A DNA stretch of 64,000 bases from Pseudooceanicola sp. (lineage in GTDB: Bacteria > Pseudomonadota > Alphaproteobacteria > Rhodobacterales > Rhodobacteraceae): positions 62,001 to 126,000 of the forward strand of contig NZ_JARGNH010000003.1 of NCBI RefSeq assembly GCF_029213205.1, written 5' to 3'. Numbering within the stretch: position 1 is the first letter of the stretch; every line of letters begins with the position of its first letter. Below, in pieces: positions 1 through 64,000 of this stretch. A model generated the notes under the pieces. It was not told the origin of the DNA. It ran no database searches and saw only the letters and a list, made by a program, of their open reading frames with translations. The position numbers were made by a program, and so were the translations under genes.

Positions 1-2890
1 AGCGCACGATTTTCGCACCCCCCGCCATGTAGAGCATGTCGCCCTGGCCAAGAAGCTGTTCGGCGCCCATCTCACCCAGAATGGTGCGGCTGTCGATCTT
101 GCTGGTCACCTGGAACGAAATCCGGGTCGGAAAGTTCGCCTTGATGGTGCCGGTGATCACATCGACCGAGGGCCGCTGCGTTGCCATGATCAGGTGGATG
201 CCAGAGGCCCTTGCCATTTGCGCCAGGCGCTGGATGCAGGCCTCGATCTCCTTGCCCGCGACCATCATCAGATCGGCCATCTCGTCGACGATGACGACGA
301 TATAGGGCATCTTTTCGGGTTGGGTCTCTTCGGTTTCAAAGATCGGTTCGCCGCTGTCCTCATCGAACCCGGTCTGCACGGTGCGGCTGAACATCTCGCC
401 ACGCGCCAGGGTATCGGCGACCCGGCCATTGTAGCCGTCGATGTTGCGCACCCCCATCTTGGACATCTTGCGATAGCGTTCTTCCATCTCGCCCACGACC
501 CATTTCAGGGCAACGACCGCCTTTTTCGGGTCGGTCACAACCGGGCTGAGCAGATGCGGAATGCCGTCATAAACCGACAGTTCCAGCATTTTCGGGTCGA
601 TCATGATCAACCGGCATTCATCCGGCGTCAGCTTGTAGAGCAGGCTCAGGATCATCGTGTTGATCGCCACCGATTTACCCGAGCCCGTGGTCCCGGCGAT
701 CAGCAGGTGAGGCATCTTCGCCAGATTGGCCACGATCGGATCCCCACCGATATCCTTGCCCAGCGCCAGCGGCAGCTTCATGTTGCTGTCACCGAAATCC
801 CGCGCCGCCAGGATTTCGCGCAGCACCACCATTTCACGGTTGTCATTGGGCAGCTCGATACCGATCACCGAGCGGCCGGGCACGGTTGAGACCCGCGCCG
901 ACAGCGCCGCCATGGAGCGGGCGATGTCATCGGCCAATCCGATCACCCGGCTGGCCTTGAGGCCCGGTGCCGGCTCCAGCTCATACATGGTGACCACAGG
1001 GCCGGGGCGGACCGAAACGATGTCGCCTTTGACGCCGTAATCATCGAGCACCGATTCCAGCATCCGGGCGTTTTCCTCAAGCGCGTCATCGCTCAGGTGG
1101 TGGCGGGTGATGTTTGCCGGATCGGACAACAGGTTCAGCGGCGGCAATTCGAAATCCGACACCCGGTCTTCGAATTTCAGCGTCGGCTGGGCCTCGGCCC
1201 GGGCACGGGCCGAAGGGGCCGGCGCGCGGCCCGTTTTCGGCTGTACCACCCGGCGCTGCGGTTCGGCGGCGGTCTGCGGCAGGGTCATCTGCGGGGCGAC
1301 GGCGACCGGCGCGGCTTCGGGCAGCAGCAACGGGGTTTCTTCTGCGGCGTGATAGGAGTCGACCACCGGCGCGGGATCCGGCGTCGCCTGATGCGCGGGT
1401 TCTGCGGGGGTGAGCGGCGGCTCGGGCGGCAGCGCGGCCGGGGCCTGCGCCAGGATCAGCGGATCGGGCCCGCGTCCACGGCCCCTGGTCAGCGGCTGAT
1501 GTGTCGGGGCGCTGAGCCTTGCCGAGGTGCGGGCGCGCTGGCGCACCGCATCGGCGATCTTGGCCTTGATCCGGTCATCCAGCGGCAGACCGTCGAGCGC
1601 GGTGCCATTGTCGTCGACCTCGGCAAACGGTGCCGGGCCGGTTTCAGGTTCGGCACGGCGCATCAGGTTCGGCAGGCGGCTGAACAATCCGGCCTTGGGT
1701 GCCGCTGTGGCGGGTTCGTGCTGGGTCGGCTGCGCGGTCGCGGCATAGGCCGGTTGCTCGGCCTCCTCACGCGGTCGGGTGACGCCGCCGAGGCGTGGCT
1801 GCGGTTGCAGGGCAGGTTGCGGCGCCGGGCGCTGCAGGGGCGGTTCGCTGACCTGCGGCGCCCGCGGTTGATCGATTTGCGCGGCGGGGGCGGCCATTCT
1901 GGGCGCGGTGATCGCCGGTGCGGGCCGTGTCGGTGCGGGCCGTGTCGGTTCCGGCATCTCGGGTTCCTGCCAGGCGTTGACCTCGGGCGCATCATGGGCG
2001 GCGGGGGCCGCGGCCTCTGCCGCAGGCATGGCGCGGCGGACGATGCCGGTCAGCCGGTCACGCAGATTGGGGGTGGCGGGCGGTTCGGACTCGGCGCTCC
2101 ATTCGGGCGCGGCCTGGTGCGGCGACGGAACCGCTGCTTCGGCGGCGTGGATGGCTGCCAGTTCGGCGGCTTCGGCGCGTTTGCGGGCGCGGTGATCGGC
2201 GAGCTTGTCCTTGGCGATCAGGGTCGCCCGCCAGGCCATCTGCGCCGCTTTCGAGCCGAGCTTGGTGAGCGCAATATAGGCGACAATCACGCCATAGACG
2301 GCGATCTGAAAGCCGCGCGCCATTTCCCGACGGGTCAGGCCAAAGACATAGAGCCCAAGCGCGGCGGAGCCGAGGCCCAGCACCAGCGACAGCAGTTTCA
2401 GCCCGATCGAGGCGCTGACCGGCGCCACCCCGATCAAGGTGCCAAGCACGGTATCGCCAAACAACCCGCCGAGGCCAAAGGAATGGCTCCAGGCGTCGCT
2501 CGGGATCAGCGAGGCGGCATAGAGCGACAGCAGGGCGATCCAGATCGGCGCAAAGACGATGCGCGACAACACCCGTTCGGCGCCAAAATGCAGGCCCAGA
2601 CGCAGGCCCCAGACCAGACCCAGCGCCGCAATGCCCCAGCCGCCCATGCCGAGAATCATGAAGATCGGCGCCGACAGACTGGCGCCGAGACGGCCCAGCC
2701 AGTTCTGCACCGGCGCCTCGGTCACCGACATCCACGAGGGATCGTCGGGGGAGTAAGAGACAAAGGCCAACGTCGCCAGCAGGCCGAGAAAGAACACGAC
2801 AACGCCAATCAGCTCTTTGCCGCGGCGTTCGATGGCAGCCTGCATGTTGCTGTCGAACAAAGGATCGCGTCCCCGTGTCTGAAAGGCCAT
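1..2890 (-). CDS. ftsK: DNA translocase FtsK (C-terminus beyond left edge)
   Basis: Hexameric, membrane-anchored DNA pump that clears chromosome termini from the division septum. The frame starts at the ATG at 2890 ([12 protein letters not shown]) and is open to the window edge, giving 963 codons. Residues about 25-165 hold four hydrophobic segments. A Pro/Ala/Gln-rich linker follows to about residue 470, then the motor domain. Walker A GTTGSGKS is at residues 733-740 and Walker B (VDEMADL) has D869-E870. The gamma DNA-recognition domain must lie outside the window. The aminotransferase gene ends only 13 bp upstream on the same strand, so the two are probably co-transcribed. Confidence 0.96.
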
Positions 2891-2903
2891 TTTGCTCGTT
2901 CCC

Positions 2904-4088
2904 TCAGTTATACAGACAGTCGCGAAGGCGGGTCAGCGCCTCAACCATCTCGTCTTTTGGGGCCACCATGGCGACCCGGATATAGGCTTTGCCGGGGTTT
3001 TCCCCGTTGGTGTCCTGGCCCAGATAGGTGCCGGGCAGCACCCGGATACCGGCCTGGGTCCAGAGTTTCAGCGCTGCCGCTTCGCTGTCTTCGACAGGAA
3101 GCCACAGGAAAAAGCCCCCCTCGGGGCCCTGATATCCGGGCACGCCTTGCATCACCTGATCCGCTGCGACGTATTTTTCCGCGTAAAGGCGGCGATTTTG
3201 TGTCACATGCGCCTCATCCGCCCAGGCCCGTTCGGCAACCCGTTGCAGCGGCAGTGGCATCGGCGCCCCGGCATAGGAGCGCAGGCGGCGGATGTGGGCG
3301 GTGCTTTCCGGACCGGCGGCAATGAACCCGGCGCGCAGGCCCGGCAGGTTCGACCGTTTTGACAGCGATTGGAACAGCACGATGCGTTCGGGATCGCTGC
3401 CTGCCGCCTCGGCTGCGGTCAGCACCCCCATCGGGGCGGTGTCGCCGCGATAAATCTCGGAATAGCATTCGTCCGAGAAGATTCGGAAATCGTGCTTTTC
3501 CGCCAGCGCCAGCAGATCCTGCCAGTATCCGGCATCGGCCACCGCGCCCTGGGGATTGCCGGGCGAGCAGATATAGGCCGCCACCGTGCGATCCAGCACT
3601 TCGGCGGGCAGGGCGCCGTAATCGGGCAGATAGCCGCCCTGGCGGGTCGCGGGCACGAACACCGGCTCGGCACCGATGGAAATCGCCGCGATCATATAGA
3701 CTTGGTAAAACGGGTTCGGAATCAGCACCACCGGCCGTTTGCCGCGCTTTTGTTCCGGCAGCAGGGCCATGGCGACGTTATAGAGCCCCTCACGGGTGCC
3801 ATTCAGCGCCATCGCACCGGTCTGCGCGTCAAATTCCACGCCATAGCGGCGTTTGATCCAGCCGGAAATCGCATCCAGCAATTCCGGTGATCCGTCATTC
3901 GGCGGGTAGACGCCAAATCCGTCGATATTTTCGGCCAGCACCGTTTTCACCCAATCGGGGAACGGGTGCTTTGGCTCTCCGATGGTCATATTGACCACTG
4001 GCCCGCCCGCAGGATGCGGGTCGAGAAGCCCGCGCAGACGCGGGAAAGCATAGGCCGGTAGGTTCGAGAACCGCTCGGGGTAAATCAT
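2904..4088 (-). CDS. Class I/II PLP-dependent aminotransferase (DapC-like)
   Basis: A 394-residue fold-type I aminotransferase. The Schiff-base lysine is probably K244 in [15 protein letters not shown]; the substrate-side motif NGTREGLYN (about residues 96-104) and the cofactor-binding SPGNPQGA (175-182) are also visible. The start at 4088 ([15 protein letters not shown]) is chosen because the family homology begins there; a longer in-frame extension up to 4247 runs through the intergenic stem-loop and is not protein-like. Members of this subgroup are often named succinyldiaminopimelate aminotransferases, but the substrate cannot be read from sequence. It probably shares a transcript with ftsK. 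Confidence 0.9.
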
Positions 4089-4144
4089 GCACTGCCTCTG
4101 GATCGGGGTCGTTGATCGCCCCGTTACCCTAAAATTAACCGCAG

Positions 4145-4185
4145 ACCCCGCCCGCGTCCAGTTGCGTTGACGCTGCGGGCGGGGT
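4145..4185. terminator. Strong GC-rich stem-loop between amidase and aminotransferase genes
   Basis: A perfect 11-bp inverted repeat, ACCCCGCCCGC (4145-4155) and GCGGGCGGGGT (4175-4185), encloses a 19-nt loop. It lies 10 bp after the amidase stop and 57 bp before the aminotransferase start, both read on minus. On the plus strand it is followed by a T-rich stretch; on minus the T-rich part (TTAATTTT) comes about 6 nt later. Attenuation or termination after the amidase gene is the likely role. Confidence 0.6.
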
Positions 4186-4194
4186 TTGTGGCTT

Positions 4195-5523
4195 TTAGGA
4201 CAAAGCCTTTTCGGCTGCGGCACCAAGGCGCAACAGCGCCTCTTCACTGCCGGGTCGTGCGAGAATCATCAACCCGCATGAGGGCACCCCGGTCGGCAGG
4301 GTCAGGGCGCAGAGACCCATCAGGTTGCCGACCCTCGTGTTGCGCAGGGCCAGCAGGTTTTCGGCGACATAATACTCATGATCCGCCAGCATCCGCTCGG
4401 CATTCGGCGGCAGGATTGGCGCGGTCGGGCAGATCACCGCATCATAGGAGGCCATGCGCGCCAAAAAGATCCGGCGATAATGGTGCAGCAATTCCCAGGC
4501 GGCGACGTAATCGGCGGCGGCGTAATCGGCGCCACTGCGGAACCGGCTCAGGATTTCCGGAAACATTTTCTCCGGTGCCGCCTCGATATCGGCCTTCCAC
4601 AGCCCGTAAGCCTCGGAGGTGAACAGGATACCCGACAGGTCATTGGCCTGGGCCAATTCGGGTGCCTCCACCGGGGTGACCAGCGCCCCGGCGCGTTGCA
4701 GCCGTTCGCGGGCCGAACGGAAGCCAGACAGCGGCGCGTCGCGGATATCGTCCAGCACCAGCGTGTCCAGCGCGGCAAAGCGAATCCCGTCCAGCGTCGC
4801 GCCGCGCAGATCCGCCGGCCTGCCGCCCTCGATCGCCGCTAGGGTCAGGGCGCAATCCTCGACATTGCGGCAGAGCGGGCCAATGGTGTCAAACGCCTTG
4901 GCCAGCGGCACGACTCCGTCCAGCGGCACCCGCCCGGAGGTGGTTTTTAGCCCGACGAGGTCATTCCAGGCCGCCGGAATGCGCACCGATCCGCCGGTGT
5001 CGCTGCCCAGCCCGGCGGCGGCCAGCCCAAAGGCCACCGACGCGGCGGCACCAGAGGAGGAGCCGCCCGGCACGGCCGTGGCATCGTTGCGATTCGGCGG
5101 CGTCGCGGTGATCGGGTTGAGCCCGATGCCAGAGAACGCCAGTTCCGACATATGGGTCTTGCCCAGGCAGACCAGTCCCATTGCCGTGGCATTGGCCAGC
5201 ACCTGTGCGTCACGGTCCGGCACCCGGCCCTGCAACAGCGCCGACCCGGCCTCGGTCGCCACCCCGGCACTGTCAAACAGGTCCTTCCAGGACACCGGCA
5301 CCCCGTCCAGCGGCCCCCGGCGCAGGCCCAGCCGCGCCCGTTCGGCGGCGTCACGGGCCTCGGCGCGGGCCCGGTCATGGGTGACGCGGGCATAGATTCG
5401 CGGGGTGTCAGGATGCGCGTCGATGGCGGCCAGATAGGTGTCGCACAGCGCCACCGGGTCAATCTCGCCCGCGCCGATCCCGCGGCCCAGTTCGCCCGCG
5501 CTCATCCACAGCCACTTGTCCAT
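4195..5523 (-). CDS. Amidase-signature family amidase
   Basis: A 442-residue amidase-signature (AS) hydrolase that cleaves a C-N amide bond. The Ser-cisSer-Lys triad is visible: K80 in GVPVSWKDLFD, S155 in VPGGSSSGAA, and S179 in GSDTGGSVRIPAA. Length and motif order fit the GatA/AtzF superfamily, but neither the GatA partner genes nor an allophanate-hydrolase C-terminal domain is present. It is unlikely to be the glutamyl-tRNA amidotransferase subunit. Substrate unknown. It is divergent from the UbiH-type gene, with a 95-bp gap. Confidence 0.88.
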   Translation of the reverse strand: MDKWLWMSAGELGRGIGAGEIDPVALCDTYLAAIDAHPDTPRIYARVTHDRARAEARDAAERARLGLRRGPLDGVPVSWKDLFDSAGVATEAGSALLQGRVPDRDAQVLANATAMGLVCLGKTHMSELAFSGIGLNPITATPPNRNDATAVPGGSSSGAAASVAFGLAAAGLGSDTGGSVRIPAAWNDLVGLKTTSGRVPLDGVVPLAKAFDTIGPLCRNVEDCALTLAAIEGGRPADLRGATLDGIRFAALDTLVLDDIRDAPLSGFRSARERLQRAGALVTPVEAPELAQANDLSGILFTSEAYGLWKADIEAAPEKMFPEILSRFRSGADYAAADYVAAWELLHHYRRIFLARMASYDAVICPTAPILPPNAERMLADHEYYVAENLLALRNTRVGNLMGLCALTLPTGVPSCGLMILARPGSEEALLRLGAAAEKALS

Positions 5524-5618
5524 GCCGTTCTCCTATAGGTTCTCTGGGACGGTAGCGGCAGCCGGGCGCATGGACAATCCTGTGCATGGCGGCAATATGC
5601 GAGGGCAAGGGGGGCGCG

Positions 5619-6833
5619 ATGGCACGCAGCACTGACATTCTGATCGTGGGCGGCGGGCTGAACGGCCCGACCCTGGCGCTGGGCCTGGCGCAGGCCGGGT
5701 TTTCGGTCACGGTGATCGACGCGCTGCCCGCCGCAACCCGGGGCGAAGTCGCCTTTGACGGACGCGCCTATGCGCTGGCGCTGGCCTCGGTCCGCTTGCT
5801 CAAGGCGCTGGGCGTCTGGGACAGGGTGGCTGAGCACGCCGAGCCGATGCTGGAGATCAAGGTCAGCGATGGCCATGCCGGGCAGGGCGGTGGGCTGTTC
5901 GGTCTGCAGTTCGACCATGCCGAGATCGAAGAGGGCCCGATGGGCCAGATGCTGGAAGATCGGTTCCTGCGCCGCGCCCTGCTTGAGGCGATGGACGATG
6001 AGCCGGCGATCACCCAAATCTCCGGCGAAACCGTCACCGCGCAGGTGGCGGATGGCGCGGGCATGCGGCTGACCCTTGCCTCGGGGACCGAACTGAGCGG
6101 GGCGCTGGTGATCGGGTGCGATGGGCGACAAAGCGGCACCGCGTCGCGCGCCGGGATCAAGCGCAGCGGTTGGGGCTATGGCCAGACCGCGCTGGTCTGC
6201 GCCATCGCGCATGAGCTGCCGCATCATGGCGTCGCGCATCAGTTCTTCATGCCGCCCGGGCCGCTGGCGATCCTGCCGCTGCCCGGCAATCGGTCCTCCA
6301 TTGTCTGGAGCGAGAGCGCCGCGACCGCGCGTGATTTCATGGCGCTGTCGGATGACGATTTCCTGACCGCCCTGCGCCCCCGGTTTGGCGATTTCCTCGG
6401 CGAAATCCGGCTGGAGGGGCAGCGCTTTGCCTATCCGCTCGGCCTCAGCATCGCGCATGAATTTGTTGCAGACCGGCTGGCGCTGGTTGGCGATGCGGCG
6501 CATGGGATGCACCCGATTGCCGGGCAGGGGCTGAACGCCGGGCTGCGCGATGTGGCGGCGCTGGTGCAGGTGCTGCACGAGGCCGCACGGCGCGGTGAGG
6601 ATATTGGCGCGGCCAGTGTTCTGGGCCGCTATCAGGAATGGCGCCGCTTTGACACCGCCAGCCTGGCGATGGCGACGGACCTGACCAACAAGCTGTTTTC
6701 GAACGACAATCCACTGCTGCGCCTGACCCGTGACATCGGCATGGGCGCGGTGAACGCGCTGCCGCGCCTGCGCCGGGGATTTCTGCGCGAGGCCGCCGGT
6801 CTGACCGGAGAATTGCCGGAATTGATGCGCTGA
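5619..6833 (+). CDS. UbiH/UbiF/UbiL-type FAD-dependent ubiquinone hydroxylase
   Basis: A 404-residue flavoprotein monooxygenase of the family that adds ring hydroxyls during ubiquinone synthesis at the inner membrane. An N-terminal Rossmann motif (IVGGGLNGPTLALGLAQAG), a mid-protein DGRQS motif and the C-terminal FAD/ribityl motif GDAAHGMHPIAGQGLNAG are present. I chose the ATG at 5619 (MARSTDILIVGGG) because GAGGGCAAGG lies just upstream; an in-frame ATG at 5586 would add 11 residues with no homology. Which ring position it hydroxylates (UbiH, F, I or L) cannot be decided here. Confidence 0.88.
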   Translation: MARSTDILIVGGGLNGPTLALGLAQAGFSVTVIDALPAATRGEVAFDGRAYALALASVRLLKALGVWDRVAEHAEPMLEIKVSDGHAGQGGGLFGLQFDHAEIEEGPMGQMLEDRFLRRALLEAMDDEPAITQISGETVTAQVADGAGMRLTLASGTELSGALVIGCDGRQSGTASRAGIKRSGWGYGQTALVCAIAHELPHHGVAHQFFMPPGPLAILPLPGNRSSIVWSESAATARDFMALSDDDFLTALRPRFGDFLGEIRLEGQRFAYPLGLSIAHEFVADRLALVGDAAHGMHPIAGQGLNAGLRDVAALVQVLHEAARRGEDIGAASVLGRYQEWRRFDTASLAMATDLTNKLFSNDNPLLRLTRDIGMGAVNALPRLRRGFLREAAGLTGELPELMR

Positions 6834-6858
6834 GGCGCGGGATTCTTCGACCAAATCG

Positions 6859-7194
6859 CTAGTCGATGAATTCCACCGGCCGTTCCCATTGGATCAACAC
6901 GGTGCAACCGTCTTCGGACCAGACCCGGTGTTCGGAGCCTGCGGGATTGAACAGCAGCGCGCCCTGGAAATAGCGGCCCTTGTCGTCGCTCTGACTGCCT
7001 GACAGCACCAGGATCGTCTCAAGTCCCCGATGCCGATGCCGTGGCACCGAGGCGCCGGGCGCGTAACGCAACAGCGCCACATCCGGGCCGCCCTGCCACA
7101 GCCGCATGATCTCGACGCCCGGGTGAAACGGTTCGAACGGCTGATCGGCCCAGCCATCGGGCAGGAAGGCGGCAATCGCCTTGGGGTCAGCCAT
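6859..7194 (-). CDS. ChrR-type cupin domain protein
   Basis: A 111-residue single-domain cupin. The first cupin motif is seen in [16 protein letters not shown] (His cluster plus Glu) and the second in [16 protein letters not shown], so a metal is probably bound. It resembles the C-terminal cupin half of ChrR anti-sigma factors but lacks the N-terminal zinc-binding sigma-inhibitory domain. It is the last gene of the biuret/formamide operon and overlaps the preceding cysteine-hydrolase gene by 8 bp, so it is co-translated. Its role there is unknown: a metalloenzyme, sensor or isomerase are all possible. Confidence 0.8.
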
Positions 7195-7852
7195 CCAGCG
7201 CCTCCAGAATTGTCGCGGTCGGTGTCACCCAGCCGACAATCGCGCCCTGGGCGGTGATCATTTCGATCGTCGCCGCCTTGAAGGCCGGGAAATAGCTTTC
7301 GGTGGCGTCACTGGCGAGCAGGCAGTCATAGCCGCGGTCATTGGCCTCGCGCATTGTCGTTTGCACACAGACCTCGGTGGTGACTCCGGCAAAGACCAGC
7401 TGCCTTATCCCACGCTGGGTCAGTTGCTGGCCCAGGTCGGTGGCGTAGAAGGCGCCCTTGCCGGGCTTGTCGATGACGATCTCGCCGGGCAGCGGCGCCA
7501 GTTCGGCGACGATTTCGGCCCCCGGCGCCCCGGCGATCAGCACCCGGCCCATCGGCCCGGCATCGCCGATCCTGAGCGCGGGCGCGCCGCGCAAGCGCTT
7601 GGCGGGCGGGCAATCGGACAGGTCGGGACGGTGGCATTCGCGGGTGTGAATGACCGGCAGCCCGGCCTTGCGGAATCCGGCGATCAGTTCCGCGACCTTC
7701 GGCACGATGGCCTGCACCAGCGCCACATCGTTGCCAAGGCTGGCACCAAAGCCGCCCGGTTCGATGAAATCGCGCTGCATGTCGATGACGATCAGGGCGA
7801 TGGCATTGGGATCATAGGGGAATTCGAAAGGATCTGCGGGAATCTCGCGCAT
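7187..7852 (-). CDS. Isochorismatase-family cysteine hydrolase (BiuH paralogue)
   Basis: A 221-residue cysteine hydrolase with the triad D24 (VIDMQRDF), K129 ([14 protein letters not shown]) and C162 ([15 protein letters not shown]). A Gln at 202 matches the position of the substrate-contacting Gln of biuret hydrolase. It is related to BiuH two genes upstream but clearly diverged; N-carbamoyl or ureido-type amides are plausible substrates. The start at 7852 overlaps the ABC ATPase stop in a TGATG junction. Two such hydrolases in one operon suggest successive or alternative steps of amide breakdown (inference). Confidence 0.88.
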
Positions 7853-9384
7853 CAGCCATGCCCTGCCATATGCTGGCCGATCTCGGCGATATCGGCGGTT
7901 TCAATCGGAGTTTCAAAGGTCACCCGCCCCTCGGACATCACCAGAACCCGGTCGGACAATTCCAGTATCTCGTCCAGATCCTCGGAAATCAGCAAGATGG
8001 CGGTGCCGTTGTTTCGCGCCTCGATCAGCCGGTCGCGGATCGAGGAGACGGCGGCGAAATCCAGGCCGAAACAGGGGTTGGAGACGATCAGCGCCTTGAC
8101 CGCGCCGGTCAATTCGCGGCCCAGCACCGCGCGCTGCACATTGCCGCCAGAGAGCGCGGCGATGCGCGCGGCGGGCGAGGTCGTCTTGACGTTGAACCCG
8201 GCGATCAGGTCATCGGCATTGCGCGCGATGGCCCCGGCGTTCTTCCAGAATATCGTGCCGCCATCGGCGGAGGCGTCAAACATCCGGAAGGCCAGGTTTT
8301 CGGCAACGCTCATCCTTGGGGCGCAGGCATTGCGCAGCGGTTCCTCGGGCAGATAGCGGATCTGATGCGCGCGCGCCTCGCGCCGCGTGGCGGAATAGGA
8401 TGCGCCGTTGACCCGGATTTCGCCCCCCGTCAGCCGCCGCTGGCCGGTCAGAATCTCCATCAGCTCCATCTGGCCATTGCCGGAAACACCCGCAATTCCG
8501 AGGATCTCGCCGGAATTCAGGGTCACGTCGTCGATTTCGATATTGTGCAGTCCGGTGCGGTCCTTGGCGGTGACGCCGCGCAGTTCCAGCAGTGGCTTTT
8601 TAACCGTCGTCGCGCGGCCCCGGTCGCTGACAACCGGCGCTTCGCCCATCATTGCGCGGCTCATCTCCTCGACGCTCATCTCGCCGACCTTGCCGCCGCC
8701 GACATATTTGCCGCGCCGCAGGATCGAGACTTCGTCGGCAAAGGCGCTGACCTCGCGGAATTTATGGGTGATCATCAGCACGGTGATTTCGCTCGCCGTG
8801 GTCAGCGCCCGGACATGGCTCAGCACCTCATCGGCCTCGCCGGGGGTCAGGACCGAGGTCGGCTCGTCCAGGATCAGAAAGCGGTTGCCGAGGTAGAGCT
8901 GCTTGAGGATCTCGAGCTTTTGCTTTTCCCCCGCCGCCAGGCGGCTGACCGGCTGATCCAGCGGCACCGAAAACGGCATCCCGGCCATGAACGCATCCAA
9001 CCGGCGCCGTTCGCTGCGCCAGTCGATCACCGCCGGGGTGTCGGCGCGGCTGATCACCAGGTTTTCGGCGGCGGTCAGCGACGGCACCAGGGTGAAGTGC
9101 TGATAGACCATGCCAAGGCGCAGGGTCTGCGCCATCTTGGGATCAGTCATCACCGCCTGACGGCCATCGACCAGCAATTCGCCCTCAGTGGCGTGATAAA
9201 ATCCCATGATGCATTTGACCAAGGTGGATTTCCCGGCGCCGTTTTCGCCCAGAAGCGCGTGGAAGGTCCCGGCACGAATGGTCATCGAAACATTGTCGAG
9301 CGCGGTGAAATCGCCAAAGCGCATGGTCATATGCAGCGCCTCGACGCTGATAGCCCCGGCTTCGGTGGGGTCATAACGGCTCAT
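7852..9384 (-). CDS. ABC transporter ATP-binding protein, BMP/nucleoside type (two ATPase domains)
   Basis: A 510-residue duplicated ATPase like those energising BMP-type nucleoside or sugar importers. Domain 1 has Walker A GENGAGKS (46-53), signature [13 protein letters not shown] and Walker [10 protein letters not shown]. Domain 2 has the degenerate P-loop [14 protein letters not shown] and signature [15 protein letters not shown], as is usual in this subfamily. Start 9384 ([10 protein letters not shown]) overlaps the BiuH stop by 4 bp (ATGA); longer upstream extension would lie inside biuH. It partners the two permeases at 11080-13115, from which it is separated by amiF and biuH. Confidence 0.93.
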
Positions 9385-10061
9385 CCCGGCAACCCGGCGA
9401 TCAGGCTGGCGCTGTCGCTGACCGCGCCAAAGACGCCGCCCTGCATCCGTACCATATTGATGGCAGCCACATGGTTGGCCGGATCGGTGGCGCCGCAGCA
9501 ATCCTCGACGATCACGCATTCAAAGCCGCGGTCATTGGCCTCGCGCATGGTGGTCGAGACGCAGACATCGGTGGTGATTCCGGTCAGGATGATATTCTCG
9601 ATCCCGCGCAGCCGCAGGATCATTTCTAGATCGGTGGCGCAGAAACTGCCCTTGCCGGGCTTGTCGATGATCACCTCGCCTGCGGCCGGGTAAAGCTCGG
9701 GAATGATGTCCCAGCCGGGTTCGCCACGGATCAGGATCTTGCCACAGGGGCCTGCGTCGCCGATGCCCGCGCCGATCTGCTGTGAGCGCCAGCGTTTGTT
9801 GGCGGGCAGATCCGAGAGATCGGGGCGATGCCCCTCGCGGGTATGGATGATGTGATAGCCCTTGGCCCGCATCGCCGCCATCAGGGCCTTGATCGGTTCG
9901 ATCGGTGCCTGGGTCAGCGTCAGGTCATAGCCCATGTGATCGACATAGCCGCCCGTGCCGCAGAAATCGGTCTGCATGTCGATGACGATCAGCGCGGTGT
10001 TGTCCGGGCGCAGATCTCCGTTATAGGGCCAGGCATAGGGGGTGCTGGTGATCGTGGTCAT
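9381..10061 (-). CDS. biuH: Biuret hydrolase (biuret amidohydrolase) BiuH
   Basis: Cytoplasmic cysteine hydrolase converting biuret to allophanate and ammonia. The 226-residue protein resembles, as I recall it, the crystallised Rhizobium leguminosarum BiuH almost throughout ([29 protein letters not shown]). Its D28, K134, C167 and Q207 correspond with a constant offset of 8 to the D36, K142, C175 and Q215 I recall for that enzyme. The neighbouring amiF, ABC importer and divergent atzF supply uptake and the next catabolic step. It starts 11 bp after the amiF stop and overlaps the ATPase gene by 4 bp. Confidence 0.92.
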
Positions 10062-10072
10062 GGGCTGGGCTC

Positions 10073-11068
10073 CTATTCACCAAAGCGGCGGGTTGGCGCG
10101 GGAAAGCCGAATCCGGTGCCGTCGGTGATCTTGATGCTGTCCTCCCAGGGCAGGCGGTATTGCCCGGCGGCGAGGTCATTCATGTAGGTGTACGGACAAT
10201 CCTGGGCGCCGCCTTTGACCGCGACATAGCCACGATGGCCGAATTGATAGGGGTTGTTCTCAACCCCCCAACCGGCGCGGGCCTCGCGCACCAGATCGGG
10301 GCGCACCTCGGCAGAGATGATCTCATCGGCGCGACCAGTCTGGCCATGGGCGATGACGCTGCCGTCGAAATTGACGATCATGCCTTCGCCCATGCTGTCA
10401 AAGCTGCCGTCGGACCCGCACATGCAGACATTGGCGGTGACCATCAGGTTGCAAAAGCTGTTGGATTGATTGGTGAAGCGCCAGGACTCGCGGATCGGGG
10501 CAGTGTATCCGGCGGTGCGGATCATGATCTCGGCCCCCTTGTAGGCCGCCTCGTGCGCCATTTCCGGGAACATGCCGTCATGGCAGATGATCAGGCCGAT
10601 TTTCGATCCGTTCGGACCATCGCAGACCGGGATGCCCTGATCCCCCGGTTCCCAGGGTTCGACCGGCACCCAGGGGTGCATCTTGCGGTAGTAGAGGCGG
10701 ACCTCGCCAAGGTCGTCGATGATGATGCCGCTGTTATAGGGATAACCGTCCGGGTTCGCCTCCATGATCGAAAAGCAGCCCCAGATGGCATTGTCGATAC
10801 AGGCCTGTTTCAGCGCCGCGACCTCGGGGCCGTCCATGGTGCACATGATCTCGGGGTTGGTGTCCATCGACAGCCCGTGCAGCATGTATTCCGGGAACAC
10901 CACCAGATCCATGGTGCCCAGATTGCGCCGCGCCTTGCCGACCAGCTCGACCACCCGGGCGGTCTGTGCGGTCAGGTCGGCCTTGGTTTTGACCACAGGC
11001 AATTGCAATTGCACCAGCCCGATGACCACGCCGTTTTCGGATTTGTTGAGACCGCCAAGTCCGTTCAT
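10073..11068 (-). CDS. amiF: Formamidase AmiF (nitrilase superfamily)
   Basis: Hydrolyses formamide to formate and ammonia. The 331-residue protein matches the Helicobacter AmiF pattern throughout. The nitrilase triad is E60 ([10 protein letters not shown]), K129 (YYRKMHPW) and C162 ([10 protein letters not shown]), with the family's C-terminal [16 protein letters not shown] stretch and GRFG-type ending (RRFGE). Start 11068 ([10 protein letters not shown]) follows AAGGA; the open frame upstream of it lies inside the permease gene. Its place between the permeases and biuH implies that simple amides and biuret are handled together. A related aliphatic amidase specificity is possible but less likely. 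Confidence 0.9.
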
Positions 11069-11079
11069 CAGATTATTCC

Positions 11080-12006
11080 TTATTTTGTCAGGCTTAGTTC
11101 CAGCGGCGCGCCCTGCATGGCGCGGTCGGGGGAAGAGGTGAGGATCAGCAGCCCCAGGGTCAGCACATAGGGGGCGGCGAAGAACAGGTAATAGCCCTCG
11201 GACACGCCGACCGATTGCAGCGCCGGGCCAAGCGCCCCGGCCCCGCCGAACAGCAGCGCCGCCCAGAAGCAGTTGATCGGGTTCCAGCGGGCAAAGATCA
11301 CCAGCGCAATCGCCATCAGCCCCTGGCCAGAGGACACGCCCTCGGTCCAGCTGCCGGGATAATAGAGCGACAGATAGGCGCCGCCGATCCCGGCCAGCGC
11401 GCCGCCCGCCCCGGTGGCCAGCAGCCGCACCCGGTCCGGGCTGAGGCCCATCGCCCGGGCCGCATCGGTGCTGTCGCCGACGACCCGCACGATCAGCCCG
11501 ACGCGGGTGGATCGGAACATCCAGGCCATCGCCACCGCCAGCAATCCACCGGCGATGAACAGCACATTGACCTGAAGCGCCGCGCGCAGTTGCGGGATAT
11601 CCGACCACCAGCCCAGGTTGAAGGCGGGCAGGTCTGGCGCCTGTGGCTGGATGTAGGGCTTGCCGAAAAAGAAGGCGAGCCCCATGCCGAACAGCATCAT
11701 TGCGATGCCGACGGCAATGTCGTTGACGCCCTTGAACTTGCAAATCCAGCCGTGCAGCAGCCCGAAACAGGCCCCGGCCAGCGCCGCCGCCAGCACCCCG
11801 ACAAAAGGGTTGCCGGATTCATAGGCCACGGCGTAGCCGCTCATGGCGCCGAAAACCAGGGTGCCTTCAAGCCCCAGGTTGATCCGCCCGGAGCGTTCGG
11901 TCAGGCATTCGCCGAGCGAGACAAAGATGAAGGGGGTCGAGACCCGGATCGCCCCGCCGAGGATCGCCAGCGGCACCCCCCAAAGACCGATTTCAACCTG
12001 ATCCAT
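11080..12006 (-). CDS. ABC transporter permease, BMP/nucleoside type (second permease)
   Basis: A 308-residue inner-membrane permease of the branched/nucleoside class (YufQ-like), with about eight hydrophobic segments and the typical LGLEGTLVFGAMSGY and NDIAVGIAMMLFG stretches. Start 12006 overlaps the stop of the preceding permease gene in a TGATG junction, so the two subunits are translationally coupled. With the 12006-13115 permease it forms the channel of the importer whose binding protein is at 13117-14238 and whose ATPase is at 7852-9384. Confidence 0.92.
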   Translation of the reverse strand: MDQVEIGLWGVPLAILGGAIRVSTPFIFVSLGECLTERSGRINLGLEGTLVFGAMSGYAVAYESGNPFVGVLAAALAGACFGLLHGWICKFKGVNDIAVGIAMMLFGMGLAFFFGKPYIQPQAPDLPAFNLGWWSDIPQLRAALQVNVLFIAGGLLAVAMAWMFRSTRVGLIVRVVGDSTDAARAMGLSPDRVRLLATGAGGALAGIGGAYLSLYYPGSWTEGVSSGQGLMAIALVIFARWNPINCFWAALLFGGAGALGPALQSVGVSEGYYLFFAAPYVLTLGLLILTSSPDRAMQGAPLELSLTK

Positions 12007-13115
12007 CAGCGATGCTCCCAGAATGCCGGGGTGAAGATGCGCAACCGGCCATAGAGCGCCTCGCTCAGCAGGATGATGACAAAGACCATGCCCTCGAACA
12101 CTTGGATGGTGGCGTCGGGCAGGTCCATCCGGCGCTGGATCAGGCCACTTGAGGCCTCGAAACCGCCGAGCAGCACCGCCACCGGCAGGATGGCCAGCGG
12201 GTTGTGGCGGGCCAGAAAGGCGACCAGGATCCCGGTATAGCCATAACCGGCGATCAGCGAGGCATTGGCCGAGCCATGCACGGCGGCGACCTCGAAATAC
12301 CCGGCCAGCCCGGCGAAGGCACCGCCAAGCGCGGTAAAGCCGATCACCAACCGGCTGACCGGCAGGCCCTGAACCTGCGCGGCGCGGACGTTGTCGCCAG
12401 CGATCCGGGCGGCAAAGCCCAGGGTGGTGCGTTCGATCAGGATCCAGCAGAACAGGCAGGCCAGCACCCCGGCCACCACCCCCCAATGGGCCGCGACAAA
12501 GGGCATGTCGCCGACCCTCAGCCCGGCCTCCAGCGGCGCGGTCGAGGGTTTGTTGAGGCTGGCGGGGTCGCGGAACGGCCCCTCGACGAAATGGTTCATC
12601 AGCGCAATCGCGATATAGGCCATCAGCAGCGATGAAATCGTCTCGTTCACCCCGCGCTTGATCCTGAGTGCGCCGATCGTGCCGATCCAGAGCCCGCCGA
12701 GGGCCATTCCGGCCAGGGCCATGGTCACCATGCCGATGCCCGCAGGCAGGCCGGCCACCGCGGTGCCGGTCACCGCCGCCGCCAGACCGCCGAGCACAAT
12801 CGCGCCCTCGCCGCCGATGATCACCAGACCCAGCCGCGCGGGCAGGGCGACGCAGAGCGCCGCCAGCACCAGCGGCGCCACCCGGCTGAGGGTGTTCTGC
12901 CAGGAAAAGGCCGAGGAGAACCCGGCCTTCCAGACCAGCGCATAGAACTCCGCTGGTGATTTGCCGATGGCCAGCAGAAACAGGCTGAACGCCGCCGCCC
13001 CGGCCAGCAAAGCGCCGACAGGGATGAGGACTGCCTCGGCCCGGAACATCAGGCCAATCAAGGTCTGCGCGCCGGTGCCATGGCCCCGCGCCGGTATCTG
13101 CGCCTGGCTGGTCAT
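12006..13115 (-). CDS. ABC transporter permease, BMP/nucleoside type (first permease)
   Basis: A 369-residue integral membrane permease (YufP-like), longer at its N-terminus than its partner. The conserved region LARVAP..GEGAIVLGGLAAAV and GVNETISSLLMAYIA identify the family. I place the start at 13115 (MTSQAQIPARGHG), 1 bp after the BMP gene stop at 13117; an in-frame ATG at 13214 would lie within that gene. It is co-transcribed with the binding-protein gene. Confidence 0.92.
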   Translation of the reverse strand: MTSQAQIPARGHGTGAQTLIGLMFRAEAVLIPVGALLAGAAAFSLFLLAIGKSPAEFYALVWKAGFSSAFSWQNTLSRVAPLVLAALCVALPARLGLVIIGGEGAIVLGGLAAAVTGTAVAGLPAGIGMVTMALAGMALGGLWIGTIGALRIKRGVNETISSLLMAYIAIALMNHFVEGPFRDPASLNKPSTAPLEAGLRVGDMPFVAAHWGVVAGVLACLFCWILIERTTLGFAARIAGDNVRAAQVQGLPVSRLVIGFTALGGAFAGLAGYFEVAAVHGSANASLIAGYGYTGILVAFLARHNPLAILPVAVLLGGFEASSGLIQRRMDLPDATIQVFEGMVFVIILLSEALYGRLRIFTPAFWEHR

Positions 13116-13116
13116 T

Positions 13117-14238
13117 TTAGCTGGTGGACCCGAGCACGCCCTCGACGAGGTAGTCCATGCTCTCCAGCTTGACGTCGGTTTCGACAAAGCCCTCGCCTGC
13201 GGCAGCGATGACATTGCCCTTGTTGTCCTTCAGCGGGCCCTTGATCGCGGCAAAGCCACCGGCCACGATCTCGGCCTTGACCGCCTCGAACTGGGCACGC
13301 GCGGTGTCAGAGACGGCCGGGCCAAGCGGGCTCATCTTGATGAAGCCATCGGCGAGGCCGCCGCGGACGAAGTTGTCGATCGGCTCGCCCGCCATCGTCT
13401 TGGCCACCATGTCGGTATAGACGCTGGCCCAGTTCCATTCGGCGCCGGTCAGATACATGTCACCGGCCAGCGGGCTTTGATCGGCGTGATAACCGCAGAC
13501 ATAGGCGCCGCGCGCCACGGCGGTTTCGCAGACCACCTTGGGCCCGTCGACATGGCAGGTGATGACATCACAGCCCTGATCGGCCAGCGCATTGGTTGCC
13601 TCGGCCTCTTTCACCGCCAGTGACCATTCGCCGGTAAAGATCACCTGACAGGTGATCGTCGGATCGACCGCGCGGGCGCCGAGCAGGAAGGAGTTGATGT
13701 TGTTCAGCACCTGCGGGATCGGCTTGGCCGCGACAAAGCCGATCTTCTTGGTTTTCGAGGCATGGCCAGCGGCGACACCGTTCAAATACTGGCCCATGCC
13801 GATATAGCCGAAATAGGACCCGGCATTGGTCGGATTGCCCTCGGTCCAGAGCCCGCCGCAATGTTCAAAGCGCACGTCGCTGTATTTCGGTGCCAGCTCA
13901 AGGATATGGGGATTGAAATAGCCAAACGAGGTCGGGAACAGCAGTCCGGCACCGTCGAAATTGATCATCGATTCCATGGTGTTCTGGACGTCCTGGCTCT
14001 CCGGCACGTTTTCCTCTTCCAGAACCGTCACCCCGGCCATCGCCTTGACCGCAGCGGCGCCTTCGGCATGGGCCTGGTTATAGCCGAAATCGTCCTTCGG
14101 CCCGACATAGATGAAGCCGACGGTCAGGTTGTCTGCGGCCATTGCGGGCCGGGACAGGCCGCCAAGGGCAGCAGCCCCCAGCGCGGCGGTCGAGGCGCCC
14201 AGAAAGCGGCGGCGATTGAGAGGGGTGAATGTGGTCAT
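13117..14238 (-). CDS. BMP-family ABC substrate-binding lipoprotein/periplasmic protein
   Basis: A 373-residue periplasmic binding protein of the BMP (PnrA/Med) family, first gene of the importer operon. The N-terminus carries NRRRFLGASTAALGAAALGG followed by an AMA-AD cleavage site, a twin-arginine-type signal without a lipobox Cys. The mature part begins LTVGFIYVGPKDDFGYNQAHAEGA, typical of the family. Known relatives bind nucleosides, but the operon's enzymes suggest a small amide such as biuret, formamide or a ring-derived ureide (inference). Start 14238 precedes the twin-arginine motif; the upstream frame is not protein-like. Confidence 0.92.
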   Translation of the reverse strand: MTTFTPLNRRRFLGASTAALGAAALGGLSRPAMAADNLTVGFIYVGPKDDFGYNQAHAEGAAAVKAMAGVTVLEEENVPESQDVQNTMESMINFDGAGLLFPTSFGYFNPHILELAPKYSDVRFEHCGGLWTEGNPTNAGSYFGYIGMGQYLNGVAAGHASKTKKIGFVAAKPIPQVLNNINSFLLGARAVDPTITCQVIFTGEWSLAVKEAEATNALADQGCDVITCHVDGPKVVCETAVARGAYVCGYHADQSPLAGDMYLTGAEWNWASVYTDMVAKTMAGEPIDNFVRGGLADGFIKMSPLGPAVSDTARAQFEAVKAEIVAGGFAAIKGPLKDNKGNVIAAAGEGFVETDVKLESMDYLVEGVLGSTS

Positions 14239-14293
14239 GGCATTGCTCCAGCAGCTGTTCCTGCGCCGACCTGCGGAAGGCGCGGTGGTGTGA

Positions 14294-14319
14294 CACTCAA
14301 AGGTTAGGGTATTTGAGTG
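14294..14319. promoter_or_regulatory. Inverted repeat in the leader of the importer operon
   Basis: CACTCAAA (14294-14301) and TTTGAGTG (14312-14319) form a perfect 8-bp inverted repeat with a 10-nt spacer, 56-81 bp upstream of the BMP gene start. The flanks are unusually AT-rich for this genome (TGCTAATATTTTGCC at 14331-14345). It could be an operator half-site pair or a 5' UTR hairpin of the operon's mRNA; sequence alone does not decide. Confidence 0.45.
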
Positions 14320-14352
14320 CTGTTGACGTCTGCTAATATTTTGCCAAAGCGA

Positions 14353-14365
14353 TGCAAAAAATGCA
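14353..14365. promoter_or_regulatory. Predicted LysR-type operator (T-N11-A), importer operon side
   Basis: TGCAAAAAATGCA has the LysR consensus form T-N11-A with TGCA at both ends. The same 13 bases recur at 15302-15314. The site lies between the end of the lysR gene and the BMP gene start, about 115 bp upstream of the latter, a normal position for LysR activation. Confidence 0.6.
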
Positions 14366-14369
14366 CCAC

Positions 14370-15287
14370 TCAACCTCCGGGAGAATTGGCCTCGCGGAAC
14401 GGTTCCATCGCCTGCGCCAGCCCCTGGGCAAAGCGGGCCGAGGCGACCGGCAGGGTGCGCCCGCGCATCTGCCCCAGCAGCAGATTGCCCGGGGGCATGT
14501 CGCGGGTGGATATCGGGCGCATCACACAGTCGCTGTCCGGTCCGCAGTGCAGGCCAATCGGGATCTGAAAGGCCACCGCGTTTTCGTGGCGCACATAATG
14601 ACGCATGAACTCAAAGCTGTCGGATTCGGCAATCGGGTTCAGCGGCCGCGATCCCAGCGCCGCGGCGGTGTCCAGCAATGCCCGCACCCCGTATTGCGAG
14701 GTCGGCAGCACATGCGGATGGTCCAGGCAGTCGCGCAGCCGCACCACCGGCTTTGCCGCCAACGGATGGTCGCGGCGGATCAGAATGTTGATGATCTGCG
14801 GCACCGCCATCAGCACTTCAAAATCGACCAGATGCACCGGCTCGAACACCAGCGCCAGATCGCTGCTGAACTCGGCCAGCTCACGTTCCGCCGCCTCGCG
14901 GTCGCGGACCCGCACCGAAAACGACACGCCGGGGTGATTCTGCCGATAGGCGGCGATCTGGGCGGGCAGGAAATAGGGAATCAGCGCCTGCGAACAGGCA
15001 ACCGAGACATGGCCGCGCCGTTCCCCCGACAAATCGGCGACCTGGCCCTGCACCCGCCGCAGGTCTGAGGCCTGCACGCGGAAATGCTGCATCAGCAATT
15101 CACCCGCCGGGTTCAGCCGCACGCCGCGCGGCAGGCGTTCAAAGATCTCATAGCCGAATTCCTCTTCAAAGCGCTGAATCCGCCGGTTCAGCGCCGAGGC
15201 GGTGATGTTCATGTCATCCGCGGCCTTGCGGATCGACCCGGCCCGGGCCACGCCTTCGACATAGTGAAAGGTCTGTAAATGTTTCAT
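14370..15287 (-). CDS. LysR-family transcriptional regulator of the biuret/formamide locus
   Basis: A 305-residue LysR regulator. The N-terminal winged helix-turn-helix is within residues 1-60 (GSIRKAADDMNITASALNRRIQRFEEEFG), and a periplasmic-binding-like effector domain follows. It sits upstream of the importer operon on the same strand with a 131-bp gap, and is divergent from atzF with a 120-bp gap. Identical T-N11-A sites in both gaps make it the natural regulator of both arms and of itself. The effector is unknown; biuret, allophanate or a nitrogen-status signal are possible. Confidence 0.93.
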   Translation of the reverse strand: MKHLQTFHYVEGVARAGSIRKAADDMNITASALNRRIQRFEEEFGYEIFERLPRGVRLNPAGELLMQHFRVQASDLRRVQGQVADLSGERRGHVSVACSQALIPYFLPAQIAAYRQNHPGVSFSVRVRDREAAERELAEFSSDLALVFEPVHLVDFEVLMAVPQIINILIRRDHPLAAKPVVRLRDCLDHPHVLPTSQYGVRALLDTAAALGSRPLNPIAESDSFEFMRHYVRHENAVAFQIPIGLHCGPDSDCVMRPISTRDMPPGNLLLGQMRGRTLPVASARFAQGLAQAMEPFREANSPGG

Positions 15288-15301
15288 CCGGCGCCTTGTG
15301 C

Positions 15302-15314
15302 TGCAAAAAATGCA
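15302..15314. promoter_or_regulatory. Predicted LysR-type operator (T-N11-A), lysR/atzF divergent gap
   Basis: TGCAAAAAATGCA again, identical to 14353-14365. It lies 15 bp upstream of the lysR start codon and about 94 bp upstream of the atzF start, so one site could serve autoregulation and divergent activation. Confidence 0.6.
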
Positions 15315-15407
15315 TCGGTTTTGTGAATTCTTAGCATTTGAACTCAGCCCTCAAAAAGGGGGAGGTAGCAAACACACCACGCGCATTGCCGCCAAGAAGG
15401 TCCAGCT

Positions 15408-17207
15408 ATGTCAAATCTTCCCGAAATCAAGATGACCATCCCCGATCTGCACCGGGCCTATGCCAGCGGAGTGTCACCCGAAGCGGTCATTGCGCAGGTG
15501 TTCGCCCGGATCGCGGACATCAACGATCCCGGCATATTCCTGGCGATGCCGAGCGAGGGTGCGGCGCGGGCCGAGGCAGCAGCGTTGGGCGCCTTTGATG
15601 CCGCCCGCCCGCTCTGGGGGGTGCCGTTCGCGGTCAAGGACAATATCGATGTCGCCGGGTATGAGACCACCGCGGCTTGCCCCGCTTTCGCCTATACGCC
15701 GGTGGAGGATGCCTTTGTCGTTGCTCGGTTGCGTGCCGCCGGGGCGATCTTTGTCGGCAAGACCAATCTCGATCAGTTTGCCACCGGTCTGGTCGGGGTG
15801 CGCACGCCCTATGGCGCGCCGCTGAATTCGATTGATCCCGAGATCGTGCCGGGCGGATCCTCGGGCGGGTCCGGGGTGGCGGTGGGTCATGGCATTGTTG
15901 CCTTGGCGCTGGGCACCGACACCGCCGGCTCGGGCCGGGTGCCGGCGGCGCTGAACAATATCGTCGGGCTGAAACCGACGCTGGGGGCGCTGTCGGCCAG
16001 CGGCGTGGTTCCGGCCTGCCGGTCGATCGAAACCGTGTCGATCTTTGCACTGACCGTCGCCGACGCCCATGCGGCGTTTCAGGCCTGTTGCGCCTATGAC
16101 CCCGGCGATGCCTTTTGCAAACCCGTGGCAGCGCCGGGGCTGAGCCGCCGCGCCGCGCCGCCGGTGATCGGCATTCCCGATCCGGCCAGCATCCGGTTCC
16201 TCGGCGACGCGGTGCAAGAGGCCAGCTTTCAGGCGGCGGTCGATCTGTTGCGCGGGCAGGGCGCCGAGATTCGCGAGATCGATTTCACCCCGCTCTATGC
16301 GGTGGCCGAAATGCTCTATGAAGGCGCCTGGGTGGCCGAACGCTATACGGTGATCGCGGATCTGCTGGCCCGTGATCCCGAGGCGATCCTGCCGGTCACC
16401 CGGCAGATCATCGGCAAGGCCGAGACGCTGAGCGCGGCGGATGCGTTTCGCGGGCTCTACCGGCTCAAGGATCTGGCCCGTGCCGCCGAACCGGCGCTGG
16501 CCGGGCTCGATGCGCTCTGCGTGCCGACGATCCCGACCTTTTACACCGTGGACGATCTGGCGACCGATCCGGTGGGGCCGAATTCCAACTTCGGCACCTA
16601 TACCAATTTCGTCAATCTGCTGGACATGTGCGGCATCGCGGTGCCGGTCCCGGCCCGCGCCGATGGCCGCCCGGGCAGCGTCACCTTGCTGGCCGCGGCC
16701 GGGCAGGACGCAGAGATCGCCAGCATCGCGCTGGGGCTCGAGGCGGCCGGGGCGCGCAACCTGGGCGCCACCGGCTGGCCGTTCACGCCAGCGACGGACC
16801 TGCCCGATGCCGCGCCCGAAGGGCTGATTCTGGCGGTTTGCGGCGCGCATATGTCCGGCCTGCCGCTGAACCATCAGCTGACCGAGCGCGGCGGCGCGTT
16901 TCTGGGCGCGGCCTGCACCAGCGATGCCTATCGCTTCTACGCGCTGGCCGGTGGCCCGCCTGACCGGCCCGGCCTGGTGCGCGGCACGGCGGGCAGCGGC
17001 GCGGAAATCGCGGTTGAGCTTTGGCAGTTGCCGCTGGCCGAGGTCGGCAGTTTTCTGCGCGCCATCCCGGCGCCGTTGGGGCTGGGCAGCATCGCGTTGG
17101 CCGATGGCCGGGTGGTGCAGGGGTTCCTGTGTGAATCTGCCGCGGTCGACGCCGCCAGCGACATCACGGCCATAGGCGATTGGCGGCGCTATATCGCCAG
17201 GATATAG
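15408..17207 (+). CDS. atzF: Allophanate hydrolase AtzF
   Basis: Converts allophanate to ammonia and CO2, the step after BiuH. The 599-residue protein has an N-terminal amidase-signature domain with K77 ([14 protein letters not shown]), S151 ([10 protein letters not shown]) and S175 ([15 protein letters not shown]). These match Pseudomonas AtzF K91, S165 and S189 with a constant offset of 14. From about residue 465 it has the allophanate-hydrolase C-terminal domain ([19 protein letters not shown]). There is no urea-carboxylase gene nearby, which favours a biuret rather than urea role. Start 15408 follows AAGAAGG; MTIPDLH at 15432 is an alternative. Confidence 0.95.
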
Positions 17208-17223
17208 CGGGCGACCAATCCCC

Positions 17224-17286
17224 CGGCTTCCTCTGGTCCAAAATATCCCGGGGGTGAGGCCAGAGGCCGAGGGGGCAGCGCCCCCT
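17224..17286. repeat. Rhodobacteraceae-type intergenic element, copy 1 (complete)
   Basis: The element reads CTTCCTCTGGTCCAAAATAT then CCCGGGGG, a variable stem (CCTCTGG 17230-17236 pairing with CCAGAGG 17260-17266), and the hairpin AGGGGGC-AGC-GCCCCCT (17270-17286). The same architecture is found inverted at 40571-40627. It follows atzF and may act as its terminator. Confidence 0.6.
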
Positions 17287-17305
17287 GGCTGCAGGCAATT
17301 ACCTG

Positions 17306-17334
17306 TTGATCCGCCCGCCGCTTCCTCCTATACG
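17306..17334 (+). promoter_or_regulatory. Predicted sigma-70 promoter of rpmI-rplT
   Basis: TTGATC (17306-17311) and TATACG (17329-17334) are separated by 17 nt. The predicted start would give a leader of about 70 nt before rpmI. No L20 pseudoknot leader could be recognised with confidence. Confidence 0.45.
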
Positions 17335-17409
17335 GCGCTTTCTATCCGCGCGGCCGGCCCGAAGTGGCATGCCGAGTCGTGCGTTCGACCATCTTTAAAG
17401 GAGACGGAA

Positions 17410-17613
17410 ATGCCCAAAATGAAGACGAAATCGAGCGTCAAGAAGCGGTTCAAGGTGACCGCAACTGGACGCATCAAGGTGGCCCAGGCTGGCAAGCGCC
17501 ACGGGATGATCAAGCGGACGCGGAAATTTATCCGCAATGCCCGCGGCACGACCGTCCTGTCCAAGGCTGATGAACAGATCATCAAGCCGATGATGCCCTA
17601 CGCGAAGAAGTAA
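17410..17613 (+). CDS. rpmI: 50S ribosomal protein L35
   Basis: A 67-residue basic ribosomal protein of the large subunit, [20 protein letters not shown], with the conserved [10 protein letters not shown] and final AKK. The ATG at 17410 follows AAAGGAG at the usual distance; upstream in-frame codons are not part of the family. rplT begins 12 bp downstream, the standard rpmI-rplT pair. infC, often found in front, is not here. Confidence 0.98.
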
Positions 17614-17625
17614 GGAGGACAGGAT

Positions 17626-17991
17626 ATGCCCAGAGTCAAAGGTGGCACAGTCACCCACGCCCGTCACAAAAAGGTTCTCGATCAGGCGAAAGGCTATTAC
17701 GGCCGTCGCAAGAGCACCTTCAAAGTCGCCCGCCAGGCGGTCGACAAGGCCAATCAATACGCGACCCGTGACCGCAAGGTGCGCAAGCGCAATTTCCGCG
17801 CCCTTTGGATTCAGCGGATCAATGCCGCGGTGCGCTCGCATGACGAGGCGCTGACCTATTCGCGCTTCATCAACGGGCTGTCGCTGGCCGGGATCGAGGT
17901 CGACCGCAAGGTTCTGGCCGATCTCGCCGTGCATGAACCCGAGGCGTTTGGCGTGATCGTCGAACAGGCGAAAGCCGCGCTGCCCGCTTGA
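17626..17991 (+). CDS. rplT: 50S ribosomal protein L20
   Basis: A 121-residue 23S rRNA-binding protein needed for early 50S assembly, beginning [18 protein letters not shown] and of normal length. It is co-transcribed with rpmI; AAGGAGG precedes the start. A canonical intrinsic terminator follows 25 bp after the stop. Confidence 0.98.
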
Positions 17992-18016
17992 TTGCAACCG
18001 GATTGGTGAAATTGAC

Positions 18017-18047
18017 AGGGCCGCCCGGCAGGGTGGCCCTTTTCGTT
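18017..18047 (+). terminator. Intrinsic terminator of rpmI-rplT
   Basis: AGGGCCGCCC and GGGTGGCCCT form a 10-bp stem (one G-U pair) with loop GGCA, followed by TTTTCGTTT on the plus strand. This is a textbook Rho-independent terminator directly after rplT. Confidence 0.85.
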
Positions 18048-18071
18048 TGGAGTGAGGCCAGAGATCAGATG

Positions 18072-18362
18072 TCAGTTTCTGAGCGATCCGGGGCAGCGCC
18101 GATGCGCCGGTTCTTGTCCGATGTGATAGGGGTTGAGGATCAGGTGCCAGGTCGGCGCATAGCCCGGCGCCTGGGCGCGGCGATAGGAACAGCCGTCGGC
18201 GGTGGTGAAATAGGGCCGCTGGTCGCTGTCGGGCGGCGGCGTGTAATCCGACTTGCCTTGCATCGAGACCGCCTCGACGATCGGCTCGGCCTCGGCGGTT
18301 GGGCCAAGGCAGAGCAGGGTGGTGGCCACCACGGCGGCCAGTTTGGTGAGATGGTGCAACAT
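18072..18362 (-). CDS. Small secreted hypothetical protein
   Basis: A 96-residue protein with an N-terminal signal peptide (HLTKLAAVVATTLLCLGPTAEAE, cleavage near residue 25). The mature part is short and Pro/Tyr-rich with two Cys (DYTPPPDSDQRPYF, DGCSYRRAQAPGYAPTWHL). AAAGGACG lies upstream of the ATG at 18362. It is transcribed against rplT and pheS. I do not recognise a named domain; a periplasmic protein of unknown function is all that can be supported. Confidence 0.6.
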   Translation of the reverse strand: MLHHLTKLAAVVATTLLCLGPTAEAEPIVEAVSMQGKSDYTPPPDSDQRPYFTTADGCSYRRAQAPGYAPTWHLILNPYHIGQEPAHRRCPGSLRN

Positions 18363-18574
18363 TTCGGATGTCGTCCTTTGCTTACGAGATTTCTTGGCGC
18401 TGGATTGGCGCGCTACCGGGCCATTATCGCCGCCGGACAGGGCATGGCTAGGTCGGAAAAATGACCGGATCAGGGCGAACGACTAGAATTTTACCAAGCG
18501 CGCGGCGGGGCCACAGTCTTGCACCATTGCGCCGTGGCGAGTAGCACGGGCCGCGAAGGCATCAGGAGGATCGG

Positions 18575-19639
18575 ATGGACGATCTGAAGGCAAAATGGCT
18601 GCAGTTGATCGGCGCGGCGGGCGATGAGTCCGCGCTTGAGGATCTGCGGGTGCAGGCGGTCGGCAAAAAGGGCGAGGTCAGCCTGAAAATGCGCGAACTG
18701 GGCAAGATGACGCCCGAAGAGCGCCAGATCGCAGGACCGGCGCTGAACGCGCTGAAGGACGAGATCAACGCGGCGCTGGCGGCGAAGAAGGCGGCGCTGG
18801 GCGATGCGGCGCTGGACGAACGGCTGCGCAGCGAATGGCTGGATGTGACGCTGCCGGGCCGGACCCGGCGGGCGGGCACGATCCACCCGGTCAGCCAGGT
18901 CTGGGAAGAATGCACCGCGATCTTTGCCGATATGGGCTTTGCCGTGGCCGAGGGGCCGCAGGTCGAGGATGATTGGTATAATTTCGACGCCCTGAATATC
19001 CCCAGCCACCACCCGGCCCGGGCCGAGATGGACACGTTTTACATGCACCGTGCAGCGGGCGATAATCGCCCGCCGCATGTGCTGCGCACCCACACCAGCC
19101 CGGTGCAGATTCGCAGCATGCAGGCAGAGGGCGCGCCGATCCGCACGATCTCTCCGGGCCGGGTCTATCGCGCCGATTACGACCAGACCCATACCCCGAT
19201 GTTCCATCAGGTCGAGGGGCTGGCGATTGACCGCGACATCAGCATGGCCAACCTGAAATGGTGTCTCGAAGAGTTCTTCAGCGCCTATTTCGGCACTGCG
19301 GTGAAGACCCGGTTCCGGGCCAGCCATTTCCCCTTTACCGAACCTTCGGCCGAGGTCGATATTCAGTGCGCCTGGGAAGGCGGCACGGTGAAGGTCGGCG
19401 AGGGCGACGATTGGCTGGAAGTGCTGGGGTCCGGCATGGTGCATCCCAAGGTGCTGCAGGCTGGCGGGATTGATCCGGCGGCTTGGCAGGGCTTTGCCTT
19501 TGGCATGGGGATCGACCGGATCGCGATGCTGAAATACGGCATCCCCGATCTGCGGGCGTTCTTTGATTCAGACCTGCGCTGGCTGCGCCACTATGGGTTC
19601 TCGGCACTCCAGGTGCCGACGCTCAGGGGCGGGGTCTGA
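18575..19639 (+). CDS. pheS: Phenylalanyl-tRNA synthetase alpha subunit
   Basis: Catalytic subunit of the alpha2-beta2 enzyme charging tRNA-Phe. At 354 residues it is of usual length, with an N-terminal coiled coil (about 1-85), then class II motif 2 ([21 protein letters not shown]) and motif 3 ([22 protein letters not shown]). AGGAGG precedes the ATG at 18575. The partner pheT is not immediately adjacent: an ASCH-domain gene and a repeat-rich gap lie between. Confidence 0.98.
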
Positions 19640-19722
19640 GGTGGCAATCCGGTTCGCATCAATAGGGCAGTCCCCGATTGCGGGTGCGGGCAAAGCCCCC
19701 GCCCGGGGGGCGGTCGGGGGCT

Positions 19723-19741
19723 GCCCGTGCAAGGCACGGGC
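19723..19741. repeat. GC-rich hairpin after pheS
   Basis: GCCCGTGC (19723-19730), loop AAG and GCACGGGC (19734-19741) form a perfect 8-bp hairpin about 85 bp downstream of the pheS stop. No T-tract follows, so it may stabilise or attenuate the transcript rather than terminate it. Confidence 0.5.
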
Positions 19742-19767
19742 GGGTCGTGCAACGCGGGACGGCGCAG

Positions 19768-19793
19768 GAAAAAGCTATGCGCATAGCGTTTTC
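19768..19793. repeat. 26-bp near-perfect palindrome upstream of the ASCH gene
   Basis: The core GCTATGCGCATAGC (19774-19787) is a perfect palindrome; with one mismatch it extends to GAAAA on the left and TTTTC on the right. It ends 44 bp before the ASCH gene start. It may be a dimeric-regulator operator or a dispersed repeat; it has no loop, so an RNA hairpin is less favoured. Confidence 0.5.
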
Positions 19794-19837
19794 TTCGGCG
19801 GTGGCGAATACGCGGCGGCGGCTCTGGGTGGCGTGCA

Positions 19838-20260
19838 ATGACTGACGACATGGAAGACCTGCAAGTGACCTACCCCGGCGCGGGCACCTTTCGCTTTGGC
19901 GACAACGCCACGCTTTGTGCCGAGCTGCTGACGCTGGTGCGCAGCGGCGCGAAAACCGCGACCTGTGAGGCGGCGTCAGTCTTTGCCGACGAGCCTGAGG
20001 CGCTGCCCAAGGTCGGGCGCTGCGATATCGCTGCCAATTGGGACGGCACCCCGGCGCTTGTCATTCGGACGACGTCGGTGGAGCGCGTGCGCTTTGGTGA
20101 TGTGACCGAGGCGATGGCGCTGGCCGAGGGCGAGAACACCTCGCTCGCCGGATGGCGCCGGGATCATGAAGCCTATTTCACCCGTACCTCAGGCTTTTCG
20201 CCGGACATGGAGCTGGTGTTCGAACATTTCGAGCTGGTTGAGGATTTGGCAGATCGCTGA
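19838..20260 (+). CDS. ASCH domain-containing protein
   Basis: A 140-residue single-domain protein of the ASCH fold (PUA-like beta barrel, proposed RNA-binding). The family pattern is seen in TFRFGDNATLCAELLTLVRSG-KTATCEA near the N-terminus and VRFGDVTEAMALAEGE..SLAGWRRDHEAYF later. It lies between pheS and pheT on the same strand, 24 bp before pheT, so it is probably co-expressed with pheT. An in-frame ATG at 19850 is an alternative start. Its substrate and biological role are unknown. Confidence 0.8.
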   Translation: MTDDMEDLQVTYPGAGTFRFGDNATLCAELLTLVRSGAKTATCEAASVFADEPEALPKVGRCDIAANWDGTPALVIRTTSVERVRFGDVTEAMALAEGENTSLAGWRRDHEAYFTRTSGFSPDMELVFEHFELVEDLADR

Positions 20261-20284
20261 GGCGGCGCCGAGGAAGGACACGAC

Positions 20285-22681
20285 ATGAAATTCACCCTCT
20301 CCTGGTTGAAAGACCATCTGGAAACCGAGGCCAGCCTCGACGAGATCCTGGAGACCCTGACCGATATCGGGCTCGAGGTCGAAGGGGTGGAAAACCCCGC
20401 CGCCAAGCTGGCCGGGTTCACTCTGGCCAAGGTGAAAACCGCCGAACAGCATCCCGATGCCGACCGGTTGCGGGTCTGCATGGTGGAAACCGACGAGGGC
20501 GACAAACAGATCGTTTGTGGCGCCCCGAATGCCCGCGCCGGGATCACCGTGGTGCTGTGCAAGCCCGGCGATTACGTGCCGGGCATCGATGTGACCCTGT
20601 CGGTGGGCAATATACGCGGTGTCGAAAGCCATGGGATGATGGCCTCGGAACGTGAGCTGGAACTCAGCGACGAACACAATGGCATCATCGAACTGCCCTC
20701 GGGCGAGGTCGGGCAGAGCTTCACTGATTGGTTGGCCGAGAATGATCCGGCCAAGGTCGATCCGGTGATCGAAATCGCGATCACCCCGAACCGCCCCGAT
20801 GCGCTGGGCGTGCGCGGTGTGGCGCGGGATCTGGCGGCGCGCGGGCTGGGCAGGTTGAAACCGGCGAAAACGGTCGAGATCAGCGGCCAGTTCCCCTGTC
20901 CGATCGACGTCAGCATCGACAAGGACGCCACCGAGGGCTGTCATGTCTTTGCCGGGCGTCTGGTGCGCGGCGTCAAGAACGGGCCAAGCCCGGACTGGCT
21001 GCAAACCCGGCTGCGGGCGATCGGGCTGCGCCCGATCTCGGCGCTGGTCGATGTCACCAATTTCTTCACCTACGACCAGAACCGCCCGCTGCATGTGTTT
21101 GACGCGGGCAAGGTCACCGGCGCGCTGCGGATCCATCAGGCCAAGGGCGGCGAAGCCTTCCTGGGGCTGGACGAAAAGGAATACGCGCTGCCTGAGGCGG
21201 CGCTGGTGATCTCCGACGACAAGGGCGTCGAAAGCATCGGCGGCATCATGGGCGGGCTCGACACCGGCTGCACCGAGGAAACCACCGATGTGTTCATCGA
21301 GGCGGCGTTCTGGGATTTCATCCAGATCGCCCATGCCGGTCGGGCGCTGAAGATCAATTCCGACGCGCGCTACCGCAATGAACGCGGCATTGATCCCGGA
21401 TTCAACATGGCCGGGCTCGACCTGGCGACGCAGATGGTGATCGACCTCTGCGGCGGCGTGCCCTCTGAAATGGTGGTTGCCGGTGCGGTGCCGGATGTGT
21501 CGCGCGCCTATCGGCTCGACACCGCGCGCTGTTCGTCGCTGGTCGGTATGGATATCCCGGCGGAAGAGCAACGCGCGACGCTGGAACGGCTGGGCTTTGT
21601 CATGGACGGCGACATGGCGCAGGTGCCGTCCTGGCGCCCGGATGTGCTGGGCGAGGCCGACCTGGTCGAAGAGGTGGCGCGGATGGCCTCGCTCACCCAG
21701 CTTGAGCCGAAACCACTGCCGCGCAGCCAGCCGGGGGTGCCGAAACCGATCCTGACGCCGTTGCAAAAGCGCGAACAGGTGGCGCGGCGCACGGCGGCGG
21801 CGCTGGGTTACAATGAATGCGTGACCTATTCCTTCATCGATCAGGCCGCGGCGGCGCTGTTTGGCGGTGGCGATGATGCGACGATGCTGGCCAACCCGAT
21901 CAGCGCCGAGATGAGCCATCTGCGCCCGGATCTGCTGCCCGGCCTGTTGCGGGCGGCGGCGCGCAATCAGGCGCGCGGCATGTCCGATCTGGCCCTGTTC
22001 GAGGTCGGCGCGGCCTGGCACGGTGGCGAACCGGGCGACCAGAAGCTGCTGGTCGCGGGCCTGCTGGTCGGACGCACTGGTCCCAAGGACGTGCATGGCG
22101 CCTCGCGGTCGGTGGATCTCTACGACGCCAAGGCGGATGCCGAGGCGATCCTGGCGGCCATCGGGGCCCCGGCCAAGGTGCAGATCCTGCGCGACGGTCC
22201 GGGGTGGTGGCATCCCGGTCGGCACGGGCGGTTCTGTCTGGGCCCGAAAAAGATGCTGGGCATCTTTGGCGAGGTGCATCCGAAAATCCTGGCGGAAATG
22301 GATGTGAAGGGGCCGGCGGTGGCCTTTACCATCTGGCCCGAAGAGGTGCCGCTGCCCCGCGCCGCCTCGGTCACCCGTGGCGCGATGCAGGTGTCGGATC
22401 TGCAAGCTGTGGAACGCGATTTCGCCTTTGTGGTGGCGGCGGATGTCGCGGCGCTGGACCTGGTCAATGCGGCCGCCGGCGCCGACAAGGCGCTGATCAC
22501 CGATGTGCGCGTGTTTGACGAATTCATCGGCGGGTCGCTGGGGGAGGGGCAGAAATCCCTGGCCATCACGGTGCGCATCGAACCGCGCACCGCCACCCTG
22601 AAAGAGGCCGAGATCGAGGCGCTGTCAGCCAAGATCGTCGACAAGGTCGGCAGGGCCACCGGCGGCGTGCTGCGCGGCTGA
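20285..22681 (+). CDS. pheT: Phenylalanyl-tRNA synthetase beta subunit
   Basis: Non-catalytic subunit that binds tRNA-Phe and edits mischarged tyrosine. The 798-residue protein shows the expected domain order: tRNA-binding OB fold (about 40-150; HPDADRLRVCMVETDEG), B3/B4 editing domain (about 200-400), B5, a catalytic-like core, and a C-terminal FDX-ACB anticodon domain (about 705-798; AVERDFAFVVAADV). AGGAAGG precedes the ATG at 20285. Length is normal for bacterial PheT. Confidence 0.98.
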   Translation: MKFTLSWLKDHLETEASLDEILETLTDIGLEVEGVENPAAKLAGFTLAKVKTAEQHPDADRLRVCMVETDEGDKQIVCGAPNARAGITVVLCKPGDYVPGIDVTLSVGNIRGVESHGMMASERELELSDEHNGIIELPSGEVGQSFTDWLAENDPAKVDPVIEIAITPNRPDALGVRGVARDLAARGLGRLKPAKTVEISGQFPCPIDVSIDKDATEGCHVFAGRLVRGVKNGPSPDWLQTRLRAIGLRPISALVDVTNFFTYDQNRPLHVFDAGKVTGALRIHQAKGGEAFLGLDEKEYALPEAALVISDDKGVESIGGIMGGLDTGCTEETTDVFIEAAFWDFIQIAHAGRALKINSDARYRNERGIDPGFNMAGLDLATQMVIDLCGGVPSEMVVAGAVPDVSRAYRLDTARCSSLVGMDIPAEEQRATLERLGFVMDGDMAQVPSWRPDVLGEADLVEEVARMASLTQLEPKPLPRSQPGVPKPILTPLQKREQVARRTAAALGYNECVTYSFIDQAAAALFGGGDDATMLANPISAEMSHLRPDLLPGLLRAAARNQARGMSDLALFEVGAAWHGGEPGDQKLLVAGLLVGRTGPKDVHGASRSVDLYDAKADAEAILAAIGAPAKVQILRDGPGWWHPGRHGRFCLGPKKMLGIFGEVHPKILAEMDVKGPAVAFTIWPEEVPLPRAASVTRGAMQVSDLQAVERDFAFVVAADVAALDLVNAAAGADKALITDVRVFDEFIGGSLGEGQKSLAITVRIEPRTATLKEAEIEALSAKIVDKVGRATGGVLRG

Positions 22682-22725
22682 CATCTTGCCCGGCCACAGG
22701 GCCGGGCAAGTGAATCCGGTTCGGA

Positions 22726-23424
22726 TCAGCTGCCGGGACGCGGCGGGATATTCGATCCCTTTTGCGCCGCCGGGCGCTGCATGAAGCGATCAACATAGGG
22801 CTGCAGATTGGCAAAATCCGCCCAGCCGACCGTGTCCTTGGCCTCGTATAAATCGAGCGCCTGCAGCCAGGGCACGATGGCGATATCGGCGACCGAATAG
22901 TCCCCGGCAACCCAATCGCGGCCCTGCAACGCCTGGTTCAACACGTTCAGCAGGCGGCTGGTTTCGCCGATATAGCGGTCACGCGGGCGCGGATCCTCGA
23001 TCTCCTTGCCTGCGAACTTGTAAAAGAACCCAAGCTGCCCCAGCATCGGACCCAGCCCGCCCATCTGCCACATCAGCCATTTCACCGCCTCATGTTTGGC
23101 GGCGCCAGCGGGCAGGAGCTTGCCCGTCTTTTCAGCCAGATAGAGCAGGATTGCGCCGCTTTCGAACAGCCCGATCGGGGTGCCATCGGGGCCGTTGGGA
23201 TCAAGGATCGCGGGGATCTTGTTGTTCGGCGATAGCGACAGGAATTCCGGGCTGCGCACATTGTCATCGCTGAGCAGGACCAGATGCGCCTCATAGGGCA
23301 ATCCGATCTCTTCCAGTGCGATCGACACCTTCTTGCCGTTCGGGGTGGGGAAGGAATACAGCTGCAGCACATTCGGATCCTGTGCTGGCCAGCGGTCGTT
23401 GATTTTCATGTCGGTGATCGACAT
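22726..23424 (-). CDS. Glutathione S-transferase family protein (YghU/Ure2p-like)
   Basis: A 232-residue thioredoxin-fold GST. The N-terminal domain has PTPNGKKVSIALEEIGLPYEAH and the cis-Pro/ES region NNKIPAILDPNGPDG..GLFESGAILLYLAEK; the C-terminal helical domain follows from about residue 100. TPNGKKVSI favours the nu-class YghU-type disulfide-bond reductases. Start 23424 (MSITDMKIN) is preceded by GAGG at 6 nt; MRLP at 23436 is an alternative. A run of nine G lies 18-26 bp upstream of the start (23442-23450). Confidence 0.9.
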   Translation of the reverse strand: MSITDMKINDRWPAQDPNVLQLYSFPTPNGKKVSIALEEIGLPYEAHLVLLSDDNVRSPEFLSLSPNNKIPAILDPNGPDGTPIGLFESGAILLYLAEKTGKLLPAGAAKHEAVKWLMWQMGGLGPMLGQLGFFYKFAGKEIEDPRPRDRYIGETSRLLNVLNQALQGRDWVAGDYSVADIAIVPWLQALDLYEAKDTVGWADFANLQPYVDRFMQRPAAQKGSNIPPRPGS

Positions 23425-23565
23425 CGGCAACCTCATTTTGTGGGGGGGGGTGGCGCAAGGTAAGCCTTTGCCAGGCAAGATTACAGTATTTGGGCTGTGC
23501 GCAAAAATGCTATTCATTGTGCATTGTCGGATAAGGCAACGCGCCAAGAAACACTGGAGTGGGAC

Positions 23566-24000
23566 ATGTTGAAAGAATTTAAGGACTTTATCGCCAAGGG
23601 CAATGTCATGGACATGGCTGTGGGGATCATCATCGGTGCGGCATTTACCGCAATTGTGAAATCCATGGTCGATGACCTGATCAACCCGATCATCGGCCTG
23701 TTCATGGGCGGTGTCGATTTTACCAATAAATTCATCGTTCTGTCGGGTGACGACACCTATGCCAGCCTGACCGAGGCGCGTGAGGCCGGCGCGGCGGCGT
23801 TTGCCTATGGTGCCTTCCTGATGGCCGTGATCAATTTCCTGATCATCGCTTTCGTCGTCTTCATGCTGGTCCGCTTTGTGAACAAGGCCAAGGACGCCGC
23901 CAGCAAGCAAGAAGAGGCCGCACCGGCAGCGGCCCCGGCCGGGCCGTCGGAGCTCGACGTTCTGCTGGAAATCCGCGATTCGCTGAAAGCGGCCAGCTGA
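23566..24000 (+). CDS. mscL: Large-conductance mechanosensitive channel MscL
   Basis: Homopentameric inner-membrane safety valve that opens on hypo-osmotic shock. The 144-residue protein has the family start [22 protein letters not shown]1 (about 16-40), a periplasmic loop, TM2 ([20 protein letters not shown]) and the charged C-terminal helix ending [16 protein letters not shown]. Start 23566 is chosen by homology and the upstream GGAG. It appears monocistronic, 110 bp ahead of the Lrp-type gene. Confidence 0.97.
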
Positions 24001-24062
24001 ATCTGGTTTGTGCGATAAATCCGGGTTAGGCGGGGAAATCTCTCGCCTTTCCTGCCCCTGGC

Positions 24063-24106
24063 CGAATATCCTTCGATGCGACTCAGCTTTCTGCGCAGGA
24101 TATTCG
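24063..24106. promoter_or_regulatory. Inverted repeat at the Lrp-type gene start, predicted operator
   Basis: CGAATATCCT (24063-24072) and AGGATATTCG (24097-24106) are a perfect 10-bp inverted repeat with a 24-nt spacer, ending 4 bp before the ATG. A smaller palindrome CTGCGCAG abuts the right arm. Position and symmetry fit autoregulation by the Lrp/AsnC protein encoded next; a large mRNA hairpin masking the start is an alternative. Confidence 0.55.
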
Positions 24107-24110
24107 TGCC

Positions 24111-24569
24111 ATGGCCCTCGATTCAATTGATTGCGCAATCCTCAGGGTGCTGCAGCGGCAGGGCCGGATTTCGAATGCCGATCTCTCGGACAAGGTGAAC
24201 CTGTCGCAATCGGCCTGTCACCGGCGGGTGCAACGGCTGGAGGCGTCGGGCTATGTGCGCGACTATGTGGCGCTGCTGGACGCGCGCAAGCTGGGGGTGT
24301 CGACCACGGTGTTCGTCGAGATCACCCTGCAGGGCCAGTCGGATGAGACGCTGGAGGCGTTTGAGACCGCGGTGGCGCGGATCCCGGATGTGCTGGAATG
24401 TCACCTGATGGCCGGAACCGCGGATTACCTGCTGAAGGTGGTGGCGGAAAACACCGAGGATTTCGCCCGCATTCACCGCCAACACCTGACCCGGCTGCCG
24501 GGGGTGGCGCAGATGCAATCGAGCTTTGCCCTCAGGACGGTGTTCAAGACCACGGCGCTGCCGGTCTGA
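24111..24569 (+). CDS. Lrp/AsnC-family transcriptional regulator
   Basis: A 152-residue feast/famine regulator. The N-terminal helix-turn-helix (DSIDCAILRVLQRQGRISNADLSDKVNLSQSACHRRV) is followed by a RAM ligand-binding/oligomerisation domain (about 65-145). An inverted repeat at 24063-24106 probably is its own operator. Downstream on the same strand, beyond a repeat element, is the GMC oxidoreductase gene, a possible target. Confidence 0.93.
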   Translation: MALDSIDCAILRVLQRQGRISNADLSDKVNLSQSACHRRVQRLEASGYVRDYVALLDARKLGVSTTVFVEITLQGQSDETLEAFETAVARIPDVLECHLMAGTADYLLKVVAENTEDFARIHRQHLTRLPGVAQMQSSFALRTVFKTTALPV

Positions 24570-24573
24570 GCGC

Positions 24574-24691
24574 CCCTCACCCTGGCCCTCTCCCCCGGGG
24601 GGAGAGGGAAGGCGCGCAGTTCGGTCGATTGTGCGCCAAATGCCGCCCCGCGATTTCCCTCTCCCTCGAAGGGAGAGGGCCAGGGTGAGGG
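24574..24691. repeat. Composite REP/MITE-like inverted repeat
   Basis: The ends are a perfect 21-bp inverted repeat (24574-24594 and 24671-24691), core CCCTCACCCTGGCCCTCTCC. Each end also folds locally: CCCTCTCCCCC with GGGGGGAGAGGG on the left, and CCCTCTCCCTCGAAGGGAGAGGG-type pairing (24657-24679) on the right. About 60 bp of unique sequence separates the hairpins. There is no open frame. Elements with CCCTCACCC..CCCTCTCCC ends occur in many proteobacteria as paired extragenic repeats. Confidence 0.75.
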
Positions 24692-24761
24692 TGAAGGCAG
24701 GGATGTCTTGCCGTGGACATTGCCGCCCGGCATCCGCAAAGATACCGCCGGGAGAGAGCGC

Positions 24762-26345
24762 ATGATCTGGGATTACATCATCGTTGGCGCTGGCAGCGCC
24801 GGTTGCGTGCTGGCCAAGCGGCTGGGCGAGGCCGGGCATCGGGTGTTGCTGCTGGAGGCCGGGGGCAAGGACAATTACCATTGGGTGCATATCCCGATGG
24901 GCTATCTCTATTGTATCGGCAATCCGCGCACCGACTGGATGTTCAAGACCGCACCCGAAGCCGGGCTGAACGGGCGCAGCCTGCTCTACCCGCGTGGCAA
25001 GTTGCTGGGTGGCTGTTCTTCGATCAACGGCATGCTTTACCTGCGCGGTCAGGCGGCGGATTACGACGGCTGGCGACAGATGGGGCTGACCGGCTGGGGG
25101 TGGGACGACGTGCTGCCCTATTTCATGAAATCCGAGGATTACGTCGAGGGCGCCTCAGAACATCACGGCGAAGGCGGTGAATGGCGGGTGGAAAACCAGC
25201 GTCTGCATTGGCAGCTGCTGGACGATTGGATCGAGGCGGCCGAAGCAGCGGGGATCCCCAGGACCGACGATTTCAACACCGGCGACAATGACGGGGTCGG
25301 CTATTTCCGGGTGAACCAACGCTCGGGCTGGCGGATGAACACCGCCAAGGCCTTTGTGCGCAGCGCCCAAGCGCCGGGGCTGAAGGTGGAAACCGGCGCC
25401 CATACCCGCCGGGTGCTGATCGAGGACGGGCGCGCGGTCGGGGTCGAATATCTGCGCGACGGCCAGCTGGTCAGTGCCAGGGCCAGCCGCGAGGTGATCC
25501 TGTCGGCCGGGGCGATTGGCAGCCCGCATATCCTGCAACTCTCCGGGTTCGGCCCGGCGGCGATGCTGGCCGCCAAGGGAATCGAAGTGATCCGCGATAT
25601 CCCCGGCATCGGCCAGAACCTCCAGGATCATCTGCAACTGCGCTGTTCCTGGCGGCTGACCGGGGCCAAGACGCTGAACACCCTGGCAAATTCGGCCTGG
25701 GGCAAGGCGCTGATCGGGCTGGATTACGCGATCCGCCGCCGTGGTCCGATGACCATGGCGCCATCTCAGCTTGGCGCCTTCACCCGGTCGCGGCCCGATC
25801 TGGCGACGCCGGATCTGGAATATCACGTGCAGCCGCTGTCGCTCGAGGCCTTTGGCCAGCCATTGCACAGCTACCCGGCGATCACGGCCTCGGTCTGCAA
25901 CCTGCGCCCGGAAAGCCGTGGCAGCGTCAGCCTGGCCTCGCCCGATCCGATGCAGGCGCCGGTGATCGCGCCGAACTACCTGGCGACCGAGGGCGATCGC
26001 AGGGTGGCGATCGACGCGATCCGGCTGACCCGGCGGATCATGACGCAACCGGCGCTGGCGCGCTACCGCCCCGAAGAGGTGAAGCCCGGCGCCGCCTATG
26101 ACAGCGACGCGGATCTGGCCCGCGCGGCGGGCGAGATTGGCACCACGATCTTTCACCCGGTCGCCACAGTGCGGATGGGCGGCGATGACGCGCCGCTGGA
26201 CGGGGCGCTGCGGCTGCGCGGCATTGGCGGCTTGCGGGTGGTTGATGCCAGTGTCATGCCGACAATCACCAGCGGCAACACCAATGCCCCCACCATCATG
26301 ATCGCCGAGAAAGCCGCCGACATGATCCTGAAAGAAAGGGCCTGA
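24762..26345 (+). CDS. GMC-family FAD oxidoreductase (choline dehydrogenase-like)
   Basis: A 527-residue glucose-methanol-choline oxidoreductase oxidising a primary alcohol with FAD. Seen are the dinucleotide-binding motif IIVGAGSAGCVLAKRL, GMC signature 1 (GKLLGGCSSINGMLYLRG) and signature 2 (GAIGSPHILQLSGFG). The C-terminal active-site region has HPVATVRMG and NTNAPTIMIAEKAADMI, with catalytic His and Asn. No betaine-aldehyde dehydrogenase or transporter is adjacent, so choline as substrate is not supported. Start 24762 follows GGAGAG. The flavodoxin-like gene begins 1 bp after its stop. Confidence 0.92.
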   Translation: MIWDYIIVGAGSAGCVLAKRLGEAGHRVLLLEAGGKDNYHWVHIPMGYLYCIGNPRTDWMFKTAPEAGLNGRSLLYPRGKLLGGCSSINGMLYLRGQAADYDGWRQMGLTGWGWDDVLPYFMKSEDYVEGASEHHGEGGEWRVENQRLHWQLLDDWIEAAEAAGIPRTDDFNTGDNDGVGYFRVNQRSGWRMNTAKAFVRSAQAPGLKVETGAHTRRVLIEDGRAVGVEYLRDGQLVSARASREVILSAGAIGSPHILQLSGFGPAAMLAAKGIEVIRDIPGIGQNLQDHLQLRCSWRLTGAKTLNTLANSAWGKALIGLDYAIRRRGPMTMAPSQLGAFTRSRPDLATPDLEYHVQPLSLEAFGQPLHSYPAITASVCNLRPESRGSVSLASPDPMQAPVIAPNYLATEGDRRVAIDAIRLTRRIMTQPALARYRPEEVKPGAAYDSDADLARAAGEIGTTIFHPVATVRMGGDDAPLDGALRLRGIGGLRVVDASVMPTITSGNTNAPTIMIAEKAADMILKERA

Positions 26346-26346
26346 C

Positions 26347-26895
26347 ATGGCCAAACTCGCCATCGCCTATTGGTCTGGCAGCGGCTCGATCTCGCTGGCC
26401 GCGCAGGTGATTGCCGACAGCGCCCGCGGCGCGGGCGTCGAGGTGGCGATGATCGATGTCTCGGATATGCGCCCGGCGGATTGGCAAGTGCTGGCCGATG
26501 CCTCGGGGATATTGTTCGGCACCCCGACCTATATGGGCGGCCCGGCGGCGGGGTTCAAAACCTTTATGGATGCCACCGGATCGGACATCTGGGTCGGCCG
26601 TCACTGGCTCGACAAGCTGGCCGGAGGCTTTACCGGCGGGGTGAATACCGGCGGTGACAAGCTGGCGACGCTGAGCTCTCTTGCGATCTTTGCCGCCCAG
26701 CACGGGATGATCTGGGTCGGTCAGGATCTGATCGGCGCGCCGGTGGTCGAGGGCAATGCCGGGCTGAATGTCTCGGGCACCTTTCTGGGGCTGGCGGTGA
26801 ATTCCGACGGCGAGGGCGGGTTGACGGCGGGCTGCGAAAGCTCGGCCCGCCATTACGGCGAACGCATGGCGCTGATGTTGGCACGGTTGGGCTGA
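26347..26895 (+). CDS. Flavodoxin-like NAD(P)H:quinone/FMN reductase family protein
   Basis: A 182-residue flavodoxin-fold protein. An FMN-phosphate loop of the type YWSGSGS is at residues 8-14, GTPTYMGGPAAGFKTFMD at 58-75 resembles WrbA-type proteins, and GGVNTGGDKLATLSSL follows. It is tightly linked to the GMC gene (1-bp gap), suggesting a shared electron-transfer or detoxification task. Its exact acceptor is unknown. Confidence 0.85.
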   Translation: MAKLAIAYWSGSGSISLAAQVIADSARGAGVEVAMIDVSDMRPADWQVLADASGILFGTPTYMGGPAAGFKTFMDATGSDIWVGRHWLDKLAGGFTGGVNTGGDKLATLSSLAIFAAQHGMIWVGQDLIGAPVVEGNAGLNVSGTFLGLAVNSDGEGGLTAGCESSARHYGERMALMLARLG

Positions 26896-26962
26896 TGCGG
26901 CGAGTGTGACCCGGCCAGATGACGCGGCCAGTCTGATGCGGCCAGTCTGATCCGGGCAGCCT
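26894..26962. repeat. Degenerate 13-14-bp tandem repeat
   Basis: Five consecutive copies of a unit close to GATGCGGCCAGTCT begin inside the flavodoxin gene's TGA stop. Copies 3 and 4 (26921-26934, 26935-26948) differ at one base; the others are more degenerate and copy 2 is one base short. No gene uses it. It looks like a small slippage-derived minisatellite. Confidence 0.65.
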
Positions 26963-27064
26963 GCCAAAACGATGTCATCTGTCGAAGGGGTTTGCCGTAG
27001 CCGGAATTGGACGCTAGCTTTCTGCAAAGCCACTTTTGCCAATTGCAATCAAAGGATCTCCCGG

Positions 27065-28201
27065 ATGAAGTCGAAGGCCGCCGTTCTGCGTGAATTGTCC
27101 CGCCCCGCACCCTATGCCGACAGCCTGCCGCTCAGCATCGAAGAGGTCACCCTGCTGCCGCCGGCGGCCACCGATGTGGTGGTCAAGGTCGCGGGCGCCG
27201 GGCTCTGCCATTCGGACCTGTCGGTGATCAACGGCTCGCGCGGCACTGCGCTGCCGATGCTGATGGGTCATGAGGGCGCCGGCGAGGTGGTCGAAATCGG
27301 ATCGGCGATCACCGATATCAAGGTCGGCGACCCGGTGGTGTTCCAGTTCTCGGTGTCCTGCGGGCGCTGCATCAATTGCCTGGCCGGACGGCCCAATATC
27401 TGCTCGGTGGCGCCGACAGCCCGCGCCAAGGGAGAGCTGATCTCTGGCGGCTCGCGGATCCGCGACGCATCGGGCGAGGTGGTGCGCCACCATGCGGGCG
27501 TGTCCTGTTTCGCGGAATATGCGGTGATGAACCGGGGCAGCGTGGTCGTGATCGACGAGTCCATCGCGCCCGAGGACGCGGCGATCTTTGGCTGCGCGGT
27601 GATGACCGGGGTTGGTGCGCTGATCAACACTGCCCGCATCGTGCCGGGGCAGAGCGTGGCGATCTTTGGCATGGGCGGCGTCGGTCTCTGCGGGTTGCTC
27701 GGGGCCAAGGTGGCGGGCGCGGGCACGATCATCGCGGTCGATCTGGATGACCGGAAACTGGAAAAGGCGATGCAGATGGGGGCCACCCACAGCTTCAACG
27801 CCAATGACCCTGAATTGACCGCGAAGGTGATGGAACTGACCCATGGCGGCGTCGATGTCGCGGTCGAACTGGCCGGGGCGGTGGCAGCGATGGAAGCCGC
27901 CTATGCGATCACCGTCCGGGGGGGCGAGCTGGTGACCGCTGGCCTGTCACCGATCGGGGCCAAGTTCGGATTCGAACACGGCGATCTGGTGTCGAATGAG
28001 AAAAGCATCATCGGCAGCTATATGGGCTCCTGCGTGCCGGTGCGCGACATCCCCAAATTCCTCAGGATGTATCGCAGCGGGGTGCTGCCGGTGGATCAGC
28101 TGATCGACGGCAAGATCGGCTTTGACGAGATCAACGCCGGGTTTGACCGGCTGGCCAGTGGCGGCGCATTGCGGCAAATCCTGGTGCCGCGTCTGGGCTG
28201 A
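27065..28201 (+). CDS. Zinc-dependent medium-chain alcohol dehydrogenase
   Basis: A 378-residue MDR-family dehydrogenase. The catalytic-zinc region (GLCHSDLSVINGS, GHEGAGEVVEIG), the structural-zinc lobe SCGRCINCLAGRPNIC and the NAD-binding motif FGMGGVGLCGLLGAKVAGA are all visible. It belongs to the class III/benzyl-alcohol side of the family, substrate unknown. Start 27065 (MKSKAAVLREL) is at the family N-terminus. It lies 169 bp after the flavodoxin gene and may be transcribed with the GMC gene or alone. Confidence 0.93.
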   Translation: MKSKAAVLRELSRPAPYADSLPLSIEEVTLLPPAATDVVVKVAGAGLCHSDLSVINGSRGTALPMLMGHEGAGEVVEIGSAITDIKVGDPVVFQFSVSCGRCINCLAGRPNICSVAPTARAKGELISGGSRIRDASGEVVRHHAGVSCFAEYAVMNRGSVVVIDESIAPEDAAIFGCAVMTGVGALINTARIVPGQSVAIFGMGGVGLCGLLGAKVAGAGTIIAVDLDDRKLEKAMQMGATHSFNANDPELTAKVMELTHGGVDVAVELAGAVAAMEAAYAITVRGGELVTAGLSPIGAKFGFEHGDLVSNEKSIIGSYMGSCVPVRDIPKFLRMYRSGVLPVDQLIDGKIGFDEINAGFDRLASGGALRQILVPRLG

Positions 28202-28256
28202 CCCGGCGCTGCGCGCGGCGCTTTCCACCCGGCGGGCTTGGCACTAGAACGCCCTG

Positions 28257-29426
28257 ATGGAATATGACGCGATCATCCTTGGGGCGGGCGGTGCGGGGCT
28301 GATGGCCGCCGCCACCGCCGGGCAGGCCGGGGCCCGGGTGCTGGTGCTGGATCATGCCGACAAGCCGGGCAAGAAAATCCTGATCTCGGGCGGTGGGCGC
28401 TGCAATTTCACCAACACCGGGGCCGAAGCGCGGTGTTTTCTGTCCGAAAACCCGCATTTCGTCAAATCAGCGCTCAGCCGCTACAGCCAATGGGATTTCC
28501 TGGCGCTGGTCGAGCGGCACAAGATCGCCTGGCATGAAAAGACCCTCGGGCAATTGTTCTGTGATGACTCCGCCCGGCAGATCCTGGCGATGCTGTTGGC
28601 GGAATGCACCAGGGGCGGGGTCGAGATTCGGTTGTCGGCGCAGATAGGCGAGGTTCGCCATGCCGATGGCCGGTTTCACGTTGGTGGCGCGGTGGCGCGG
28701 CAGCTGGTGATTGCCACCGGCGGGCCGTCGATCCCGAAAATGGGCGCCAGCGGCAAGGCCTATGAGATCGCCCGGCAATTCGGCCTGAACGTCATCCCGC
28801 CGCGCCCGGCGCTGGTGCCGTTCACCCTGGGCGAGGCGGATATGCTGTTTCGCACCATTTCCGGCGTCGCCTGTCCGGCGGTGGCGCGGGTTGGCGCTGT
28901 CAGCTTTGAAGAGGCGGTGTTGTTCACCCATCGCGGGCTGTCCGGCCCGGCGATCCTGCAAATATCCTCCTACTGGTCACCCGGTGAGGCGATTTCCCTG
29001 TCGGTCCTGCCCGGCGCGGCGGACAAGCTGAAGGCGGCGAAACGGGCGATGCCGCGCGCGCATCTCAAGGCGGCCTTGGCCGAACATCTGGCCAACCGGC
29101 TGGCCGAGGCGCTGGCGACAAGGATCGCCATCCCCACCGAACTGGGCAATGTCCCGGATGCTGAACTGGAACGGGCGGCGGATATTCTGAGTAACCTGAC
29201 CTTTCGCCCCAGCGGCACCGAAGGCTATGCCAAGGCAGAGGTCACGGCGGGCGGCATCGACACCGCCGCGCTGTCGTCCAAGACGATGGCCGCGCAGGCC
29301 GTGCCGGGCCTCTATGCGATTGGCGAGGCGGTGGATGTCACCGGCTGGCTCGGCGGCTACAATTTCCAGTGGGCCTGGTCCTCTGGCGTCGCGGCCGGAC
29401 AGGCGATTGCAGCGTCGCGCGGCTAG
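28257..29426 (+). CDS. BaiN/HI0933-family NAD(P)/FAD-dependent oxidoreductase
   Basis: A 389-residue flavoprotein with N-terminal AIILGAGGAGLMAAATAGQAGARVLVLDH, the family-specific SGGGRCNFTNTGAEARCF and a C-terminal GLYAIGEAVDVTGWLGGYNFQWAWSSG. The family is widespread and mostly uncharacterised; one member, BaiN, acts in bile-acid reduction, which is no guide here. It converges with the helicase gene: both stop codons are TAG and share the palindrome CTAG at 29423-29426. Confidence 0.9.
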   Translation: MEYDAIILGAGGAGLMAAATAGQAGARVLVLDHADKPGKKILISGGGRCNFTNTGAEARCFLSENPHFVKSALSRYSQWDFLALVERHKIAWHEKTLGQLFCDDSARQILAMLLAECTRGGVEIRLSAQIGEVRHADGRFHVGGAVARQLVIATGGPSIPKMGASGKAYEIARQFGLNVIPPRPALVPFTLGEADMLFRTISGVACPAVARVGAVSFEEAVLFTHRGLSGPAILQISSYWSPGEAISLSVLPGAADKLKAAKRAMPRAHLKAALAEHLANRLAEALATRIAIPTELGNVPDAELERAADILSNLTFRPSGTEGYAKAEVTAGGIDTAALSSKTMAAQAVPGLYAIGEAVDVTGWLGGYNFQWAWSSGVAAGQAIAASRG

Positions 29427-31600
29427 GGTTTGTTCCGTTTCGGCACGTCATGTCCACCGTCGCGACGTTTGCCGCCCGCCCGGTCTGCGGGCTTGGCTTT
29501 GGCCGCGCCGCGGGGCGGTTTGAAGCGTTTCGAGGTGTCCGAGGCCGCCGGCTTGGGCTTGCCGCCGCCGAATTTGCCGGAACCGCCGGGTTTGCCCGCC
29601 GGGCCGCCCGGTTTGCCCTTGTAGCCAGAGCCACTTTTTGCGGCGCCGGCTGCGGGTTTTGCCCGATCCTGGCCCCAGACCCGTGCCGGGCTCTTGCGCT
29701 CGCTGCCTGTGTCTTTGGCGTGGCTATACGGGCGATCGCCTTTGGCTTTGCGCGGCGCGCTGGTGGCGGGATCGCCATCGCGGGGCGGATGGCTTTTCTT
29801 TGGTGCGTCATGCTTGGCCGGACGCGACTCATAGGCCTCACGCTTGGGCGCGGCCCTTGCCGGTTTCTGCGGTGCGCCCGGGTGCGCGGCATATTTTGCG
29901 CCCGCCCCGGCATGCGGGGCAGGTGCCGCGGCTTGCGGCGTGGGCGCAGGTCTTGGCGCGGCGGGTTTGCGCGGCGCGCTGGGGCGCGGCTTGGCGGCGG
30001 GGGGGCTGTCGGAATGGCGTGCGAAATCAGGGGTGCCTTCGATCCGGCGGATGGTCACGCCATCTTCAAGCTTGCCGTCACTGCCAATGGCTTTCAGGAA
30101 TCCGGGCAGGCTCGACTCTGTCAGTTCGACAAAGGACTCGGTCGGCTGGATCCGGATCGCGCCGATCGAATCCTTTTCGATATTCCCGGCGCGGCAAAGC
30201 AGCGGCAGCAGCCAGCGCGGTTCGGCCCGGTCGTTGCGGCCCACCGACAGGGCGAACCAGACGCTGGGGCCAAAAGGCTTGCGCTCGCGCGGGGCGGCGG
30301 CAGCCGTTGGCGAGGCCAGATCTTCGGGCGCCGAATGACCGGCGCGGTAGAGGCGCAGATAGGCGGCGGCAATGGCCTGCGGCGGATGCATCTCCAGCAG
30401 CTTGGCGGCAAAGGCGTCTTCTTCTTCGCTGGCTGCTTCGGTCCAGACCGGATCGGCGAGCAGCCGTTCCTCGTCGCGGCGCAGGATCTCATCCGCGCCC
30501 GGCGCGGTTGTCCATTCGGCGGTGATCTTGGCGGTCTTCAGCAACCGGTCGGCGCGTTTCATCATCTTCGGCGGCACGATCAGCGCCGAAATCCCCTTGC
30601 GGCCAGCGCGCCCGGTGCGCCCCGAGCGGTGCAACAGCCCTTCGGCATTGGTCGGCAATTCGGCATGCACCACCAGATCGAGATTCGGCAGGTCGATGCC
30701 GCGAGCGGCGACATCGGTGGCGACACAGACCCGGGCCCGCCCGTCGCGCATCGCCTGCAGCGCATGGCTGCGTTCGGTCTGGCTCAGCTCGCCGGACAGG
30801 CAGACCACGGCAAAGCCGCGATTGGCGAACCGCGCCATCAGCCGGTTCACCGCGGCGCGGGTGTTGGCAAAGACGATGGCGTTTTCGGAATCGTGATAGC
30901 GCAGCACATTGATGATCGCGTTTTCCGCGTCCGCCTGCGCCACCTGCAGCGCCTGATAGGCGATGTCGGCATGCTGGCTGCGGTCGGACAGGGTGGTGAC
31001 CCGCACCGCGTCGCGCTGATAATGCTGCGCCAGGGTGGCGATGGATTTCGGCACCGTGGCGGAAAACATCAAGGTGCGCCGCTCGGCGGGCGCTTCGCCC
31101 AGCATGAATTCCAGGTCTTCGCGAAAGCCGAGGTCCAGCATCTCGTCCGCCTCGTCCAGAACCACCGCCCGAATGCTGGTGAGGTCGAGCGATCCGCGCT
31201 GGATATGGTCGCGCAGACGGCCCGGCGTGCCGACGACGATATGCGCACCCCGGTCCAGCGCGCGGCGTTCGTCGCGCATGTCCATGCCGCCGACGCAGGT
31301 GGCGACGCGGGCCCCGGCCTTGGCGAACAGCCAGCCGAGTTCGCGGCTGACCTGAAATGCCAGCTCGCGGGTCGGTGCAATGATCAGCGCCAATGGTGCG
31401 GCGGCGGCGGGCAGCCGTTCCTCGGCGCCCATCAGCGTCGGCCCGATCGCCAGGCCAAAGCCCACGGTCTTGCCGGATCCGGTCTGCGCGGACACCAACA
31501 GATCGGCATCCTGCAACTCGGCTGTGGTCACCGCCTCTTGCACCGGGGTCAAAGTGTCATATCCGCGCTCGGCGAGCGCATCGGACAGGGTTTGGATCAT
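29423..31600 (-). CDS. DEAD-box ATP-dependent RNA helicase with DbpA-type RNA-binding domain
   Basis: A 725-residue DEAD-box helicase acting on structured RNA, probably ribosomal. Motifs in order: LTPVQ, AQTGSGKT, PTRELAFQ, TPGRLRDH, DEADEML, FSATV, ATDVAARGIDLP and HRSGRTGRAG. A DbpA-like RNA-binding domain follows at about 445-525. The last 200 residues are a basic Ala/Pro/Lys/Gly-rich tail (KPGGPAGKPGGSGKFGGGKP) expected to be disordered. It fits the CsdA/DeaD/DbpA group of alphaproteobacteria. Confidence 0.93.
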   Translation of the reverse strand: MIQTLSDALAERGYDTLTPVQEAVTTAELQDADLLVSAQTGSGKTVGFGLAIGPTLMGAEERLPAAAAPLALIIAPTRELAFQVSRELGWLFAKAGARVATCVGGMDMRDERRALDRGAHIVVGTPGRLRDHIQRGSLDLTSIRAVVLDEADEMLDLGFREDLEFMLGEAPAERRTLMFSATVPKSIATLAQHYQRDAVRVTTLSDRSQHADIAYQALQVAQADAENAIINVLRYHDSENAIVFANTRAAVNRLMARFANRGFAVVCLSGELSQTERSHALQAMRDGRARVCVATDVAARGIDLPNLDLVVHAELPTNAEGLLHRSGRTGRAGRKGISALIVPPKMMKRADRLLKTAKITAEWTTAPGADEILRRDEERLLADPVWTEAASEEEDAFAAKLLEMHPPQAIAAAYLRLYRAGHSAPEDLASPTAAAAPRERKPFGPSVWFALSVGRNDRAEPRWLLPLLCRAGNIEKDSIGAIRIQPTESFVELTESSLPGFLKAIGSDGKLEDGVTIRRIEGTPDFARHSDSPPAAKPRPSAPRKPAAPRPAPTPQAAAPAPHAGAGAKYAAHPGAPQKPARAAPKREAYESRPAKHDAPKKSHPPRDGDPATSAPRKAKGDRPYSHAKDTGSERKSPARVWGQDRAKPAAGAAKSGSGYKGKPGGPAGKPGGSGKFGGGKPKPAASDTSKRFKPPRGAAKAKPADRAGGKRRDGGHDVPKRNKP

Positions 31601-31758
31601 CTGGAAACCGATCTGGCGAGTCTACACAAGGCCGCAAAAGGCGGCGCTTGGGGTGGCAGGAAAGCAAAGACATCCCGTAACCCGGACCGTCGACGATGTA
31701 TACCACCGACTTCGCGTTACGGGTTGTCGCAGATCAAATCGGCGCCAGATTGGGGTGG

Positions 31759-31777
31759 GCGGGGGCAATGCCCCCGC
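31759..31777. terminator. GC-rich hairpin downstream of the enoyl-CoA hydratase gene
   Basis: GCGGGGGC and GCCCCCGC pair over 8 bp around loop AAT, ending 5 bp beyond the enoyl-CoA hydratase stop (minus). No clear T-tract follows on minus. It resembles the GGGGGC/GCCCCC hairpins of the intergenic elements at 17270 and 40571. Confidence 0.45.
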
Positions 31778-31781
31778 GCAT

Positions 31782-32546
31782 TTATTCGTCCTTGAACACC
31801 GGCTGGCGTTTTTCCAGCCGTGCGGTCCGCGCCTCGACGGCGTTTTCGGTCCGGCCCAGCTCAAGGGTATATTTCTGTTCAAAGATATAGCCGTCACGCG
31901 GCGACATCAGTTCGACCAGATTGGCCGAGCGTTTGGCGATTTTCATGCCGGTCGGGTTCTTTGAAGCGATGTCATGCGCCATCGCCATCACCGTCGGCAT
32001 CAAATCCTCGTCATCCAGTGCCGCTTCGATCACGCCAAGGCGATAAAGCTCTTCTGCATCGAAGTTTTCGCCGGTGAACATCATCCGCCGCATCCGCGAA
32101 CGGCCGAAATGCTGCATCAGCAACGAGGCGCCACCGGCCAGGCCGACGTTGATTTCGGGCATCCCGAACACCGCCTTTTTCGACGCGAACACGATATCGC
32201 AGGCCATCGCCAGCCCGAACCCGGCCCCGAGGGCCGCGCCCTGGACCGCGCAGATCACCGGCTTGTCATTGTCGCGGATCGGCAGCGAGGTTTCGCGCAC
32301 GATCCGGCTGTGCAGCGGGCCATCGCCGGGCTTGCTGGTGTCGGGCCGGTCTTTCAAATCGGCCCCGGCGCAGAACACATGGCCGTCGGCGTTCAGAACC
32401 GCACAGCGCACATCCGGGCGCTCGTTGATTTCGTCGAATGCCTCGGTCAGCTCAAACCGCATCGCCCGGCTCAGGGCGTTGACCTTGGGCTTGGCCAGGG
32501 TGACCACGGCCACATAATCCTTAACATCGTAACGGATATTTTCCAT
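31782..32546 (-). CDS. Enoyl-CoA hydratase/isomerase family protein
   Basis: A 254-residue crotonase-fold protein acting on an acyl-CoA. The oxyanion-hole region VFCAGADLKD (about residues 56-65) and the second signature AVQGAALGAGFGLAMACDIVFASKKAVFGMPEINVGLAGG are present; Glu in GMPEINVG is a candidate acid/base. AGGAGG lies before the start at 32546. It follows the ADP-forming acyl-CoA synthetase gene by 15 bp, so the two probably activate and process one carboxylic acid. Length is normal. Confidence 0.93.
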   Translation of the reverse strand: MENIRYDVKDYVAVVTLAKPKVNALSRAMRFELTEAFDEINERPDVRCAVLNADGHVFCAGADLKDRPDTSKPGDGPLHSRIVRETSLPIRDNDKPVICAVQGAALGAGFGLAMACDIVFASKKAVFGMPEINVGLAGGASLLMQHFGRSRMRRMMFTGENFDAEELYRLGVIEAALDDEDLMPTVMAMAHDIASKNPTGMKIAKRSANLVELMSPRDGYIFEQKYTLELGRTENAVEARTARLEKRQPVFKDE

Positions 32547-32561
32547 TGCGCGTTCCTCCTG

Positions 32562-34643
32562 CTAATTGTGGGTGCCGATCAGCGCATCCAGCACCAACCC
32601 GCCATTTTCTTTCAGCCGGAACGGATTGATATCAATCTCGGCCACATTGTATTTCGGATCGGCGACCAGATGGCTGACCACGCTTACCGCCTGCGCCAGC
32701 GCCTCAAGATCCATTGCCGGGCCACCGCGCCAGCCGGTCAGCAGCGCCGAGGCGCGGGTCGACAGCACCATTTCCCTGGCCTGTTCGGGCGACACCGGGG
32801 CCGGGGCCAGGGCGACGTCATGGAACAATTCCGCTGCGGTGCCGCCAAGCCCGACCATCACCATCGGCCCGAAATTGGCATCCTGCGAGCCGCCGACGAT
32901 CATCTCGACCCCGCCTTCGACCTGTTCGATCACCGAGATACCAGCGATCCGTGCGTCCGGTTTGGCGGCTTTGGCACGGGTCAGGATGCCGTCATAGGCC
33001 GCGCGCAGCGCCGCCTCATCGCGCAGGTTCAGGACCACGCCGCCGATCTCGGTCTTGTGCGGCAGGTCTTCGCTGACGATCTTGGCCACCACCGGCCAGC
33101 CGATTGCCTTGGCCGCGGCGACCGCCTCATCGGCGAATTGGCACAGGGTTTCAGCCGGGCCGCGCAGGCCTGCCTCGGCAAGATAGGCCTTGGCCGCGAC
33201 CTCGTCGCCACCGGCAAAGGCGGCGGCGGGCAGGGCGGGGGCGGTGGAATCGGAGGCGGCGGCGCGTGCCGCGGCCTGCAGCTTGCGCGATTGCCAGGCC
33301 CCGGCGCTGGCACGAATGGCGCGGTCGGGGTCGAGCACATCGGCAATGCCTGCCGCATGCAATTCGGGCCGGTATTCATCGGAAAGGAAGGTGGACAGCA
33401 CCACCGACAGCTCGGGATAACGGTTTTTGACCGCGATCACGTGTTCCTTGAACTTAGCGATCCGCTCACCCCGTCCGATAAAGGCCAAATAGAGGTAGAT
33501 GGTGCCGTATTGGCCATCCTTGGCCATCGCTTCCAGCAGTGCCCCGGCCTTGCTGATATCGGTGCCGACATTGGCGGTGGTGTCGATCGGGTTGGCGCCA
33601 ATGCAGAGCGCATAGATATCGTGCAGGGCCTTGCCGGTTTCCGGCCGCACCGGCGGTGTATCGAGGCCGATATCATCGGCGGCATCTGCTGCGATGATCC
33701 CGGCGCCGCCGGAAATCGTCAGGATGCCAACCCGGTCATTCTCCGGGCGTCCAGCGACCGAGGTCACCAGCGCAAATTCCAGCATGTCTTCGATAGACCG
33801 GACACGCACCGCGCCCGAAGCCTCGAACACCGCCGAAAAGGCGCTGTCATTGCCCGCCATCCGCCCGGTATGCGACAGCGCCGCCTGGGCGCCGACCTCG
33901 GAGCGGCCAACCTTGCAGATGAACACCGGCTTGTCGGCCATCGCAGCGGCCAGCAAGGCCCGCCGCAGTTTCGGCCCGTCGTTGCAGGCTTCCAGCGCCG
34001 CACAGATCACATGGGTTTCGGGATCCGCCGCCATCGCCTCGATGAAATCGGCGGCTTCAAGATCGCCTTCGTTGCCGCAGAAAATTCCGTGGCTCAGCCC
34101 CAGGCCCATATCAAAGGCACGGCCCATCACATGGGTGCCGAGGGCGCCGGATTGGGTGATGATCCCGACATGGCCAGGCTTTGGCGTATTCTCCATCAGA
34201 TAGCCGGAGAAGGTCGCGCTGAACTTGTGCACCGCGCTGATGCAGCCCAGCGAATTGGGGCCGGAGAACCGCATGCCGGCATCCTTGGCGATGGCCTTGA
34301 TCCGGGCTTGGGCCGCCTTGCCCTCCTCGCCTTCTTCGCCGAACCCGGCGCTGAGGATGATCGCGGATTTGACCCCGAGCGCGGCGCAGTCGCGCAGCGC
34401 CGGTTCAACCCCGTTCGATGGGATGCAGAGCACCGCCGTATCCGGCGTCGCGGGCAGGTCGGCAGTGGATTTATAGGCGGTCAGCCCCTGCACAATATCG
34501 GCCTTGGGGTGGATCACATAAACTTGGCCGGGATAGCCACCGGACAGCATATTGGCCAGGACGCGCCCGCCCATCTTTTTGGGATCGGTCGAGGCACCAT
34601 AGATCACCACCGAACCGGGGTTGAGAAAATTATCAATCAGCAT
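32562..34643 (-). CDS. ADP-forming acyl-CoA (acetate-CoA ligase type) synthetase
   Basis: A 693-residue fused NDP-forming acyl-CoA synthetase (alpha plus beta domains). An N-terminal CoA-binding domain (NPGSVVIYGASTDPKKMGGR) is followed by succinyl-CoA-ligase-like domains with the phospho-His region GIITQSGALGTHVMGRA. A C-terminal ATP-grasp domain runs from about residue 480 (GWPVVAKIVSEDLPHKTEIGGV). Start 34643 (MLIDNFLNPGS) is the family N-terminus. The substrate acid is unknown; pimeloyl-, acetyl- and feruloyl-CoA members share this layout. It heads a two-gene operon with the enoyl-CoA hydratase. Confidence 0.92.
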   Translation of the reverse strand: MLIDNFLNPGSVVIYGASTDPKKMGGRVLANMLSGGYPGQVYVIHPKADIVQGLTAYKSTADLPATPDTAVLCIPSNGVEPALRDCAALGVKSAIILSAGFGEEGEEGKAAQARIKAIAKDAGMRFSGPNSLGCISAVHKFSATFSGYLMENTPKPGHVGIITQSGALGTHVMGRAFDMGLGLSHGIFCGNEGDLEAADFIEAMAADPETHVICAALEACNDGPKLRRALLAAAMADKPVFICKVGRSEVGAQAALSHTGRMAGNDSAFSAVFEASGAVRVRSIEDMLEFALVTSVAGRPENDRVGILTISGGAGIIAADAADDIGLDTPPVRPETGKALHDIYALCIGANPIDTTANVGTDISKAGALLEAMAKDGQYGTIYLYLAFIGRGERIAKFKEHVIAVKNRYPELSVVLSTFLSDEYRPELHAAGIADVLDPDRAIRASAGAWQSRKLQAAARAAASDSTAPALPAAAFAGGDEVAAKAYLAEAGLRGPAETLCQFADEAVAAAKAIGWPVVAKIVSEDLPHKTEIGGVVLNLRDEAALRAAYDGILTRAKAAKPDARIAGISVIEQVEGGVEMIVGGSQDANFGPMVMVGLGGTAAELFHDVALAPAPVSPEQAREMVLSTRASALLTGWRGGPAMDLEALAQAVSVVSHLVADPKYNVAEIDINPFRLKENGGLVLDALIGTHN

Positions 34644-34961
34644 AGGGAATCCACCACCGTCCAAGTTGCCGGGACGATAGGGACGCGACTTCCAGCGTTC
34701 ACGCCGGGGCAGGTGCATTTCACATTCTTAGCGAAGGGCGGATTTCCGGGTCGCGAGGGGGGAGCGGGGCCGGGGGCGTGGTTGCCGTCTCGCTCGGGGA
34801 AAAGAAGGAAGTATATAGTTTTCAATATGCTACAACGGCGAAGGCGAAAGAGTTCCTGGTCGTTGGCGCGACGGGATTGCCGGGCTGCAGGCTGAGCCGG
34901 GCGGGGCTTTCAGCCAGAGAGATGAGAGGCGAAGCGATCGGCGAAGGACTGTTGCAAGGCC

Positions 34962-35141
34962 ATGTCGCAGGCCGAAACTCGGGGCAAATGGATCGCCGCG
35001 CATGTCTCGGGTGCGATGGCCTGGCTGCCAGATCCTGACCGCGCGGCTGAGATCGAGGCGCATCGCGCCTATCAGCGGCGAATTTATCTCGACAGCGGGC
35101 GCTATGTTCTGGAAGTTAAGCACCGCACCCACTCCGCGTAG
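34962..35141 (+). CDS. Possible small protein, 59 residues, unknown
   Basis: The frame begins MSQAETRGKWIAAHVSG and ends LEVKHRTHSA. Third codon positions are GC-rich like neighbouring genes, and AAGG lies just upstream of the ATG. Residues 1-48 could form two amphipathic helices. I do not recognise it. It could be a real small protein or the relic of a longer gene whose front is gone (an in-frame TGA precedes at 34923). Confidence 0.35.
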   Translation: MSQAETRGKWIAAHVSGAMAWLPDPDRAAEIEAHRAYQRRIYLDSGRYVLEVKHRTHSA

Positions 35142-35182
35142 ATGAAGGCCGATATCGCCGCCGGACAGGCCAGGGCCAGATC

Positions 35183-35238
35183 GTTGCGAGGCTGTGCCGC
35201 ACGACATAAAGTTGCCAAGCTGTGCCGCACGACATAAA
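35183..35238. repeat. 28-bp perfect-phase tandem duplication in front of the cyclase gene
   Basis: Two adjacent 28-bp copies (35183-35210 and 35211-35238) differ at two positions only. Both contain GCTGTGCCGCACGACATAAA, whose GTGC-C-GCAC core is an odd palindrome. In each copy a TTGC-type -35 (TTGCGA, TTGCCA) stands 15-16 nt before CATAAA, so the repeat could be a duplicated promoter/operator. Copy 2 ends 17 bp before the cyclase start codon. Confidence 0.7.
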
Positions 35239-35255
35239 AATGAGGGAAGTATCAG

Positions 35256-36302
35256 ATGACCAACCGCCGCTGGACGCACCGCCCCGAGGGATCGAACTGG
35301 GGCGATTTCGGCCCTGACGATCAACTGGGCCGGTTGAACCTGATCACCCCGGAAAAGGTCCGTCAGGGGGTCGCCGAGGTCAGCGAGGGCCTCAGCTTCT
35401 GCCTGTCGCTGCCGCTGGACAAGCCGGGGGGCAGCGCGCTGAACCCGCGCCGCCATCCGCCGATCCTGCGCCCGACGCTGCGCGGCGATTCGGTAAATTT
35501 CCTCGCCGCCTCAGAGGATGGCGCGCCGGATGTGCTCTGCGACGATCTGGCGATCATCCATCTGCAATATTCCACCCAATGGGATGCGTTTTCCCATGTC
35601 GGCGGGCGCTTTGACGTCGATGGCAATGGGGTTGAGGAACATGTGTTCTACAACGGCTATCGCGCTGGCCAGGACATCAAGGGGCCGACTGACCCGCAGG
35701 ATGCCGGTGTGCGTGCCGCGATGAAGGGCGAAAGCACCTCACATGCGGGTAAGCTGGGGGTCGAGAACGCGGCGGTGCACGGGATGCAGGGCCGGGCGGT
35801 GATGATCGACCTGCGCGCCCATTATGGCGATGCGCGGACCTATGTCGGCTATGACGAATTGATGCGGGTGCTCGAGGCCGACAAGGTCAGCGTCGAAACC
35901 GGCGATATGGCGGTGTTCCACACCGGCTTTGCGCAGCGGATTCTAGAGATGGCGACCCCGGACGAGGCGGTCCTGCACGGCGCTTGCGCGGTGTTGAACG
36001 GGCGTGATGCCAAGCTGCTGAACTGGGTCACCGACAGCGGTGTCTCGGCGCTGATTTCCGACAATTACGCGGTCGAGGGGCTTCCGGCGCAGCCCTGTGA
36101 GCATGGTCATACCTGTTCCAACCTGCCGCTGCATGAACATTGCCTGTTCAAGAACGGCATTCCCCTGGGCGAGCTGTGGCAGCTGACGCCACTGGCCGAC
36201 TGGCTGCGTTCACACGGCCGCAGCCGGTTCCTGCTGACCGCGCCGCCGCTGCGTCTGCCCGGCGCCGTCGGCTCGCCGGTGACACCGATCGCGACCGTCT
36301 GA
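35256..36302 (+). CDS. Cyclase-family metal-dependent hydrolase
   Basis: A 348-residue member of the cyclase/kynurenine-formamidase-like family. The metal-site region QYSTQWDAFSHVGGRFDVDG (about residues 107-126) corresponds to the family HxGTHxDxP-type motif in altered form; PLHEHCLFKNGIPLGE lies near the C-terminus. GAGGGAAG precedes the ATG at 35256. It is followed by the hotdog dehydratase gene (86-bp gap), with which it may form a catabolic operon. Substrate unknown; arylformamidase, isatin-hydrolase and lactone-type activities occur in relatives. Confidence 0.85.
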   Translation: MTNRRWTHRPEGSNWGDFGPDDQLGRLNLITPEKVRQGVAEVSEGLSFCLSLPLDKPGGSALNPRRHPPILRPTLRGDSVNFLAASEDGAPDVLCDDLAIIHLQYSTQWDAFSHVGGRFDVDGNGVEEHVFYNGYRAGQDIKGPTDPQDAGVRAAMKGESTSHAGKLGVENAAVHGMQGRAVMIDLRAHYGDARTYVGYDELMRVLEADKVSVETGDMAVFHTGFAQRILEMATPDEAVLHGACAVLNGRDAKLLNWVTDSGVSALISDNYAVEGLPAQPCEHGHTCSNLPLHEHCLFKNGIPLGELWQLTPLADWLRSHGRSRFLLTAPPLRLPGAVGSPVTPIATV

Positions 36303-36388
36303 ATCGCTTCCACAACCCTGTCATCGATTGCGGCGGCGTTGACCTGAACGCCCGCGGTGCGTGTTTCTGCAGTCAGAAGGACCCCGCA

Positions 36389-37201
36389 ATGATCGACATG
36401 AGCCCGACCAATCCCGTTACCCCCTATGTGGGGCTGAAATTCCGCAGCCGAAGCTTGCGCTTTGACCGGGCTGAGGAAGACCGGATGATGATGGTCTGCG
36501 GCTCCAGCGCGGCGTTGTTCCAGGAATGCATCGACCCGGCGGCGTTCATTCCCCATGCGATCCGCGAAAGCGCGATCAACGGCATCACCGAAAATGGCGG
36601 CGTCAACATGCTGCAGTCGATCCGCATGGACAGCCCGCTGCGGCTGGACGAAGAGATCACCGTTTCCGGTGAGATCACCGAGATCGCCGAGGCGCCGCGC
36701 GGTCTGATCACGACCACCGACACCTGGTATCACGGTCAGGACGGGCGGCTGGGGATGTTTCTGCGCCGGGTGGCGCTGAAGACCGATCCGAACAAGATGG
36801 CCGATCCGTCATTGCGCGGCGCGGGTGAGCGACCGGCGCCGGTGGTGGCTGATCCGCTGGCGCTGGAACAGATCGGCAGCATTGATCTGACCCCGGATGA
36901 CGTGAAAACCTATTCGCTGGGCACCGGCAATCTGCTGCATGTCGATCCGGCCTCGGCCAAACGCGCCGGCTATCGTGCGCCGATCGTCGGCGGGTCGCAG
37001 GGGGCACGATATCTGACTGCGGCGCTGTGGCGCGAAGGGGTGCCAAAGACACTCGATATCGACATCTACTTCCGCCGCCCGATTTTCTGGGACGAAAGTT
37101 TTGAGGTGCGCGCCGCCGGGCCGAAGGGCGCGCGCAGCGCCTTCTGCCTCAGCCGGGGACCGAAGGTGTTGACCGAAATTCGGGTGAATGCGCAGAGATG
37201 A
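36389..37201 (+). CDS. MaoC/FAS1-like double-hotdog dehydratase
   Basis: A 270-residue protein with two hotdog halves. The C-terminal half contains LLHVDPASAKRAGYRAPIVGGSQGARYLTAAL, the MaoC-type hydratase pattern in which D and H near the start of the hot-dog helix are catalytic. It should hydrate or dehydrate a CoA-linked intermediate. Start 36389 (MIDMSPTNPVTPY) follows AGAAGGA; the earlier open frame lies in the cyclase gene and is not homologous. It is convergent with the IclR gene 11 bp downstream. Confidence 0.82.
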   Translation: MIDMSPTNPVTPYVGLKFRSRSLRFDRAEEDRMMMVCGSSAALFQECIDPAAFIPHAIRESAINGITENGGVNMLQSIRMDSPLRLDEEITVSGEITEIAEAPRGLITTTDTWYHGQDGRLGMFLRRVALKTDPNKMADPSLRGAGERPAPVVADPLALEQIGSIDLTPDDVKTYSLGTGNLLHVDPASAKRAGYRAPIVGGSQGARYLTAALWREGVPKTLDIDIYFRRPIFWDESFEVRAAGPKGARSAFCLSRGPKVLTEIRVNAQR

Positions 37202-37212
37202 GAGACCAGCGA

Positions 37213-38019
37213 TCAGCCTGCCAGCCGGGACAGCGCGCCGCCGAGCAGCGTCGACACCTCGTTCAACCGGTCACTCATCCGTCCGGTCGGGCCTTCGACC
37301 GACATCACCAGCATGTCGCCCACCGCCGAATGGCGCAATTGCCGGGCCACCGATGCGGTGCCGGGCCCGATGCCGGGGCCGGTATAGCTGCCACGGCGGC
37401 GGCCTTCGCCGAGCCGGGTGGCGTAATCGGCACCGTCGATCAGCGGCGCATTGGCCGGACGGTCGGCATTGATCCGGGCAATCAGCCCGCGCAATTCGCG
37501 GTCATTGGACATCGCCAGCAGCGCCATTCCGGGCGCCGAGCGCGACACGCAATGTTGTTCGCCCGGCATTGGCACCGCCGGGTTGGTGCCGCCATCGGCG
37601 ACATAGATGATCTGAACGCTCAACTCGTTGCGGCGCGTCAGCAACACGGTTTCCCCGACCAGCCCGGCCAGCGAATCCGCCAGGTTGACCAGGGTGCCAC
37701 GGCGCACCAGCGACGGATCCACCCAGGCGCCCAGCAGGCCGGTGCGCCGGGTCAGGCGATAGGCGCGGGTTTCGCGATCATGTTGCAGATAGCCCATCGT
37801 CACCATCGACCGCAGCAGCGCCGAGGTGCTGGAGGCCGGGTAATTCAGCGCCGCCGCGACCTCGGAACCGCTGACATCGCGGCGCACATGGTCGATGAAT
37901 TCGAGTATCTGGATGGTACGAGCGGCAGATTTGACCACTGAATCCGGCAATTCTGTTCGAAACGACGGCGCCTCCACCGGTACACTGTCGGCCAATTCCT
38001 GGATTGTGTTGTAGGTCAC
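37213..38019 (-). CDS. IclR-family transcriptional regulator (GTG start)
   Basis: A 268-residue IclR regulator. The N-terminal winged helix (SAARTIQILEFIDHVRRDVSGSEVAAALNYPASSTSALLRSM) is followed by the effector domain with SRSAPGMALLAMSNDRELRGL. I place the start at the GTG at 38019 because AGGAGG stands exactly 7 nt before it; an ATG at 38079 has no comparable site. It lies between the hotdog gene and the divergent molybdopterin subunit and probably controls this catabolic block. Confidence 0.9.
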   Translation of the reverse strand: MTYNTIQELADSVPVEAPSFRTELPDSVVKSAARTIQILEFIDHVRRDVSGSEVAAALNYPASSTSALLRSMVTMGYLQHDRETRAYRLTRRTGLLGAWVDPSLVRRGTLVNLADSLAGLVGETVLLTRRNELSVQIIYVADGGTNPAVPMPGEQHCVSRSAPGMALLAMSNDRELRGLIARINADRPANAPLIDGADYATRLGEGRRRGSYTGPGIGPGTASVARQLRHSAVGDMLVMSVEGPTGRMSDRLNEVSTLLGGALSRLAG

Positions 38020-38091
38020 GCGCGTTCCTCCTCCGCTGTGGTCCGCGTCTCTCACACTCCCCGACGCGACCCGGGCCAAGTTAAATTACCG

Positions 38092-38130
38092 GCTTGAAGG
38101 CAAGTCAAGCGACTCTTTGCCGTCCGGCAA
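38092..38130. promoter_or_regulatory. Two inverted repeats in the IclR/Mo-hydroxylase divergent gap
   Basis: GCTTGA (38092-38097) and TCAAGC (38105-38110) form one inverted repeat. TTGCCG-TC-CGGCAA (38117-38130) is a perfect 14-bp palindrome. They lie in the 231-bp gap between the IclR gene and the divergent Mo-hydroxylase gene, where IclR operators are usually found. Confidence 0.5.
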
Positions 38131-38250
38131 GTAAGTTGCCCCTAACAGGCGTGATCGGCGGGGTTTCGCCGGGTTTTCACAGTTTGAACTTTCGGCAGGC
38201 CCGGTTAACCTGCGGTAGAACAGAGCGCCGGTGCGGCGGTAGGAGAAAAG

Positions 38251-40551
38251 ATGACCAAAGCGATACGTCAGGGCCGAATCGAAGATCGCAGGCTGATCAC
38301 CGGCAAGGGCCGCTATGCTGACGACATCACCGAAACCGCCGCCCTGACGGTGGTGTTCATGCGCGCGCCGATGGCCTCGGCCCGGGTCCTTTCGCTTGAC
38401 ACCAGCACCGCGAAAGGGATGCCGGGGGTGGTGGCGGTGTTGACCGCACAGGATCTGGCCGATGACGGTATCGGGCCGGTGCAGACGCCGATGAAACTGG
38501 CCGGGCCGGATGAACGGGTCTGGGAGGCGACACCGCGACCGCTGCTGGTCAGCGACAGGGTGCGCCATGTCGGCGAACCGATGGCGATGGTGATCGCCGA
38601 AACCCGCGCCCAGGCAATGGATGCCGCCGAAGCCATCGAGGCCGAGATGGACGAGCTGGCGGCGGTAATCGATGTCGCCGAGGCGACGGCCAACGGCGCG
38701 CCGTTGGTGCACGAAGACCGCCCTGGCAACCTGGGTGCCGAATGGGAGCGCGGCGATTGGGCGGCGGTGCGTGCCGCCATCGACGCCGCACCGCACAGAG
38801 TGCTGGCGCAGGTGCCGGTCAGCCGGGTGACCGCGATGACGATGGAGCCGCGCACCGCCCTGGCCCGGCCTGAGGGCGCAGGCAAGTTCGCGCTCTTTGC
38901 CAGCCATCAGAACCCGGTGGCGATGCGCGCCGCGCTGGCGCAATTCCTGAATATGGAGCCCGAGGCGATCCGCTGTGTGGCGGGCGATGTCGGCGGCGCT
39001 TTCGGGATGAAATCCGGGCCGCTGCGCGAGGAAACCCTGGTGTTCTGGGCGGCGCGATATCTGAACCGGGCGCTGCGCTGGCGCGCCGATCGCAGCGAGG
39101 GCTTTCTGACCGACGAGGCCGGCCGGGATATGGCGATCGAGGTCGAACTCGGGTTGGACAATGATGGCACCATCCTGGCGCAAGCGGTGACCGCGCGGCT
39201 GAATATCGGCGCCTATGCCACCGCAAGGTCGCTGCCGCCGGTGCTGAATTTCGGTGGCGTCGCCGGGGTCTATCGGACGCCGCTGATCGCCGGACGAATG
39301 CGCGCCTATCTGACCCATACGGTGCCGGTCGCCCCCTATCGCGGCGCCGGGCGACCCGAGGCAACCTATGCGATTGAAATGGCTCTGGATATCGCGGCCC
39401 GCCAGATCGGCATGGACCGCATCGAACTGCGGCGGCGCAACCTGATCCAGCCGGCCGAAATGCCATGGAAATCGAAATTCATCTTTGACTATGACAGCGG
39501 CGATTTTCCGCGGCTGCTGGACCATGGGCTGAAGCTGGCCGATGCGGCAGGCTATCCGGCGCGCAAGGCCGCGTCGGAGGCGGCAGGCAAGCTGCGCGGC
39601 TTTGGTCTGGCGATGTGTATCGAAACCGCGGGCGGGCTCTGGGGATCGCCGGGACGCGATTTCGCCGATGTGTCAATCAATGCCGATGGCTCGGTCACCC
39701 TGGGTGGCGGCGGGTTCTCGGCTGGGCAGGGGCTGGAAACGACGTTGTCGGATATCGCCGCCGAGGGGCTGGATCTGCCGGTCGACCAGGTCGCTTACTA
39801 CCAGGGCGATACCGACCGGATGCAACGTGGCGGCGGCATGGGCGGGTCCGGCGGCACGATCAAGGTCGGCTCGGCGGTGCGCGACGCGGTGGAAAAGGTG
39901 CTGGCCCAGGCCAAGGACCTCGCCTCCGACTCGCTGGAGGCCGATGCCGCCGATATCGAATACGAGGCCGGGGTGTTTCGCATCGCCGGGACCGACCGCG
40001 AGCTGGCGCTGGCTGAAATCGCCCGCACCGCCATCGACCGGGGCACGCCGCTGCTCGGCAAAGGTGAATTCGTCACCGACGGGCCGACCTTTCCCAATGG
40101 CTGCCACATCTGCGAGGTCGAGCTGGACCCGGAGACCGGGCAGGTGCGGATCGACAGCTACACCGGGGTCGAGGATATCGGCCGGGTGATGCAGCCGCAG
40201 ATCGCCTCAGGTCAGATCCAGGGCGGTGTGGCCCAGGCGCTGGGCCAGATCTTCATGGAAGAGATGCGCTATGCCCCGGGCGACGGTCAGCTGCTGACCG
40301 GATCGTTGATGGATTACGCACTGCCCCGTGCCGGTGATCTGCCGGCGCTGGTCACCGGGTTTTCCAACGTGCCGACCACCAAGAACCCCTTGGGGGTGAA
40401 AGGCGTGGGCGAGGCCGGATCGGTTGGCGGGCTGGCCGCCGGGATGAGCGCGGTCTGCGACGCGCTGGCGCAGGCCGGGGTGGACAGCTTTGACATGCCG
40501 GCGTCGCCGGGGCGGGTCTGGTCGGCGCTGCAGATGGTGTCCGAGGGGTAA
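38251..40551 (+). CDS. Xanthine-dehydrogenase-family molybdopterin-binding subunit
   Basis: A 766-residue large subunit of a molybdenum hydroxylase (CO dehydrogenase/aldehyde oxidoreductase type). The N-terminal a/b hammerhead domain (about 10-120) starts RLITGKGRYADDI. Molybdopterin-binding stretches include GDVGGAFGMKSGPLREE, APYRGAGRPEATYAIE and GGGFSAGQGLETTLSDIA. The catalytic Glu is E721 in KGVGEAGSVGG. The FAD and 2Fe-2S subunits that normally sit beside it are absent: both flanking genes are on the other strand. GGTAGGAG precedes the start. Confidence 0.92.
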   Translation: MTKAIRQGRIEDRRLITGKGRYADDITETAALTVVFMRAPMASARVLSLDTSTAKGMPGVVAVLTAQDLADDGIGPVQTPMKLAGPDERVWEATPRPLLVSDRVRHVGEPMAMVIAETRAQAMDAAEAIEAEMDELAAVIDVAEATANGAPLVHEDRPGNLGAEWERGDWAAVRAAIDAAPHRVLAQVPVSRVTAMTMEPRTALARPEGAGKFALFASHQNPVAMRAALAQFLNMEPEAIRCVAGDVGGAFGMKSGPLREETLVFWAARYLNRALRWRADRSEGFLTDEAGRDMAIEVELGLDNDGTILAQAVTARLNIGAYATARSLPPVLNFGGVAGVYRTPLIAGRMRAYLTHTVPVAPYRGAGRPEATYAIEMALDIAARQIGMDRIELRRRNLIQPAEMPWKSKFIFDYDSGDFPRLLDHGLKLADAAGYPARKAASEAAGKLRGFGLAMCIETAGGLWGSPGRDFADVSINADGSVTLGGGGFSAGQGLETTLSDIAAEGLDLPVDQVAYYQGDTDRMQRGGGMGGSGGTIKVGSAVRDAVEKVLAQAKDLASDSLEADAADIEYEAGVFRIAGTDRELALAEIARTAIDRGTPLLGKGEFVTDGPTFPNGCHICEVELDPETGQVRIDSYTGVEDIGRVMQPQIASGQIQGGVAQALGQIFMEEMRYAPGDGQLLTGSLMDYALPRAGDLPALVTGFSNVPTTKNPLGVKGVGEAGSVGGLAAGMSAVCDALAQAGVDSFDMPASPGRVWSALQMVSEG

Positions 40552-40570
40552 GCTCAATGGCACGCGGGCA

Positions 40571-40627
40571 GGGGGCGCTGCCCCCGCGCCTGCGGCGCCC
40601 CCCCGGAATATTTCTGGCAAGATGAAG
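40571..40627. repeat. Rhodobacteraceae-type intergenic element, copy 2 (inverted, complete)
   Basis: Read on minus this is the same layout as 17224-17286: CTTCATCTTGCCAGAAATAT, TCCGGGGG, a variable GC stem, and GGGGGC-AGC-GCCCCC (40571-40585 on plus as GGGGGCGCTGCCCCC). It fills the gap between the Mo-hydroxylase subunit and the GST gene, where it could terminate transcripts from both sides. Confidence 0.6.
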
Positions 40628-40647
40628 CGGGAGCGCGGCCAGAGACC

Positions 40648-41517
40648 TCAGCCGAGCAGCGCCATGAAGGCCGGCCAGGCGGCGGGGTCATTCACCGTTT
40701 TGTCGCGGCAGGTCGGATTGCAAAAGCCGAAGACCCGCCCGTCCAGTTCCAGGAAATCCGTCACCGGCTTGCCGGAATAAGGGCAGGCGGCGTTCTCTGA
40801 GGGGCCGTGCGGCAGCGCGCGCGCCGCCAGCGGCGCAGGACCGGGCCAGTCGCCACGCGGCAGATCGAGGCGATAGGGTTCTGGCGCATAGCTGACGGTC
40901 AGGCCGAGGGCGCGCCAGCGCCGAAACGCCGGATCGGCAAGGGCGGTGGCGACATAGGCGCCCGCCGCGGCGCTGACCGGCAGATCGAAGCCCGCGATTC
41001 GCGCAGCGACCGGGGCAAAGAACACATCCGCCAGCGAATAGCGGCCAAAGAGCCAGCGACCACCGGTGCCGTGGCGCTGCCGGGCCAGGGCCCAGAGATC
41101 TTCGATCCGGGCCAGATCGGCGCGCACCGCGTCAGAGGCCGCAAAGCCCTGATACTGTCCAAGCAATTGCATCGGACAGGCGTCGCGCAGGGCGGTGAAG
41201 CCGGAATGCATCTCGGCCACCAGCCAGCGGGCCAGCGCCCGCGCCGCCGGGTCGGCGGGCCAGAGCCCGAGTTCGGGGTGGCGTTCACCCAGGGTTTCGG
41301 CCATCGCCAATGTGTCGCCGACTATGGTGCCATCCGGGCAGCGCAGAACCGGCACCAGCCGGGCCGGGGCAAGGGGCGTCAGATCCGCGGCCATAGTGCC
41401 GGAATAGAGACCGATCATATGGCTGCGATGCGGCAGGCCGAAATTTTCGAGCATCAGCCAGCCACGCAGCGACCAGCTTGAAAACGTGCGGTCGCCGATG
41501 AAAAGATCATAGGTCAT
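40648..41517 (-). CDS. Glutathione S-transferase with Cys-bearing C-terminal extension
   Basis: A 289-residue GST. The N-terminal thioredoxin-like domain begins MTYDLFIGDRTFSSWSLRGWLML, close to the zeta/maleylacetoacetate-isomerase-like group; the helical domain spans about 90-210. The last 45 residues carry CPYSGKPVTDFLELDGRVFGFCNPTC, three Cys in C-x21-C-x3-C spacing that could bind a metal, like YHS/TRASH-type modules. Start 41517 is the family N-terminus. Substrate unknown. Confidence 0.87.
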   Translation of the reverse strand: MTYDLFIGDRTFSSWSLRGWLMLENFGLPHRSHMIGLYSGTMAADLTPLAPARLVPVLRCPDGTIVGDTLAMAETLGERHPELGLWPADPAARALARWLVAEMHSGFTALRDACPMQLLGQYQGFAASDAVRADLARIEDLWALARQRHGTGGRWLFGRYSLADVFFAPVAARIAGFDLPVSAAAGAYVATALADPAFRRWRALGLTVSYAPEPYRLDLPRGDWPGPAPLAARALPHGPSENAACPYSGKPVTDFLELDGRVFGFCNPTCRDKTVNDPAAWPAFMALLG

Positions 41518-41609
41518 GGCGGCCCTTTCTGGATTGCACGCGGCGGAACCGGGCACAGCTTAACCGGCGGCGCGGAGCCGGAGAAAGCGACTTTTCCTGG
41601 CGGTGCCCA

Positions 41610-42185
41610 TCACGGAAGGTGATTGATCGCCCCGAGTTGCCATTCCGCGCTGGTCCAGCGCAATTCGGTCACTGAGAAATTGGCGATCTTATGCGCCAGA
41701 ACCTGACGCACCGGCTGGCCGGTCTGCGCCGCGACCCGGGCCAGGATCACCCCGAAATGTGCCACCGCGACGATGTCGCGCCCCGGATGTGCCTGCATCA
41801 GCCGCTCGACCGCCCGCCCGCTGCGCGTGGTCATCTCGGCCCAGCTTTCGCCGCCGGGTGCCGCATGCGCGCCGGGATCGGTCCAAAAGACGCGGCTGAG
41901 CTCGGGATGGGTTGCCGTGATGTCGGCGGAGCTCTTCAGTTCCCATTCGCCGAAATTCATCTCGCGCAGATCAGGATCATGCGGCAGGCGCTGGCGCCCG
42001 GCGGCGATCGCATCGGCGGTCGCAATCGAGCGGGTCAGATCGGAGGAGATCAGCAGCGCGTCATCGGGCAGATACTCCGACAGCCGGGCGATCTGGGCGC
42101 TGTCGCTGAGGTCGGCGGGCAGATCCGACCAGCCCACCATGCCCTTGGCATGGGTCGGCCCGTGACGGACCCAGAAAAACCGCAT
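41610..42185 (-). CDS. Histidine phosphatase, probable alpha-ribazole phosphatase (CobC-like)
   Basis: A 191-residue phosphoglycerate-mutase-fold phosphatase. The phospho-accepting His is in FFWVRHGPTHAKG, the second Arg/His region in SSDLTRSIATADAI, and the C-terminal His in IVAVAHFGVI. It overlaps the cobU/cobP stop in a TGATG junction, which makes a role in cobalamin lower-ligand assembly (removing phosphate from alpha-ribazole-5'-phosphate or cobalamin phosphate) the best inference. General small-molecule phosphatase activity is the alternative. Confidence 0.85.
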   Translation of the reverse strand: MRFFWVRHGPTHAKGMVGWSDLPADLSDSAQIARLSEYLPDDALLISSDLTRSIATADAIAAGRQRLPHDPDLREMNFGEWELKSSADITATHPELSRVFWTDPGAHAAPGGESWAEMTTRSGRAVERLMQAHPGRDIVAVAHFGVILARVAAQTGQPVRQVLAHKIANFSVTELRWTSAEWQLGAINHLP

Positions 42186-42703
42186 CAGAGGCTTCCTTTC
42201 AACGCGATTGGCAGGCCGGCGACGACCTGCACCACCTTTGTGGCCGCTGCTGCCAACCGGATGTTCAACCGGCCCTGTGCCTCGCGGAATTGGCGCGCCA
42301 TCTGGTTGTCGGGGACGATGCCCTGGCCGACCTCGTTGCTGACGATGCAGAGCGCGGCGCGACAGGTGCTGGCGGCGCTGATCAGCTGATCGGTCGCGGC
42401 CGCAAGATCGCGCTCGGCCAGCATCTGATTGCTGAGCCACATGGTGGCGCAATCGACCAGCACCGCCTGTCCGGCGTGCAGTTCGGCCAGGGCATCCGCC
42501 AGATCCAGCGGGATTTCGCGGGTGGTCCAGCCACGGCCGCGCCGGGCCAGATGCATGGCGATCTTGGCTTTCATTTCGGCGTCAAAGGCCTGAGATGTGG
42601 CGAGGTAAAGCATTGGCAAGCCTTGGTTTTCAATGAAACCTTCGGCCCAGGCGGATTTTCCGGAGGCGGCGCCGCCAAGGACCAGAGTGAGATTGTTCTG
42701 CAT
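42185..42703 (-). CDS. cobU: Bifunctional adenosylcobinamide kinase/guanylyltransferase (CobU/CobP)
   Basis: Phosphorylates adenosylcobinamide and transfers GMP to it, in cobalamin assembly and salvage. The 172-residue protein has the P-loop LVLGGAASGKSAWAEGF at about residues 7-23, LYLATSQAFDAEMKAKIAMH, and IVSNEVGQGIVPDNQMARQFRE, all family hallmarks. It is cytoplasmic and coupled to the CobC-like phosphatase gene. Alphaproteobacteria usually call it CobP. No other cob genes lie in the window. Confidence 0.95.
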   Translation of the reverse strand: MQNNLTLVLGGAASGKSAWAEGFIENQGLPMLYLATSQAFDAEMKAKIAMHLARRGRGWTTREIPLDLADALAELHAGQAVLVDCATMWLSNQMLAERDLAAATDQLISAASTCRAALCIVSNEVGQGIVPDNQMARQFREAQGRLNIRLAAAATKVVQVVAGLPIALKGSL

Positions 42704-42719
42704 CTTTGACACCACGTTG

Positions 42720-42747
42720 TGAACCGGAACCGCGATTAAAGCGTATA
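42720..42747 (+). promoter_or_regulatory. Possible ECF sigma-type promoter of rpoH2
   Basis: TGAACC (42720-42725) and CGTATA (42742-42747) are 16 nt apart, resembling the TGATCC/CGTA pattern of ECF11 (RpoE-ChrR) promoters. In Rhodobacter sphaeroides rpoHII is an RpoE target, so the position is meaningful. One -35 mismatch keeps this tentative. Confidence 0.35.
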
Positions 42748-42843
42748 CCCTGTACGAGTGATTGAACACCAGATGCGGCCAAGGCGCGACGTCAAGCACG
42801 GCGCTGCGCCGCGCGCCGATGGAGCCAAGAACAGGGGGGTGCA

Positions 42844-43722
42844 ATGCCGCTGCATAGCCAGACCGACAGGACACTGTCACGCCGGGCCATGAAGGCCGAG
42901 ATGCTGGATGCCGAAACCGAACGGGCGCTCGCCTGTGCCTGGCGCGACCAGCGCGACGAGGCGGCGATGCACCGGCTGGTCATCGCCTATATGCGGCTGG
43001 CGATTTCGATGGCGTCGAAATACCGCCGCTACGGCGCGCCGATGAATGATCTGATCCAGGAGGCCGGGCTGGGGCTGATGAAAGCCGCCGACAAATTTGA
43101 CCCGGATCGCGGGGTGCGGTTTTCGACCTATGCGATCTGGTGGATCAAGGCCTCGATCCAGGATCATGTGATGCGCAATTGGTCGATGGTGCGCACCGGG
43201 ACCACCTCGTCGCAGAAGTCGCTGTTTTTCAATATGCGGCGGGTTCAGGCGCAGCTTGAGCGGCAGGCACAGGCGCGCGGCGAGTCGCTGGACGGGCATC
43301 AGCTGCGCCAGTTGATCGCCACCGAGGTCGGGGTGCCGTTGCGCGATGTCGAAATGATGCAAGGCCGGTTGGCGGGGGCCGATTATTCGCTGAACGCGAC
43401 GCAATCGGCTGAGGATGAGGGGCGCGAATGGATCGAGGTGCTGGAAGATGACAGCGCCCAGGCCCAGGAAATTGTCAGCGCCGATCACGACCGCGCGGCG
43501 CTGCGTGACTGGCTGGTCACGGCGATGGCCGGGTTGAGCGCGCGTGAACGGCTGATCGTGCGCGAGCGCAAGCTGCGGGCGGAGCCGCGCACCCTGGAGT
43601 CGCTGGGGCAAGAGTTGAGCCTGTCCAAGGAGCGCGTGCGTCAACTGGAGGCGGCGGCGTTCAAGAAGCTGCGCGGCCAGCTTGAAGCGCGCGGCGGCGA
43701 GGCACGGGCATTGCTGCACTGA
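42844..43722 (+). CDS. rpoH2: RNA polymerase sigma-32-family factor, RpoH2-like
   Basis: Alternative sigma factor of the heat-shock/photo-oxidative stress type. The 292-residue protein has region 2 with YGAPMNDLIQEAGLGLMKAADKFDP (core binding) and RFSTYAIWWIKASIQDHVMRNWS (-10 recognition), and region 4 with GQELSLSKERVRQLEAAAFKKL. The RpoH-box area reads SSQKSLFFNMRR. The divergent N-terminus and the moderately altered box fit the RpoHII paralogue of Rhodobacteraceae rather than the main RpoH. AGGGGGG lies before the ATG at 42844. Confidence 0.88.
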   Translation: MPLHSQTDRTLSRRAMKAEMLDAETERALACAWRDQRDEAAMHRLVIAYMRLAISMASKYRRYGAPMNDLIQEAGLGLMKAADKFDPDRGVRFSTYAIWWIKASIQDHVMRNWSMVRTGTTSSQKSLFFNMRRVQAQLERQAQARGESLDGHQLRQLIATEVGVPLRDVEMMQGRLAGADYSLNATQSAEDEGREWIEVLEDDSAQAQEIVSADHDRAALRDWLVTAMAGLSARERLIVRERKLRAEPRTLESLGQELSLSKERVRQLEAAAFKKLRGQLEARGGEARALLH

Positions 43723-43804
43723 ACCGCGCTCTGACCATCGGCGCGCTTGCCCCCCCGGCGGCGCTCGCCTAGTGTCACCGGGCAAAGCGACCGGAGACCA
43801 CAAG

Positions 43805-45004
43805 ATGCTGGCGAACAAGCGGATATTGCTGATCATCAGCGGCGGGATTGCGGCGTTCAAATGCCCCGACCTGATCCGCCGTCTGCGCGAACGCGGCGCC
43901 TTGGTGACGCCGGTCTTGACCCGCGCCGCCGAGGAATTTGTCACCCCGCTGACGATTTCTGCGGTTGCCGGTGAAAAGGTGCATGGGGCGCTGTTCGATC
44001 TGACCGCCGAGGCCGAGATGGGCCATATCCAATTGTCACGCTCGGCCGATTTGTTGCTGGTGGTGCCGGCAACCGCAGATCTGATGGCCAAGATGGCACA
44101 GGGGCGGGCGGATGACCTGGCCTCGACCCTGCTGCTGGCCACTGACACCCCGGTGATGATCGCCCCGGCGATGAATGTGCGGATGTGGCTGCATCCGGCA
44201 ACCCAGCGCAATATCGCGACGCTGAAGGCGGACGGGATTGATATGATCGGCCCGGATGAGGGCGACATGGCCTGTGGCGAATTCGGCCCCGGTCGGATGG
44301 TCGAGCCTTTGGATATCGTCGCGGCGGTCGAGGCGCATTTTCGCGGTGGGCCGTTGAAAGGCCGCCGGGTGCTGGTCACCTCTGGTCCGACCCATGAGCC
44401 GATTGATCCGGTGCGCTATATCGCCAATCGCTCGTCCGGGGCGCAGGGCACGGCGATTGCGCGCGCTCTGGTGGCGCTCGGCGCCGAGGTGGTGTTTATC
44501 ACTGGTCCCGCCGATGTGGCGCCGCCCGCGGGCGTGCAGGTGGTGCGGGTTGAAACCGCCATCCAGATGCTTGAGGCGGTGCAGGCGGCGCTGCCGGCCG
44601 ATGCCGCGATCTTTGCCGCCGCCGTCGCCGATTGGCGGGTTGCCAGCGCCTCGGGGTCGAAGATCAAGAAAGATGGCGGCAAGCTGCCGGTTCTGGAATT
44701 TGCCGAAAACCCTGACATTCTGGCCCAGGTCAGCCAGATGCCGGACGGGCGGCCGGGGCTGGTGATCGGCTTTGCCGCTGAAACCGACGATGTGCTGGCC
44801 CATGCCACCGCCAAGAGGGCGCGCAAGGGTTGCGACTGGATCATCGCCAATGACGTGAGCCCGACAACCGGAATCATGGGCGGCGCCGAGAACGCGGTGA
44901 CCTTGATCACCGCTGGCGGCGCCGAGGATTGGCCGCGCATGGGCAAGGATCAGGTCGCTGCCCGGCTGGCGGCGCGGGTGGCCGAGGCATTGACCGAGAT
45001 TTAA
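43805..45004 (+). CDS. coaBC: Phosphopantothenoylcysteine decarboxylase/phosphopantothenate-cysteine ligase
   Basis: Bifunctional coenzyme A biosynthesis enzyme. In 399 residues, the N-terminal flavin decarboxylase (CoaC, about 1-185) shows LIISGGIAAFKCPDLIRRLRE, VVPATADLMAKMAQG, APAMNVRMW and the active-site Cys in MACGEFGPGRM. The C-terminal ligase (CoaB) has LVTSGPTHEPIDPVRYIANR and the KIKK motif. Start 43805 follows CGGAGA and matches the family. The next gene is dut, the common coaBC-dut arrangement. Confidence 0.97.
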   Translation: MLANKRILLIISGGIAAFKCPDLIRRLRERGALVTPVLTRAAEEFVTPLTISAVAGEKVHGALFDLTAEAEMGHIQLSRSADLLLVVPATADLMAKMAQGRADDLASTLLLATDTPVMIAPAMNVRMWLHPATQRNIATLKADGIDMIGPDEGDMACGEFGPGRMVEPLDIVAAVEAHFRGGPLKGRRVLVTSGPTHEPIDPVRYIANRSSGAQGTAIARALVALGAEVVFITGPADVAPPAGVQVVRVETAIQMLEAVQAALPADAAIFAAAVADWRVASASGSKIKKDGGKLPVLEFAENPDILAQVSQMPDGRPGLVIGFAAETDDVLAHATAKRARKGCDWIIANDVSPTTGIMGGAENAVTLITAGGAEDWPRMGKDQVAARLAARVAEALTEI

Positions 45005-45006
45005 GG

Positions 45007-45040
45007 CCTCCGGCGGGGATATTTTTGACCAGAGGAAGGG
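45007..45040. repeat. Rhodobacteraceae-type intergenic element, copy 3 (partial), overlapping the dut ribosome binding site
   Basis: The sequence GGGGATATTTTTGACCAGAG continuing into GAAGGG is the reverse-complement form of the first part of copy 1, lacking the GGGGGC hairpin. Its GAGGAAGGG end is the Shine-Dalgarno sequence of dut, 7-8 nt before the GTG start. Confidence 0.55.
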
Positions 45041-45046
45041 TGGACC

Positions 45047-45508
45047 GTGGGCGAGATTGCGATAGTGCGGCTTGATGGGTTTGACCCTGAGATCGGCCTG
45101 CCGAGCTATGCGACTGCGGGCGCGGCGGGGGCGGATCTTCGGGCGAATTTTCCGGCGGATGCGCGGGACGGCGTGCGACTTGCGCCCGGCGCAAGGGCGC
45201 TGGTGCCGACCGGGTTGGCGATGGCGATCCCCGAGGGATTTGAGGTGCAGATCCGGCCGCGGTCGGGGCTGGCGTTGAAGCACGGGGTGACCCTGGTCAA
45301 TGCGCCGGGGACGATCGACAGCGATTACCGGGGGCCGGTCGCGGTGATCCTGATCAATCTGGGTGAGCAGCCGTTTCAGGTGACCCATGGCGAGCGGATT
45401 GCGCAGATGGTGCTGGCACCGGTGACCCGGGCGCGGTTTGCCGAGGTCGGTGACCTTGATGAAACCGCGCGGGGGGGCGGCGGCTTTGGCTCCACCGGGC
45501 GCGGCTGA
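45047..45508 (+). CDS. dut: dUTP diphosphatase (GTG start)
   Basis: Trimeric dUTPase that keeps uracil out of DNA and supplies dUMP. The five motifs are visible in 153 residues: [45 protein letters not shown] and GGFGSTGRG. The GTG at 45047 is the start, with GAGGAAGGG supplied by the intergenic element upstream. The stop overlaps the ATG of the MoeB-like gene (TGATG). Confidence 0.97.
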
Positions 45509-46560
45509 TGCTGCTGGTTCTGGCTCTGGCGGCGGCGATCTGGTTCGGTGGCGGGTTTGTCGGGATCTCCCGCGGGCCGCGGATGGCGGTTCTGGCGGTC
45601 CTGGCCGGGGCGGTGGTGTTGGCGCAACTGACCCTGCCGCTGACGCATCCGCTCAGGCTGGCAACCGGCCGGTCGCTGGCGGGTTGGGCGATTCTGGCGG
45701 CGGTGGCGGCGCTGGTTCTGATCTATCGCTGGGGGCTGGGCCGTCTCAAGGCGCGGGCCGCTGGGCCGGCGGCAGCCCCCGATACGCCGCTGTTTTCCGA
45801 GGCTGAGCTCGAGCGCTATGCCCGCCATATCGTGCTGCGGGAATTGGGCGGTCCGGGGCAGAAGGCATTGAAACAGGCGCGGGTGCTGGTGATCGGCGCT
45901 GGCGGGCTCGGGGCTCCGGCGCTGATCTATCTCGGCGCGGCGGGGGTTGGCACCATCGGGGTGATCGACGACGATCTGGTCGAAAACGCCAATCTTCAGC
46001 GCCAGGTGATCCACCGCGCGGCCGATATCGGCATGCCAAAGGTGTTTTCCGCCGAAGCCGCGCTCAGGGCGCAGAACCCGCATATTGCGATCCGCCCCTA
46101 CAACCGCCGCCTCGACGCAGAAAACGCCGCCGCGCTGTTTGCCGATTATGATCTGATCCTCGACGGCACCGATGATTTCGCGACCCGCTATCTGGCCAAC
46201 CGCACCGCCGTTGCGCAGGGCAAGCCGCTGATTTCCGGCGCCTTGTCGCAATGGGAAGGGCAGGTGAGCGTGTTTGACCCAGGCAAGGGCGCGCCCTGCT
46301 ATCAATGCATCTTTCCGCAGGCGCCGGCCCCTGGGCTGGCGCCCACCTGCGCCGAGGCCGGGGTGCTGGGCCCGCTGCCCGGCGTGGTCGGGGCGATGAT
46401 GGCGGTTGAGGCGGTGAAGGTGATCACCGGCGCCGGGGCGGCGCTGCGCGGTCAGATGCTGATCTATGATGCGCTTTGGGGCGAGACCCGCAAGATCGGG
46501 TTGAAACGGCGCGACGATTGCCCGGTTTGCGGGCTGGAAAGCGGCGTCGCGCGGGCCTAG
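45508..46560 (+). CDS. MoeB/ThiF/HesA-family adenylyltransferase with N-terminal membrane segments
   Basis: An E1-like enzyme that adenylates the C-terminus of a sulfur-carrier protein (MoaD or ThiS type). Residues 1-80 hold three hydrophobic segments, then GAGGLGAPALIYLGAAGVG at about 135-153, NLQRQ, DGTDDFATRYLAN and zinc-type CYQC/CPVC pairs. PTCAEAGVLGPLPGVVG is the typical crossover region. The 350-residue length reflects the membrane extension, which MoeB and ThiF normally lack. Overlap with dut is 1 bp. Which carrier it serves is not shown by the neighbours. Confidence 0.88.
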   Translation: MLLVLALAAAIWFGGGFVGISRGPRMAVLAVLAGAVVLAQLTLPLTHPLRLATGRSLAGWAILAAVAALVLIYRWGLGRLKARAAGPAAAPDTPLFSEAELERYARHIVLRELGGPGQKALKQARVLVIGAGGLGAPALIYLGAAGVGTIGVIDDDLVENANLQRQVIHRAADIGMPKVFSAEAALRAQNPHIAIRPYNRRLDAENAAALFADYDLILDGTDDFATRYLANRTAVAQGKPLISGALSQWEGQVSVFDPGKGAPCYQCIFPQAPAPGLAPTCAEAGVLGPLPGVVGAMMAVEAVKVITGAGAALRGQMLIYDALWGETRKIGLKRRDDCPVCGLESGVARA

Positions 46561-46582
46561 GTTGCGGGCAAAGGAGCCCCGC

Positions 46583-48610
46583 ATGAGCAACCCCCTTCTG
46601 TCCGCCTGGGACACCCCGTTTCAATTCCCCGCCTTTGACCGGATCGCCGACAGCGATTTCGCCCCGGCGCTGGATCAGGCCCTGGCGGCGCATGACGCGG
46701 AAATCGCCGCGATCGTCGCCAATCCCGCCGCACCGGATTTCGAAAACACCATCGCCGCGCTGGAGGCCTCGGGCGAATTGCTCGACCGGGTTCTGTCGCC
46801 GTTCTTTGCGCTGTCTGGCGCCGACAGCACCCCGGCCCGCGAGGCGTTGCAGCGCGACTTCTCGCCGAAGCTGGCCAAGCATTTCGCGGCGATTTCCGCC
46901 AATACGGCACTGTATGATCGGGTGCGGCGAGTCTGGGAGGCGCGCGACGACCTCGGGCTTGATCGCGAGGATGCGCGCGAGCTCTACCTCGTGCATCGTG
47001 GCTATGTCCGTGCCGGGGCGGCGCTGACCGGTGCCGGGGCCGAGCGGATGCAGGCGATCAAGGAGCGGCTGGCGGTGCTGGGCACTGCCTTTACCCAGAA
47101 CCTGCTGGCGGATGAGCGTGAATGGTTCATGGATCTGGCCGAGGCTGATCTGCAGGGGCTGCCGGAATTCCTGATTTCCTCGGCCCGGGCGGCTGGGGTG
47201 GAAAAGGCGCGGCCCGGCCCGGTGATCACCCTGTCGCGGTCGCTGATCGTGCCGTTCCTGCAATACAGCCCGCGCCGCGATCTGCGCGAACAGGCCTGGC
47301 GGGCCTGGGTGTCGCGCGGCGAGATGGGCGGGGCAACCGACAACCGCGCCCATGCGGCCGAGATTCTGGCGCTGCGCGAGGAACGGGCGCAGTTGCTGGG
47401 CTATGCGAATTTTGCCGCCTACAAGCTGGAAACCGAAATGGCGGGCGATGCGCAATCGGTCCGTGATCTGTTGATGCAGGTCTGGAAACCGGCGCGGGCG
47501 CGAGCTGAGGCCGATCAGGCGATCCTGGCCGACATGGCCGCCGAGGACGGGCTGAACGGCGCGTTTGAGGCCTGGGACTGGCGCTATTACTCTGAAAAGC
47601 GGCGCAAGGCGGTGCATGATCTGGATGACGCCGCGTTGAAGCCCTATCTGCAACTCGACCGGATGATCGAGGCGGCTTTCGATTGCGCCAACCGGCTGTT
47701 CGGGCTGGAGTTTTCCCCGATCGATCTGCCCGTCTACCACCCCGATGCCCGCACCTGGGAGGTGACGCGCAAGGGCAAGCATGTCGCGATCTTCCTCGGC
47801 GATTATTTCGCGCGCGGCTCAAAACGCTCCGGTGCCTGGTGTTCGGCGATCCGGTCGCAAGCGGTTCGACCGCGGCCACAGACGCCGATCGTGGTGAATG
47901 TCTGCAACTTTGCCAAACCGCCCGCGGGGCAGGCGGCCCTGCTGTCCTATGATGACGCGCGCACCCTGTTCCACGAATTCGGTCATGCGCTGCATCAGAT
48001 GCTGTCGGATGTGCGCTGGGAGGGTGTTTCGGGCACCTCCGTCGCGCGCGATTTCGTCGAGCTGCCGAGCCAGCTTTATGAGCATTGGCTGGAGGTGCCC
48101 GAGGTGCTGCAGCGCTTTGCCACCCATATCGACACCGGAGAAGCGATGCCACAGGCGATGCTGGACAAGGTGTTGGGGGCGGCGAATTACGACCAGGGCT
48201 TCCAGACGGTGGAATATGTCGCCTCGGCCCTCGTCGATCTGGAGTTTCATGACGGTGCCGCACCCGCCGACCCGATGGCGAAACAGGCCGAGGTGCTGGC
48301 CGATCTGGGGATGCCCAAGGCCATCGTGATGCGCCACGCGACGCCGAATTTCGCGCATGTGTTCTCGGGCGATGGCTATTCCTCGGGCTATTACAGCTAC
48401 ATGTGGTCCGAGGTGATGGATGCTGACGCCTTTGCCGCCTTCGAGGAGGCCGGCGGGGCGTTTGACCCGGACGTGGCGGGCAGGCTTGAGGAATTCATCC
48501 TCTCCAAAGGCGGCTCGGAAGAGGCGGAGGTGCTTTATAAGCGGTTCCGTGGCCGGTTGCCGGGGGTCGAGGCGCTGCTGAAGGGGCGCGGGCTGGACCA
48601 GGCGGGATGA
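46583..48610 (+). CDS. M3-family zinc metallopeptidase (oligopeptidase A/Dcp-like)
   Basis: A 675-residue thimet-type peptidase that trims short peptides. The zinc site is H464-E465-F466-G467-H468 in LFHEFGHALHQML, with the downstream FVELPSQLYEHWL providing the third ligand Glu. The N-terminal helical lid spans about 1-230. Start 46583 follows AAAGGAG. No signal peptide is seen, so it is cytoplasmic. It follows the MoeB-like gene by 22 bp but need not be functionally linked. Confidence 0.95.
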   Translation: MSNPLLSAWDTPFQFPAFDRIADSDFAPALDQALAAHDAEIAAIVANPAAPDFENTIAALEASGELLDRVLSPFFALSGADSTPAREALQRDFSPKLAKHFAAISANTALYDRVRRVWEARDDLGLDREDARELYLVHRGYVRAGAALTGAGAERMQAIKERLAVLGTAFTQNLLADEREWFMDLAEADLQGLPEFLISSARAAGVEKARPGPVITLSRSLIVPFLQYSPRRDLREQAWRAWVSRGEMGGATDNRAHAAEILALREERAQLLGYANFAAYKLETEMAGDAQSVRDLLMQVWKPARARAEADQAILADMAAEDGLNGAFEAWDWRYYSEKRRKAVHDLDDAALKPYLQLDRMIEAAFDCANRLFGLEFSPIDLPVYHPDARTWEVTRKGKHVAIFLGDYFARGSKRSGAWCSAIRSQAVRPRPQTPIVVNVCNFAKPPAGQAALLSYDDARTLFHEFGHALHQMLSDVRWEGVSGTSVARDFVELPSQLYEHWLEVPEVLQRFATHIDTGEAMPQAMLDKVLGAANYDQGFQTVEYVASALVDLEFHDGAAPADPMAKQAEVLADLGMPKAIVMRHATPNFAHVFSGDGYSSGYYSYMWSEVMDADAFAAFEEAGGAFDPDVAGRLEEFILSKGGSEEAEVLYKRFRGRLPGVEALLKGRGLDQAG

Positions 48611-48808
48611 TCCGGGAGGCACCGCTCGCCAATTTCCGAGACAGGGCAGGGCGCCCGGTTTCGAGGAGCGATATCGCCTCGGTGACCGCCACCGACGGAA
48701 GGCAACGCAACCCACTGGCTGAGGGCGGCGACTGGACGCAGAGGCAAAGCTGACTGTTCCACCCTTGGGCTGTGCTGTCTTTGCTCAGGCGCGGTTTGCG
48801 CTGAATTG

Positions 48809-48837
48809 TTGACCGGTGCGATCCCAACCAATATCAG
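48809..48837 (+). promoter_or_regulatory. Predicted promoter of the riboswitch-gdx unit
   Basis: TTGACC (48809-48814) and TATCAG (48832-48837) with 17-nt spacing would start transcription near 48844, exactly at the first riboswitch hairpin. Confidence 0.5.
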
Positions 48838-48843
48838 AGGCTC

Positions 48844-48887
48844 AGGCGGGACGACCCGCTTTTCCAAATCATTCCGGGACGGCCCGG
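48844..48887 (+). ncRNA. Guanidine-II (mini-ykkC) riboswitch
   Basis: Two short hairpins with the class-defining ACGR loops. P1 is GCGGG-ACGA-CCCGC (48846-48859, extendable by G-U and A-U pairs to 48844-48861). P2 is CCGGG-ACGG-CCCGG (48874-48887). The linker is 14 nt. P2 ends 6 nt before the purine-rich AGAGAG ribosome-binding stretch of a Gdx/SugE-type gene. Guanidine binding is known to stabilise such hairpin pairs and free the ribosome binding site. Sequence, order and downstream gene all agree. Confidence 0.85.
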
Positions 48888-48908
48888 CCCAGTAGAGAGC
48901 GCCGTCTC

Positions 48909-49232
48909 ATGGCTTGGATTTACCTTGTCTCCGCAGGGGTTCTGGAAATTGTCTGGGCGTTCTATATGAAGAAATCTGCTGGTTTCACGCTCATCGTGCC
49001 CAGCACGATTACCATCGTCGCGATGAGTGCGAGCTTCATCTTGCTCTCGATCGCGATGCGATCGCTTCCACTCGGCACCGCCTACACGATCTGGACCGGC
49101 ATTGGTGCCGTCGGGGCGTTCGTCGTTGGCGTTGTCGTGCTGGGAGAATCCCTGACGACAATGCGTTTGATCGCGGCGCTTCTGATCGTCGCGGGGATTG
49201 TGCTGATGAAGGTTTCCAGCGCCGCAGCATAG
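48909..49232 (+). CDS. gdx: SMR-family guanidinium exporter (Gdx/SugE type)
   Basis: A 107-residue four-helix small multidrug-resistance protein exporting guanidinium in exchange for protons. The conserved Glu is E13 in AGVLEIVWAFYMKKSAGF, and GTAYTIWTGIGAVGA is the hallmark of the Gdx subtype rather than the EmrE subtype. Start 48909 is set by family alignment and follows the guanidine-II riboswitch directly, which independently supports the substrate. By eye its GC content is lower than that of neighbours, which may indicate transfer. Confidence 0.93.
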   Translation: MAWIYLVSAGVLEIVWAFYMKKSAGFTLIVPSTITIVAMSASFILLSIAMRSLPLGTAYTIWTGIGAVGAFVVGVVVLGESLTTMRLIAALLIVAGIVLMKVSSAAA

Positions 49233-49560
49233 GGCTGTCTCTGGCCCCCCCTGTCTGCGCGTGGAGGCCCTGCCGAAGGGCGCGGGCTGGACGGGGTGGG
49301 GTGTGAGTTTGGGGCGGTTGGCCGGGTGGTGCCGTAGCACCTTTCTGAGACAGGCCCGCGCGGTCATCGGACGTGTTCTTGTGGCCTCGGCTTCGTCCAT
49401 TCGCAGACCAGCCCTGGCAAGCTTGGCGACAAGCCGCGCGCCGCCGTGTTCGCGGGGCGGCCCCCTTTTCGGCGCTTGCAAGCCATCGCCCGCCGGGCAA
49501 GGGGCGATGCCCGGCGGCCTGCGGCCCGTGAGTCCGCGCCTGTGTGCCGCCGCCCCAATC
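49233..49560. other. 328-bp gap with GC-rich stem-loops, no gene seen
   Basis: No convincing coding frame. Near the end, CGCCGGGCA (49491-49499) and TGCCCGGCG (49508-49516) form a perfect 9-bp stem with an 8-nt loop, 45 bp beyond the alpha/beta hydrolase stop (minus). It could terminate either convergent transcript. The middle (49260-49440) shows nothing I can name. Confidence 0.55.
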
Positions 49561-50409
49561 TCACCCTGCCTTGCGGATCTCCTCCAGCACCGGTTTCAGA
49601 TAGGTCAGAAACACCTCCGGGTTTTCCGACATCGGGAAATGGCCCATCTTCGGCATCACTGTCACCTCGATCCCCAGCCGGGCGGCGAGTTCCTGACTGT
49701 CCTCGGGCCGGCAGGAGAAATCATATTCCCCGGTCAGCAGGTGCAGCGGGCATTTCGAGAGGTCGATCTTGTCGATCTCGGCCCGGAAATCGCCGTCGAT
49801 CTGGTAAAAGAACAGATCGCCTTTGAACACGCCCGGCCCGCCCTGCATGTAATGCCAACGGGTCTCGTCCTTATGTGTCAGCGGGCTGTTCGGGGCCATC
49901 AGCCCGTCGGCAAAGGAGCCGCAGACCCGGCCGCCATGCACGTCGGGGCGGTCCAGCCAGTCGGCGTCGTAATAGCGCGGCACATGGGCGGCGCATTGCA
50001 GGCCGATCAGGGCGCGGAACGCCTCTGGATGGCGTTTGGCCAGATGCAGCACGATCCGTCCGCCGATCGAACAGCCCATGGCGACCGGGCGCTCCAGACC
50101 CATCGCCTGACAAAACGCCATGATCTGCGCGACATAGGTTTCGGAGGTCAGGGCATACTCGTCATCCACCGTCCCTGGCGCCGGGCTGGATTTGCCGTGG
50201 CGCGGCATGTCGAACACCATGACACGGTACTGTGCGGTCACCTCGGGATCGTTCAGGATCGCGCGGAACTGGCGCCCGTCGCTGCCTGCGGTGTGCAGGC
50301 AGACCAGCGGGATGCCCTGGCCGGCTTCCTCCCAATAGATGCGATGCGACACGCCTTCGATGTCGATATGGGCGTAGCGGCCAAGGATCGGTTCGATACG
50401 GATGCTCAT
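49561..50409 (-). CDS. Alpha/beta hydrolase
   Basis: A 282-residue alpha/beta-hydrolase. The nucleophile elbow is GCSIGG with S114; the oxyanion region is LVCLHTAGSDGRQF (about residues 35-48). The acid is probably D in LLTGEYDFSCRPED, and the His is in MPKMGHFPMSENPE. Start 50409 overlaps the stop of the SCP2-like gene by 4 bp (ATGA), so the two were built as a coupled pair. Substrate unknown; meta-cleavage-type or lactone hydrolases look similar. Confidence 0.9.
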   Translation of the reverse strand: MSIRIEPILGRYAHIDIEGVSHRIYWEEAGQGIPLVCLHTAGSDGRQFRAILNDPEVTAQYRVMVFDMPRHGKSSPAPGTVDDEYALTSETYVAQIMAFCQAMGLERPVAMGCSIGGRIVLHLAKRHPEAFRALIGLQCAAHVPRYYDADWLDRPDVHGGRVCGSFADGLMAPNSPLTHKDETRWHYMQGGPGVFKGDLFFYQIDGDFRAEIDKIDLSKCPLHLLTGEYDFSCRPEDSQELAARLGIEVTVMPKMGHFPMSENPEVFLTYLKPVLEEIRKAG

Positions 50410-50771
50410 TGCGCCACCTCCGGGCGCAGCGACGCCAGCAGGCGTTTGATATAAAGCAGGTTCTGCATCATCGGCAGCAGGTTGCCCTCAAACCGGATCG
50501 CCTCGGCGCGCAGCAGGGCAAAGATGTCGTGATAGCCGGGCCGCGGCAGAGGTGCGAGGAATTCGGCCCAGGCCTCGGGCGCGGCGGCCAGCCTTGTATC
50601 TCAGGAGGCCATCACATGCGGGCCGCTGTCGGTGGCGGTCACCGCGCCTTCGCGGATGGTGACCAGCGTGTCGGTGTCGCCCGCGCGCAGCATCAGGCGC
50701 ATATCAAGCTGCGGCGCCATTGCCGCCAGGGCGCTGCCGGGGGCGGCGGTTCGGGTCAAATCCTGAAACAT
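50406..50771 (-). pseudogene. SCP2 sterol-binding-like protein gene with in-frame TGA
   Basis: The frame starts at 50771 (MFQDLTRTAAPGSALAAM) behind AGGAGGAGG. After 56 codons it meets TGA at 50601-50603, then continues in the same frame for 64 more codons (DTRLAAAPEAWAEFLAPL to LLASLRPEVAQ) to a TGA that overlaps the next gene's ATG. The joined 121-residue product looks like one small SCP2/SCPx sterol-carrier-type domain (LAPLPRPGYHDIFAL, RFEGNLLPMMQNLLYIKRLL). TGG to TGA (Trp to stop, SWDTRL) would explain it. Sequencing error and readthrough are alternatives. Confidence 0.7.
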
Positions 50772-50910
50772 CTTTTCTCCTCCTCCTATCGTTGCGACGC
50801 AGTCTAGCGCCGTGTCGGGCGACCGTAAGCGCAAACTTGTGATCGCCCGGGCTTCGCAAGTCCGGCGGGATCGGCTAAGTTGCGCGGCAACACCGCCTCA
50901 AGGCAGGGAC

Positions 50911-52143
50911 ATGAGCAGGCTGATCCATCACATTCTGGGCGCGCTGGTGCTGGCACTGGCCACAACGGCACCGCTAAGCGGGCAAGAGCGGGATTTCACC
51001 GCCTTGGCCCGCGTCGACATGAGCCAGAGCCAGATCACCGATGCCGGTGCCGGGCTGAGCGTCGAGCTGACCCTCAGCCAGGGGGTGCCCTGGCGGGCCT
51101 TTACCCTGACCGATCCGCCGCGTGCGGTGTTCGATTTCCGCGAGGTCGACTGGACCGGCGTCGACAAGCGGGCGCTGCTGAATGCTGACCGGGCCACCGA
51201 TCTGCGTTTTGGCGTGTTCCGGCCCGGCTGGTCGCGGCTGGTGCTGGATCTGGCCGGGCCGCTGGCGCTGGACCGCACCGGGATGAGTATTGCAGAGGAC
51301 AGCGGCCGCGCCCGGTTGACCGCGCGGTTCCTGCCCGCCACCGTCGCCGATTTCGCCGCCGTCTCAGGCGCGCCGCCGGATGGTCCCGGCTGGGCGATGG
51401 CGCAGGATGGCAGCAAGGCGCCACCCAAGGGGCGCAGCGGGCCGCTGGTCGTGGTGATTGACGCCGGGCATGGCGGCATCGATCCGGGGGCCGAACGCGA
51501 AGGGCTGGTGGAAAAAGACCTGATGCTGGCGCTGGCCCGGGAAATGTCGGAAACCCTGATCCGCGCCGGGGGCATCGAGGTGGTGCTGACCCGAAACGAC
51601 GACAGCTTTGTCTCGCTCGAACGCCGGGTCGAGATCGCGCATGAAGTCGGTGCCCATGTGTTCTTGTCGCTGCATGCCGACGCGCTGGCCGAGGGGCGGG
51701 CGCGCGGTGCGGTGGTCCACACCCTGTCGGACACCGCCACGGATGCGGCCTCGGCCAAGCTGGCCGAGCGCCATGATCGCGACGATATCCTTTCAGGCAT
51801 CGATTTGTCGGGCAAGGCTGACGAGGTGGCGGATGTGCTGCTTGACCTGGCGCGGCTGGAAACCCGGCCGCGCACCGACCGGCTGGCCGATGCGCTGGTC
51901 GCCGCCCTGCGAGCCGCCGGGGCACCGTTGAATTCGCACGCGCAGCGCTCGGCCGGATTTTCGGTGCTGAAGGCCGCCGATATCCCCTCGGTGCTGATCG
52001 AGGTCGGGTTCCTATCGGACAAGCGCGACCGCGCCAACCTGAACGACCCGGCGTTTCGTGCGCGTGTTGCCGGTGCCGTTCGCGATGCGTTGGCGGTCTG
52101 GCTGCGCGAGGATGCGGCGCTGGCGCCATTGGTCCGGCAATAG
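50911..52143 (+). CDS. N-acetylmuramoyl-L-alanine amidase with AMIN domain (AmiC-like)
   Basis: Periplasmic zinc amidase that cleaves the amide between muramic acid and the stem peptide at division sites. In 410 residues: a signal peptide (HHILGALVLALATTAPLSGQ), an AMIN domain (about 25-140), and an Amidase_3 domain (about 170-405). The latter has VVIDAGHGGIDPGAE (zinc His), a Glu in RRVEIAHEVGAHVFLSLHAD and VLIEVGFLSDKRDR near the end. Start 50911 is set by the signal peptide and AGGCAGGGAC. An EnvC/NlpD activator is not in the window. Confidence 0.93.
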   Translation: MSRLIHHILGALVLALATTAPLSGQERDFTALARVDMSQSQITDAGAGLSVELTLSQGVPWRAFTLTDPPRAVFDFREVDWTGVDKRALLNADRATDLRFGVFRPGWSRLVLDLAGPLALDRTGMSIAEDSGRARLTARFLPATVADFAAVSGAPPDGPGWAMAQDGSKAPPKGRSGPLVVVIDAGHGGIDPGAEREGLVEKDLMLALAREMSETLIRAGGIEVVLTRNDDSFVSLERRVEIAHEVGAHVFLSLHADALAEGRARGAVVHTLSDTATDAASAKLAERHDRDDILSGIDLSGKADEVADVLLDLARLETRPRTDRLADALVAALRAAGAPLNSHAQRSAGFSVLKAADIPSVLIEVGFLSDKRDRANLNDPAFRARVAGAVRDALAVWLREDAALAPLVRQ

Positions 52144-52248
52144 CCGTATCGGGCGCTTTGGCGCGGGCTTTGCGGCGATCATCGCGAAAATCATTGTTTG
52201 GTGGGCCGAAAACCGGTCTCCTGAGCGCAGAGAGCAGGAGGAGGCCCG

Positions 52249-53028
52249 ATGCCTGACACCCCGAAATCCGGCGTGCCGCCGATCCGCAAGGTCGATTTCG
52301 CGATGCTGGCCACCGCGCTGCGCCGGGCGCTGCGCGACATGGCCCGGGCGCCGCTGCACGGGCTGGTCTTTTCGGCGCCCTATGTGGCCATCGGCTGGCT
52401 GCTGGTCTGGATCACCTATGCCACCGGGCAGAGCTATTGGCTGATCTTCGCCGCCGTGTCTTTCCCGCTGATCGGTCCCTTTGCGGCGGTCGGGCTTTAT
52501 GACGTGTCGCGGCGCATTGAACAGCAGCGCAGCCTGGCGCTTGGCCCGATCCTGACCGTGGTGACCCGGCAGAGCCGTCGGCAATTGCCCTCGCTCTGCG
52601 CCATCATCGTGTTTCTGTTTCTGTTCTGGTTCTTCATCGGCCATATGATCTTTGCGCTGTTCATGGGGCTGTCGGTGATGACCAATGTCTCATCCTCCTA
52701 CGACGTGTTCCTGACCATCAACGGGCTGACCATGCTGGCGGTCGGCACCATCGTCGGCGCCGGATTCGCGCTGCTGCTTTACATGATCACCGTGATTGCG
52801 TTGCCGCTGCTGCTGGACCGCGAGGTCGATTTCGTCACCGCGATGATCATCTCTTTCACCACGGTCACGCTGAACCCGGTGCCGATGCTGGCCTGGGGCG
52901 TGTTCATCGCCCTGACGACTTTTGTCGCGATGCTGCCGGGATTCCTGGGTTTGTTCGTGACCCTGCCGCTGCTTGGTCATGCCACCTGGCATCTTTACGA
53001 CCAGATCGCCGGGGAACCGGCGGGCTGA
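52249..53028 (+). CDS. DUF2189-like integral membrane protein
   Basis: A 259-residue protein with about six membrane segments, beginning after a short cytoplasmic stretch (PPIRKVDFAMLATALRRALRDM). The pattern APLHGLVFSAPYVAIGW, FPLIGPFAAVGLYDVSRRIE and VDFVTAMIISFTTVTLNPVPM fits the DUF2189 family of unknown function. AGGAGGAGG precedes the ATG at 52249. It converges with tamB, with only 12 bp between stops. Confidence 0.82.
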   Translation: MPDTPKSGVPPIRKVDFAMLATALRRALRDMARAPLHGLVFSAPYVAIGWLLVWITYATGQSYWLIFAAVSFPLIGPFAAVGLYDVSRRIEQQRSLALGPILTVVTRQSRRQLPSLCAIIVFLFLFWFFIGHMIFALFMGLSVMTNVSSSYDVFLTINGLTMLAVGTIVGAGFALLLYMITVIALPLLLDREVDFVTAMIISFTTVTLNPVPMLAWGVFIALTTFVAMLPGFLGLFVTLPLLGHATWHLYDQIAGEPAG

Positions 53029-53040
53029 ACCTGCCCGGGT

Positions 53041-56000
53041 TCAATAGTCTTTCTGAAAGTACAGCCCGATGCCGGTGTCGCCGCGATCGGTGACCTTGCC
53101 GCGCGCGGTGATGCTGTCGCTGACATCAAGGTTGATCGACAGGCTGGTGTCGCCATTCGAGGTGACCTCGACATCGGTATAGACATTCTCGGTGATGTAT
53201 TTCCCGGCGCTGAGCGTGGTTTCGCCATCTGCCGTCTGGTTGACGTCCAGATCATCCAGCGCAAAGGCCGACCGGATCTTGCCCGCCACCCCTTCATTGC
53301 CCGAGCCGGTCAATTCCGCCACCGCCGCCGCCAGCTTGGCCGCCTGCAGGATCGACAGAGACGACAGGTCGCGGTCAAAGAACAGCTGTGCCAGCACCTC
53401 GTCCTGGGGCAGGTCGGGCTGCGAGGCAAAGGTCACCTCGGGCGCCGAGGCGCTGCCTTCGACGGTGATGTCGATGGTGTAATCGGCGCTTTGATGCTGG
53501 GCCACCAGGCGGATCAGCGGATCGAATGCCCCGGCCATGCGCAGCCGCCCCTCGACCAGGTCGAGGCGCTTGGTCAGGATGTTGAGCCGACCGCGCACCA
53601 GGTCGATCTGGCCGACCGGGCGGACATCGGCGCTGCTGCCCAGCACCCGCAGTTCGCCGCGCATTTCGGCGTCGAGGCCGCGGCCGCGGATGAACATCGA
53701 CTGATCGGTGCGGATCAGCAGATCGAGGTTGAGCGTACCGCCGCCGCCGCCGCTGCTGCTGCCGTCGCTGATCAGCCCGGCGCGGCTGCGGGTCAGGCGG
53801 CTGGCCGAGGGTTCACCGATATGGGTGATCTCGGGAATCGCCTCGACGCCGCCGAACCCGCCTGAGGGGATGCGCATTTCGGTATCGCTCAACCCGATGA
53901 GGCCGCTCAGCGTGGCGCCCGCCGCCACCGGGCCGTTCAGCGCCAGATCGGCGTTGATCCGGGTCGACAGCAGCCCCTTGCGTTCGATGCGGGTATTGGC
54001 AAGCTGGATGCCGAGGTCGGCAGGGTAGGGCGCGCTCAGCTGCAGCGGGCCCGAGACGCTCAGGCGACCGCCGCCAACACTGCCGGTCAGCGCCAGATCG
54101 GCGCGCCCGGCGGCCAGGGTGATGGTGCCGGAAAGGGCTTCGCCGATCAGTTGCAATTCCGGCAGGACCAGCCGCCCACCGGCCAGGCTGAGCGGCCCGG
54201 ACAGCGCCGCCAGCCCCGGTTGGCCGTCAAGGCGCAGGTCGAACGTGGCGGCGCCGGTCGCCGATTGCGGCGCGATCAGCGCATTGGCCAGCGCCAACTG
54301 CGCCTGGCCCTTGATATCGAGGTCCACCGCGCCGCCGGGCAGTGCCACCTGACCGCCGATACTGGCGGCGATGCCGCCGGGGCCATCGGCCTGCAGTTCC
54401 AGGCTTGTGGCGCCGTCCGCCCGGTTGACCCGGCCGGACAGGCTCAACGGTCCGCTCAACCCGGTGGTCAGCCGCGCCACATCGTCAAGCCGGGCGTCAA
54501 AGCCGAGGTCGATCAGAGCCGCTGAGAGGCTGCCGCTGGTCTTGGCCGCAATCGCTGTGCCGTCAAACCGGGCCTCCTCAAGCGTCAGCGTGCCGCCGTC
54601 CAGCTGGGCACGGACGCTGACGGTGCTGATTCCGGCGAGCAGCGGATCGACCGCGCGATTGCCGATGCCGATGTCCTGGCCTTTGGCATCAAGCTGCAGC
54701 GCATAGGCGGTGCCCGCCTGCGTCGCGCTGGCGGTGAAGTCGAGCGGCCCGGCCCGGCCCTTGGTGAACAGCGCGGTGTTCGCCAGCCGTCCGGTGGCCT
54801 CAACCCGGCGCGCGCCGGCGGTCAGATTGCCATTCAGCGCGATATCGAGTTCGGCCGTGGTCAGCGCCAGCCGCTCAAGCAGCAGCTGCTCCCCGGCGCG
54901 CAGGTCCAGCGCCAGCGTGGTTTCCCCGGCAAACAGCGCATCCACGGCGGCGCTACCAATGCCGATGTCGCGCCCGCCGCCATCGGCGGTGACATGCCAG
55001 CCGTCGGTGCCCTCTTGGGCCACACCACTCAGGCGGATCGCCCCGGCCGTGCCGCCGGTGAACAGCGCCGAATTGTTCAGCCCCGCGGCAAAATCCACCC
55101 GGCGCTGGCCCGCCGTCAGATCGCCCCGGGCGGAGAGGTCGACCGCATCGGTTTTCAACCGGATGTCGCGCAGGAGCACCTGTTTCCCGGCGATCACGTC
55201 ATATCGAAAACTCGCTTCGCCGCCGAGCAGCAGGTCAGCCTGTGCCATGCCGGTCTTCAGATCGCGCCCGCCGCCGAGCCCGTGGATCCGCAGCCCTTCG
55301 GCACCCATCTCGACCGCGCCATCCAGGGTGACCGGGCCGCTGTCGCCGCCGGTGAAGATCCCGGCGTTTTCCAGCCGGGCGGCATAGCCGATGCTGCCGG
55401 ACTGGCTGGCCAATTGGCCCGAGGCCTGCAGCGACAACTCGGCATTGCTGAGGTCGAATTGGGTGATGTCCAACGCCTCGGTGCTGCGCGCGATGTCGAG
55501 GGAGAGCTTGGCTGGCGGGGTCAGCAACGGGTCCAGCGCCGCGATCCCGGTCGAGAGGCCTGTGGTGTCGCCTGCGGCGGTCAGGTGAAAGGTGCCGCCA
55601 AGGGCATCGGCGGCCAGGGTCAGCTCCAGCCCCGCCGCGCCGCTCAGATCGGTGCCGCTCAGCGCCGCAAAGGCCGAGAGGTCGCGCGCATCCAGCCCTC
55701 CCTTGGCGTCGATCAGCAGGGTGCCGTCGCCCGGTGCCAGGCTGGCGTCCAGCACCGCACCATAGCTTGCGCCGTTCAGCTCTAGCCCGGTCAGGCGAAA
55801 CGGCGTTCCCGCCTGCCAGGTCATCCCGGTGCGCCCCGTCAGCTGCGCGCCGATCGCCTGCGCCAGCGCCGGGTCATCGGCGTTGAGGCCGCTGGCGTCA
55901 AAGTTCAGCGCGGCGTCAAAGGCAGGGTCGCGACCCAGGGTGATGCGGCCATCCAGGGTCAGTGCAATCCGCTCTGCCGCATAGCCCGGCAGGTCCAGCC

Positions 56001-57144
56001 CGGCGAGGTCGAAACGCCCGCTGACGGCATCGCCTTGGGCCGCGTCAAACCGGGCTTCGATCAGCGCATCGCGCAGGTTGATCCCGGTGCCGAACGGCAA
56101 CAGCACCTCTGCACCGTCCGGGCTGGCGATCCGCCCGGTCAGGGCAAAGGCGTGGGGCTGGCCAGCGGCGTCGATCTGGCCCGCGCCAGCGAGGCTCAGC
56201 GCCGCGGCGCGCAGGTCGAAATCGGCCAATGTCAGCGCGCCGTCCGCGGCCCGTACCCCATCGGCATGCAGCGTCACCTCGGGGCCAAAGAAGTCACGGT
56301 ATTGCGGCAGGATCAACGCGGTAACATCGCCGTCGAGATCGGCGGCAAAGCCATGACCGCCGTCGCTGGTGCCGGTCAGGGTCACTTGGCCGTTCAACCG
56401 GTCGTCGCCGTCGGTGTTGAGCGCCAGCACCGCCTTGAAATCATCCAGCGGTCCGGCGCCGGTGACGCTGAGGTCGACCGAGGGCAGGCCGGGCAGATCG
56501 AGCATCCGTGCCGCCAGCCCGTCGGCGGGTTCGCGCAGCTGCAGATCCAGCGCCAGAGTAGCGGCACCGGGGTTATAATCGCCTTTCAGCAAGAAATCGC
56601 CGGGCTGATCGCTGCGCGTCACCACGATATCCGCCGCCGCGCCACCGTCGATGAGAGACAGCGCGCCGGAGAGGGTGAAGTCCGCCGCTTCGCCCAGCAC
56701 TGCGGCGCCGAGGCTGACCTTGCCCGCCGTCACCGCGCCAATGGTGACCGAGACCGGCAGATCGGGAATGGAGAAGCCCGAGGCCTCGGGCTTGGTGGTG
56801 GCCTCGCCCTTGGGCAGCCGGGTCAGGGTGATCGAGGCAGCGCTGAGTTCGCGCACCTCCAACCGGCCCGACAACAGCGCCGCGCGGGTCCAGTCCAGCA
56901 CCGCGTCGTTCAATTCCAGCCAGATGCCATCGTCGTCGGCGATGGTCATCCGCTTCAGCGTTGCCCGCGACGACAGCGCGCCCTCAAATCCGGTGATGTC
57001 GACCACCCGGCCGGTGCCAGAGAGGCTGTCCTGGATCAACCGGGTGAGGAACCCCTCGCCATCATCATCTTGCGCCAGCGACGGCGGCGCCATGGGCAGG
57101 ATCAGGGCCAGGATCAGGGCCAGGGCGAGACCAGCGCGGCGCAT
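53041..57144 (-). CDS. tamB: Translocation and assembly module protein TamB
   Basis: Large inner-membrane-anchored periplasmic protein that works with TamA in outer-membrane protein insertion and lipid traffic. The 1367-residue protein begins with a signal anchor (RRAGLALALILALILPMAPPSLAQ) and is made of repeated beta-rich segments (LDLRAGEQLLLERLALTTAELDIALNG and close variants at about 640-900). It ends in the conserved DUF490 domain (FASQPDLPQDEVLAQLFFDR, TDRGDTGIGLYFQKDY). Start 57144 overlaps the tamA stop in TGATG. Confidence 0.95.
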   Translation of the reverse strand: MRRAGLALALILALILPMAPPSLAQDDDGEGFLTRLIQDSLSGTGRVVDITGFEGALSSRATLKRMTIADDDGIWLELNDAVLDWTRAALLSGRLEVRELSAASITLTRLPKGEATTKPEASGFSIPDLPVSVTIGAVTAGKVSLGAAVLGEAADFTLSGALSLIDGGAAADIVVTRSDQPGDFLLKGDYNPGAATLALDLQLREPADGLAARMLDLPGLPSVDLSVTGAGPLDDFKAVLALNTDGDDRLNGQVTLTGTSDGGHGFAADLDGDVTALILPQYRDFFGPEVTLHADGVRAADGALTLADFDLRAAALSLAGAGQIDAAGQPHAFALTGRIASPDGAEVLLPFGTGINLRDALIEARFDAAQGDAVSGRFDLAGLDLPGYAAERIALTLDGRITLGRDPAFDAALNFDASGLNADDPALAQAIGAQLTGRTGMTWQAGTPFRLTGLELNGASYGAVLDASLAPGDGTLLIDAKGGLDARDLSAFAALSGTDLSGAAGLELTLAADALGGTFHLTAAGDTTGLSTGIAALDPLLTPPAKLSLDIARSTEALDITQFDLSNAELSLQASGQLASQSGSIGYAARLENAGIFTGGDSGPVTLDGAVEMGAEGLRIHGLGGGRDLKTGMAQADLLLGGEASFRYDVIAGKQVLLRDIRLKTDAVDLSARGDLTAGQRRVDFAAGLNNSALFTGGTAGAIRLSGVAQEGTDGWHVTADGGGRDIGIGSAAVDALFAGETTLALDLRAGEQLLLERLALTTAELDIALNGNLTAGARRVEATGRLANTALFTKGRAGPLDFTASATQAGTAYALQLDAKGQDIGIGNRAVDPLLAGISTVSVRAQLDGGTLTLEEARFDGTAIAAKTSGSLSAALIDLGFDARLDDVARLTTGLSGPLSLSGRVNRADGATSLELQADGPGGIAASIGGQVALPGGAVDLDIKGQAQLALANALIAPQSATGAATFDLRLDGQPGLAALSGPLSLAGGRLVLPELQLIGEALSGTITLAAGRADLALTGSVGGGRLSVSGPLQLSAPYPADLGIQLANTRIERKGLLSTRINADLALNGPVAAGATLSGLIGLSDTEMRIPSGGFGGVEAIPEITHIGEPSASRLTRSRAGLISDGSSSGGGGGTLNLDLLIRTDQSMFIRGRGLDAEMRGELRVLGSSADVRPVGQIDLVRGRLNILTKRLDLVEGRLRMAGAFDPLIRLVAQHQSADYTIDITVEGSASAPEVTFASQPDLPQDEVLAQLFFDRDLSSLSILQAAKLAAAVAELTGSGNEGVAGKIRSAFALDDLDVNQTADGETTLSAGKYITENVYTDVEVTSNGDTSLSINLDVSDSITARGKVTDRGDTGIGLYFQKDY

Positions 57145-58940
57145 CAGAATGCCTGCCCGATGCCGACATAGACGCCAAGGCCGGAGGGGCCGGTGACCGG
57201 CACGGCGACATCGACGCGGATCGGCCCGATCGGGGTGTAATAGCGCCCGCCGAGGCCGGCGCCACCATGCCAGGTGCCGCCGCCAAACTGGGTATCGGCG
57301 GCGACATAGCCATAATCGACAAAGCCGACGAGGCCGATCTTGCTGGTGATCTTGGCCCGCACCTCGCCCGACAGCCCGAGGAAACTGCGCCCGCCAACCT
57401 GCTGCCCGGCGATGGTGGAGCCGCCCAGCGATTGATAATCCTGGCCGCGCACGGTGCCGCCACCGCCGGAAAAGAACAGGTATTCCGGCGGGGTCCCGGA
57501 CAGCGGCGCCATCACCACTGACCCGGCCTGAACCCGTCCGGCCAGTGAAAACCGGTCGCTGCCCAGCGGCACATAGGCGCGCAGATCGGTGAACAGCCGC
57601 GCCCCGGTGTCGGAGCCGTCAAGACCAAAGAACGGCTTGGCCTCGGCGTTCAGGAAAAAGCCCCGGGTCGGATCAAGGTCATTGTTGCGCCGGTCCCAGG
57701 TGATCGCGGCGCGACCGATCAGATGGTTGAAATTGCGAGTGCCGTACGCGTCCGAGACATGCGCCAGCCGCAGGCCGATATCGGCGTCGAGGGTGATCTC
57801 CTCGCTGACAAAGCGCTGCACGCCGATTGTCGCCTCGGCCAGGTTCGACCAATAGGCCGGTTCGTCGACATGCTGCAGATTGGCGGCAAAGCGCAGGTTC
57901 ATGTCCGGGTGGCGAAAGGCCGGGCGGATCAGCGAGGCGGTGATCCCGTAATCAATGCCGTCGGTGTCGCCACCCAGCGTCCCGGTGTCCAGCCCCTTGA
58001 GTGAGGCATCGACCCGGAACCGTTCGGCGCCGCCCAGCAGATTGCGGTGCAGCCAATAGGTGGTGACCGAAGCGCCCTCGGTGGTGCTGGCCTCGACGCC
58101 AAAGCCAAAGCGGCGCGGCTTGGCATCCTCGACTGCGACGATCATGTCGAGGCTGGCATCGGGGTTCGGCTGTTCGGCCTCACTGACCACCGCCGAGCGA
58201 AAGGCGCCGGTGCGGCGCAGGCGGCGTTCGGCGGCGGCGACCTCATCGGGGGAGAATTGGGTGCCGGTTTCGATCCCGGCGATGGCGCGGATCCGCTCGG
58301 GGCGCACCTTGCTCGGGGTGGCGTCGCTGGCAATCTGCGTGGCACCAAAGCGCAGGCGCGGGCCGGGGTCGAGCGCGATGGACGCGCGGATCTCGGTCTT
58401 GGTATGGTTGGCGGTGATCTGCTGGCCCGCAACCCTGGCCTTGGCATGGCCAATCTCGCGCCAGCCGGTCACCCCGGCCTCGGCGGCCTTGCGCATCGCC
58501 GGGGTGGTCGCCAGCGCGCCGACGGCAAAGCCCGGTGCAGGCGTCGCGCCGCCGGGCAGCGGCGCGATCCGCGCCTCTGCAAAGCGATAGGCCGGGCCGG
58601 GGGTCACGGCGATCTCGATCCGGTCGATCTCGGGCAGTTTGTTCAGCACCGACAGCGCCGCGGCCTCGCGCCCGTCGACCTTGATCGATACGGCACCGCC
58701 GAAGCGCCCGGCGGCATAGAGCGCGGCGACCATGCGTTTGTAATCGGCCTGGGCCGCGGCCAGCAGCTCTTGCCCGTCACTGACCTCGCGGGCGATTGCC
58801 CCGACGCTGAGCGAGGCGTCGCGCAGCGCGCTCAACAAGGCCTTGTCGGCGCCCTCGGCTTTCACCTCGACCGTCGCCGCCGACAGGTCGGTGACGGAAA
58901 ATAAGCCTGCGGCCAAAGCGGCCAGGAGGGGGCGAAACAT
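57144..58940 (-). CDS. tamA: Outer-membrane assembly protein TamA
   Basis: Omp85-family outer-membrane beta barrel partnering TamB. The 598-residue protein has a signal peptide (FRPLLAALAAGLFSVTDLSAA), POTRA domains (about 22-260) and a 16-stranded barrel (about 270-598). The lid-lock-type motif is seen in FSGGGGTVRGQDYQSLG, and the final strand ends PSGLGVYVGIGQAF with the terminal aromatic. It is coupled to tamB by a 1-bp overlap. Confidence 0.95.
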   Translation of the reverse strand: MFRPLLAALAAGLFSVTDLSAATVEVKAEGADKALLSALRDASLSVGAIAREVSDGQELLAAAQADYKRMVAALYAAGRFGGAVSIKVDGREAAALSVLNKLPEIDRIEIAVTPGPAYRFAEARIAPLPGGATPAPGFAVGALATTPAMRKAAEAGVTGWREIGHAKARVAGQQITANHTKTEIRASIALDPGPRLRFGATQIASDATPSKVRPERIRAIAGIETGTQFSPDEVAAAERRLRRTGAFRSAVVSEAEQPNPDASLDMIVAVEDAKPRRFGFGVEASTTEGASVTTYWLHRNLLGGAERFRVDASLKGLDTGTLGGDTDGIDYGITASLIRPAFRHPDMNLRFAANLQHVDEPAYWSNLAEATIGVQRFVSEEITLDADIGLRLAHVSDAYGTRNFNHLIGRAAITWDRRNNDLDPTRGFFLNAEAKPFFGLDGSDTGARLFTDLRAYVPLGSDRFSLAGRVQAGSVVMAPLSGTPPEYLFFSGGGGTVRGQDYQSLGGSTIAGQQVGGRSFLGLSGEVRAKITSKIGLVGFVDYGYVAADTQFGGGTWHGGAGLGGRYYTPIGPIRVDVAVPVTGPSGLGVYVGIGQAF

Positions 58941-59121
58941 GGGGCCTGCTGCCTCAGCGATCTGTGTTGATCATTTTCAGCATAGATAGCACTTTTGCGG
59001 GCACTGACCAGCGTATCCGATCACTTAGTCCGGCGCTGGCCCGACTTGGGCGAAAAAGCGCGGGTTTGTGCCACCAGCGACACCGCGCCCCTGCGGTTCA
59101 GGGCGTGTTTTTGCGACACAG

Positions 59122-59150
59122 TTGACCTTGTCCGCCGCACAGGCTCTGAT
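59122..59150 (+). promoter_or_regulatory. Possible promoter of the HSL-type hydrolase gene
   Basis: TTGACC (59122-59127) and TCTGAT (59145-59150), spacing 17 nt, stand 29 bp before the ATG at 59179 in the tamA/hydrolase divergent gap. Confidence 0.35.
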
Positions 59151-59178
59151 TGCCGGGTAACAGTCGGAAGGGGCGCAG

Positions 59179-60129
59179 ATGATCGGACCGGTGCATGAGG
59201 AATTGTTGATCGGGCTCGAGGGCTTTACCGCCACCCGGTTCAGCGACGACAATCTGGCCGCCGCACGGGAGGTCCGCCGCGACGCGGTGCTGCCGATCGG
59301 CCCGCTGCCCGGGGTGATTTATGAAGAGCGCCATATTCCTGGCCCGACCGGCGCGCCGCAGGTGCGGGTGCTGGTCTATCAACCCGAGGCTGAGGGCGAG
59401 GACCGCCCGGCGATCCTGCATTTCCACGGCGGCGGTCTGATCGTCGGCTTGCCGGAGATGGGCCATGAACGCAACGGTCAGCTGGCGCGCGAGCTGAATT
59501 GCGTGGTGGTGTCGGTCGATTACCGCAAGGCGCCCGAAGCACCGTTTCCCGCCGGACCCGAGGACGGTTGGGCGGCGCTGAGCTGGCTGCGTGCCAATGC
59601 GCAGGATCTGGGGGTCGATCCGAGCCGCTGGGCGCTTCTGGGCGAAAGCGCCGGGGGCTGCATGGCCGCGACGATGGCGTTTATGGCGCGCGACCGCGCC
59701 GGGCCGGCGCCGCTGCTGCAGGTGCTGGTCTATCCGATGCTCGACGACCGTAGCGGCCAGGACCCGGTGCCTGCGGAAGCCGAGTGTCTGGTCTGGACCG
59801 ACACCTCGAACCGCTACGGCTGGTCCGCCTATCTGGATCAGGCCGCAGGCGGCGCCGATGTGCCGGTCAAGGCGGTTCCGGCGCGGCGCGACGATCTGGC
59901 CGGGCTGGCCCCGGCCTGGATCGGGGTCGGGTCGATCGACCTGTTTGCGCAGGAAAACCTCGATTACGCCCGCCGTCTGCTGGCCGCCGGGGTGGATTGC
60001 GAATTCCTGATGGTGCCGGGCGCCTATCACGCCTTTCAAAAGCTGGTTCCGGACGCCCCCATATCGCTCAGCTTCGAGGCCAATTATCAGGTCGCCCTGC
60101 GCCGCGCACTGACCCGCGCGCCGGGCTGA
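59179..60129 (+). CDS. Alpha/beta hydrolase, hormone-sensitive-lipase (HSL) group
   Basis: A 316-residue esterase. The oxyanion motif HGGG is at residues 83-86 and the nucleophile is S157 in LLGESAGGCMAA. VGSIDLFAQENLDYARRL carries the probable acid Asp, and GAYHAFQKL the His. This GESAGG variant (rather than GDSAGG) is frequent in the HSL group. GGAAGGGGC precedes the ATG. It is a stand-alone gene, divergent from tamA. Natural substrate unknown; short-chain esters are typical. Confidence 0.92.
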   Translation: MIGPVHEELLIGLEGFTATRFSDDNLAAAREVRRDAVLPIGPLPGVIYEERHIPGPTGAPQVRVLVYQPEAEGEDRPAILHFHGGGLIVGLPEMGHERNGQLARELNCVVVSVDYRKAPEAPFPAGPEDGWAALSWLRANAQDLGVDPSRWALLGESAGGCMAATMAFMARDRAGPAPLLQVLVYPMLDDRSGQDPVPAEAECLVWTDTSNRYGWSAYLDQAAGGADVPVKAVPARRDDLAGLAPAWIGVGSIDLFAQENLDYARRLLAAGVDCEFLMVPGAYHAFQKLVPDAPISLSFEANYQVALRRALTRAPG

Positions 60130-60402
60130 TCCGGGGCGCTGCTTTGTCTGGTCCTGACCGGAACGGCGACGGGTTGACGCCACGTTACCGGGGCGGTGAA
60201 ACCTGCCAAAACCGCGAAGATGCTGAAAAAAATATCATATGAGAAAGTGGTTTATCCGCTATCATGGGGGGGAATTGACGTGACCCTTGTGCCGGATGCT
60301 GGAAATGGCGCAGGATCAACTCATGGGCTGGCGTGGGGATGAGACAAGCCGATTACCTGCGGTCAGCCAAAACCTGAAGTGTCCACCAGAAGACGAGGCG
60401 GA

Positions 60403-61830
60403 ATGACCGGAATCGAATTCTTCGACGAGATGCTCGACAGCGCTGGCATGGCGCGGCGACCCTATTCCGATTACGCCGAATGGTTTGCGGGCGAAGACCC
60501 GAAATCGCTGATCAAGACCTCGACCGAGGCCGAAACCTTCTTTCGCCGGATCGGCATCACCTTCAATGTCTATGGTCAGAAGGGCGCCGACGAACGGCTG
60601 ATCCCCTTTGATATCGTGCCGCGGATCATCGCCGCCCAGGAATGGCGACAGTTGGAACGCGGCATCGAACAGCGGGTGCGGGCGATCAACGCCTTTCTGT
60701 CCGATATCTACAACCGGCAGGAAATCCTGAAAGCTGGTCGGCTGCCACGGGAAATCATCACCAACAACGCGGCATTCCTGCCGCAGATGATCGGGGTGTC
60801 GCCGCCGGGCGGCGTCTATACCCATATCGTCGGCACCGATCTGGTGCGCACCGGCGAAAACCAGTTCTATGTGCTTGAGGACAATTGCCGCACGCCGTCC
60901 GGGGTCAGTTACATGCTGGAAAACCGCGAAACGATGCTGCAGATGTTCCCTGATCTGTTCTCGAAAATGCGGGTGCGGCCGGTCAGCAACTATCCGATGG
61001 AGCTGCGCCGTTCGCTGTCGGAATCCGCGCCGCCGGGCTTTACCGGCTCCAAACCCTGCCTGGCGGTTCTGACCCCGGGGATCCACAATTCCGCCTATTT
61101 CGAACACAGCTTTCTGGCCGATCAGATGGGCGCCGAGCTGGTCGAGGCCTCGGATCTCAGGATCGTCGATGGCCGGGTCGCGATGCGCACCATCCGGGGG
61201 TACAAGCCCATCGACGTGATCTATCGCCGGGTCGATGACGATTACCTTGACCCGCTGAATTTCAATCCCGAAAGCCTGCTGGGGGTGCCGGGGATCATGG
61301 ATGTCTACCGCGCAGGCAATATCACCATCGCCAATGCGCCGGGCACCGGGATCGCCGATGACAAGGCGCTCTACAGCTACATGCCGGATATCGTGCAATT
61401 CTACACCGGCGAAAAGGCGATCCTGCAAAACGTGCCGACTTGGCGCTGCTCGGAACCCGACAGCCTGGCCTATGTGCTGGACCATCTGCCAGAGCTGGTG
61501 GTCAAGGAGGTGCATGGATCGGGCGGTTACGGCATGCTGGTCGGCCCCGCTGCCAGCAAAAAGGAACTGGCGGCATTCGAGGCCAAGTTGCGTGCCAAGC
61601 CGGACAATTACATCGCCCAGCCGACGCTGGCCCTGTCGACCGTCCCGATCATGACGAAATCCGGCCTGGCGCCGCGCCATGTCGACCTGCGCCCCTTCGT
61701 GCTGGTTTCACCAAAGTCGATCTATATCACCGCCGGCGGGCTGACCCGGGTGGCGCTGAAAGAGGGATCGCTGGTGGTGAATTCCAGCCAGGGCGGCGGC
61801 ACCAAAGACACCTGGGTCCTGGGGGATTAA
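60403..61830 (+). CDS. Circularly permuted type 2 ATP-grasp protein
   Basis: A 475-residue ATP-grasp ligase of the circularly permuted group, predicted to join a peptide or amino acid to another amine using ATP. Typical stretches are TFNVYGQKGADERLIPFDIVPR, VLEDNCRTPSGVSYMLENRE and VVKEVHGSGGYGMLVGPAASKKEL. Start 60403 (MTGIEFFDEML) follows GAGGCGG. It is the first gene of the Anbu cluster; its TAA overlaps the next ATG (TAATG). Its real substrate is not established for any close relative I know of. Confidence 0.9.
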   Translation: MTGIEFFDEMLDSAGMARRPYSDYAEWFAGEDPKSLIKTSTEAETFFRRIGITFNVYGQKGADERLIPFDIVPRIIAAQEWRQLERGIEQRVRAINAFLSDIYNRQEILKAGRLPREIITNNAAFLPQMIGVSPPGGVYTHIVGTDLVRTGENQFYVLEDNCRTPSGVSYMLENRETMLQMFPDLFSKMRVRPVSNYPMELRRSLSESAPPGFTGSKPCLAVLTPGIHNSAYFEHSFLADQMGAELVEASDLRIVDGRVAMRTIRGYKPIDVIYRRVDDDYLDPLNFNPESLLGVPGIMDVYRAGNITIANAPGTGIADDKALYSYMPDIVQFYTGEKAILQNVPTWRCSEPDSLAYVLDHLPELVVKEVHGSGGYGMLVGPAASKKELAAFEAKLRAKPDNYIAQPTLALSTVPIMTKSGLAPRHVDLRPFVLVSPKSIYITAGGLTRVALKEGSLVVNSSQGGGTKDTWVLGD

Positions 61831-62777
61831 TGGCCATGCTGGGACGCAATGCAGGTGGATTGTTCTGGATGTTCCGTTACCTGGAACGCAGCGAGAATAC
61901 CGCGCGCCTTCTGGACACCGGATTCCGGATCGCGCTGACCGCATCGGATGGCGCGGAAACGGAATGGGAAAGCATTATCAGCACCACCGGGGTGCGCGAA
62001 CAATATCTGGAAAAGTTCGACACCTTCGAGCAGGCGCAGGTGATCAATTACCTGCTGCGCGACAAGGACAACCCATCCTCGGTGATGTCGATGTTTGACG
62101 GCGCCCGCACCAATGCGCGGATGGTGCGCACCGCCCTGTCGTCCGAGGTCTGGGAGGCCACCAACGAGGCCTGGATGAACATCAAGCAGATCCTGGCGCG
62201 ACCGGTTTCGGTCAAGAATCTGGCGCAGGTTCTGGCCTCGATCCGGCAGCATTCCAGTCAGGTGCGCGGCGCCCTGCACGGCACCATGCTGCGCAACGAG
62301 ATTTTTGACTTTGCCCGCATTGGCACCTTTGTCGAACGGGCGGACAACACCGCGCGGATCCTTGACGTCAAATATTATGTGCTGTTGCCCTCGGCGGCCT
62401 TCATCGGGTCGAGCATGGACAATGCGCAATGGGAAACCATCCTGCGCTCGGTCTCGGCCTTCCGGTCTTTCCGTTGGCTGAACGAGGCCGAGACCACGCC
62501 GATGGCGATTGCGCAATTCCTGATCCTGGACCGGCGGATGCCACGGTCGCTGGCGTTCTGCTATTCCAAGATCAGCGGCAACCTGCGCTATCTGGCGCAG
62601 AACCATGTTGGCGAACTGCCCTGTCTGGAAATGGCGCAAGAGGCCTATGCCCGCCTCGACAATTGCGAGATCGAGTCGATCTTTGACGAGGGGCTGCACG
62701 AGTTTCTTGAGGCCAGTATCGGTGGCACCGCGCGGCTCGCCAGTCAGATCCAGCAGGATTTCCGATTCACCCGATAA
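61830..62777 (+). CDS. Alpha-E domain-containing protein
   Basis: A 315-residue all-helical alpha-E protein, beginning MLGRNAGGLFWMFRYLERSENTARLLDTGF, the family hallmark. A second conserved stretch is FDFARIGTFVERADNTARILDVKYY. The family always travels with the circularly permuted ATP-grasp protein and often with transglutaminase-like and Anbu genes; it is thought to be its partner, with no known activity. Start 61830 (MAMLGR) overlaps the previous stop; MLGR at 61836 is possible. Confidence 0.9.
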   Translation: MAMLGRNAGGLFWMFRYLERSENTARLLDTGFRIALTASDGAETEWESIISTTGVREQYLEKFDTFEQAQVINYLLRDKDNPSSVMSMFDGARTNARMVRTALSSEVWEATNEAWMNIKQILARPVSVKNLAQVLASIRQHSSQVRGALHGTMLRNEIFDFARIGTFVERADNTARILDVKYYVLLPSAAFIGSSMDNAQWETILRSVSAFRSFRWLNEAETTPMAIAQFLILDRRMPRSLAFCYSKISGNLRYLAQNHVGELPCLEMAQEAYARLDNCEIESIFDEGLHEFLEASIGGTARLASQIQQDFRFTR

Positions 62778-62794
62778 CAATGGGACAGGGTGCG

Positions 62795-63595
62795 ATGCGT
62801 CTGAAAATCTCTCATAAAACGGTCTATTCCTATGACCGGCCGGTGCATTACGCGCTGCAACAGCTGCGTCTGACCCCGCGTGAATCGATTGGGCAAAAGG
62901 TTCTGTCCTGGTCGCTCGAGGTGAGTGGTGCCAATCGCGAATTGTCGTTCGAGGACCAGTTCCGCAACCATGTCGATCTGCTGTCGATGCAGGAGTCGCA
63001 AAAGGTTGAAATCATCAGCCAGGGCGAGGTCGAGATCGAAGACCGCACCGGGGTGATCGGCAAGGGCCGCAGCATCACGCCGCTGTGGCTGTTTCAACAG
63101 AAAACCGATGCCACCGCGCCGGGCGCAACCATCCGGCGCTTGGTCCGCGACCTGGGCAAGACCGTCGAAGAGGATCAGCTGCAGGCGATGCACGACCTCT
63201 GCGCCGCGGTCGGCGAAGCGGTGGCCTATACCAAAGGCAGCACCGGCGTCGCCACCAGCGCCGAAGAGGCCCTTACCGCCGCACAGGGAGTGTGCCAGGA
63301 CCAGGCGCATGTGATGATCGCCGCCGCCCGGCTGATGGGGCGCCCGGCGCGCTATGTTTCGGGCTATCTGATGATGGACGGGGCCACCGACCAGGAGGCC
63401 AGCCATGCCTGGTGCGAGGTCTGGGTGGACGGGCTCGGCTGGGTCGGGTTTGACGTCGCCAACGAGGTCTGCCCGGATGATCGTTATGTCCGGGTCGCCA
63501 TCGGGCGCGATTATTCCGAGGCGGCGCCGGTGCATGGCCTGCGGCAAGGTGTGGCCGAAGAGGAGCTTTGCGTTTCCTTGCAAGTTCAGCAATAG
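62795..63595 (+). CDS. Transglutaminase-like cysteine peptidase family protein
   Basis: A 266-residue protein with an N-terminal beta domain (LKISHKTVYSYDRPVHYALQ) and a transglutaminase-like core. The triad is Cys in AAQGVCQDQAHVM, His in EASHAWCEVWVDG and Asp in WVGFDVANEV. Members of this group hydrolyse or transfer amide bonds, and this one is presumed to act on the product of the neighbouring ligase. I prefer the ATG at 62795 because GGGACAGGG precedes it; 62780 would add five residues. Confidence 0.9.
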   Translation: MRLKISHKTVYSYDRPVHYALQQLRLTPRESIGQKVLSWSLEVSGANRELSFEDQFRNHVDLLSMQESQKVEIISQGEVEIEDRTGVIGKGRSITPLWLFQQKTDATAPGATIRRLVRDLGKTVEEDQLQAMHDLCAAVGEAVAYTKGSTGVATSAEEALTAAQGVCQDQAHVMIAAARLMGRPARYVSGYLMMDGATDQEASHAWCEVWVDGLGWVGFDVANEVCPDDRYVRVAIGRDYSEAAPVHGLRQGVAEEELCVSLQVQQ

Positions 63596-63635
63596 AGTGC
63601 TCTCGCAGACTCACGGGCCAGGAGAGCCAAAGCGA

Positions 63636-64000
63636 TGACCTATTGCGTCGGGATCCAATTGCAGGCCGGGATCGTGTTCATGGCCGATACCCGGACCAAT
63701 TCCGGCGTCGATAACGTGTCAATCTTTCGCAAGATGTTCACCTTTGCGACCCCCGGCGACCGCTCGATCACTCTGATGACCAGCGGCAATCTGGCGACCA
63801 CCCAGGCGGTGGTCAGCCTGCTGCAGGAACGCTCCAAGCGTCCCTCGGATCGGGCGCCGGATATTCTGCAATGTGAATCGATGTTCCAGGTCGCACAGCT
63901 GGTGGGCGCGACGCTGAAAGAGGTGATCGCTGCGCACAGCGATGCCGGCATGCGCGCTGACAGCGCCTTTGGCGCGACGCTGATCCTGGGCGGTCAGATC
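63636..64000 (+). CDS. Anbu (bacterial proteasome homologue), C-terminus beyond right edge
   Basis: Proteasome-type N-terminal-nucleophile hydrolase of the Anbu/BPH family. The first 121 codons are visible, beginning MTYCVGIQLQAGIVFMADTR. After Met removal Thr1 would be the nucleophile; the Asp of ADTR and the Lys of IFRKMF sit at the positions of the proteasome catalytic D17/K33. AGGAGAG precedes the ATG at 63636. With the three genes upstream it forms the conserved ATP-grasp/alpha-E/transglutaminase/Anbu set. Confidence 0.93.

Follow-up and report, generated by a model that had tools for sequence, protein, structure and literature searches.

An operon in Pseudooceanicola that very probably scavenges nitrogen from triuret and biuret

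Which nitrogen compound is the biuret hydrolase locus of Pseudooceanicola sp. (RefSeq assembly GCF_029213205.1, contig NZ_JARGNH010000003.1) built to use? The locus lies at positions 6859-17207 of the window, by which we mean the whole 64,000-nucleotide stretch that was analysed. An earlier note had proposed biuret, formamide or an unknown precursor as its target, served by a dedicated importer and regulator. Biuret, the importer and the regulator stand, and all of the genes listed in that note are present. The triuret gene trtA had been left unnamed and a small cupin gene had been missed. The features are as follows.

6859-7194, reverse strand: ChrR-like small cupin (Cupin_7) that may decarboxylate carboxybiuret; shares 8 bp with the end of trtA
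7187-7852, reverse strand: TrtA, triuret hydrolase, an isochorismatase-like cysteine hydrolase, by structure match and active-site residues
7852-9384, reverse strand: ABC importer ATPase of BMP/NupA type with two ABC domains, by family models
9381-10061, reverse strand: BiuH, biuret amidohydrolase, by NCBIfam model and 6AZO match
10073-11068, reverse strand: AmiF-like amidase of the biuret-operon group, by formamidase model and triad
11080-12006, reverse strand: ABC permease B (BPD_transp_2), by family models
12006-13115, reverse strand: ABC permease A (BPD_transp_2), by family models
13117-14238, reverse strand: Tat-signal-bearing solute-binding protein of BMP/PnrA type, with AtzT as its nearest solved relative
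14353-14365, no strand: TGCAAAAAATGCA inverted repeat, candidate LysR operator, upstream of the BMP gene
14370-15287, reverse strand: LysR-type regulator, by family models
15302-15314, no strand: TGCAAAAAATGCA inverted repeat, candidate LysR operator, between the divergent lysR and atzF
15408-17207, forward strand: AtzF, allophanate hydrolase (amidase and AH_C domain), by family models and motifs

On its sequence, the gene at 7187-7852 is TrtA, triuret hydrolase. Its best solved match is TrtA 6XIX (E 1e-89; the top-scoring biuret hydrolase reaches 3.5e-63), and it is identical to 6XIX at 14/14 active-site or discriminating positions checked. The Cys-Asp-Lys triad and F35, N41, A134, E160, Y187 and I205 are all present. 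Six positions at which TrtA differs from BiuH, picked out in PMC7948467, are all among the 14. A ten-letter TrtA pattern is common to 79 of 80 trtA rows, the remaining row having Met for A134. The product of TrtA is carboxybiuret, which decarboxylates to biuret and, left to itself, has a half-life of about 20 min (PMC7948467). With this enzyme encoded in the operon, the piece missing from the earlier reading would be triuret.

BiuH scored 416.7 bits against the NCBIfam biuret amidohydrolase equivalog (cut-off 370), matched the crystallised BiuH 6AZO best (E 1e-130) and, where BiuH and TrtA differ, carries the residues of BiuH (pattern DKC YYSDTQV). AtzF passed the allophanate hydrolase models and joins an amidase domain bearing the Ser-Ser-Lys signature to an AH_C domain. 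It contains the AVKDN, GGSSGG and GTDTAGS motif stretches. The conserved active sites previously reported for both enzymes are thus borne out. Together, TrtA, BiuH and AtzF make up the published pathway from triuret through carboxybiuret, biuret and allophanate to ammonia. We conclude that the locus is very probably an operon for scavenging nitrogen from triuret and biuret, a triuret pathway and not chiefly a formamide one. This pathway acts on fertiliser impurities and on oxidised urate. Its core is already known, and some accessory parts look to have features that are apparently undescribed.

The gene set recurs across genomes, which argues against a chance assembly. Among 80 trtA loci from named genomes, some on contigs that end early, we found BiuH in 78, the ATPase in 78, the two permeases in 77 and 74, BMP in 73, the cupin in 69, AtzF in 57, AmiF in 35, LysR in 22 and AtzD in 18. 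At six of the seven loci without a BMP gene, the contig stops no more than 3 kb from biuH or trtA. Rhizobium johnstonii 3841, the source of the BiuH structure, has the order BMP-permA-permB-AmiF-BiuH-AtzD-ABC-TrtA-cupin. Neither AtzF nor a nearby LysR was found in its 20-kb stretch, so this reference strain, too, departs from the Pseudooceanicola locus in detail.

The principal alternative is the earlier view, in which the locus serves biuret and formamide (or an unknown precursor) and AmiF frees ammonia from formamide. AmiF indeed passes the formamidase model (565.8 bits, cut-off 406) and keeps the triad E60/K129/C162, as had been claimed. It also keeps the wall residues W137 and Y192, said in PMC10781810 to fit the H. 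pylori pocket to formamide only. We nevertheless consider this view unlikely, as it leaves TrtA out of account, no formamide-producing gene was seen in the operon, and AmiF was not seen in 45/80 trtA loci (a few on early-ending contigs). It is also missing from the four other same-genus trtA operons examined. The operon AmiF shares 145 identities with H. pylori AmiF over 329 aligned positions. At 65 positions the two solved formamidases agree and none of the 51 operon-locus AmiF rows (49 distinct) has that residue, a difference that is partly plain between-group divergence. Changes near the catalytic residues include T63L, Q64H, S190A, S193T, T194A and Q195P.

AmiF of this group adjoins the operon in 23/24 sampled genomes having such an AmiF, and a literature search for formamidase with biuret found no relevant paper. 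The operon AmiF belongs to a distinct group tied to biuret loci, a link that is possibly new. AmiF now has a named candidacy in the triuret/biuret pathway, and formamide, for which this is the one gene that speaks, is weakly supported as its substrate. AmiF and AtzD were associated across rows (16/21 versus 41/95, Fisher p 0.008), without significance on a quick BiuH tree; this count excludes L172, where the contig ends, and L194, which has no biuret genes, and scores L199 as trtA-positive, its trtA lying ~14 kb from biuH. Oxonate or 5-azauracil can give formylbiuret. Either might therefore supply AmiF with a substrate, but a literature search on them yielded only one crystal-structure paper, and they were set aside.

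The BMP-type importer described earlier is complete, with a Bmp-domain binding protein, two BPD_transp_2 permeases and an ABC ATPase. The earlier claim of novelty for small-amide uptake by a BMP importer was overstated, given AtzT (PMC6834077) and the published biuH-trtA loci with bmpA-nupABC, which are labelled nucleoside transporters (PMC12625717). AtzT is encoded beside a cyanuric-acid operon and has guanine, ammeline and 2-hydroxyatrazine as ligands (PMC6834077); it strongly disfavours the oxo-triazine (cyanuric acid, 340 µM; ammeline, 0.36 µM). In a sequence alignment with AtzT, Glu165 is replaced by Gln176 and Asn218/Asn220 by His229/Asp231, so that the operon protein lacks these ligand contacts of AtzT and, judged by them, does not look like an AtzT-like guanine binder. 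Pocket residues Tyr53, Ser104, Phe105 and Trp205 are retained. A second solved relative, 3S99, with adenine bound, already has His and Asp at the Asn218/Asn220 positions; therefore it is mainly Gln176 that marks the operon branch. The Glu165 position is Gln in 105/108 distinct operon BMP proteins and Glu in 7/7 (5 distinct) more distant BMP proteins from the same stretches.

This Glu165-to-Gln swap is possibly new and hints at an oxo-rich ureide ligand. Since AtzT discriminates against the oxo-triazine, a residue change at Glu165 fits an altered ligand. Our literature search found no BMP protein demonstrated to bind biuret or triuret. The importer could instead carry purines or nucleobases to feed purine salvage in general, leaving the ureide enzymes merely to clear urate oxidation products. 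The guanine and adenine bound by the nearest solved relatives, the four retained pocket residues and the published nucleoside label all speak for such a role; the consistent Gln and the lack of any purine-ring enzyme among the ten operon genes (family models) make it improbable. The pocket change is consistent in an importer that lies next to biuH and has been labelled a "nucleoside transporter", which makes the entry route of biuret, triuret and cyanuric acid directly testable.

As reported earlier, cyanuric-acid hydrolase and urea carboxylase are missing. A search with a real AtzD protein found none in the organism's own genome (95.6% complete) and gave hits in 2/5 other same-genus genomes. 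For urea carboxylase, nothing exceeded the cut-off genome-wide, with 19 matches below it. A urease is encoded elsewhere in the genome, outside the locus. There is little likelihood that the locus is a remnant cyanuric-acid operon, left with the use of triuret and biuret after loss of the ring-opening AtzD: AtzD, where present, usually lies between BiuH and the ATPase, and the same-genus locus L020 has it in that slot, but 62/80 trtA loci show no AtzD yet keep most other genes, and with at least 14 AtzD changes on the quick BiuH tree the Pseudooceanicola locus may equally never have had it.

Within the triuret pathway, the carboxybiuret step would be either spontaneous or catalysed by an unassigned enzyme, since the operon has no AtzH-like gene. 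The 111-aa cupin has a Cupin_7 domain with metal-site residues, and its best fold match is 3O14 (ChrR). Against the full-length ChrR anti-sigma model it scored 41.4 bits (124.5 for that model), with the cupin part alone matching. Apart from a DMSP lyase match below the cut-off, the domain search gave only cupin domains, with no homology to AtzH (PF11533), and the fold search gave ChrR and assorted cupins with no clear functional pointer. The cupin directly follows trtA in 84/114 loci, AtzH-like genes occur in 12/114, and both together occur in none. On the quick BiuH tree of 116 rows this exclusion was not significant (5 and 8 changes; 2 independent pairs on supported branches, the figure over all branches being 5 and 8), and with so few changes and independent pairs we do not claim it as proven. 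By analogy from gene context, the cupin may be a carboxybiuret decarboxylase, possibly a new one, which gives this step a named candidate. A 5-FTHF cyclo-ligase-like gene was rejected as a third alternative, trtA being absent at 3/4 of its loci.

Entry to the tree required BiuH of at least 66% identity, and the 114 loci are its 116 rows minus two duplicate genomes. Left out of the tree counts were L176, L125, L142, L148 and L139 (second copies, extra hits beside other stretches, or no true BiuH), L156, L160, L161, L163 and L164 (found by the cupin query only) and L086 (contig ends). A tally including stretches found via the cupin query is biased towards the cupin and was not used.

The LysR regulator is likewise present. 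A 13-bp inverted repeat, TGCAAAAAATGCA, occurs exactly twice in the 64 kb (expected, 0.04), once before each transcription unit. Of 31 stretches that carry a LysR gene, 13 contain an exact copy (two of these stretches being the same place) and 18 contain none; the motif was picked after one site had been seen. The repeat is a candidate LysR operator, possibly new.

In the resulting model, the Tat-exported binding protein, two permeases and ATPase would take up triuret and/or biuret. TrtA would remove one ammonia from triuret to give carboxybiuret, which would lose CO2 to form biuret spontaneously, perhaps aided by the cupin. BiuH would then convert biuret to allophanate, and AtzF would release the last ammonia and CO2. 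LysR would govern both the importer-enzyme operon and atzF, and AmiF may add the optional hydrolysis of some related amide that is also imported, possibly formamide. More tentatively, the locus may combine three undescribed specialisations: a Gln-for-Glu BMP branch that imports cyanurate or linear ureides, a metal cupin decarboxylating carboxybiuret as a non-homologous stand-in for an AtzH/TrtB-type enzyme, and an AmiF group dedicated to biuret whose substrate is a formylated or similar ureide instead of formamide.

Several known systems resemble this locus. PMC7948467 describes the TrtA-BiuH-AtzF triuret pathway of Herbaspirillum sp. BH-1 and R. leguminosarum/johnstonii 3841, with the same three enzymes and active-site residues; neither "ABC transport" nor "formamidase" occurs in its main text. 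The R. johnstonii 3841 locus shares the gene order from BMP to cupin, AmiF included, but has AtzD, which the Pseudooceanicola locus does not. In nitrifiers, biuH-trtA-trtB-atzF with bmpA-nupABC also places the triuret enzymes beside a BMP-type importer (PMC12625717). There, trtB is reported in ammonia-oxidising bacteria and is absent in comammox, and the main text contains neither "cupin" nor "formamid". The H. pylori and B. cereus AmiF formamidases share family, triad and wall residues with the operon AmiF, which differs in the 65 positions and in its genomic link to biuret genes. The cupin domain of the ChrR anti-sigma factor has the same Cupin_7 domain and metal-site residues, whereas the operon protein matches the cupin part only and is operon-bound.

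In Pseudomonas sp. ADP, the LysR-type regulator AtzR is divergent from nitrogen-releasing hydrolases including AtzF, the arrangement found here. The atzRSTUVW and atzDGEHF genes of that strain (AtzT, PMC6834077; AtzH, PMC6219798) likewise encode an AtzT-type importer, with Glu165 of its pocket being Gln in the Pseudooceanicola protein. AtzD, AtzG, AtzE and AtzH are not among the ten genes here, which include BiuH and TrtA instead.

The block at 6859-17207, which lies on contig C47 of this genome, is a well-formed example of a known operon type, the triuret/biuret operon served by a BMP-type importer. Its minus-strand genes are transcribed in the order LysR regulator, BMP solute-binding protein, permease A, permease B, AmiF, BiuH, ABC ATPase, a second isochorismatase-like hydrolase, and a small cupin, and atzF is divergent from lysR. 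From the BMP gene to the cupin gene, adjacent genes overlap or are at most 11 bp apart, with gene starts chosen by hand. The neighbors of the block, named by eye from their translations, look like ribosomal protein L20 and both phenylalanyl-tRNA synthetase chains. An amidase gene (PF01425; 4195-5523, minus strand) lies nearby, with an FAD-binding gene on the opposite strand (5586-6833) in between, and is probably unrelated to the operon. A molybdopterin subunit of the xanthine dehydrogenase/aldehyde oxidase type is encoded at 38251-40551 on the plus strand.

The earlier note read this block as a biuret/formamide locus. The identity of BiuH holds, and the protein has the BiuH letters at the positions that discriminate it from triuret hydrolase (TrtA), but that reading missed the second isochorismatase-like gene (7187-7852), which is TrtA by its closest solved match and its residues. 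Its product falls under the BiuH cut-off (258.7 versus 370 bits), and its top solved match is TrtA 6XIX (E 1e-89), compared with 3.5e-63 for the best biuret hydrolase. Six positions at which TrtA and BiuH differ were chosen in PMC7948467 (F35, N41, A134, E160, Y187, and I205); these, the triad, and the other checked positions are all identical to 6XIX (14 of 14). The absence of a cyanuric acid hydrolase and of a urea carboxylase, also claimed previously, was borne out: AtzD was not found in the genome (matches occur in two of five other genomes of the genus), and the genome has no urea carboxylase match above the cut-off, which makes it unlikely that AtzF works within a urea amidolyase system. 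A urease is encoded on contig C51; therefore, urea arising from allophanate need not go to waste.

To survey the operon, we scanned with a TrtA alignment, using one genome per species, and retained the top 80 out of at least 576 relatives, which makes this a sample of close relatives. By record name, 75 of the 80 loci are from Alphaproteobacteria, 58 of them Hyphomicrobiales. Gene content among these best 80 of at least 576 was BiuH 78, ATPase 78, permease B 77, permease A 74, BMP 73, cupin 69, AtzF 57, AmiF 35, LysR 22, and AtzD 18. Six of the seven loci without BMP are on contigs ending less than 3 kb from biuH or trtA; one (L091) truly lacks it. Within the window's genus (22 genomes searched, including its own), four others have a TrtA-like protein of at least 73% identity, all in the same operon with AmiF absent. 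Of 398 Pseudomonadota genomes sampled evenly, 43 (window included) encode a relative of TrtA or BiuH at E 1e-40. Among 40 stretches fetched from these 43, 19 (L121-L138 and L140) form a second TrtA group, 55-62% identical and with the full TrtA residue pattern; BiuH was not found in them at the thresholds used. Two further stretches, L025 (8657-10176) and L026 (8187-9613), encode BiuH-like hydrolases in tandem pairs whose discriminating residues fit neither TrtA nor BiuH, and whose substrates are possibly new. Five stretches (L170, L191-L193, and L199) contain BMP-BiuH-ABC operons that include neither trtA nor the cupin and have AmiF upstream at a start-to-start distance of 1 to 7 kb; in L199, a solitary trtA lies ~14 kb from biuH.

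The best solved relatives of the BMP protein are AtzT (E 4e-60) and 3S99. The reported affinities of AtzT (PMC6834077) are 0.11 µM for guanine, 0.36 µM for ammeline, and only 340 µM for cyanuric acid. By alignment, AtzT pocket residues Tyr45, Trp194, Ser97, Phe98, and Asn169 are retained in the window protein, while Glu165 is changed to Gln, Asn218 to His, and Asn220 to Asp. The His and Asp are not special, because adenine-bound 3S99 has both; the Gln is more telling. Among 108 distinct operon BMP proteins, this position is Gln in 105 and Thr in 3, and in more remote BMP proteins of those stretches it is Glu in 7 of 7 (5 distinct). Since the three Thr-bearing proteins (L171, L173, and L195) come from operons that lack trtA and contain a 5-formyltetrahydrofolate cyclo-ligase-like gene, the pocket residue shifts with operon content, although over few events. 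That gene (PF01812) also occurs in the biuret operon of L105 (10665-11438); three of the four operons lack trtA. Judged from these residues, the importer ligand may be flat, richer in C=O and poorer in NH2 groups than guanine, a description that fits triuret, biuret, and cyanuric acid.

The cupin gene (6859-7194, minus strand) comes directly after trtA; in the window the two genes share 8 bp. Across 46 sequences, H53, H55, H89, and C97 are invariant and E59 nearly so (0.98); we take these to be a metal site, as in cupin families generally. An AlphaFold model gave a confident barrel (pLDDT 95.9), with ChrR and varied cupins as the nearest folds. The cupin is present in 84 of 114 distinct BiuH loci and an AtzH-like gene in 12; no locus has both, and 18 have neither. 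Two AtzH-like genes scanned pass both the Pfam AtzH-like model and NCBIfam HpxZ, a name from the oxalurate pathway; AtzH itself is reported to act on dicarboxyurea (PMC6219798). Among 22 loci from AmiF searches, some also reached by other queries, 12 contain trtA and 7 of these have the cupin, and none of the 10 that lack trtA has it (Fisher P = 0.005, uncorrected for relatedness). The trtA-lacking group includes L197 and L198, although their genomes have an isolated trtA ~18 kb away. Eleven of the 12 closest cupin matches outside the window (class sample) adjoin trtA and biuH, the exception being L165, and three more remote relatives (L167-L169) have no biuret gene in the fetched stretches. 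This distribution fits the involvement of the cupin in the carboxybiuret step. Several points argue against it: independent changes on the BiuH tree are too few, L024 has biuH and the cupin with trtA absent, 6 of the 80 trtA loci have neither cupin nor AtzH-like gene, and the step also occurs spontaneously (PMC7948467).

AmiF was sampled evenly in 385 Alphaproteobacteria and 398 Pseudomonadota at E 1e-60 or better and was found in 12 and 15 genomes, respectively (window counted in both; 24 in the union without it). In 23 of these 24, AmiF lies within ~8 kb of BMP-permease genes: after permease B in 17, upstream of BMP in 5, and after the ATPase in 1. In the sole exception (L194), the biuret locus is on a different contig (L141). 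AmiF changes at least 19 times across a quick tree of 116 BiuH rows and is thus a frequently exchanged guest. The earlier formamide claim is weakly supported, with formamide a possible substrate (compare the formamide review PMC10781810): the window AmiF retains the triad together with W137 and Y192 of the pocket wall, but no formamide-producing gene was seen in the operon, and 51 AmiF rows (49 distinct) differ from two solved formamidases at 65 positions where those two agree, part of which is ordinary divergence measured against two yardstick enzymes only.

LysR proteins bind T-N11-A inverted repeats. An inverted repeat of this type, TGCAAAAAATGCA, has exactly two copies in the 64-kb window (0.04 expected; two copies in 0 of 100 shuffles):

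14353-14365, TGCAAAAAATGCA copy 1, ahead of the BMP gene, candidate LysR operator
15302-15314, TGCAAAAAATGCA copy 2, between lysR and atzF, candidate LysR operator

The pattern was picked after an alignment showed the 15302 site, so the 14353 copy is the independent match. The pattern TGCA-W5-TGCA occurs in 13 of 31 LysR-bearing stretches (two being the same place) and not in the other 18; 16 of its 19 matches in 3.0 Mb total fall inside those 13.

As far as our open-access literature search extended, the pocket signature, AmiF linkage, cupin, and operator are new in detail; subscription literature on trtB or biuret gene neighborhoods may mention some of these. Loci combining trtA-biuH-atzF with bmpA-nupABC in nitrifiers are already in print (PMC12625717). 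BiuH was crystallized from R. johnstonii 3841 (PMC5806882). Unlike the window, the 20-kb stretch from that strain yielded neither AtzF nor a close LysR; its gene order is BMP, both permeases, AmiF, BiuH, AtzD, ATPase, TrtA, and cupin.
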